Shown in pieces: positions 1 through 32,920 of a DNA stretch of 32,920 bases (position 1 is the stretch's first letter; the number at the start of each line of letters is the position of its first letter). Made by a program: the position numbers and the translations under genes. Below the pieces are notes generated by a model. The model was not told the origin of the DNA and did no database searches. It was given only the letters and a program-made list of their open reading frames with translations. Origin of the DNA: an uncultured Caryophanales bacterium (GTDB taxonomy: Bacteria > Bacillota_I > Bacilli_A > RF39 > UBA660); NCBI GenBank assembly GCA_946629545.1, contig CAMOXZ010000004.1, positions 1-32,920 of the forward strand. The letters are read 5' to 3'.

Positions 1-59
1 ACTCTATCGCTAGAAGCAGATTTTGAGTCTGCCGCGTCTACCAATTCCGCCATGGGAGC
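1..59 (-). tRNA. tRNA-Leu (anticodon CAA), 3' part outside window
   Basis: Minus strand GCTCCCA-TGGCGGAATTGGTAGACGC-GGCAGACTCAAAATCTGC: acceptor 5' strand, D-arm and 5-bp anticodon stem GCAGA/TCTGC with loop CTCAAAA; long-variable-arm class start; truncated by window edge. Confidence 0.9.
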
Positions 60-82
60 AGCTATAAAGTATTATAGCATAA

Positions 83-670
83 TTATTCTTCATCAACTAT
101 CTCTTTTTCAGTATATTTTGAAGAGTATAAATCAGTATTTTCATCTTCAGAATCTACTTCTTCAGAAACAAACTCAGATATATCTGGTAAATCTTCTGTA
201 GAAGATAATCCAAAGTAATCTAAGAATTCATTTGTAGTTTCATAAAGAATTGGTCTACCTGGTAATTCACTTCTACCACTTTCTTTAATAAATCCTTTAG
301 CAACAAGTTTTCTAATTATATTAACAGAACCTACTCCTCTTATAGCATCTACTTGAACTCTAGTAATTGGTTCATTATAAGCTATTATTGCAAGTGTCTC
401 TAAAGCTGCTTGTGAAAGTGTATTAGTTTCAGGATTTTCAATTAGTTTTTGATAATACTCTTTATGTTCAAACTTAGTAGTTAATTTAAATCTATTACCT
501 AAAAAATCTATTCTAAGACCACGAGATTCATCTTCATAATCTTTCTTTAATTCCATAATTAAATTCTTAGCAGATTCCTCATCTATTTCTAAAACATCTT
601 CTATTTGTTCTAAAGTTAAACCTTCTTCTCCAACAACAAATAAAAGTCCTTCTAATACTGCTTTATTCAT
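83..670 (-). CDS. scpB: Segregation and condensation protein ScpB
   Basis: ORF with ScpB-like winged helix sequence (QAALETLAIIAYNEPITRVQVDAIRGV); adjacent to scpA; start revised to MNKAV with GAGGTG SD. Confidence 0.95.
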   Translation of the reverse strand: MNKAVLEGLLFVVGEEGLTLEQIEDVLEIDEESAKNLIMELKKDYEDESRGLRIDFLGNRFKLTTKFEHKEYYQKLIENPETNTLSQAALETLAIIAYNEPITRVQVDAIRGVGSVNIIRKLVAKGFIKESGRSELPGRPILYETTNEFLDYFGLSSTEDLPDISEFVSEEVDSEDENTDLYSSKYTEKEIVDEE

Positions 671-1382
671 TCTTATACACCTCACAAATTATATCATCAA
701 AATTTTCTTCTTGTATAATTCTTATTTCCCTATTCTTAGCCATTTCAAGTATAGCTAAAAATGTAGCCACTACATATTCTTTAGTCATAATAGGAAACAA
801 TTCAAAGAAACTCATTCTATTCTTTTTCTTTAATAAATGTTTAATCTCACTTCTTCTAGAAGATACACTAATCTCATTAACAGTTACTTTTGTATTTAAA
901 GGTTTATTATCTAATTTTCTTTGATAATACTTTTGAAAAGCACTAATTAAATCATCTAATGTAACATCAGCATGTATCTCATGTACCTCTTCTACATAAT
1001 TATTAAAGTTTTCTGGTAACTTAGTAAATATATCTTTTCTTAATAATTCTTTTTCTTGAAGTACTTTAGTAATATCTTTATAAGCTTGATATTCTAATAA
1101 TCTATTAACTAAATCAGTACGAGGATCAACTTCTTCTTCCTCATCTAATTTATTATTTGGAAGTAATAACTTAGATTTTATTTCTATTAATTCAGAAGCA
1201 AGTACTAAGTATTCACTAGATACTTCTAGATTCATTTTTTCTTGTTTTTCTAAGAATTCTACATATTGTTTAGTAATAGATTCTATTTCTATATTCATTA
1301 TATCCATCTTAGATTCTTTAATTAAATGTAATAATAAATCTAATGGTCCTTCAAAATCATTAATTCTAAATTCCATTTCCAT
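663..1382 (-). CDS. scpA: Segregation and condensation protein ScpA
   Basis: FEGPLDLLLHLIKESKMDIMNIEIESITKQY ScpA N-terminal signature; overlaps scpB. Confidence 0.95.
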   Translation of the reverse strand: MEMEFRINDFEGPLDLLLHLIKESKMDIMNIEIESITKQYVEFLEKQEKMNLEVSSEYLVLASELIEIKSKLLLPNNKLDEEEEVDPRTDLVNRLLEYQAYKDITKVLQEKELLRKDIFTKLPENFNNYVEEVHEIHADVTLDDLISAFQKYYQRKLDNKPLNTKVTVNEISVSSRRSEIKHLLKKKNRMSFFELFPIMTKEYVVATFLAILEMAKNREIRIIQEENFDDIICEVYKNE

Positions 1383-1470
1383 CTTATCACTTCCAGACTA
1401 TTAGATTATATCATAAAACAAAAAAATAATAAAACACCTATTTTATGTTATAATGTTTTTAGGTGAATTT

Positions 1471-1773
1471 ATGAAAAAATTTAATGAATTAGATGAAGGA
1501 TTTATCTGTGAGAACTGTGGTCAAACCGTTACTCCTCTAGGATACACTTCTAGAGATCATTGTCCATATTGTTTATATTCAAAACATGTAGATATAAATC
1601 CTGGAGATAGAGAAAACACTTGTAAAGGTTTATTAAAACCAATAGAAATAGAAAAATTTAAAGATACTTATAAAATAGTATATAAATGTACTAAGTGTAA
1701 TGAAATTCATAAAAACATAGTAGCTAAAGATGATGATATGAATGAAATTATAAAAATATCTAATATAAATTAA
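1471..1773 (+). CDS. RNHCP-domain zinc-binding protein
   Basis: CENCG...RDHCPYCLYSKHVD...CTKCN motif as in RNHCP family; start moved to ATG 1471 (AGGTG SD) because the listed ATG at 1453 lies in a TATAAT -10 box at 1449-1454. Confidence 0.8.
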   Translation: MKKFNELDEGFICENCGQTVTPLGYTSRDHCPYCLYSKHVDINPGDRENTCKGLLKPIEIEKFKDTYKIVYKCTKCNEIHKNIVAKDDDMNEIIKISNIN

Positions 1774-1796
1774 AAAACATCCAACGGATGTTTTTT
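1772..1796. terminator. Bidirectional intrinsic terminator
   Basis: AAAAAACATCC-AAC-GGATGTTTTTT perfect hairpin between convergent genes. Confidence 0.85.
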
Positions 1797-3096
1797 ATAA
1801 TTCTACTTTTCCAAATCTAAGTATTGATTTGTAAATATCCTTTTTACTATTTACAGGATCATTTGAAAATACTGAATAATATATTAATTCTTTTTCATCA
1901 CAATAAATAATCTTATATCCATATGAACCATAACCATCATCATCAGACATCTCTTTAGGAACTAATGTTTTTGCTTTAAAAGATTTTATTTCCTTCCCAT
2001 TTTCATCATACACACTTAATAGCATTTCTTCATCAGTAGTGCCTTCTACTAATATATATAATTCACCATTATATACATAATAATCAGAGATGCTACAATT
2101 AACGTCTTCACCAAATTTTTCTTTAATTACTTCATATGTATATTTTATATTATTAACTATATTTAATTCTTTATCAAGAACTAAAAGTCCTGAATACCCA
2201 CGAGTATTTGTATTACTACGAACAAAATATGATATGTATATTCTTTCATTAATTACTCTTATATCGTTATAATCAGTATCAATACCTCTAACCCCTATCA
2301 ATTTATCCAAACTTAAAATTTTCTTTTCAACAAATTCTTTATCTAATACATATAAACTATTTGTACCTTTTGATACACGTTCAGAACCATCAATATAAGA
2401 AAGTATTTGTGAAGCAACTACATAACCATCATCATTTTTATCTAAAATTCTAAATATGCTTTCTTTAAAACTACTAGTATCAAACTTAGATATTTTCTTA
2501 GTTTCATAATTATACATATACAATTCACTCAAACCATATAATGTAACTACTTTATCTTCAACAGAAATTATAGAAGTAATATCCTCTTCAAATCTATGTT
2601 CATCATATAATGAACCATCTTTGTTTAGTATTAATAATCTATTATTTTCATAACCTGTAGTTGGAGAGTAAACACTAATAATAAAGAATAATTTACCTTC
2701 CTTCTCTATCATTTTTTCATTATAAGATATTAGATATTTATTTTCTTTTTTCTCTTTTTTAGATACTATATAATCATTTTCATCATGAATATAATCATAT
2801 GACCATAATTTTTTAAATGTTTCATCATATTTAACAATTCTAATATCATTATCATATTCACCAGTAATGCCACCCTTAATATTATTATTAATATTAGAAA
2901 TCATAATATATCCATCGCTGACTTTTTCTATACGTTGCGGATCCATTTTTGCCATGTCAAATTCATAAGTTGAAAAACCTTTTCCTTCTTTTAAAATACC
3001 ATAAGAAGATTTAGATATTTTATCAAATATTAAACACAAAATTCCAATAATTATAATAACTATTGGAATAATAATTAAAAACATTTTCTTACCCAT
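1795..3096 (-). CDS. Membrane-anchored hypothetical protein, probable beta-propeller-like extracytoplasmic domain
   Basis: N-terminal TM (MFLIIIPIVIIIIGILCLIF) followed by repeated beta-rich segments (LLILNKDG, LYVLDKE, LLVLDKELNI). Confidence 0.6.
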   Translation of the reverse strand: MGKKMFLIIIPIVIIIIGILCLIFDKISKSSYGILKEGKGFSTYEFDMAKMDPQRIEKVSDGYIMISNINNNIKGGITGEYDNDIRIVKYDETFKKLWSYDYIHDENDYIVSKKEKKENKYLISYNEKMIEKEGKLFFIISVYSPTTGYENNRLLILNKDGSLYDEHRFEEDITSIISVEDKVVTLYGLSELYMYNYETKKISKFDTSSFKESIFRILDKNDDGYVVASQILSYIDGSERVSKGTNSLYVLDKEFVEKKILSLDKLIGVRGIDTDYNDIRVINERIYISYFVRSNTNTRGYSGLLVLDKELNIVNNIKYTYEVIKEKFGEDVNCSISDYYVYNGELYILVEGTTDEEMLLSVYDENGKEIKSFKAKTLVPKEMSDDDGYGSYGYKIIYCDEKELIYYSVFSNDPVNSKKDIYKSILRFGKVEL

Positions 3097-3100
3097 ACTA

Positions 3101-4030
3101 TCACCTTTCCTTTATTAATTTAGCATGTACTACATTTCTATTTTTATTATCATCTGTACAAGTAGATAAAGTAATAATTTTATCTTCTTTACTAATTTCT
3201 ACACCATAATCATATTTACTTCTAGATTTTAGTGTATTAGCAAATCTTTCAAAGTCTTCATCTTTTTCAAAATTTGTTTGTAAATAATAAAGTTCTGGAT
3301 CTATAGTGTAAACTGAGAATACTTCATATATATGTTTACCCTCTTCACTTAAAACAACTATATAGTGATTAGAAGTATTATACCAATCTTCACTAAATAC
3401 ATTAATCAAACTACCAAAAGCAGTTTTATTAGTTAGATTGTGTCCATAGAAGATAGTATTATCATCACTCATATCAGTTGAATTATGATAATCCATAAAA
3501 GTCCAACCACTCATCTTTAAATCACCATTAATATCATGATTTAAATAGAAACTATTATCAGTGCCTTTAACTATAGGATAATTAATATTAGTTCCATCAA
3601 CAGTAAGCCATACTGCTATGTTTTCATTATCTTTTCTTAATTCACTAATAGATATGTCATTTATATTAAGTTTTCCATATCTTCTATATAAATTTAATTC
3701 AGTCTCATCTAATTCTGCCTTTTTTGTATCTACCTTTCTATCATTAATAACACTTGAAGATACATGTGCAACATCATTATTACCATCATAAAATATAATA
3801 TACATATTAACACCAAATAAGAATGCGACTACTATAAATAAAAATGCTACTGCATCATTTTGTTTCCTAGCAAAATACTCTTTTTGTTTTCTAAATATAG
3901 ATAGAGGAATAATCTTATGTAGCAATCCCGCCATAAAAGAAAAATAAAAGAAGAAGCCTTTTGAAAACACAACAAATATTTTGTATAAAAACTCTTCTAT
4001 ACTATTTATTATTTTCTTTATAGTTTTCAT
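3101..4030 (-). CDS. Class B sortase
   Basis: NYPIVKGTDNSFYLNHDINGDLKMSGWTFMDYHNS...NTIFYGHNL...ITLSTCTDDNKNRNVVHAKL: SrtB-type fold with catalytic His (YGHN), Cys (TLSTC) and Arg (NRNVV). Confidence 0.9.
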   Translation of the reverse strand: MKTIKKIINSIEEFLYKIFVVFSKGFFFYFSFMAGLLHKIIPLSIFRKQKEYFARKQNDAVAFLFIVVAFLFGVNMYIIFYDGNNDVAHVSSSVINDRKVDTKKAELDETELNLYRRYGKLNINDISISELRKDNENIAVWLTVDGTNINYPIVKGTDNSFYLNHDINGDLKMSGWTFMDYHNSTDMSDDNTIFYGHNLTNKTAFGSLINVFSEDWYNTSNHYIVVLSEEGKHIYEVFSVYTIDPELYYLQTNFEKDEDFERFANTLKSRSKYDYGVEISKEDKIITLSTCTDDNKNRNVVHAKLIKER

Positions 4031-4167
4031 TATATTATTTCCTTATCATAAATAATATTTGTTTTGCTCTTCTTTACATCACGTTTATGTTCTACAACCA
4101 ATACAATATTGCCCGTGATAAAAGATAAAGCCAATATGATGGCAAATATAATATAAACTGTATACAT
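4030..4167 (-). CDS. Small single-pass membrane protein (45 aa), translationally coupled to sortase
   Basis: Not in ORF track. MYTVYIIFAIILALSFITGNIVLVVEHKRDVKKSKTNIIYDKEII*; GAGGTGAG SD upstream; stop TAA overlaps sortase ATG (TAATG). Confidence 0.75.
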   Translation of the reverse strand: MYTVYIIFAIILALSFITGNIVLVVEHKRDVKKSKTNIIYDKEII

Positions 4168-4255
4168 AAACTCACCTCTAATCTAAGTAAATTATACAAC
4201 AAGTAACACAAAAAATGTAAATAATAAGTGTAAATTTTATATTGCTTTACGTAAA

Positions 4256-4606
4256 TCAATCTTTAGGTTTACATATAAGAGTAAAGAAAAAAGCAAATAA
4301 AATAACTGCAACTATACCAGTAGCTGTTAAATCAAACATTCCCATAAATAAACCTATAACTCCATGTTCACTAGTATTAGAAAGTGCTCCATGTACTAAA
4401 GAATGTCCAAATGAAGTAATAGGAAGTTGTGCACCTCCACCTACTACTTTTATTATTGAATCATATATATGAAAGATATCTAAGAAAGCTCCAACAACCA
4501 CAAACAATGAAGTAATATGTCCGGGTGTTAACTTAGTATTATCTAAAATCATTTGTCCAATTAAACATATTAATCCACAAAATAAAAAAGAATAAACTAA
4601 TTTCAT
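4256..4606 (-). CDS. spoVAE: Stage V sporulation protein AE
   Basis: LTPGHITSLFVVVGAFLDIFHIYD...GGGAQLPITSFGHSLVHGA SpoVAE family sequence; directly downstream of spoVAD. Confidence 0.93.
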   Translation of the reverse strand: MKLVYSFLFCGLICLIGQMILDNTKLTPGHITSLFVVVGAFLDIFHIYDSIIKVVGGGAQLPITSFGHSLVHGALSNTSEHGVIGLFMGMFDLTATGIVAVILFAFFFTLICKPKD

Positions 4607-5592
4607 TAAACCACCTCCAAACTAATTGCATGACAAATAGAATTTATATTCTCTTTTTGGTATATTAGTAAAGGAGAAAATAATGCCCCTGTAGCTAGAA
4701 ACAATACTCTCTTTAATTTTTTCTTTTTCATTAATTCATAAATATAAGAATAAACAACTAAAGCACTACATACAGGTCCACTTCCTCCAGCATGTATATC
4801 ACTCTGTTTTTCTAAGTCGTATAACATAACTCCACAATCATTATAATTAGAAAGAATAATATCATATTCTTTATCTAAATAATCTTTAAGTATTTCCATT
4901 CCATACTTACCTAAATCACCTGTAAGAATTAAATCATAGTAACTAACATCTCTACCAGTATCTTTTAAATGTCTAAGTAATGTATCTATAGCACTAGGTG
5001 CCATAACTCTACCCATATCATTAGGATCATTTTCTTTATAATCAATTATTCTTCCTAATGTAGCACAATCTACTCTCACATTACTTTTTTTATTGCTAAG
5101 TAAACAACAAGCACTTCCAGTAGAAGTAAATGTAGAACTATTCTTACGAGGTGCTCCATATTCTGTAGGATATCTAAATTGTTTTTCACTAGTCATATTG
5201 TGAGATGATACTAAAGATATTCCTCTAGAAATAAAACCACCTTCTATAAAATTAGAAACTATAATCATACCTAGTACACTACTACTACAAGCACCATATA
5301 TACCTATAAAATTTCCTATATCTACACTACCATAAGTAGAAGCAGTTATTTGATTTAATAAATCTCCTCCAACTACTAAATCAATAGAATCACTATTTAT
5401 CTTACTTTTTCTTAATAATATATTTAAAGAATCTTTAACTAATCTTATTTCCCCCTTCTCAAATGACTTCTCTCCCATATATAAATCAGAATAGGATTTA
5501 TCAAAGTACTCACCAAGTAATCCATCTTTTTCATAAGGACCAGTTACACAAGAAGTATTATTAAGATAAACATTATTATAATAAAATGTCAT
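4606..5592 (-). CDS. spoVAD: Stage V sporulation protein AD
   Basis: Thiolase-like SpoVAD sequence (GIYGACSSSVLGMIIVSNFIEGGF; RYPTEYGAPRKNSSTFTSTGSACCLL). Confidence 0.95.
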   Translation of the reverse strand: MTFYYNNVYLNNTSCVTGPYEKDGLLGEYFDKSYSDLYMGEKSFEKGEIRLVKDSLNILLRKSKINSDSIDLVVGGDLLNQITASTYGSVDIGNFIGIYGACSSSVLGMIIVSNFIEGGFISRGISLVSSHNMTSEKQFRYPTEYGAPRKNSSTFTSTGSACCLLSNKKSNVRVDCATLGRIIDYKENDPNDMGRVMAPSAIDTLLRHLKDTGRDVSYYDLILTGDLGKYGMEILKDYLDKEYDIILSNYNDCGVMLYDLEKQSDIHAGGSGPVCSALVVYSYIYELMKKKKLKRVLFLATGALFSPLLIYQKENINSICHAISLEVV

Positions 5593-6053
5593 TATACTCC
5601 TCCTATCAAGTATCTTATTAATCCTAATATAAAAGCACTAACTACTCCATACACAATAACACTTCCAGCTAACTTAAACATATTAGAACCAATTCCATAT
5701 ATTAATCCTTCATTCTTAGCATCTAAACTACTACTCATAACTGAATGTGCAAAACCTGTTATTGGGATAATAAGTCCACATTTAAACTTAGTAACTAATT
5801 TGTCAAAAAAACCTAAAGAAGTAAATAAACAAGAAATAAATATAAATATAACTATCATATATATAGAACTATCAGTTCTAGATAATTTAAACCAATTCAT
5901 TAAACACTCTATTATTAATTCCGCAAGAAACCCCATTACTCCTCCACATATAAATGAAACAAAAGAATTATAAATTCTATTTTCTTTAGCTTTATGTAAA
6001 TCAGCTATTTCTTTATACCTATCCATATAATCACCTATATTTATTTTTTCCAA
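5592..6053 (-). CDS. spoVAC: Stage V sporulation protein AC
   Basis: Membrane protein with FKCGLIIPITGFAHSVMSSSLDAKNEGLIYGIGSNMFKLAGSVI SpoVAC signature. Confidence 0.93.
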   Translation of the reverse strand: MEKINIGDYMDRYKEIADLHKAKENRIYNSFVSFICGGVMGFLAELIIECLMNWFKLSRTDSSIYMIVIFIFISCLFTSLGFFDKLVTKFKCGLIIPITGFAHSVMSSSLDAKNEGLIYGIGSNMFKLAGSVIVYGVVSAFILGLIRYLIGGV

Positions 6054-6064
6054 AAAAAAGAAAA

Positions 6065-6673
6065 CTATAACCTAGTTTTCAATTTTTTAAGTATTTTATT
6101 TTCTTCTCTAGATACCTGTACTTGACTAATACCTAGAATCTTACTAGTTTCACTCTGAGTTAATCCCTCATAATATCTAGAATATATTAATCTTTTCTCC
6201 TTAAGAGATAACTCATCTAATTCATTATTTAAGTCAAGAATTTCAGCACTAGTATTATCATAACTACTAATTTCAATTTGACTATCGTCAATTGAAGTAA
6301 CATCATCGAAAGATAATGCTTCATTAACTAAGTTCTCATCAATTTCTAAGTATAATGAAACTTCTAGATTAGTAGCTTCTCTACCTAGTTTTTGAGAAAT
6401 TATTTCTTTAGTTTTAATTATTTTGTTTTTCAAATCTACTAAATTCTTACTTACTTTTAAACTACTATTTTCTCTTATATATTTATTGACCTCTCCTACG
6501 ATATAGTAATAAGCAAAAGTAGAAAACTTAGTATCATAATTAGAATTATAATGTTTCAAAGCATCTATTAATCCAATCATAGATACTTGGTATAAATCTT
6601 CTCTATCATACTTCTTAGGATATTTACTTATAATACTATATATTAACCCATCATATTGTAAGAGTTCTTCCAT
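6065..6673 (-). CDS. Sporulation sigma-70 factor, SigF/SigG-like
   Basis: Region 2 (YDREDLYQVSMIGLIDALKHYN...FSTFAYYYIVGEVNKYIRENSSLKVSKNL), region 4 (LTQSETSKILGISQVQVSREENKILKKL); linked to spoVAC-AD-AE as sigF is to spoVA in B. subtilis. Confidence 0.88.
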   Translation of the reverse strand: MEELLQYDGLIYSIISKYPKKYDREDLYQVSMIGLIDALKHYNSNYDTKFSTFAYYYIVGEVNKYIRENSSLKVSKNLVDLKNKIIKTKEIISQKLGREATNLEVSLYLEIDENLVNEALSFDDVTSIDDSQIEISSYDNTSAEILDLNNELDELSLKEKRLIYSRYYEGLTQSETSKILGISQVQVSREENKILKKLKTRL

Positions 6674-6724
6674 TATCCTCCTTTCATAAACAATATAAAA
6701 GAAATAATAAAAAACTTCTACTCA

Positions 6725-6734
6725 TTCGACAAAA
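6725..6734 (-). promoter_or_regulatory. Candidate Spo0A box 1
   Basis: Minus strand TTTTGTCGAA, matches 0A box core TGTCGAA; upstream of sigma factor gene. Confidence 0.5.
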
Positions 6735-6750
6735 CAAGATAAAAAAAGAA

Positions 6751-6760
6751 TTCGACATTT
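6751..6760 (-). promoter_or_regulatory. Candidate Spo0A box 2
   Basis: Minus strand AAATGTCGAA, same orientation as box 1, 26 bp away. Confidence 0.45.
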
Positions 6761-6775
6761 TATATAAAATTCTAG

Positions 6776-6804
6776 TTGGGATGACCATCTTTCATTCGTA
6801 TAAT
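6776..6804 (+). promoter_or_regulatory. SigA-type promoter of small hydrophobic peptide mRNA
   Basis: TTGGGA (6776-6781) - 17 nt - TATAAT (6799-6804). Confidence 0.75.
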
Positions 6805-6835
6805 ATATTAGGAAATACAAAGTTGTTGAGTGCTT

Positions 6836-6852
6836 ACCTCCGGAAAGGAGGT
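6836..6852 (+). promoter_or_regulatory. SD-sequestering hairpin
   Basis: ACCTCC-GGAAA-GGAGGT perfect 6-bp hairpin containing the SD (GGAGG) of the ORF at 6860. Confidence 0.75.
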
Positions 6853-6859
6853 GGTGTTA

Positions 6860-6934
6860 ATGACAAAGAAAGATTTTTTAATCTCATCTTTAATCATTAT
6901 CATCTTCTTACTTATCCTACTACTTATGAAGTAA
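6860..6934 (+). CDS. Candidate type I toxin, 24-aa hydrophobic peptide
   Basis: Not in ORF track. MTKKDFLISSLIIIIFLLILLLMK*; strong SD GGAGG 8 nt upstream; charged ends flanking a single TM stretch; promoter and terminator on the same strand. Confidence 0.75.
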   Translation: MTKKDFLISSLIIIIFLLILLLMK

Positions 6935-6943
6935 TGATAATGT

Positions 6944-6975
6944 AAAAAAAAGGCACTCAAGCATAGCTTAAGTGC
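6944..6975 (-). terminator. Intrinsic terminator of antisense/dut transcript
   Basis: Minus strand GCACTTAAGC-TAT-GCTTGAGTGC then C and TTTTTTTT; one mismatch in a 10-bp stem. Confidence 0.75.
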
Positions 6976-6991
6976 ATAACCCAATTGAGGT

Positions 6992-7029
6992 GAGTACTCA
7001 ACATGCAAAAACTGAGTATTCCCTTTTTC
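6992..7029 (+). terminator. Intrinsic terminator of peptide mRNA
   Basis: GAGTACTCA-12 nt-TGAGTATTC followed by CCTTTTTCTT. Confidence 0.6.
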
Positions 7030-7039
7030 TTATGTATTA

Positions 7040-7068
7040 ATATTAACACATTTTAATATCTTATGCAA
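7040..7068 (-). promoter_or_regulatory. Promoter for antisense RNA
   Basis: Minus strand TTGCAT (7068-7063) - 17 nt - TAATAT (7045-7040), with TGn extended -10 (TGTTAATAT). Confidence 0.5.
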
Positions 7069-7069
7069 A

Positions 7070-7522
7070 TTATTTGTCTGTAGAACCAAATCCACCTAAT
7101 CTTTCACCAGTAGCATTATCATTATCAACTACTAGAAATTTAGTAAATACTACTTGTCCAATAACATCACCTTTTTTAACTTCAATATCATGATCACTAC
7201 AATTAAAATATGCAAAATAGAAATGACCATCGTTATCTGGATTACCATAATAATCACTATCAATTAATCCTACACTATTAGCAAGTATAAATCCTTTTTT
7301 AGGACCACTGCTTCTATTTAATAGTAAGAAACATTCATCAGGTTCACAATATGCTTTCAAACCTGTAGGAATTAATGTTGGTTTAATTCCAGGTGTGAAT
7401 TTTGGTATTACTATATCCTCTGCTGCTTCTACATCATATCCTGCAGCAAACTTAGTTTTTCTTACTGGTAAATTAATATGTTTGTCTTCATAGCCTTTTG
7501 CGATTTCAAATCCTCTTCCCAT
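7070..7522 (-). CDS. dut: dUTPase (deoxyuridine 5'-triphosphate nucleotidohydrolase)
   Basis: NRSSGPKKGFILANSVGLIDSDYYGNPDNDGH and GERLGGFGSTDK dUTPase motifs; GAGGAGG SD located inside nrdG. Confidence 0.9.
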   Translation of the reverse strand: MGRGFEIAKGYEDKHINLPVRKTKFAAGYDVEAAEDIVIPKFTPGIKPTLIPTGLKAYCEPDECFLLLNRSSGPKKGFILANSVGLIDSDYYGNPDNDGHFYFAYFNCSDHDIEVKKGDVIGQVVFTKFLVVDNDNATGERLGGFGSTDK

Positions 7523-8025
7523 AAATCCTCCTCGTTTGTATATAATATTACTTCTCCACTAGCCAAAGACTTTTGAACATCAATAACTCTTTGATTAGAA
7601 GATCCTCTCCATTTTAAATTTGGGTTTCTCAACTCATCAACAAATTGTCCATCAACTAAAACATCTAAGTATTTACATACCTCTTTATTCTTAACATATG
7701 TATCAAATAGGAAACCTGACCAGGCCCATATAGTTTTATTTGGATATACTTCTTTGAACTTCTTAGCTAACTTTGTAGTACCAGCTATATTATTAGGATG
7801 CATAGGTTCTCCACCTAATATTGATATTCCTGAAATATGGTCAGCCTTACAAAGTTCAATAATCTCATCAATTTCTTTATCTGTGAAATCTTGTCCTCCA
7901 TTAAAATCCCATGTATCAGGATTAAAACAGTTTTTACAATGAAATTCACATCCTTGGAAAAATATGGATACTCTTATACCTTCTCCATTAGAAATGTCCA
8001 TTTTTCTTATCTTATTGTATCTCAT
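7462..8025 (-). CDS. nrdG: Anaerobic ribonucleoside-triphosphate reductase activating protein
   Basis: Radical SAM CEFHCKNC, GEGIRVSIFFQGC, ISILGGEPMHP; adjacent to nrdD. Confidence 0.95.
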   Translation of the reverse strand: MRYNKIRKMDISNGEGIRVSIFFQGCEFHCKNCFNPDTWDFNGGQDFTDKEIDEIIELCKADHISGISILGGEPMHPNNIAGTTKLAKKFKEVYPNKTIWAWSGFLFDTYVKNKEVCKYLDVLVDGQFVDELRNPNLKWRGSSNQRVIDVQKSLASGEVILYTNEEDLWEEDLKSQKAMKTNILIYQ

Positions 8026-8027
8026 AA

Positions 8028-10217
8028 TTATAGGTCCTTATTATCTAAGTGAATAACTCTTTCTTTTATTTCTTGAGTTCTTCCCTTATTCCAGAAGTTA
8101 GCTCCAATATATCCACATGTACGTCGTGCAACATTCAATGTACGATGATCTCTATTTCCACAATTTGGACAATACCATTCTAGATTATCATCTATTAGTA
8201 TTTCTCCATCATAACCACATGCTTGGCAATAATCAGATTTAGTATTAAGTTCTGCATACATTATATTGTCATAAATGAACTTAATAACTTCTAATACTGA
8301 ATCAATATTATTTGTAAGATCTGCTGTTTCAATATAAGAAATTGCTCCACCTGGTGAAAGTTTTTGGAATTCACTTTCTAATTTTAATTTAGTAAATGCA
8401 TCAATTTCTTCAAATACAGGTACGTGATAACTATTAGTAATATAATCTCTATCAGTAATTCCTTTAATTACACCAAATCTATCTCTTAAACATTTAGCAA
8501 ATTTATAAGTAGTAGATTCAATAGGAGTACCATATACTGAATAATCAATATCTTCTTCCTCTTTCCACTTCTTACATGCATCATTTAATCTTTGCATTAC
8601 TTCAAGTCCAAACTCTTTACCTTTACCATTATCAGTATGAGAATGACCTGTCATATATTTAACACATTCATAAAGTCCTGCATATCCTAATGATATTGTA
8701 GAATATCCATGATGAAGTAATTCATGTATACTTTCACCTTTTTCTAATCTAGCAAGTGCTCCATATTGCCATAAAATTGGTGCAACATCACTAGTAACTT
8801 TAGATAAACGTTTATGTCTTATTTGTAATGCTCTATGACATAACTCTAATCTTTCATCCATGATATGCCAGAAATTGTCCATATCTTTATCACTAGATAA
8901 AGCAACATCAACAAGGTTTAATGTAACAACACCTTGATTAAATCTACCATAATATTTTCCTTTACCAGGAACATAATTCTTAGCTTTAGCAATATTTCCT
9001 AAAGAAATACTTCTATCAGGTGTTAAGAAACTTCTGCAACCCATACATGGATAACATTCACCTTCACCAAATTCATTTTTCTTTAACTCTAACATTACTT
9101 TTTCAGAAATATAATCTGGTACCATTCTCTTAGCAGTACATTTAGCTGCTAATTTAGTTAAATAATAATATTTAGATTTAGGTCTAATATTATCTTCTTC
9201 CAAAACATATAAAAGTTTAGGAAATGCCGGAGTAATATAAGCTCCATTTTCATTCTTAATACCTTGAATTCTTTGTTTTAAGAATTCTTCTATAATCATA
9301 GCTAATTCATCTTTATATTCTTCTGTTTCACCTAAATACATACAAACACTTAAGAATGGTGCTTGTCCATTAGTATTAGTCATAGAATTTATTTGATATT
9401 GGAATGTTTGAACTCCATCAGTAATTTCTTTTTTCAAATCTTCTTCAACGAACTTGTCTACTTGTTCTTTAGTAAGTTTTCTTGCTTTATATTTCTTTTC
9501 TAGTCTTTCTTTACTAGATCTAACAAAAGGAGCAAGATGAGTAAGTGTAATAGTAGCTCCACCATATTGACTAGATGTAACTGCTGTAATTAATTGAGTA
9601 GCAATAGTCATAGCTGTTAAGAATCTATGAGGTTTCTCAATCATAACACCATTCATATTAGTTCCATTTTGTAACATATCATCTAAGTTAATTAAATCAC
9701 AGTTATGTAATGCATTTTGTGCAAAATAATCAGCATCATGGAAATGAATTATACCTTCATCATGTGCTTTAACTATATCCTCAGGTAATAAGAAACGTCT
9801 AGTAATATCAGTACTAGTAATACCTGCTAAATAATCTCTTTGAGTAGTAACGACTTGTGCATTCTTATTAGAATTTTCTGTATTCCAATATTCATTTTCA
9901 CCGTCTATTAATTCTTTTATAGATTGGTCAGTTGTATTAGCTTTTCTTACCATCTCTCTAGTATAACGATAAGTAATATACTTCTTAGCTAATTCATATT
10001 TACCAATACTCATCAACTTCATCTCAATAATATCTTGAATGTCTTCGACTAACATTCTCTTTTTACCAAGTCCCTCTATATACTTGATAATATTTTTAAT
10101 TTGAACAGCTGATGCTCTTTCTTCTTCAACTACATCTCTATTTGCTTTTGTAATTGCTTGTTCAATTTTTTCTGGACAATAATCGACCATATGTCCATCT
10201 CTCTTAATGATTTTCAT
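8028..10217 (-). CDS. nrdD: Anaerobic ribonucleoside-triphosphate reductase (class III)
   Basis: N-terminal ATP-cone, CQACGYDGEI...CPNCGN zinc site, RRTCGYIGANFWNKGRTQEI glycyl-radical loop; start revised to MKIIKRDG with GGAGGAAATT SD. Confidence 0.96.
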   Translation of the reverse strand: MKIIKRDGHMVDYCPEKIEQAITKANRDVVEEERASAVQIKNIIKYIEGLGKKRMLVEDIQDIIEMKLMSIGKYELAKKYITYRYTREMVRKANTTDQSIKELIDGENEYWNTENSNKNAQVVTTQRDYLAGITSTDITRRFLLPEDIVKAHDEGIIHFHDADYFAQNALHNCDLINLDDMLQNGTNMNGVMIEKPHRFLTAMTIATQLITAVTSSQYGGATITLTHLAPFVRSSKERLEKKYKARKLTKEQVDKFVEEDLKKEITDGVQTFQYQINSMTNTNGQAPFLSVCMYLGETEEYKDELAMIIEEFLKQRIQGIKNENGAYITPAFPKLLYVLEEDNIRPKSKYYYLTKLAAKCTAKRMVPDYISEKVMLELKKNEFGEGECYPCMGCRSFLTPDRSISLGNIAKAKNYVPGKGKYYGRFNQGVVTLNLVDVALSSDKDMDNFWHIMDERLELCHRALQIRHKRLSKVTSDVAPILWQYGALARLEKGESIHELLHHGYSTISLGYAGLYECVKYMTGHSHTDNGKGKEFGLEVMQRLNDACKKWKEEEDIDYSVYGTPIESTTYKFAKCLRDRFGVIKGITDRDYITNSYHVPVFEEIDAFTKLKLESEFQKLSPGGAISYIETADLTNNIDSVLEVIKFIYDNIMYAELNTKSDYCQACGYDGEILIDDNLEWYCPNCGNRDHRTLNVARRTCGYIGANFWNKGRTQEIKERVIHLDNKDL

Positions 10218-10282
10218 AATTTCCTCCCTTTGACCTTTTTTATTATTCGACATTATAATTATATAATTTTTTATAAAATAGC

Positions 10283-10304
10283 AAATGTTGCATTTGCAAC
10301 ATTT
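10283..10304. promoter_or_regulatory. Candidate Crp/Fnr-family operator
   Basis: AAATGTTGC-ATTT-GCAACATTT, perfect 9-bp inverted repeat with 4-nt spacer in the divergent nrdD/regulator intergenic region. Confidence 0.7.
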
Positions 10305-10322
10305 TACATAATTTGATAAAAT
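10294..10322 (+). promoter_or_regulatory. Promoter of Crp/Fnr-type regulator
   Basis: TTGCAA (10294-10299) - 17 nt - TAAAAT (10317-10322); -35 overlaps the palindrome. Confidence 0.6.
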
Positions 10323-10342
10323 ATTTTATAAGAGGTGTAAAC

Positions 10343-10972
10343 ATGGTAAATTTATTTGAAAATATCAACGAACAAAATATAAGAAAAATCAAGCGTTTCC
10401 TAATGGCAAGTACCCTTACATATCCTAAAGGAGTAAATATCTTATCTAATGTAAACCAAGGTGATTTCATCGCTATAATAGACCACGGCAGTGTTCAATT
10501 CATATCAACAGACTACGATGGCAATAAGTCAATAATTGAAGATATTCCTGAAGGTGGTATGTTTGGTAGTCTTACTTTTCCTATAAATAATGAAGAAGTA
10601 AGTTGTATAACAAAAGAAATAACTCAAATCACATATATTGAATATGATAGTATTACTAATGATGAAATTATAAAAACAGACTCTTATATCTTCTTTATTA
10701 AAAACTTAATAAAAATACTAAGTGACCAAGTAAGTGAAAAAAATACTAGAATAGAAATTCTTACTAAAAAGACTACAAGAGATAAACTATTAGAGTATTT
10801 TAAATCAGAAGCAAGAGAAAGAGGAAATAAAACTTTTACTATCCCTATGACATTTACAGAATTAGCTAGTTACTTATCAGTTGATAGAAGTGCCATGACA
10901 CGTGAAATAAGTTACCTAAAAGATGATGGAATAATTAAAACTAACGGTAGAAGAATTACATTATTGTATTAA
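10343..10972 (+). CDS. Crp/Fnr family transcriptional regulator
   Basis: cNMP-binding-like N-terminal beta roll and C-terminal HTH (TFTELASYLSVDRSAMTREISYLKDDGIIKTNGRRITLL); start revised to ATG 10343 with AGAGGTG SD. Confidence 0.88.
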   Translation: MVNLFENINEQNIRKIKRFLMASTLTYPKGVNILSNVNQGDFIAIIDHGSVQFISTDYDGNKSIIEDIPEGGMFGSLTFPINNEEVSCITKEITQITYIEYDSITNDEIIKTDSYIFFIKNLIKILSDQVSEKNTRIEILTKKTTRDKLLEYFKSEARERGNKTFTIPMTFTELASYLSVDRSAMTREISYLKDDGIIKTNGRRITLLY

Positions 10973-10995
10973 AAAAAGAAGCATCGCTTCTTTTT
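10973..10995. terminator. Bidirectional intrinsic terminator
   Basis: AAAAAGAAGC-ATC-GCTTCTTTTT between convergent genes. Confidence 0.8.
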
Positions 10996-13150
10996 ATCTT
11001 GGAAGTAAGCTTAAGCTTACTTTATTTTTTTCTAAATTAATATCATCAACGTAACAATCTACTATATCCCCTACACTAAATAAATCACTAGGATGTTTTA
11101 TATATTCTCTAGATAATTTTGATATATGTGCAAGTCCATCATCATGCAATCCAATATCTATAAATAAACCAAAATCTACTACATTTCTAACTGTTCCTTG
11201 TAACTTCATTCCTACAGAAAGATCTTTAATATCTAAAATATCACTTTTTAAAATAGGTTGAGGATACTCATCTCTTGGATCTAGATTAGGTTTCTTTAAT
11301 GACTTAACTACATCTTCTAATGTATAAATATCAGTATTAAGTTTTTTACTATAATCTTCTAAGTTAATACTATCTAGCTTTTCAATAAGCTCCTTAGTAC
11401 CTATATCTTTAATACCAAAGTTTAAATCATCTAATAATTTTAATGCAATATCATAACTCTCAGGATGGATTCCAGTAGAATCTAATATATTATCTCCTTC
11501 AGTAATACGAAGGAAACCTATAGCTTGTTCATAAACTTTATCTGATAAAACTTTTTTCTTTTTCAATTCTTCACGTGATTTAATTTTACCAACACTTTCA
11601 CGGTAATCTATTATTTTCTTAATAACAGTCTTAGTAATACCTGAAACATAGCTTAGTAATGAAGGACTAGCAGTGTTTATATTTACTCCTACACTATTAA
11701 CACACTTTTCAACTACAAAGTCTAATGAATTAGATAATTTAGATTCTGAAACATCATGTTGATAAAGACCTACTCCAATACCTTCTGGAGGTATTTTAAC
11801 TAGTTCAGCTAACGGATCTTGTAATCTTCTACCAATACTTACTGCACTTCTTTTTTCTACTGCTAAATCAGGAAATTCTTCTATAGCTTGTTTAGATGCA
11901 GAATAAATTGATGCACCTGCTTCACTAACAATAACATATTTACAATTTAAATTATATTCATGGATCATTTCACTACATAATTTTTCTGATTCACGAGAAG
12001 CAGTTCCATTACCTATAGCAATTATATCTACATTATATTTTTTAATTAACTGAGATACTAATTCTTTAGTTAATTTAATATTCTTTTCTTCTTGTCCTTT
12101 TAAGAATGGTTTTACTACTGTACTATCTAAGTATTTACCAGTCTTATCAATAACTGCTAACTTACAACCATTAACATAACCTGGATCAAATGCTAAAACT
12201 ATTTTTTCTTTCATCGGAGGAGTTAGAAGTAATGCTTCTAAGTTCTTACCAAAGTTTTCTATTGCAGCATCTTCTCCTTTTTCAGTTAATTCACTTCTTA
12301 CTTCTCTTTCTATACTTGGTTCTATTAATCTCTTATAAGAATCTTCTATAGCACTAATAACATAACTAGTTACAAAACTCTTATCATTTTTAATTACTCT
12401 ACTCTTTAAATATCCTATTATTTCATCTTTATTAACATCTATTCCTACAGTTAATACTTTTTCTTTTTCTCCTCTATTTAAAGCTAATATTCTATGAGGT
12501 TTAATATATAAAACTTTCTCACTATAATCATAATACATTTCATATACTCTATTAGTATCAGGATTATCTTTCTTTACTTTAGAAGTAATAACTCCATTCT
12601 TAAAAAAATAACTTCTTATCCATTTTCTATAAAAAGCATTATCACTTATCCATTCAGCTATAATATAACAAGCACCTTCTACTGCTTTATCGCAAGATTC
12701 TACTTTATCATTTATAAACTTACTACAAAGACCATTAATATCTCCTGTAGTTGGAAAAGATAAAATCATTTTAGCTAAAGGTTCTAATCCTAAAGCCATA
12801 GCTTCAGTAGCTTTACTCTTCTTCTTTTCTTTATAAGGTCTATATATATCCTCTACTTCTACTAACTTAGAACAATTCATTACATTATTCTTAATTTCAT
12901 CAGTAAGCATACCTTTTTCATCAATTAACCTTATAACATCTTCTTTTCTTTCTAATAGTTTAACTTGGTATTCATATACATCACTAATACTTCTAATAGT
13001 TTCTTCATCTAATGCCCCTGTTGCTTCTTTTCTATATCTAGCTATAAAAGGAATAGTATTCTCTTCTTTTAATAATTCTAATACAGTATTAACTTGTTTC
13101 TCTGTAATATTAAGATTTGTTGCAATCTCTTTTATTATCTGTTCATTCAT
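10994..13150 (-). CDS. tex: Tex-family S1 RNA-binding transcription accessory protein
   Basis: IPFIARYRKEATGALDEETIRSI, AFDPGYVNGCKLAVID, IGNGTASRESE, C-terminal S1 domain; start revised to MNEQIIKEIA with GGAGGTG SD. Confidence 0.95.
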   Translation of the reverse strand: MNEQIIKEIATNLNITEKQVNTVLELLKEENTIPFIARYRKEATGALDEETIRSISDVYEYQVKLLERKEDVIRLIDEKGMLTDEIKNNVMNCSKLVEVEDIYRPYKEKKKSKATEAMALGLEPLAKMILSFPTTGDINGLCSKFINDKVESCDKAVEGACYIIAEWISDNAFYRKWIRSYFFKNGVITSKVKKDNPDTNRVYEMYYDYSEKVLYIKPHRILALNRGEKEKVLTVGIDVNKDEIIGYLKSRVIKNDKSFVTSYVISAIEDSYKRLIEPSIEREVRSELTEKGEDAAIENFGKNLEALLLTPPMKEKIVLAFDPGYVNGCKLAVIDKTGKYLDSTVVKPFLKGQEEKNIKLTKELVSQLIKKYNVDIIAIGNGTASRESEKLCSEMIHEYNLNCKYVIVSEAGASIYSASKQAIEEFPDLAVEKRSAVSIGRRLQDPLAELVKIPPEGIGVGLYQHDVSESKLSNSLDFVVEKCVNSVGVNINTASPSLLSYVSGITKTVIKKIIDYRESVGKIKSREELKKKKVLSDKVYEQAIGFLRITEGDNILDSTGIHPESYDIALKLLDDLNFGIKDIGTKELIEKLDSINLEDYSKKLNTDIYTLEDVVKSLKKPNLDPRDEYPQPILKSDILDIKDLSVGMKLQGTVRNVVDFGLFIDIGLHDDGLAHISKLSREYIKHPSDLFSVGDIVDCYVDDINLEKNKVSLSLLPR

Positions 13151-13199
13151 CTTAAACACCTCCATATTATCATAGCAAAATTTTAATATAATGACAAAG

Positions 13200-13226
13200 A
13201 AAAACATTCTATTAAGAATGTTTTTT
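13200..13226. terminator. Intrinsic terminator
   Basis: AAAAACATTC-TATTAA-GAATGTTTTTT downstream of the 13234-13608 CDS. Confidence 0.75.
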
Positions 13227-13233
13227 ACTTATA

Positions 13234-13608
13234 TTATTCATTAATACTAATCATTTTACTAATATTATCACTTTTATCTTTTATCCAAACATAATACTTT
13301 TTATATTTATAGATAGCAATTTTGCCATCACCATCTTCTAATTTCTTCCAACACATATTATTTAAATCTGGAGTTGATTTTGTTGATTTAACACAAAATT
13401 CACTACCTTCACCAGATGTCCTAATAACTAATTTTTCACCTTCAATAGCTAATTCATCAACTACTACATTAATATCATCATTACCACTTGCTAAATAAGA
13501 ATTACTTTCATAATTAGGTTTTAAATTAATAGAAAGAACTGATCCAAAAACTACTAATATAAATAATCCTGCAATAATTATAAATACTGTTCCATTATTC
13601 TTTTTCAT
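13234..13608 (-). CDS. Hypothetical membrane-anchored extracytoplasmic protein
   Basis: N-terminal TM (TVFIIIAGLFILVVFGSVLSI) then a soluble domain; immediately downstream of the P-type ATPase. Confidence 0.55.
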   Translation of the reverse strand: MKKNNGTVFIIIAGLFILVVFGSVLSINLKPNYESNSYLASGNDDINVVVDELAIEGEKLVIRTSGEGSEFCVKSTKSTPDLNNMCWKKLEDGDGKIAIYKYKKYYVWIKDKSDNISKMISINE

Positions 13609-13613
13609 TAACC

Positions 13614-16229
13614 TTACCTCCTATAATCTTTGAAAAGTTTTACATATAATGGTTTTACTAATTCACCAATTATAAATGTACCTAAACATATTCCCAAAGT
13701 TATCAATATATCTTTAAGTGCTATACCACCAACAATAAAGAATTGTGATAATCCTGTAGTTAATACAACTACTTGTACTAATATTATAACACCTATACCA
13801 ATTGATAATCTTTTATTTTCAAAGAATCTTGTATTAAGAACAGAATGCTTTAAATTTCTACATGAGAATGAATATAGTAATTCATTAGCTACTAAGAATA
13901 TAAACATTAAAGAACCTGCAGTATTTGCATCATATGTCTTAGCATAATATATAAATAGTATTATCATAATAATTGATTTAAATATAGCACTAATAACTAT
14001 TTTAGAAGTTAAGAAAGGTGTAAAGAAACTCTTATTATCATTCTCTGATATAGGTGTTTCCATATCATCTTTTTCAATCTTTTCAAAAGCTAACATAATA
14101 GCTGGAATAGAATCAGTAACTAAGTTAATCCATAATAATTGAAGTGTAGTAAACATTTCCATATTAAGTAACATAGAAACAAATACTAATACAACTTCTA
14201 TTATATTACCAGCCAATAAGTATAAAATTACTTTTTTAATATTAGTAGTTATTCTTCTTCCTTCTTCAACACCATCTACTATTGTTGAAAAACTATCATC
14301 TACTAAAATACAATCAGCAACTTTCTTAACAACTTCAGTTCCTGTTATACCCATTCCAATACCAATATCAGCTTTTTGAATTGCTGGTGCATCATTAACA
14401 CCATCACCAGTCATCGCTACTACTAATCCTTGACTTTGTAATGCTTCAACTATACGAAGTTTACTATTAGGAGTTATTCTCGCATATACTTGATATTTAT
14501 TAACTGCTTCTAATAACTCATCATCAGTCATCTTCTCTATATATTTACCTTCTATAGATTTATTATCCACATCTATAATACCTACTTGTTTAGCTATTGC
14601 TGTAGCTGTATTTATACTATCTCCAGTAATCATAATAGGTTTAATACCTAATTTTTGACATATATGAATTGCATTTAAAACTGTATCACGTGGTGGATCC
14701 ATCATACCAATTAATCCTATAAATATCATATCATGTTCAGGATCATCTATATTTTCAGTTTTATATGCAAAAGCAAGTAATCTTAATGATAAAGCAGATT
14801 GTTCTTTTTCTATATTAAAAATCTTTTCTTTATACTCAGGAGTCATATCATATAGTTTTCCATCTATTGTATACTTAGTACAATTATTAATAACTGAATC
14901 TAAACTACCTTTTGTAAAAGAGTATTCTTTATCTTTTACAGAATTAATTGTAGACATCATCTTTCTATCTGAATCAAAAGGATATTCTTTTATTCTTTCA
15001 TATGGATGTTCTAGAGGATAATTAATAGCTTCTAAGTATTTATAAATAGCAACTTCTGTTTCATCACCAATGTATTTATCACCATTTTTAGTAACATTAT
15101 GGTTAACTCCAGCACATATTTCTAATAATTCTTCATTATCAATAGAATCTTCATCAGTATATAATTTATCATTAACAAATAATGATTTAACTAACATCTT
15201 ATTTTGAGTTATAGTACCTGTCTTATCAGAACAAATAACATTAGTAGAACCTAATGTTTCTACAGAAGCCATCTTTCTAATAATAACATTTCTCTTAGCC
15301 ATAGCAGTCATACCTAAAGATAATATTATTGTAATTATAGAAGATAATCCTTCAGGTATAGCAGCAACTGCTAATGATATTGATAACATTAATACATCAA
15401 AGAAATCATTCTTCATTAATAATCCAATAATCATCATTACAACTATAATGCCTAGAATAATATAAGTAAGAACTTTACTAACTTGATTTATTCTTTTTTG
15501 TAATGGAGTTAAATCACTTTTTTTATCCATTAAACTATTAGCAATCTTACCTAATTCAGTATTCATAGCAGTACCTGTAACAACCACAAGAGCATGTCCA
15601 TTAGTTACATTACATCCTGCAAATACCATATTTTTTCTTTCATATAATTGTTTTTCTTCAGTAATATCAGCACTATCTTTTTTTATAGTTTTAGATTCAC
15701 CTGTCAAAGTAGATTCATTTATCTCAAGACTCTCAGAAGTAATAATTCTTGCATCAGCAGATACATAATCACCCGCTTCAAGTTCTACTATATCTCCAAT
15801 TACTATGTTTCGAACATCAATACTTTGCTTTACACCATTTCTAATAACATGGTTAGAAGTAATAAACATTTTATTAAGTTCTTCAATTGCTACATCTGCT
15901 TTCTTTTCTTGTATAAAAGAAAGTATTGCATTTATAACAACTATTACAATTATAATTATTGAATCAACATAAGATTCATGTCTTACATAAGATATACCTG
16001 CTGAAAAGATAGAAGCAAATATTAATAGTATGATCATAAAATCATTAAATTGTCCTAAAAATAAAGCTATATTTGATTTCTTTTTTCTTTCAACTAATTT
16101 ATTTTGTCCATCTCTTTCAAGTCTCTTTTGAGCTTCTTCTTCACTTAGACCTTTTTCACCAGTTTCTAATTCTTTATATATTTCTTCAACACTCTTATTA
16201 TAAACTTCTTTCACAATATCACCAACCAA
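13614..16229 (-). CDS. Calcium-transporting type P-type ATPase (P2A-like)
   Basis: CSDKTGTITQNKM phosphorylation site, TGES, MTGDGVNDAPA hinge, C-terminal cation ATPase TM region. Confidence 0.95.
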   Translation of the reverse strand: MVGDIVKEVYNKSVEEIYKELETGEKGLSEEEAQKRLERDGQNKLVERKKKSNIALFLGQFNDFMIILLIFASIFSAGISYVRHESYVDSIIIIVIVVINAILSFIQEKKADVAIEELNKMFITSNHVIRNGVKQSIDVRNIVIGDIVELEAGDYVSADARIITSESLEINESTLTGESKTIKKDSADITEEKQLYERKNMVFAGCNVTNGHALVVVTGTAMNTELGKIANSLMDKKSDLTPLQKRINQVSKVLTYIILGIIVVMMIIGLLMKNDFFDVLMLSISLAVAAIPEGLSSIITIILSLGMTAMAKRNVIIRKMASVETLGSTNVICSDKTGTITQNKMLVKSLFVNDKLYTDEDSIDNEELLEICAGVNHNVTKNGDKYIGDETEVAIYKYLEAINYPLEHPYERIKEYPFDSDRKMMSTINSVKDKEYSFTKGSLDSVINNCTKYTIDGKLYDMTPEYKEKIFNIEKEQSALSLRLLAFAYKTENIDDPEHDMIFIGLIGMMDPPRDTVLNAIHICQKLGIKPIMITGDSINTATAIAKQVGIIDVDNKSIEGKYIEKMTDDELLEAVNKYQVYARITPNSKLRIVEALQSQGLVVAMTGDGVNDAPAIQKADIGIGMGITGTEVVKKVADCILVDDSFSTIVDGVEEGRRITTNIKKVILYLLAGNIIEVVLVFVSMLLNMEMFTTLQLLWINLVTDSIPAIMLAFEKIEKDDMETPISENDNKSFFTPFLTSKIVISAIFKSIIMIILFIYYAKTYDANTAGSLMFIFLVANELLYSFSCRNLKHSVLNTRFFENKRLSIGIGVIILVQVVVLTTGLSQFFIVGGIALKDILITLGICLGTFIIGELVKPLYVKLFKDYRR

Positions 16230-16230
16230 T

Positions 16231-16407
16231 CTATAGTAAATATGACGCTACAAAAAGAGCTATCATACCAATTATACATAAAACTATAAATACAATAATT
16301 ACATTAGTTATTATATAATTTTTATTACTTTGTATAACACAACCACAGTTTCTACAGTACTTATCTGTATCTCTAACATTTGCTTCACAATTTAAACACT
16401 TTCTCAT
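16231..16407 (-). CDS. Small zinc-ribbon membrane protein (58 aa)
   Basis: Not in ORF track. MRKCLNCEANVRDTDKYCRNCGCVIQSNKNYIITNVIIVFIVLCIIGMIALFVASYLL*; CxxC...CxxC plus one TM; GGAG SD. Confidence 0.75.
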   Translation of the reverse strand: MRKCLNCEANVRDTDKYCRNCGCVIQSNKNYIITNVIIVFIVLCIIGMIALFVASYLL

Positions 16408-16416
16408 AATTATCTC

Positions 16417-17583
16417 CTATAGTTTTGAACTAATAACACTAATTATTTCTTTACTAGCTTTATTCATATTATCACCATGTAAATAATAATCATGAACTGC
16501 TTCTGCAATTGTTTCATCTGCTATTAATTTACCTTCTTTATCTTTAGTAGCAGCATAATTTGAAATCATACTAGCAAATTCATTTATATTTAAATTAGTA
16601 ATATATTTTTTATTATAATTATTTAATGCTTCATTTAATAAAGATAATGAATATTCTCCACTATTAAATTCTTTAATAACACTATCTATCTTACTTTCAT
16701 TATCTTTAGTAACATAAGTTATATTATCAATACCATTCTTTTTTAATAATAATACAAAAGATACATAATGACCAAATTCATGAGCTATAGTAGATTCCCA
16801 TGTTGTATCTTTAACATAATAATCTTTACCTACAACACTCTCTACATCTTTTTTCATTATATCTTCATTTAAAAAATAATAACTATTTAAAAGTATTTGT
16901 GTTTTATTAACTTTATTATATGTATTAATATCTTCATCTATATTTACAAATTGATACATAGGTTGAAATCTAGCAATATACTCTGACTTAGTACTTGCAT
17001 TAGTTATTGTAATATTAGTCAAAGCACCTTTAACATTTGGAAATAATAAATACATTTTATCAATAACATTTTTTATCTTAGTACTTTCAGTATTTGAAAT
17101 ATCACAAAAAGATACACTAGGTATTGAATAATCAGATTCTAATTTATTAGTCATTACATCAACACTAGTATCATTAAAACAATTATATTCTTGTTTTAAG
17201 AAATCATTCTTTATAAATAATTTAGCTTCAGTATAACTATTAATACTCTCTTTACTATATTTATTATCTGTTTTCATAAGTGAAGTATTATAACCATACA
17301 TATAATTAAATGATTGTTTCTTTATATATGAAAATGGTTTATATAGTTTTTCTCCTCGTATCATTAACATACTTAAGAATACTACAACTAATATAACAAG
17401 TAATCCAAATAATACAGATAATCTTTCATTTTGTTTAAATGTTACTCCACTAGTAATTTTATTTACATTTTCTTTGTCTTTTAAAAATGAATAACCTTTA
17501 GAAGTATAGTATCCGCATTTATAACAAAAATTATCATCATTTTCTATTTCATTAGCATTACACTTATCATTTAAACATTTCAC
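16417..17583 (-). CDS. Zinc-ribbon, membrane-anchored putative zinc metalloprotease
   Basis: CLNDKCNANEIENDDNFCYKCGYY zinc ribbon, TM (VLFGLLVILVVVFLSMLMI), HEFGH motif (STIAHEFGHYVSF), downstream ETIAEAVHDYY; start revised to GTG 17583. Confidence 0.7.
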   Translation of the reverse strand: MKCLNDKCNANEIENDDNFCYKCGYYTSKGYSFLKDKENVNKITSGVTFKQNERLSVLFGLLVILVVVFLSMLMIRGEKLYKPFSYIKKQSFNYMYGYNTSLMKTDNKYSKESINSYTEAKLFIKNDFLKQEYNCFNDTSVDVMTNKLESDYSIPSVSFCDISNTESTKIKNVIDKMYLLFPNVKGALTNITITNASTKSEYIARFQPMYQFVNIDEDINTYNKVNKTQILLNSYYFLNEDIMKKDVESVVGKDYYVKDTTWESTIAHEFGHYVSFVLLLKKNGIDNITYVTKDNESKIDSVIKEFNSGEYSLSLLNEALNNYNKKYITNLNINEFASMISNYAATKDKEGKLIADETIAEAVHDYYLHGDNMNKASKEIISVISSKL

Positions 17584-17641
17584 ACTAATCACCACATTAT
17601 TATAATAGTCTACTATATCTAGTATATCAAAAATATAAAAA

Positions 17642-17664
17642 AAAAGATACATAATGTATCTTTT
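17642..17664. terminator. Intrinsic terminator
   Basis: AAAAGATACAT-A-ATGTATCTTTT downstream of the 3D-domain gene. Confidence 0.65.
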
Positions 17665-18259
17665 AATAACCATATCTTAATATTTCAAATGTAGTATTTC
17701 TACTTAACCCAAAGTCATAAGATTCTTTCTCAGTCCAGAATAATAAATCAAACATATATCTACGACCAATTCCTATATCACTACCTCTATCAAGTACTAT
17801 AGCATTAAATGTACCTATCTTACTATTCTTAACTCTTACTATAGTTCCATATGGATATTTCTTATCTCCAGCAACTATTCTACATTCTCCATATACTGGA
17901 TCATTATATCTTAAATTGTTACCACGAGCATCATATCTAGCACCAACTACACCAGAACATCCCTTACAATCTAATCCATATCCTGACATAGTTCCAACTA
18001 CTGTTTCTAATACATCAGTAATTAATTTAGGCTCTGTAATATTATTATTAATAGTAGAAGTAAAATTATAAACTACTTCATCCATACTAGTATTATCTAC
18101 TATATCATCTTTAGAAGTTGCACTAATAAGACTAGTAGTTAGACTCTTAGAAAGCATTGAATTAGTTGCTTTTACATTCTTACTTTCAGGAACCATAAAT
18201 ACTAATCCTAATATTATTATTACTAAAATTGAATTTACTATTAAATAAAATCTTTTCAT
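17663..18259 (-). CDS. 3D-domain (DPBB-fold) secreted/anchored protein
   Basis: N-terminal signal/TM; YGLDCKGCSGVVGARYDARG...YGECRIVAGDKKYPYGTIVRVKNS...NAIVLDRGSDIGIGRRYMFDLLF; start revised to MKRFYLIV with GAGGAG SD. Confidence 0.75.
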   Translation of the reverse strand: MKRFYLIVNSILVIIILGLVFMVPESKNVKATNSMLSKSLTTSLISATSKDDIVDNTSMDEVVYNFTSTINNNITEPKLITDVLETVVGTMSGYGLDCKGCSGVVGARYDARGNNLRYNDPVYGECRIVAGDKKYPYGTIVRVKNSKIGTFNAIVLDRGSDIGIGRRYMFDLLFWTEKESYDFGLSRNTTFEILRYGY

Positions 18260-18263
18260 AATA

Positions 18264-18308
18264 AAAACTCCTCGTATTAAATATTTTATCATTAATACTA
18301 GGAGTTTT
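18264..18308 (-). terminator. Long terminator-like hairpin that contains the downstream gene's SD
   Basis: Minus strand AAAACTCCTAGTATTAA-11 nt-TTAATACGAGGAGTTTT, 17-bp stem with one mismatch, followed by T-rich TATTAT. Confidence 0.7.
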
Positions 18309-18311
18309 CAA
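18283..18311 (-). promoter_or_regulatory. Promoter embedded in the hairpin
   Basis: Minus strand TTGAAA (18311-18306) - 17 nt - TAAAAT (18288-18283). Confidence 0.55.
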
Positions 18312-18314
18312 TAA

Positions 18315-19139
18315 CTATTTTTGTCTCTCACAAGAGTATCCAGAAGCCTTCATATTTTTCTCAATATCATCAATACTTTGATTGTATTGATATGTTGGAA
18401 CTATACCACCAGCTTCAGTAAATGCAGCATTTAATTTTTCACTATCAACTGTTTCTAATTCAAATACTTGTGTCTCAGTTAACTTCTTATCAGTGTATTC
18501 GCATCTAATAGAAACACCATCTAAATCTTTAGTAGTTTCTTTTAAAGTAACACATTTTTCATTTAATTCATCTAAAGCAGATTCTGTTGTTGAATCTCCT
18601 CTTGTATATACAATATATTTAGTTTTTGTTAACTTACTATCAGCAAAGCTAAAATCAAATTCATATTCTTTATCTAAATCAGAAGTATTAGATGTTAAAG
18701 TACATACTAACTTACCTGTTGTAACAACTTCTACTTGTGGTTGTTGATTATTAGTACCACTCATATAAATTCTAACATAACTAGAAATTTCTGGTAAAAA
18801 CATAATAAATACTATTAATAAAACAAAGAATAAAAATAATACAAACACTTTAAACTTACTAGGTGCTTTATAATTATTTATTTCTACTTTTTGTAAGTTC
18901 TCATTTATCATAGCATTATTATCTATCTGTGGTTGTGTTCCAACAGGTACTTCTGTAACAGGTACAGTTGAAGGTTCTACTGGAACTGGCATTGGTTGTT
19001 GAACAGCAGGTGCCGTATTAGGCATTACTGTTTGATTTATTTGATTATTAATAACTGGATTAGTCACTGGTGTAGTAGGAACTACAGGAACAGTATTTAT
19101 ATTTTGTCCATTATTAAAATTATTATTTTCATTATTCAC
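18315..19139 (-). CDS. Membrane-anchored protein with Asn/Pro/Val-rich cytoplasmic N-terminus
   Basis: N-terminal low-complexity PVVPTTPVTNPVINNQINQ...PMPVPVEPSTVPVTEVPVG, one TM, extracytoplasmic domain with Cys; start revised to GTG 19139 with GGAG SD. Confidence 0.6.
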   Translation of the reverse strand: MNNENNNFNNGQNINTVPVVPTTPVTNPVINNQINQTVMPNTAPAVQQPMPVPVEPSTVPVTEVPVGTQPQIDNNAMINENLQKVEINNYKAPSKFKVFVLFLFFVLLIVFIMFLPEISSYVRIYMSGTNNQQPQVEVVTTGKLVCTLTSNTSDLDKEYEFDFSFADSKLTKTKYIVYTRGDSTTESALDELNEKCVTLKETTKDLDGVSIRCEYTDKKLTETQVFELETVDSEKLNAAFTEAGGIVPTYQYNQSIDDIEKNMKASGYSCERQK

Positions 19140-19180
19140 ACTATCAACTCCTATTTTCAAGATAATTATAGCACATATAA

Positions 19181-19810
19181 CTATCTAAGACTAGTTATTT
19201 TTTCTTGGTAATTATCACTACTTATAATATAGTATCCAGCTGTTAATATATCAGCATCTTCTACTTTATCTAAAATAGAATCACATATACCTCCATCAAC
19301 ATCAATTAATATATTTAAGTTATATGATTTTATTAATTCTTTTAATTCTTTTATTTTATTCTCAGTTTCAGGAATAAACTCTTGTCCACCTTCTCCAGGA
19401 TAAACACTCATAACAAGTACTTGATCTAGATAAGGTAAATAAGGTATAAGTTCATTTACTTTAGTATCAGGATTAATTACTAATCCACATTTAATTGAAA
19501 AACTCTTAATTAATTCTAAGTCTTTTAAAATATCTTCCTCTACTTCAACATGAAACATAATACACTCTGTATTTAATTCAGCATATAAAGGAATATACTT
19601 AGATGGATTTTCTACCATTAAATGAACTTCTAATCTCTTAGATGTATATTTATATATATTTTTCATTTCACTAAATGGCATAGTTTTATTCTTAACAAAT
19701 TTACCATCCATTATATCAACATGTATAAAATCAACATCTGTATCATTTAATTTAGTTAAATCTACTGGAATATTCTTACTACTTAAAAATGAAGCACTAA
19801 TTTTTTTCAT
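19181..19810 (-). CDS. rpe: Ribulose-phosphate 3-epimerase
   Basis: DFIHVDIMDGKFVKNKTM, VLVMSVYPGEGGQEFIPE, ILIDVDGGI; downstream of rsgA. Confidence 0.92.
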   Translation of the reverse strand: MKKISASFLSSKNIPVDLTKLNDTDVDFIHVDIMDGKFVKNKTMPFSEMKNIYKYTSKRLEVHLMVENPSKYIPLYAELNTECIMFHVEVEEDILKDLELIKSFSIKCGLVINPDTKVNELIPYLPYLDQVLVMSVYPGEGGQEFIPETENKIKELKELIKSYNLNILIDVDGGICDSILDKVEDADILTAGYYIISSDNYQEKITSLR

Positions 19811-20639
19811 TATTATCAACTCCTATAAAATTTAAATAATTAAAATATCTACTCTCTAATATATTATTCGCAAGAACTTCCTTCTTCACAACACATTCTT
19901 TTTCATTTGTATGAGAACAATCTTTAAAAGGACAAGGATATTTACTAAATTCTATAAAAGAATTCCTAATTTGTTCTTTAGTATAATTTTTAAATTCTAA
20001 AGAAGAAAATCCTGGTGTATCCATTACTTTACCATTACAAATTTCAAATAATTCTACCACTCTAGTAGTATGTTTACCTCTACCAAGAGCTAAAGATACT
20101 TCTCCAGTCTCTAAATTCCAATCAGGATTTAATTTATTAAGTAATGTACTTTTACCAGCACCTGTCTGCCCTGTGAATACACTAGTCTTATCCCTCAATA
20201 ATTCTTTTATTTTATCTAATTCAGTATTATAAATTACTTTATAACCAATCTTTTTATAATAACTAAGTATTTCATCAATTTTATTTAATTCATATTGATT
20301 CATTAAATCTCTCTTAGTAATACAAATAATTGGTTCTACATGATTCATTTCCATAAGTGAAATAAATTTATCTAATAGATTTGTTGAAAAGTCAGGTAAT
20401 CTTAAACTAGTAATTAAAAAAGCTTGGTCTATATTACTTACTTTAGGTCTTTCAAATACATTCTTACGAGGCAGAACTTCTTCAATCAAACTTTTTTCTT
20501 TACTGAAAAGAACATAATCCCCTACTACTGGAGTAATATGTTCTTTTCTAAATATACCACGACATTTACAAGGATAAACTTCATTCTCACAACTTATAAA
20601 ATGTAAATCACTACTAATTTTTATAATTTGTCCTTTCAT
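19797..20639 (-). CDS. rsgA: Ribosome small subunit-dependent GTPase A
   Basis: Circularly permuted GTPase: TKRD, GQTGAGKSTLLN, DTPGFSS, C-terminal Cys/His zinc motif CPFKDCSHTNEKECVV. Confidence 0.95.
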   Translation of the reverse strand: MKGQIIKISSDLHFISCENEVYPCKCRGIFRKEHITPVVGDYVLFSKEKSLIEEVLPRKNVFERPKVSNIDQAFLITSLRLPDFSTNLLDKFISLMEMNHVEPIICITKRDLMNQYELNKIDEILSYYKKIGYKVIYNTELDKIKELLRDKTSVFTGQTGAGKSTLLNKLNPDWNLETGEVSLALGRGKHTTRVVELFEICNGKVMDTPGFSSLEFKNYTKEQIRNSFIEFSKYPCPFKDCSHTNEKECVVKKEVLANNILESRYFNYLNFIGVDNNEKN

Positions 20640-20648
20640 AAATCTCCT

Positions 20649-22466
20649 TTATTCTGTCTTTTCTTCCTCTTTATTCTCTTCTTTAGTTTCCTCTTTAGGT
20701 TCTTCTTGTTTAGGTTGTTCTTTTACTTTAGGTTTAACTGCTACTGTTACTCTTAATGTTGTTCCTTTAACTATCTTAGTACCAGCAGTTCTAGATTGAG
20801 AAATAATAGCACCATCAGCATAAGCTGTAGTTTCTTGTTCACTCTTTTCTAAGATTAAACCATATTCACTACAGAAAGTTTCAACATCACTTAGACTCCA
20901 ACCTTCTCCAGCCATATCTGGGAATTTATCATATATATCTGGAACATAAAGAACTAATTGGTCACCCTTTTTAACTCTACTACCTTTTTCTAATGATTGA
21001 CCTATAACTGTATTTTCATCTTTTTCTTTTTGATCATCATTTGGTTCTTTCTTTTCAATAGTTACTTTAAGCTCATATTTAGTTTCTAATAATGTTTTAA
21101 CTTCTATTGCATTCTTATCAGTATAATCTTCTAAAGCAATAGTTTCCTCTCCACTAGATTTATAAATAACTACTTTACTTCCTTTTTTAACACTTCTACC
21201 AGCAGCTGGTTCAGTCTTAACAACTCTATTTTTATCTATATCATCAGATGGAACTAATTCAACTTTACCACTAACTGCAAAACCTAATTTTTGAAGTTTC
21301 TTTTCACATGAACTAACTTTTAAGTTTTCACAACTAGGAACAGTTACTGCAGTTTTATTCTTATGTAAGAAAGGAATTGCTCCAGACCATGCAAATAAGA
21401 ATATTATTACTGTTATTAAAACTAATCCAAATATAATAGCAAGTATAATTACTATTCTATTACTCTTTTTATCTTCTAAATCTTCTAAGTCTTTAGAAAT
21501 ATCTTTACTTGAAGTATCTTCTCCAATACTGTCTAGTTTTGCATCTTCTTCTTTATCTAATTCTTTTTCAGTTTTCTTTGATTTTTTACTATCAGAATCA
21601 GTCTCTGGATATTTATATTCATATGGTTCTTCATTCATTCTTTCATCATTTAAAGCTGTTAGTAAATCTTCATGCATACTACGTGCACTATCATACCTAT
21701 TTTTAGGATTCTTAGCTGTAGCTTTCTTAATAATATTTTCAATACTTTGAGGTATTGATGGATTATCTTCTCTTAAACTAGGTAGAGGTTCTCTCATATG
21801 TTTAAGAGCTATCTCTACTGCATTATCTCCTCTAAATGGTAAACTTCCACTTAATAATTCATAAAAGATAATACCCATAGAGTAAATATCACTCTTAATA
21901 GTACACCCTTTACCACTAGCTTGTTCTGGTGGTAAATAATGAACACTTCCCATTACACTATTAGTTTGAGTTAATTGTGTAGAATTAAGTGCCATTGCTA
22001 TACCAAAATCTGTAATCTTAATTTGTCCATCATCTTTAATCATAATATTTTGAGGTTTTAAATCTCTATGTATTATGTAAGAATCATGGGCATGAGCCAT
22101 ACCATCAGTTAATTGACTCATTATATCTATTGCTTCAGAAAGTGTAAGTGTTCCACGTTTCTTCAATAATTGTTTTAGTGTTTTACCTTCTACATATTCC
22201 ATTACTATGTAATATGTACCATCATCTTCACCTACATCATACATCTCAACTATGTTTGGATGGGCTAATGATGAAGCAGATAAAGCTTCTCTTTGAAATC
22301 TTCTAACAAACTTCTCATCATTTGCTAAATCACCACGTAGTATCTTAATAGCAACATTTCTATCTAGAATAGTATCATGTCCTAGATAAACATTTGCCAT
22401 ACCACCTTCACCAATTGATTTGATAATTTCGTAACGATCATTTATTTTTTGACCCTTTGTTATCAC
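20649..22466 (-). CDS. prkC: PASTA-domain Ser/Thr protein kinase
   Basis: GEGGMANVYLG, HRDLKPQNIMI, DFGIAM, SDIYSMGIIFYELL; TM; three PASTA-like repeats. Confidence 0.95.
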   Translation of the reverse strand: MITKGQKINDRYEIIKSIGEGGMANVYLGHDTILDRNVAIKILRGDLANDEKFVRRFQREALSASSLAHPNIVEMYDVGEDDGTYYIVMEYVEGKTLKQLLKKRGTLTLSEAIDIMSQLTDGMAHAHDSYIIHRDLKPQNIMIKDDGQIKITDFGIAMALNSTQLTQTNSVMGSVHYLPPEQASGKGCTIKSDIYSMGIIFYELLSGSLPFRGDNAVEIALKHMREPLPSLREDNPSIPQSIENIIKKATAKNPKNRYDSARSMHEDLLTALNDERMNEEPYEYKYPETDSDSKKSKKTEKELDKEEDAKLDSIGEDTSSKDISKDLEDLEDKKSNRIVIILAIIFGLVLITVIIFLFAWSGAIPFLHKNKTAVTVPSCENLKVSSCEKKLQKLGFAVSGKVELVPSDDIDKNRVVKTEPAAGRSVKKGSKVVIYKSSGEETIALEDYTDKNAIEVKTLLETKYELKVTIEKKEPNDDQKEKDENTVIGQSLEKGSRVKKGDQLVLYVPDIYDKFPDMAGEGWSLSDVETFCSEYGLILEKSEQETTAYADGAIISQSRTAGTKIVKGTTLRVTVAVKPKVKEQPKQEEPKEETKEENKEEEKTE

Positions 22467-23206
22467 TTATCTTCACCTTCTTCACGAATTAAATAAGCAA
22501 CCGAAATATTATCTGTTCCACCCCTATTATTTGCTTTTTGAATAAGCTTATTAACTTTCTCTTCACAAGTTCCTTCACTTAAAAGAACTTTTTCTATAGA
22601 ATCACGATCTAACATACCAGTTAAACCATCACTTGAAAGTAATATTTCTGTTGCATCCATATCACAATCAAATATATCAACATCTACTTCTAATGTAGCA
22701 CCAAGTGCTTTCATTAATACATTCTTCTTAGGATGTACACTAGCTTCTTCTTTTGTAAGTTCTCCTGCACTAACTAATAAATTAACTAGTGTATGGTCAT
22801 AAGTAACTTTATGAAGTTTTTTATCTTTCATAACGAAACCAGAAGAATCACCTACATTACCAAATAATAAATAGTTTTTAGTAAGTACTGACATAACTAA
22901 TGTAGTACCCATACCCTTACTTTCAGGATGAGTTTTTTCATGTTGAAAAATAAGTAAATTTATTTCATCAACAGAATCTCTTATCCAATTAACTGCATCT
23001 ACCTTACTCATATTTCTAAATGATTCTTTAAAATGTTTACCTAAATAACTAATCGCAATAGATGAAGCAACTTCACCAGCAGAATGTCCTCCCATTCCAT
23101 CAGCTATTGCCATTAGATAACTTCCTTCATCATTTTTTACTATAATTACACTATCTTCATTATGATCTCTTATCATTCCAGGATCTGTTAAATAAAACGA
23201 ACTCAT
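22463..23206 (-). CDS. prpC: PP2C-family protein phosphatase
   Basis: DPGMIRDHNEDS, ADGMGGHSAGEVAS, GNVGDSSGF, LLSSDGLTGM, GGTDNISVA; overlaps prkC. Confidence 0.94.
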   Translation of the reverse strand: MSSFYLTDPGMIRDHNEDSVIIVKNDEGSYLMAIADGMGGHSAGEVASSIAISYLGKHFKESFRNMSKVDAVNWIRDSVDEINLLIFQHEKTHPESKGMGTTLVMSVLTKNYLLFGNVGDSSGFVMKDKKLHKVTYDHTLVNLLVSAGELTKEEASVHPKKNVLMKALGATLEVDVDIFDCDMDATEILLSSDGLTGMLDRDSIEKVLLSEGTCEEKVNKLIQKANNRGGTDNISVAYLIREEGEDK

Positions 23207-24225
23207 ACTTCCTCCTTCTTACTTCTAAGTTGTCCACAAGCCGCACTAATCTTAGTACCAAACTCACGTCTTATTGTTACACCTATATTATTCTTTTTAA
23301 GTATATCATAAAATCTCTCTATTTGAATAGTATTTGAGCGAAGAAAACCTAAATTATTTGTTTCATTATAAGGAATTAAATTAATATAGCAATTTATTCC
23401 TCTAACTAAATTAGAAAGCTCCAAAGCACACTCTTCACTATCATTAATATCTTTAAGCATTATATATTCAAAAGTAACTCTTCTATTAGTCTTATTAAGA
23501 TATTCTTTTATAGCTGGAATTAATACTTCTAATGGATATGCTTTATTAATAGGCATTATCTTATCTCTAAGTTCATTATTAGGAGCATGTAAACTAATAG
23601 CAAGATTAATTTGTAGTGGAAAATCAGCAAATTCTAATATCTTAGGAACCAATCCACAAGTAGATACAGTAATATGTCTAGCTCCAATAGCTAATCCCTT
23701 AGGATCATTAATAATCTTAAAGAATTTAATTAAATTATCATAATTATCAAATGGTTCTCCTATTCCCATAACTACAACATGACTAATTCTTTCACCTAGT
23801 AATTTCTCTATCATAAGTATTTGTAGAACCATCTCATATGTTTCCAAGTTTCTAACCTTTTTACGTCTTCCTGATTCACAGAACTTGCATCCCATGTTAC
23901 ACCCAACTTGTGAAGAAATACATATACTATTTCCATAATCATGTCTCATTAATACTGCTTCTATATGTTCTTTATCCTCAAGTTCAAATAAGTACTTAGA
24001 AACATCTACATCATTTTGAACATCTACTATTTTTAATCTATCTATAGAATAATCTTCTTTTATCTTTTCAATTACTTCTTTCTTTATATCAGTAACTTCT
24101 GAATAACTTTCTATTCTTTTTTCATATAACCAAGAAAATAATTGTTTAGCATGAAACTTCTTAGACCCAATACTAATAAAGTATTCTTCTATATCTTCTA
24201 TAGTTAATCCATATATATTTTTCAT
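23203..24225 (-). CDS. rlmN: 23S rRNA (adenine2503-C2)-methyltransferase
   Basis: CNMGCKFCESG radical SAM motif, VVMGIGEPFDNYDN, RREFGTKISAACGQL. Confidence 0.95.
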   Translation of the reverse strand: MKNIYGLTIEDIEEYFISIGSKKFHAKQLFSWLYEKRIESYSEVTDIKKEVIEKIKEDYSIDRLKIVDVQNDVDVSKYLFELEDKEHIEAVLMRHDYGNSICISSQVGCNMGCKFCESGRRKKVRNLETYEMVLQILMIEKLLGERISHVVVMGIGEPFDNYDNLIKFFKIINDPKGLAIGARHITVSTCGLVPKILEFADFPLQINLAISLHAPNNELRDKIMPINKAYPLEVLIPAIKEYLNKTNRRVTFEYIMLKDINDSEECALELSNLVRGINCYINLIPYNETNNLGFLRSNTIQIERFYDILKKNNIGVTIRREFGTKISAACGQLRSKKEEV

Positions 24226-24250
24226 ATGATCACATCCAATATAATTATAC

Positions 24251-24282
24251 AAAAAAAAGCTAACACTCTCAAGTATTAGCTT
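24251..24282 (-). terminator. Intrinsic terminator
   Basis: Minus strand AAGCTAATACT-TGAG-AGTGTTAGCTT followed by TTTTTT. Confidence 0.8.
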
Positions 24283-24938
24283 ATCTTATTAAACTCTTTA
24301 TAATTAACAATTATATTAAGACTCTTACATGAATCTTTTTCTTTACAATAATTATCTAAATTATAATTAATTTCACTAATATACCCATTATTAACAGATA
24401 CCTTAATCTTATTAGGAATCTCATCATAATCAGTTTCTACTCCATTAATCATTTTATTTAATGTATTACTTGATACTAATAAATTATATGCCACTTCTCC
24501 ATTATCATAATTATTCTTAGAATCAATATATGATGAATTAATTATATTATTCATATTAGTTTCCTTCAAAAAACTATAAAACTTAATTGGATTATCTACT
24601 TCTTTCCAATTATCTTCTTTTATATAACTCTTATCATCTCTATTATAATACTCTTTACCATTATATTTATAATAAATAGTATTATACTCTTTATTACCAG
24701 TATAACTATAAGTATCATTATCTAATACTACTTTATATTCAAAAGAATAATTATACTTTTCTAAATTATTAACTACTACTCCAGTAGATTCATTATCTTG
24801 TCCTACATTACCTACACTACCTGTCCTAGCCATAATTGATATTATTGTAAAAAATATTATATAAAATCCAAAGAATAGTACTGCATTACCATAAGGTTTT
24901 TTTCTTAGTTCTTTTATGTATTCAATTAACTTTTTCAT
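24276..24938 (-). CDS. Hypothetical membrane-anchored extracytoplasmic protein
   Basis: TM near N-terminus (AVLFFGFYIIFFTIISIMA), Tyr/Asn-rich soluble domain; sits between fmt and rlmN. Confidence 0.55.
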   Translation of the reverse strand: MKKLIEYIKELRKKPYGNAVLFFGFYIIFFTIISIMARTGSVGNVGQDNESTGVVVNNLEKYNYSFEYKVVLDNDTYSYTGNKEYNTIYYKYNGKEYYNRDDKSYIKEDNWKEVDNPIKFYSFLKETNMNNIINSSYIDSKNNYDNGEVAYNLLVSSNTLNKMINGVETDYDEIPNKIKVSVNNGYISEINYNLDNYCKEKDSCKSLNIIVNYKEFNKIS

Positions 24939-25861
24939 TCAAACACCTTACCTATTAATTTATCTTTACCAATACCATTAACATAACTATTAGCATCCAT
25001 TAACTTTTTACCAAATGGTTTAATCTTAGTAAGAATAATAGATCCATCACTAGTCTTTACAACAATACCTTCTTTAGTACAATCAACTATTTCTCCACAA
25101 GTACCAGAATAATTATCACTACCTATTTTACTTTCAAGTATCTTCATTTCTTCACCAAAAAGAATACTATTACTACTAGGTATAGGAGATAAACCTCTAA
25201 TTAAATTAAATACTTCTCTACTAGTTTTATTAAAATCAATATGTTCTTCTTCTCTTTTTATATTATAAGCATACTCTACTTTAGATTCATCTTGTTTTAA
25301 TCTATCATTAGTACCATCAATTATACTAGGTAAAGTTTCAAGTAATAAATCTCTTCCTAAGATACTTAATTTATCATGTACACTTTCTAAATTATCACTA
25401 TCTAGTATTTCTATTTCATCTTGAGAAATAATATCTCCAGTATCCATACCAACATCCATATACATAATAGTAATACCAGTCTTTTTATCGCCATTAATAA
25501 TAGACCAATGTATTGGAGCTCCTCCCCTATATTTAGGAAGAAGTGATGCATGTACATTAATACAACCATACTTAGGATAATCTAATATCTCTTTAGGAAT
25601 AATTTGTCCATAAGCACAAGTAATAATAATATCTGGATTAAGATTCAAAATATCTTGATAATCTTCTCTTATTCTAATAGGTTGAATAACTGGAATATTA
25701 TATTTTAAAGCTAACTCTTTAACAGGTGTATTTCTTAATTCTAAGTGTCTTCCTACTCTTTTATCAGGTTGACTGACTACACCAACAACATCATAATTAT
25801 CAATTAAACCCTGAAGCACAGGAACAGAAAAATCTGGTGTACCCATGAAAACAACTTTCAT
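24935..25861 (-). CDS. fmt: Methionyl-tRNA formyltransferase
   Basis: VVFMGTPDFSVPVL, NVHASLLPKYRGGAPIHWSIINGDKKTGITIMYMDVGMDTGDI. Confidence 0.96.
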   Translation of the reverse strand: MKVVFMGTPDFSVPVLQGLIDNYDVVGVVSQPDKRVGRHLELRNTPVKELALKYNIPVIQPIRIREDYQDILNLNPDIIITCAYGQIIPKEILDYPKYGCINVHASLLPKYRGGAPIHWSIINGDKKTGITIMYMDVGMDTGDIISQDEIEILDSDNLESVHDKLSILGRDLLLETLPSIIDGTNDRLKQDESKVEYAYNIKREEEHIDFNKTSREVFNLIRGLSPIPSSNSILFGEEMKILESKIGSDNYSGTCGEIVDCTKEGIVVKTSDGSIILTKIKPFGKKLMDANSYVNGIGKDKLIGKVFE

Positions 25862-25865
25862 TTAA

Positions 25866-27038
25866 TCATCCCCTCAAAATATTAATAATCATTATAATAA
25901 CCCCTAAACTAATAAATATAGCTCCTAATAATAAGAATAATGAAACACTTCCATACTTATTATTAAAATCATCAGTTACTTCTTTTTCTTTTTTCTTTAA
26001 CTTTTCTTCTTCTTTTTGAATTTTTCTTTTTTCTTCTTCAATATCTATATAAGGATCTAATTCTAATACTTTTAAATCATCAATAGAAATAAACTCATTA
26101 TGCTCCAAATTATTATATTTAGGACTTAACATTCTATCAATAATCTCATATATATCATTACTATCTCTTAAGAAATCTTCTTCTTTAGCATCCTTACTAA
26201 ATATAATATTTCTTTTTACAAGTAATAAACTAATCTTTTCCTTATCCCTATGTAATAGATTATACTCATCTTCTACTAAGTCTAATATATATTTCTTATC
26301 TTCTTCTTTAAAAGAATTATTATTCATAAACCTTTTCAAGTGTCTATTAATTTCAGTACATTCACTATGCAAACAATTATCTTTTCTAATTCCTTTACCA
26401 AAAACTTCTTCATTAAATAATAACTTGTAGAAAAATAAAGGTGCATAACTAGAATAATAACATCCCATTACTAAATCATCTGTGAAATATACATCTTTTA
26501 TATTAAAATCTTTATTGATTACACTAGAGCAATCATACTTATCAAATATAGCATTTACTTTATCAAATCTATCATAATAATTCTCATAAACTTCTGGAGT
26601 AAATCCATTTTTCTTAATACTATCCACATAAATAGAATTAAATCCATGCATAAAATATCCATTTCTAATATATTTATCATAGACATGTTTAATAATCATT
26701 TCTTTTGATTCTATCTTTTTAGTATCTTCAATATTAAACTTAGTAATTAAGGTACTACAAATTAGTTTATTAATACCAAACTTAATACTTTCAAAATTAT
26801 CTAATTTACGATAAAGCTTTTCTACTTGGTCTAAATAATCATCAAATAAGAATTCATCATCAACAATTATTTTATATTTATACAATGCATCATAAAAAAT
26901 ATAAAGTGCAGCTTCATTTCCAATATGAATAAAAGAATCAGTTAAATGATCACTTTTCTTATTAAAGTATCTTTCATTATTTCTAATTTCTTTTATCATT
27001 CTTATAACACTAGTTTTAATGAAATATTCTTCTAACAC
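25866..27038 (-). CDS. Hypothetical protein with C-terminal coiled-coil and TM anchor
   Basis: Long soluble N-terminal domain, Glu/Lys-rich coiled coil, C-terminal TM (VSLFLLLGAIFISLGVIIMIINIL). Confidence 0.55.
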   Translation of the reverse strand: MLEEYFIKTSVIRMIKEIRNNERYFNKKSDHLTDSFIHIGNEAALYIFYDALYKYKIIVDDEFLFDDYLDQVEKLYRKLDNFESIKFGINKLICSTLITKFNIEDTKKIESKEMIIKHVYDKYIRNGYFMHGFNSIYVDSIKKNGFTPEVYENYYDRFDKVNAIFDKYDCSSVINKDFNIKDVYFTDDLVMGCYYSSYAPLFFYKLLFNEEVFGKGIRKDNCLHSECTEINRHLKRFMNNNSFKEEDKKYILDLVEDEYNLLHRDKEKISLLLVKRNIIFSKDAKEEDFLRDSNDIYEIIDRMLSPKYNNLEHNEFISIDDLKVLELDPYIDIEEEKRKIQKEEEKLKKKEKEVTDDFNNKYGSVSLFLLLGAIFISLGVIIMIINILRG

Positions 27039-27071
27039 TTTATCACCTCCTATGACTAAAGTTTACTTATT

Positions 27072-27275
27072 TTATTTATTAATATACATATATATAAAAT
27101 ATGCTGAACCTACTAATATAATAGCTCCTATAATTAATAGAATTACTCTAACTGCAGGATTATTACTATCCCAATACATATCTTTTTTAGTAGAAGATTC
27201 TTCCATTAATTTTTCAAAATCTTCTCTATTCTTTTTATTAATTTCTAATTCTTCATTTTCATCATTCATAGACAT
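27072..27275 (-). CDS. Small single-TM protein
   Basis: 67 aa ORF, charged N-terminus and C-terminal TM; within a co-directional operon. Confidence 0.5.
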   Translation of the reverse strand: MSMNDENEELEINKKNREDFEKLMEESSTKKDMYWDSNNPAVRVILLIIGAIILVGSAYFIYMYINK

Positions 27276-27305
27276 ACCTCTATTCTAATATAAGAATACC
27301 ATATT

Positions 27306-29465
27306 TTATATCATTTGACTAGGATTAAAATCTATATCTATCTTTATTTTATTATTAGTTAAATAATGATCTATAACTTTAGAAAGAATTAAATATAAAT
27401 TATCTTCTTTCTTATATTTTAAAATTATATTATATCTAAAAACATTATTCATTTTAAATAAACTAGAACTACTAGGTCCAAGTATTATAGTAGAAGTTAA
27501 ATTTCTTTCTAAACTATTCTTAATTTTTAAAGCTTCCCCTAGTATATAAGAAGCATCTTTTCCACTAACTCTTATATTACAAATATAATAATATGGAGGA
27601 TACTTTAAACTTCTTCTAATCATCATTTCTTGTTTATAGAAAGATACATAATCATGATTCTTACATAGATTTATTGCATAATGTTCTGGATTATATGTTT
27701 GAATAATAACAGAACCTTCTTTTAAAGAACGACCAGATCTACCCGCAACTTGACTAAGTAATGAGAATGTATTTTCACTACTTCTAAAATCAGGAATATT
27801 TAATGATGTATCAGCATTAATTACTCCTACTAAAGTTACATTAGAGAAATCTAATCCTTTAGCAACCATCTGAGTACCAAGAAGTATATCATATTTACCT
27901 TCTCTAAAATCATCAATCATCTTCTCATGCATACCTTTTTTACTTGTAGTATCATAATCCATTCTAAGTACTCTACTCTCAGGAAATAATTTATTTAATT
28001 CTTCTTCAATCTTTTGAGTACCTACACCTAAATTATTTAAAGATTTTTCTTTACATTCAGGACAAGTATCAAATACTTTTTCACCATGGCCACAATAATG
28101 ACATCTTAGAGTATTACTACTCTTATGATAAGTTAATGTAATATCACAATTAGGACATTTAAATGTATATCCACAATTCTTACATGTTACAAAACTAGAA
28201 TAACCTCTTCTATTTAATAATAGAATTACTTGTTCATTCTTCTCTAATCTACTACGTATAGCATCAACTAATTCATTAGAAAAATGTCCTTTTATTTTTC
28301 TAATTTCTTTATTCATATCAATTATATTAACTAGAGGCAATTCTTTACCATTTACTCTATGTGGTAAAGTAAGTAACTTATAAACACCTTTTTCCGCTCT
28401 AGCCATCGATTCTAAAGAAGGTGTAGCACTTCCAAGTAATACACTACAATTATGATATTTACTTCTCAAAATAGCTATATCTCTAGCATGGTATCTTGGA
28501 GATGGATCACTTTGCTTATATGAGTCACTATGCTCTTCATCAATAATAATTATTCCTATATTATCAAGTGGAGCAAATATAGCACTTCTAGCACCTATTA
28601 CTATACTAGCTTCTCCTCTACTAATTCTTCTATATTCATCATACTTTTCTCCATCACTTAATCCAGAATGAATAGCCGCAATTTTTTTACCAAATCTTTT
28701 CTCAAATCTCTCAATCATCTGTGGAGTTAAACTAATTTCTGGAACTAATACAATACTACTCTTACCTAATGATAAATAATAATCTATTATTTCCATATAT
28801 ACTTCAGTTTTACCACTACCAGTAACACCATATAATAAATAAGTATTAATATCACTAATAACACTATCTACTACAGCTTGTTGGTCCTTAGTTAATTTCA
28901 TCTTAGAATTATCTAATTCATCATAACTAACTCTATAATGTTCAGATTTTTCTTCTATTAAAACACCCTTCTTAATAAGTGTATTTAAACTACTAATAGA
29001 TATATCAACTAATTCTTTTCTAAGAACAGGTCCATTCTTTACTAATTCTATTATTTCTTTTTGTTTATCATTTAATTTAATATCTGAATAATTACTATTC
29101 AATTTATAATAAGTATCATATTTAATATTACCAGTACTACCAGCTTTTAATGCTTTAGGTAACATTACTTGATAACAACTAATTAAAGTAGATAAAGTAT
29201 TATCTCTCATTACTTTACCTAATTCTAATAATTCATCATTTAATACTATATCTTTATCAACTACTGAAATAATACTTTTTAATTCTTTAGAAGTACTTGA
29301 ATCATTTTTTATTTCTAATACAAAACCTTCTAAAGTCATTCTACCAAAAGGAACTAATACTCTGATACCAACTTTAATATCTTTTTCTAATTCTTTAGGT
29401 ACACTATAATCAAAAACTTTATCAATAGCTTTAGCACTTAATTCAACTAAAACACCTACTATCAA
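27306..29465 (-). CDS. priA: Primosomal replication protein N' (helicase PriA)
   Basis: LLYGVTGSGKTEVYM, IIIDEEHSDSYKQ, CKNCGYTFKCPNCDITLTYH zinc motifs; start revised to TTG 29465 with GGAGGTGATAC SD. Confidence 0.95.
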   Translation of the reverse strand: MIVGVLVELSAKAIDKVFDYSVPKELEKDIKVGIRVLVPFGRMTLEGFVLEIKNDSSTSKELKSIISVVDKDIVLNDELLELGKVMRDNTLSTLISCYQVMLPKALKAGSTGNIKYDTYYKLNSNYSDIKLNDKQKEIIELVKNGPVLRKELVDISISSLNTLIKKGVLIEEKSEHYRVSYDELDNSKMKLTKDQQAVVDSVISDINTYLLYGVTGSGKTEVYMEIIDYYLSLGKSSIVLVPEISLTPQMIERFEKRFGKKIAAIHSGLSDGEKYDEYRRISRGEASIVIGARSAIFAPLDNIGIIIIDEEHSDSYKQSDPSPRYHARDIAILRSKYHNCSVLLGSATPSLESMARAEKGVYKLLTLPHRVNGKELPLVNIIDMNKEIRKIKGHFSNELVDAIRSRLEKNEQVILLLNRRGYSSFVTCKNCGYTFKCPNCDITLTYHKSSNTLRCHYCGHGEKVFDTCPECKEKSLNNLGVGTQKIEEELNKLFPESRVLRMDYDTTSKKGMHEKMIDDFREGKYDILLGTQMVAKGLDFSNVTLVGVINADTSLNIPDFRSSENTFSLLSQVAGRSGRSLKEGSVIIQTYNPEHYAINLCKNHDYVSFYKQEMMIRRSLKYPPYYYICNIRVSGKDASYILGEALKIKNSLERNLTSTIILGPSSSSLFKMNNVFRYNIILKYKKEDNLYLILSKVIDHYLTNNKIKIDIDFNPSQMI

Positions 29466-29493
29466 AGTATCACCTCCATATATATTTATTATA

Positions 29494-29520
29494 TCAAAAA
29501 AAGAAAGCAAATGCTTTCTT
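29494..29520 (-). terminator. Intrinsic terminator after rseP
   Basis: Minus strand AAGAAAGCA-TT-TGCTTTCTT followed by a T run. Confidence 0.75.
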
Positions 29521-30571
29521 ATTTAAATAACCTTAATATATCATTAAATGTTATAAATACCATTAAAAGTAATAATAGTATTAAGAATATACTATGTATT
29601 TTATTTTCTAATTCTGGTTTTACTGGCGAACCTTTTATTTTTTCAATAATTATAAATAATATATGTCCTCCATCAAATGCTGGTATAGGTAATAAATTAA
29701 TTACACCTACATTAATACTTAAGAATGCAGTTAAATATATTAAACTAGCAAGTCCTGCACTTCTTTGTTCCCCAACAATAGAGTATATTCCAACAGGACC
29801 AGATAATTGACCTAAACTAATTCTTCCTGTAAATAAATATGCTAAAGTAATATACATTTGTTTAAATATAGATTTAGTCTTTTTAAATGTATAGATAAAA
29901 GCATTACCAATACCTTTAGTCTTTTTTTGTTTCATGACTATTCCATATTTATAAGTTTCTTTACCATCTTCTTTTATCTTTTTTGGTTTTACTTTAAAAG
30001 TATATTTAGTATTATCTCTTTCTACTACTATAGTACTTGTTTTCTTTTCTCCAGCTATAGCTAAGTATAAAGAAATATCATCACTTGTTTCTACTTTATT
30101 TTTATTAATAGAAATAATTTTATCTTTACTTCTTAATCCAGCTTCATATGCTGCAGAATCTTTTTCTACTTTATGAAGTACTGGATTCATTGTAGATCCA
30201 CCCCAAATTAATCCAATTAAAAATATAAGTAATACAGCAAGTATAAAGTTATTCATAGGTCCAAATAACATTATTAAAAATCTTTGCCATGCTTTTTTAT
30301 TTTGTAATCTTTTCTCTTTAGGTATTTTCTTATCATCATCAGTTTCTAAATCTTCTCCAGCTAACTGACAAAAACCTCCAATAGGAATAGCTCTTAAATT
30401 ATATACAGTTTCACCTTTTTTAAATCCCCATATTTTAGGACCCATTCCTAATGCAAATTCATATACATAAACTCCATTTAATTTAGCTAATATAAAATGA
30501 CCAAATTCATGTACAAATACTATTATACCTAGTATTAAAACAAATAATAATATATTAATAATAGTTGACAA
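29519..30571 (-). CDS. rseP: RIP zinc metalloprotease (site-2 protease)
   Basis: FVHEFGHFILAK HExxH, PDZ region, NLLPIPAFDGGHI. Confidence 0.95.
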   Translation of the reverse strand: MSTIINILLFVLILGIIVFVHEFGHFILAKLNGVYVYEFALGMGPKIWGFKKGETVYNLRAIPIGGFCQLAGEDLETDDDKKIPKEKRLQNKKAWQRFLIMLFGPMNNFILAVLLIFLIGLIWGGSTMNPVLHKVEKDSAAYEAGLRSKDKIISINKNKVETSDDISLYLAIAGEKKTSTIVVERDNTKYTFKVKPKKIKEDGKETYKYGIVMKQKKTKGIGNAFIYTFKKTKSIFKQMYITLAYLFTGRISLGQLSGPVGIYSIVGEQRSAGLASLIYLTAFLSINVGVINLLPIPAFDGGHILFIIIEKIKGSPVKPELENKIHSIFLILLLLLMVFITFNDILRLFK

Positions 30572-30582
30572 ATAAATCCCTC

Positions 30583-31383
30583 CTATAATATTTCAATTAA
30601 AATTGTAAATGCTAAAACAACAAATATTAAACTATCAAATCTATCAAGTATACCACCATGTCCAGGAATTATTTCACTAAAATCTTTAACATCATAATAT
30701 CTTTTAATAGATGAGAATACTAAATCTCCTAATTGTCCTACTAAACATAATACAAATGTTAACATAATAACAGTAACTAAAGGTACAGAACTACTAATAA
30801 TAGTATTATAAAATACAGTAGCTACAAAAGTACCCATTATAGTTCCTCCAATTAATCCTTCTACTGTTTTCTTAGGACTAATCTTAGGACATAGTTTATG
30901 TTTACCTATTAATGAACCAGTAAATAATGCAAATGTATCAGTAATAGTAGTTATCAATAATAAGTATATGATATAAGTAATGTCATAATTACGAGTAATA
31001 ATAATTAAATTAAAACTTAATCCTATAAATAATACTGATCCTATTAAAAATAATGCATCATTTAAATTATATTTTTCATTATCATTTATAAATACCATAG
31101 GACTTATAAATAAAAATATAATTCCAGCCATTACTCTATAATCAAATTTATTAATAAATTCAATTGAACTAGTATTATATAAACAAAAATAACAAGTTAA
31201 TAAATAAGCAAATATCTTTAATACTAAAGGAAATTTCTTTTTAGTTTCTCTTACTCTTAATAATTCATATAAACCTAAAATACTAAGTACACTCATAAAT
31301 ATAGTAAAAGGAAGTTCCCCTACTATTATAAATGGTACAAATATTAATACTAATACAATAGCACTCACAATTCTCTTTGTCAT
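30583..31383 (-). CDS. cdsA: Phosphatidate cytidylyltransferase
   Basis: Multi-TM; TDTFALFTGSLIGKHKLCPKISPKKTVEGLIGG; GQLGDLVFSSIKRYYDVKDFSEIIPGHGGILDRFDS. Confidence 0.95.
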   Translation of the reverse strand: MTKRIVSAIVLVLIFVPFIIVGELPFTIFMSVLSILGLYELLRVRETKKKFPLVLKIFAYLLTCYFCLYNTSSIEFINKFDYRVMAGIIFLFISPMVFINDNEKYNLNDALFLIGSVLFIGLSFNLIIITRNYDITYIIYLLLITTITDTFALFTGSLIGKHKLCPKISPKKTVEGLIGGTIMGTFVATVFYNTIISSSVPLVTVIMLTFVLCLVGQLGDLVFSSIKRYYDVKDFSEIIPGHGGILDRFDSLIFVVLAFTILIEIL

Positions 31384-32090
31384 TTTGCATCTCCAAATCT
31401 TCTATTTCTCTTATTAAATTCTAATATAGCTTTATCAAACTCTTCCCCATTAAAATCAGGAAAATAAGTCTTAGGAAAATAAAACTCTGCATAACTAGCT
31501 TGCCACATCATAAAATTACTAAGTCTTAATTCCCCACTAGTTCTAATAACAAAATCTAATGGTGGTAAATCTTGATATAAGTTTTTACTTATTAAATCTT
31601 CATCTATAGATTCTAAATCTATTTCACCATTCTTATACATTTCACATATCTTCTTAGTAGTATCAACTATCTCAGAATGAGATCCATAATTAATACATAC
31701 ATTAAATACTAATCCAGTATTATTCTTAGTTTTTTCAACTATACTATTCATAGCTTTTAACACTTTTTCTGGAAGAGGATCTTTTCTACCAGAGAATATT
31801 ACTTTAATATTTCTTTCTATTAAAAAATCTGATCCTTTATCAAATACTCTAGTAAATAAATCCATTAAGAAATCTACTTCTGCTTTTTCTCTTTTAAAAT
31901 TCTCAGTAGAAAAAGCATATACTGAACAATATTTAAGTCCAACATCAGACATATGTGTACATAACTCCTTAATAGTATCTATAGCTGCCTTATGACCCAT
32001 AGAACGAATCATACCACGTTCTTTAGCCCATCTACCATTTCCATCCATAATTATACCAACATGAGTTGGCATTATAATTTCTTCATTCAT
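31380..32090 (-). CDS. uppS: Isoprenyl transferase (undecaprenyl diphosphate synthase)
   Basis: PTHVGIIMDGNGRWAKERG; YAFSTENFKR; FVIRTSGELRLSNFMMWQASYAEFYF. Confidence 0.95.
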   Translation of the reverse strand: MNEEIIMPTHVGIIMDGNGRWAKERGMIRSMGHKAAIDTIKELCTHMSDVGLKYCSVYAFSTENFKREKAEVDFLMDLFTRVFDKGSDFLIERNIKVIFSGRKDPLPEKVLKAMNSIVEKTKNNTGLVFNVCINYGSHSEIVDTTKKICEMYKNGEIDLESIDEDLISKNLYQDLPPLDFVIRTSGELRLSNFMMWQASYAEFYFPKTYFPDFNGEEFDKAILEFNKRNRRFGDAK

Positions 32091-32125
32091 ATTATATACC
32101 TCATAAATAATTATATACTAAGAAC

Positions 32126-32152
32126 AAAAAAAAAGAAAGTCAAAAGACTCTC
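32126..32152 (-). terminator. Intrinsic terminator after khpA
   Basis: Minus strand GAGAGTC-TTTT-GACTTTC then TTTTTTTTT. Confidence 0.75.
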
Positions 32153-32401
32153 CTAAAATTTATCAATATCAATCTTTACATATTTATTATCAGATAAAGC
32201 AGAACTAGCTTGTACTAGAGTTCTAATAGCATTAGCAGTACGTCCTTCTTTACCAATAACTCTTCCCATATCAGAATCATCAACCATTACTTGAATAAGT
32301 ATAACATTTTCTTCTTCTGTAGGAAATTCTTTAACACTTACACTGTCTTTATTAACTACTAAAGATTTAACTATTTCTTCTGTTAATTTTACTAAATCCA
32401 T
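32153..32401 (-). CDS. khpA: KH-domain RNA-binding protein KhpA
   Basis: MGRVIGKEGRTANAIRTLVQA KH motif; directly after rpsP. Confidence 0.93.
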   Translation of the reverse strand: MDLVKLTEEIVKSLVVNKDSVSVKEFPTEEENVILIQVMVDDSDMGRVIGKEGRTANAIRTLVQASSALSDNKYVKIDIDKF

Positions 32402-32403
32402 GA

Positions 32404-32673
32404 TTACTTACCTTTCTTTTTAGAATCAGCAAATTTCTTCATGATTCCTGCTTCACTAAATAAGTTTCTAACAGTATCAGATACAACTGCACCATTATTT
32501 AACCATTTTAAAGCTAATTCTTCATTGATTTTTGTTTCTGAATCAAGTGGTGCATAAGTACCAATTAATTCTAAGTATTGTCCATCTCTAGGTCTTCTAC
32601 CATCAGTAGCAACGATTCTATAAGTTGGTCTTTTCTTTGCTCCCATTCTTGTTAATCTTAATTTAACTGCCAT
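32404..32673 (-). CDS. rpsP: 30S ribosomal protein S16
   Basis: [43 protein letters not shown]; start revised to ATG 32673 with GGAGGG SD. Confidence 0.97.
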
Positions 32674-32703
32674 TAATATCCCTCCATTTCTAAATGCATA
32701 CAT

Positions 32704-32732
32704 ATCATACCAAATAATAATATATCTGTCAA
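32704..32732 (-). promoter_or_regulatory. Strong rpsP promoter
   Basis: Minus strand TTGACA - 17 nt - TATGAT with TGG extended -10. Confidence 0.8.
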
Positions 32733-32748
32733 CCTTTTTTTGTTAACA

Positions 32749-32920
32749 CTATTTCAATCTATATCCTATATTATATTTATAATATGAAGAATACTCAGTA
32801 TTCTCAATTATATTATTTAAATCATCAATACTATTAGTTACAATAATAGTATTATTATCTAGAATACTATAATCTTTAAACTCTCTTGTATAATAAACTT
32901 TATTATATTTAATTAAGTAT
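32749..32920 (-). CDS. C-terminal fragment of a CDS extending past the window, hypothetical
   Basis: Open minus-strand frame to the window edge: ...YLIKYNKVYYTREFKDYSILDNNTIIVTNSIDDLNNIIENTEYSSYYKYNIGYRLK*; no start inside the window. Confidence 0.5.
   Translation of the reverse strand, partial: YLIKYNKVYYTREFKDYSILDNNTIIVTNSIDDLNNIIENTEYSSYYKYNIGYRLK

Follow-up and report, generated by a model that had tools for sequence, protein, structure and literature searches.

Introduction

Type I toxin–antitoxin modules are known from Proteobacteria, Firmicutes and Tenericutes, with many families occurring in <5% of species (PMC12390103). In txpA/RatA, bsrG/SR4 and yonT/SR6 of Bacillus subtilis, an mRNA with a strong Shine-Dalgarno (SD) sequence encodes a small hydrophobic peptide and converges on a cis antisense RNA that overlaps it at the 3′ end, each RNA having a separate promoter (PMC3531473; PMC5848175); for TxpA/RatA, RNase III is involved alongside this 3′ overlap (PMC3531473). 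In aapA/IsoA of Helicobacter pylori, which has several chromosomal copies, a cis antisense RNA is directed against the mRNA of a ~30-aa peptide, and that mRNA is controlled by a 5′–3′ long-distance interaction (LDI) together with co-transcriptional hairpins that hide the SD (PMC6733600). Fst/par (RNA I–RNA II) of Enterococcus consists of convergent short RNAs with direct repeats and a shared terminator, encodes a ~33-aa peptide, and has many chromosomal homologues in Firmicutes (PMC8167048).

The layout of the B. subtilis systems, the lock, SD hairpins, cis antisense RNA, peptide size and copy number of aapA/IsoA, and the convergent short RNAs, short peptide and chromosomal multiplicity of Fst/par all have counterparts at the locus described here. 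It lies in the window, that is, the whole 32,920-nucleotide stretch of DNA that was analyzed, from an uncultured bacterium of the order RF39 (GCA_946629545.1, contig CAMOXZ010000004.1). An earlier note, made from the letters of the window, had proposed an uncatalogued type I locus at this position.

Anatomy of the locus

The locus occupies the gap between dut (7070–7522) and a SigB/F/G family sigma gene (6065–6673), both on the minus strand and both identified with clear E-values, yet under the NCBIfam curated cut-off. The sigma gene is followed by spoVAC, spoVAD, and spoVAE. The elements of the locus are as follows.

6776–6804, plus strand: promoter of the peptide mRNA, TTGGGA-17-TATAAT, sigma-70-like, 10/12 (-35 TTGGGA at 6776–6781, -10 TATAAT at 6799–6804, 17 nt between)
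6811–7029, plus strand: predicted peptide mRNA of ~219 nt, its start set by promoter spacing and a conserved GG(A/G)A, its end by the terminator
6811–6841, plus strand: leader box A, with complementarity to the two terminator-region arms of this mRNA; its final bases (6836–6841) are the anti-SD ACCUCC
6847–6851, plus strand: SD sequence GGAGG, 8 nt from the ATG at 6860
6860–6934, plus strand: ORF of a 24-aa single-transmembrane (TM) peptide, MTKKDFLISSLIIIIFLLILLLMK, a putative toxin, from direct reading and pN/pS
6987–7029, plus strand: mRNA terminator with box C (6987–7002), right arm, and T-run, the alternative partner of box A (stem ~6992–7022, T-run 7023–7029)
6944–6975, minus strand: terminator of the antisense RNA, from the scan (hairpin 6953–6975, T-run 6944–6952)
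6944–7033, minus strand: predicted antisense RNA of ~90 nt, a putative antitoxin, antisense to the 3′ portion of the mRNA
7040–7068, minus strand: antisense promoter TTGCAT-17-TGn-TAATAT, a weak copy (-35 at 7068–7063, -10 at 7045–7040)

In a promoter scan of 1.8 kb, TTGGGA-17-TATAAT was the top sigma-70-like site (10/12), exactly where the earlier note had placed the plus-strand promoter. The RNA of ~215 nt that it had described came out at a predicted 219 nt, against a family median of 228 nt, and the 24-aa ORF, the strong SD 8 nt upstream of the ATG, and the plus-strand terminator at 6992–7029 were all read as it had stated. The minus-strand terminator (6975–6944) was recovered as the sole terminator in the scan; viewed from the plus strand, its hairpin stands right after the ORF and carries no T-run. 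The 66-aa minus-strand ORF that had been said to occupy the ORF list here was also present among ORFs of ≥60 aa, at 6808–7008.

The minus-strand promoter, too, is where the note had placed it: both hexamers, the 17-nt spacer, and the TGn are present, yet the hexamers agree with the consensus at 3/6 and 4/6 positions (7/12 plus TGn), below the scan threshold, and the promoter is therefore weak on its own. Relatives have a much stronger promoter at the matching position of the antisense strand, and the elements of the proposed convergent ~90-nt antisense RNA are in place, in a layout conserved throughout the family. At the window copy, read-through from dut could also provide the antisense strand. 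The antisense RNA of this copy is without the 5′ hairpin that other copies have.

A multi-copy family in the order

A DNA search found homologous copies in many genomes of the same genus; matches in other families of the class were short and AT-rich, and they were set aside. We then used a covariance model (R1), which was built from 15 copies aligned on the antisense strand and contains no peptide sequence; the window copy, but not the wider family, was in the training set. Among the 15 copies, the two main hairpins of the antisense RNA retained pairing through compensatory changes at 9 of 20 pairs, and the terminator stem was preserved in the same way. R1 matched the window at 7050–6944 (85.3 bits, E 1.7e-12, for a copy belonging to its training set).

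Of the 241 genomes examined in the order, 182 had matches to R1. These represent 73 of 92 genera, and the count in a single genome reached at least 14, the number of candidates scored. In the window's genus, 35 of 39 genomes had a match. The lack of conservation in relatives that the note had named as refuting it is clearly contradicted. In a class-wide sample, 38 of the rows listed were genomes of the family-rank group to which the window belongs; R1 was present in 23 of these, and in 1 of ~258 genomes outside the group. The exception (genome G429, locus L224), from another family of the class, carries the whole module close to the end of a contig, which may reflect transfer or a mis-binned contig. 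Copies were dispersed, and at several loci they stood in tandem. As judged from these sequence searches, the window locus is not isolated; it belongs to an order-wide family with multiple copies.

Two more modules are present in the genome from which the window comes (G000), on C11 and C7 (L222 and L223, ~1240–1690). They are of another subfamily: their RNA boxes differ from those of the window copy, and their peptides are MTKREKSYFFIILLLFILIGILLFK and MKEREKLLFLIILLLLTVVILLVK. Five loci (L077, L084, L095, L100, and L101) encode peptides of the form M.KKDFLI...IIFK next to a variant 3′ region, CACCAC...GTGGTG with GGCAAGCACTA...TCTCGC, that is missed by R1; by these features they are a further subfamily.

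The promoters also recurred. Among 71 non-redundant units, 77% of mRNA promoters scored at least 9/12, compared with 5% of shuffles, and the -10/-35 pair kept a constant position before the GG(A/G)A start box. For 72 members the antisense promoter consensus was TTGNNN-17-TGnTATTAT, with 83% scoring at least 10/13 against 5% of shuffles, TGn in 96%, and a 17-nt spacer in 60 of the 72. At L002, L004, L023, L024, and L028, a terminator-like hairpin has the antisense -35 (TTGAAA or similar) in its loop, and its T-run is the promoter spacer; such a hairpin could be an insulator of the antisense promoter from read-through.

The peptide and its linkage to the antisense RNA

Linkage between peptide and antisense RNA was assessed in both directions. 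An SD with a hydrophobic ORF of 20–34 aa was found at 44 of 54 R1 matches, the ORFs starting 69–89 nt, and nearly all 79–84 nt, before the antisense 3′ end. By this filter, the other 10 antisense copies had no intact ORF; L022, L039, L056, and L066 (151–270) are antisense RNAs of this kind, without an intact upstream peptide ORF. Such copies fit both decay of a dispensable element and stand-alone antitoxin remnants. Conversely, 264 Gb were scanned with a DNA pattern for an SD followed by M-x-K-K-D-(F/L)-L-I, and among the matches listed, 84 of 104 pattern ORFs had R1 on the opposite strand, 78–95 nt (mostly 80–82 nt) downstream, where chance would give <1%; several of the 20 without R1 were cut by contig ends or had variant hairpins. 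The records listed were titled as uncultured gut Bacilli, Tenericutes, Mollicutes, Erysipelotrichaceae, and similar MAGs, and the named carriers among them included Candidatus Coprosoma and Candidatus Onthousia. Candidatus Coprosoma is assigned to order RF39 (PMC8035907), which is predicted to contain species that sporulate and species that do not (PMC10868615).

Selection on the peptide is purifying. In the 24-aa set, pN/pS was 0.25 and lowest in the peptide frame. For 43 non-redundant ORFs of 27 aa, pS was 0.57 and pN 0.21, a ratio of 0.37, whereas the other two frames gave 0.55 and 1.75; the 24-, 29-, and 30-aa sets were similar, the 30-aa set being the weakest (pN/pS 0.63). All 75 distinct peptides had a charged N-terminus followed by a run of I/L/V/F almost to the end, and their hallmark is K-K-D-F-L-I and then an I/L run. 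The locus thus has the two genes by which type I modules are generally recognized, one for a small hydrophobic peptide and one for an antisense RNA complementary to its mRNA.

Predicted folding of the mRNA

RNA 6811–7035 folded at -68.2 kcal/mol (z = -5.85; equalled by none of 200 shuffles), and the antisense RNA fold had z = -3.3. These z-scores argue that the locus is not a product of chance, for which the family evidence is far stronger. The main feature of the mRNA fold is a 17-bp duplex that the 5′ leader forms with the region immediately before and inside the terminator. The SD and AUG were paired in silico in both the nascent 60-nt RNA and the full RNA, with a predicted unpaired probability of 0.00–0.02 for the SD, and in the predicted cofold with the antisense RNA the SD stayed inside the leader hairpin; it was hidden in every predicted fold, whether nascent, full-length, or antisense-bound. 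Across the family, hiding of the SD exceeded that in shuffled-leader controls (p = 4e-8).

Duplexes of leader and terminator had an energy of -37.8 kcal/mol with a unit's own terminator, -29.1 with those of other units, and -17.4 with shuffled ones. Pair counts on motif-anchored rows of 63 units gave 89% paired over the inner 14 bp, with 87 double compensatory changes versus 42 in permuted data, and 88% paired over the outer 8 bp, with 27 versus 9; neither count was reached by any of 300 permutations. Since the permutation keeps base composition but not shared ancestry, this excess is indicative and is not a probability. Sliding the register by one or two bases lowered pairing to 35–64%. The leader is predicted to match the whole terminator, with the terminator loop left out. 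A second candidate pairing, between the leader and the post-ORF hairpin, was weaker (own -16.8, others -13.6, shuffled -10.3 kcal/mol), and we make no claim for it. Prediction and covariation together point to a conserved SD-sequestering leader, as the earlier note had suggested, and to the translation-limiting mRNA fold that is usual, though not universal, in type I systems.

The site between dut and the sigma gene

The gap between dut and the sigma gene measures 396 bp in the window (6674–7069). In about ten genomes of the same genus it is 80–120 bp and module-free (L194, L197, L199, L200, L204, L207, L209, and L216–L218), and the region before the sigma gene is recognizable in them. From these short gaps it follows that the cassette either arrived at this site or was lost many times elsewhere; comparison of the sequences suggests that it was probably inserted.

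Family-wide, 12 of 75 copies lay within 300 nt of a tRNA, as against 4.5% of random positions, and at 11 of the 12 the tRNA 3′ end faces the antisense promoter. Modules just 3′ of a tRNA are L002, L004, L042, L048, L049, L075, L105, L108, L120, L123, and L144; at tRNA-adjoining modules the tRNA is on the antisense strand, ~75–105 nt away. The module at L003 adjoins the end of tmRNA.

Comparison with known families

The peptide gave nothing near the cut-off in Pfam or NCBIfam, searches that have little power for such short queries, and no family matched in PHROGs and no sequence in PDB. Rfam models run on the loci returned tRNA, tmRNA, and one unrelated sRNA, and no type I family; with these libraries and their short queries, no sequence relationship of the peptide or antisense RNA to TxpA or BsrG appeared. 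A literature search combining RF39 with type I toxin–antitoxins retrieved no paper. The description of the locus as uncatalogued stands for Pfam, NCBIfam, PHROGs, and Rfam, T1TAdb and a 2010 survey of type I systems being outside the comparison, and within those four libraries the family is apparently undescribed. One exact pattern had no match in IMG/VR, and the window copy had no blastn match among phages and plasmids; a phage or plasmid origin was set aside on these grounds, although the negatives are weak because the queries were narrow.

In layout, the family resembles TxpA/RatA and BsrG/SR4: the antisense RNA converges on the mRNA, overlaps its 3′ end, and is predicted to start and stop at a promoter and a terminator of its own. 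However, TxpA (59 aa) and YonT (58 aa) are about twice as long as the 24–30-aa peptides here, the RatA/txpA overlap is ~120 nt, and the present modules are scattered around the chromosome, the phage searches having given no match. With aapA/IsoA it shares a 5′–3′ long-distance interaction in the mRNA, here predicted and accompanied by covariation. That system belongs to another phylum and has another peptide, AapA being set apart from ours by description; its SD is trapped by an anti-SD in the LDI, whereas here the leader anti-SD would alternate between the SD and a 3′ box, and the antisense RNA here covers the 3′ part of the mRNA. In par, direct repeats are at both 5′ ends and one bidirectional terminator serves both RNAs, whereas here each RNA has a separate terminator, the T-run of the post-ORF hairpin being on the minus strand only, and the mRNA passes through the antisense terminator hairpin. 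The proline in the helix and acidic C-terminal tail of Fst/Lpt peptides (PMC8309996) are absent. Mechanistically, the family appears to stand between TxpA/RatA and AapA/IsoA, with no sequence match to either in the libraries searched. The type I layout proposed in the earlier note, consisting of convergent 3′-overlapping RNAs, a sequestered SD, and a TM peptide, proved to be conserved family-wide.

Discussion

That the locus and its family are real we hold with very high confidence. We consider it probable that the locus acts as a type I toxin–antitoxin-like cassette and is a copy of a multi-copy, lineage-specific family. For this reading we draw on the anatomy, conservation, coding selection, covariation, linkage, and module-free neighbor site described above, all taken from sequence; transcription, RNase III decay, toxicity, and the order of events are what we infer. 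The plus strand would produce an mRNA of ~220 nt for a 24–30-aa membrane peptide. In the nascent mRNA the SD would be hidden first in the leader hairpin ACCUCC/GGAGGU, and then, once the mRNA is complete, in a fold that is held shut by base-pairing between the leader and the entire 3′ terminator region, through 14–17 bp of inner and ~8 bp of outer pairing. The minus strand would make a hairpin-rich RNA of 90–120 nt, complementary along its full length to the 3′ portion of the mRNA. Its binding would unlock the long-distance pairing, the anti-SD hairpin would re-form, and the long mRNA–antisense duplex would be offered to RNase III, so that the peptide is not made. Loss of the antisense RNA or of its promoter would allow translation of processed mRNA, and the cell's own membrane would then be harmed by insertion of the peptide.

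A broader version holds that these are self-spreading ~290-bp toxin–antitoxin cassettes found order-wide, in which the RNA lock also provides the inverted ends, and copies lodge next to tRNA 3′ ends or in the gaps between genes. Subfamilies differing in box sequences would then be separate toxin–antitoxin specificities inside a single small genome. We regard this version as unlikely, if still worth stating.

The most serious alternative is that the peptide is a small membrane protein without toxicity, such as a regulator or subunit of some membrane complex, and that the antisense RNA limits its dose; the RNA anatomy would be the same. Single-TM proteins are common among bacterial micro-proteins, selection on the peptide is purifying, and its toxicity is putative. 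However, many divergent, tandem, and dispersed copies per genome would be unusual for a housekeeping subunit, the distribution is patchy in close relatives and the module sits between unrelated genes, and it is toxins that typically have translation locked twice over and this heavily; we therefore give this explanation little weight. Less probable again is a small selfish or repetitive MITE-like element with inverted ends, in which ORF and antisense RNA are passengers or transposition aids. The ~22–27-bp inverted ends formed by leader and terminator, the insertion between dut and the sigma gene, and the enrichment at tRNA 3′ ends, nearly always in one orientation, are what such an element would give, but 5′–3′ pairing of the mRNA accounts for the inverted ends, and constraint acts on the ORF, on the SD, and on the two promoters with their spacing. 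The MITE-like reading and a toxin–antitoxin role are in any case compatible. That nothing special is present, with the minus hairpin serving as terminator of dut, which ends at 7070, and with a fortuitous plus-strand ORF of just 24 aa beside a weak antisense promoter, is scarcely credible and, like pure chance, is ruled out at the family level by the R1 distribution, by the joint recurrence of peptide and antisense hairpins at many loci away from dut, and by the module-free dut sites of same-genus genomes.

On the toxin–antitoxin reading, a class of module that is hard to predict and has a small known range would be represented by one family that is present in three of every four genomes sampled from a large gut order of uncultured bacteria, often with several copies per ~1.2-Mb genome. 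The family would offer hundreds of natural variants in which to follow the co-evolution of leader, SD, terminator, and antisense RNA, and it raises the question of why small, reduced gut genomes retain such modules.
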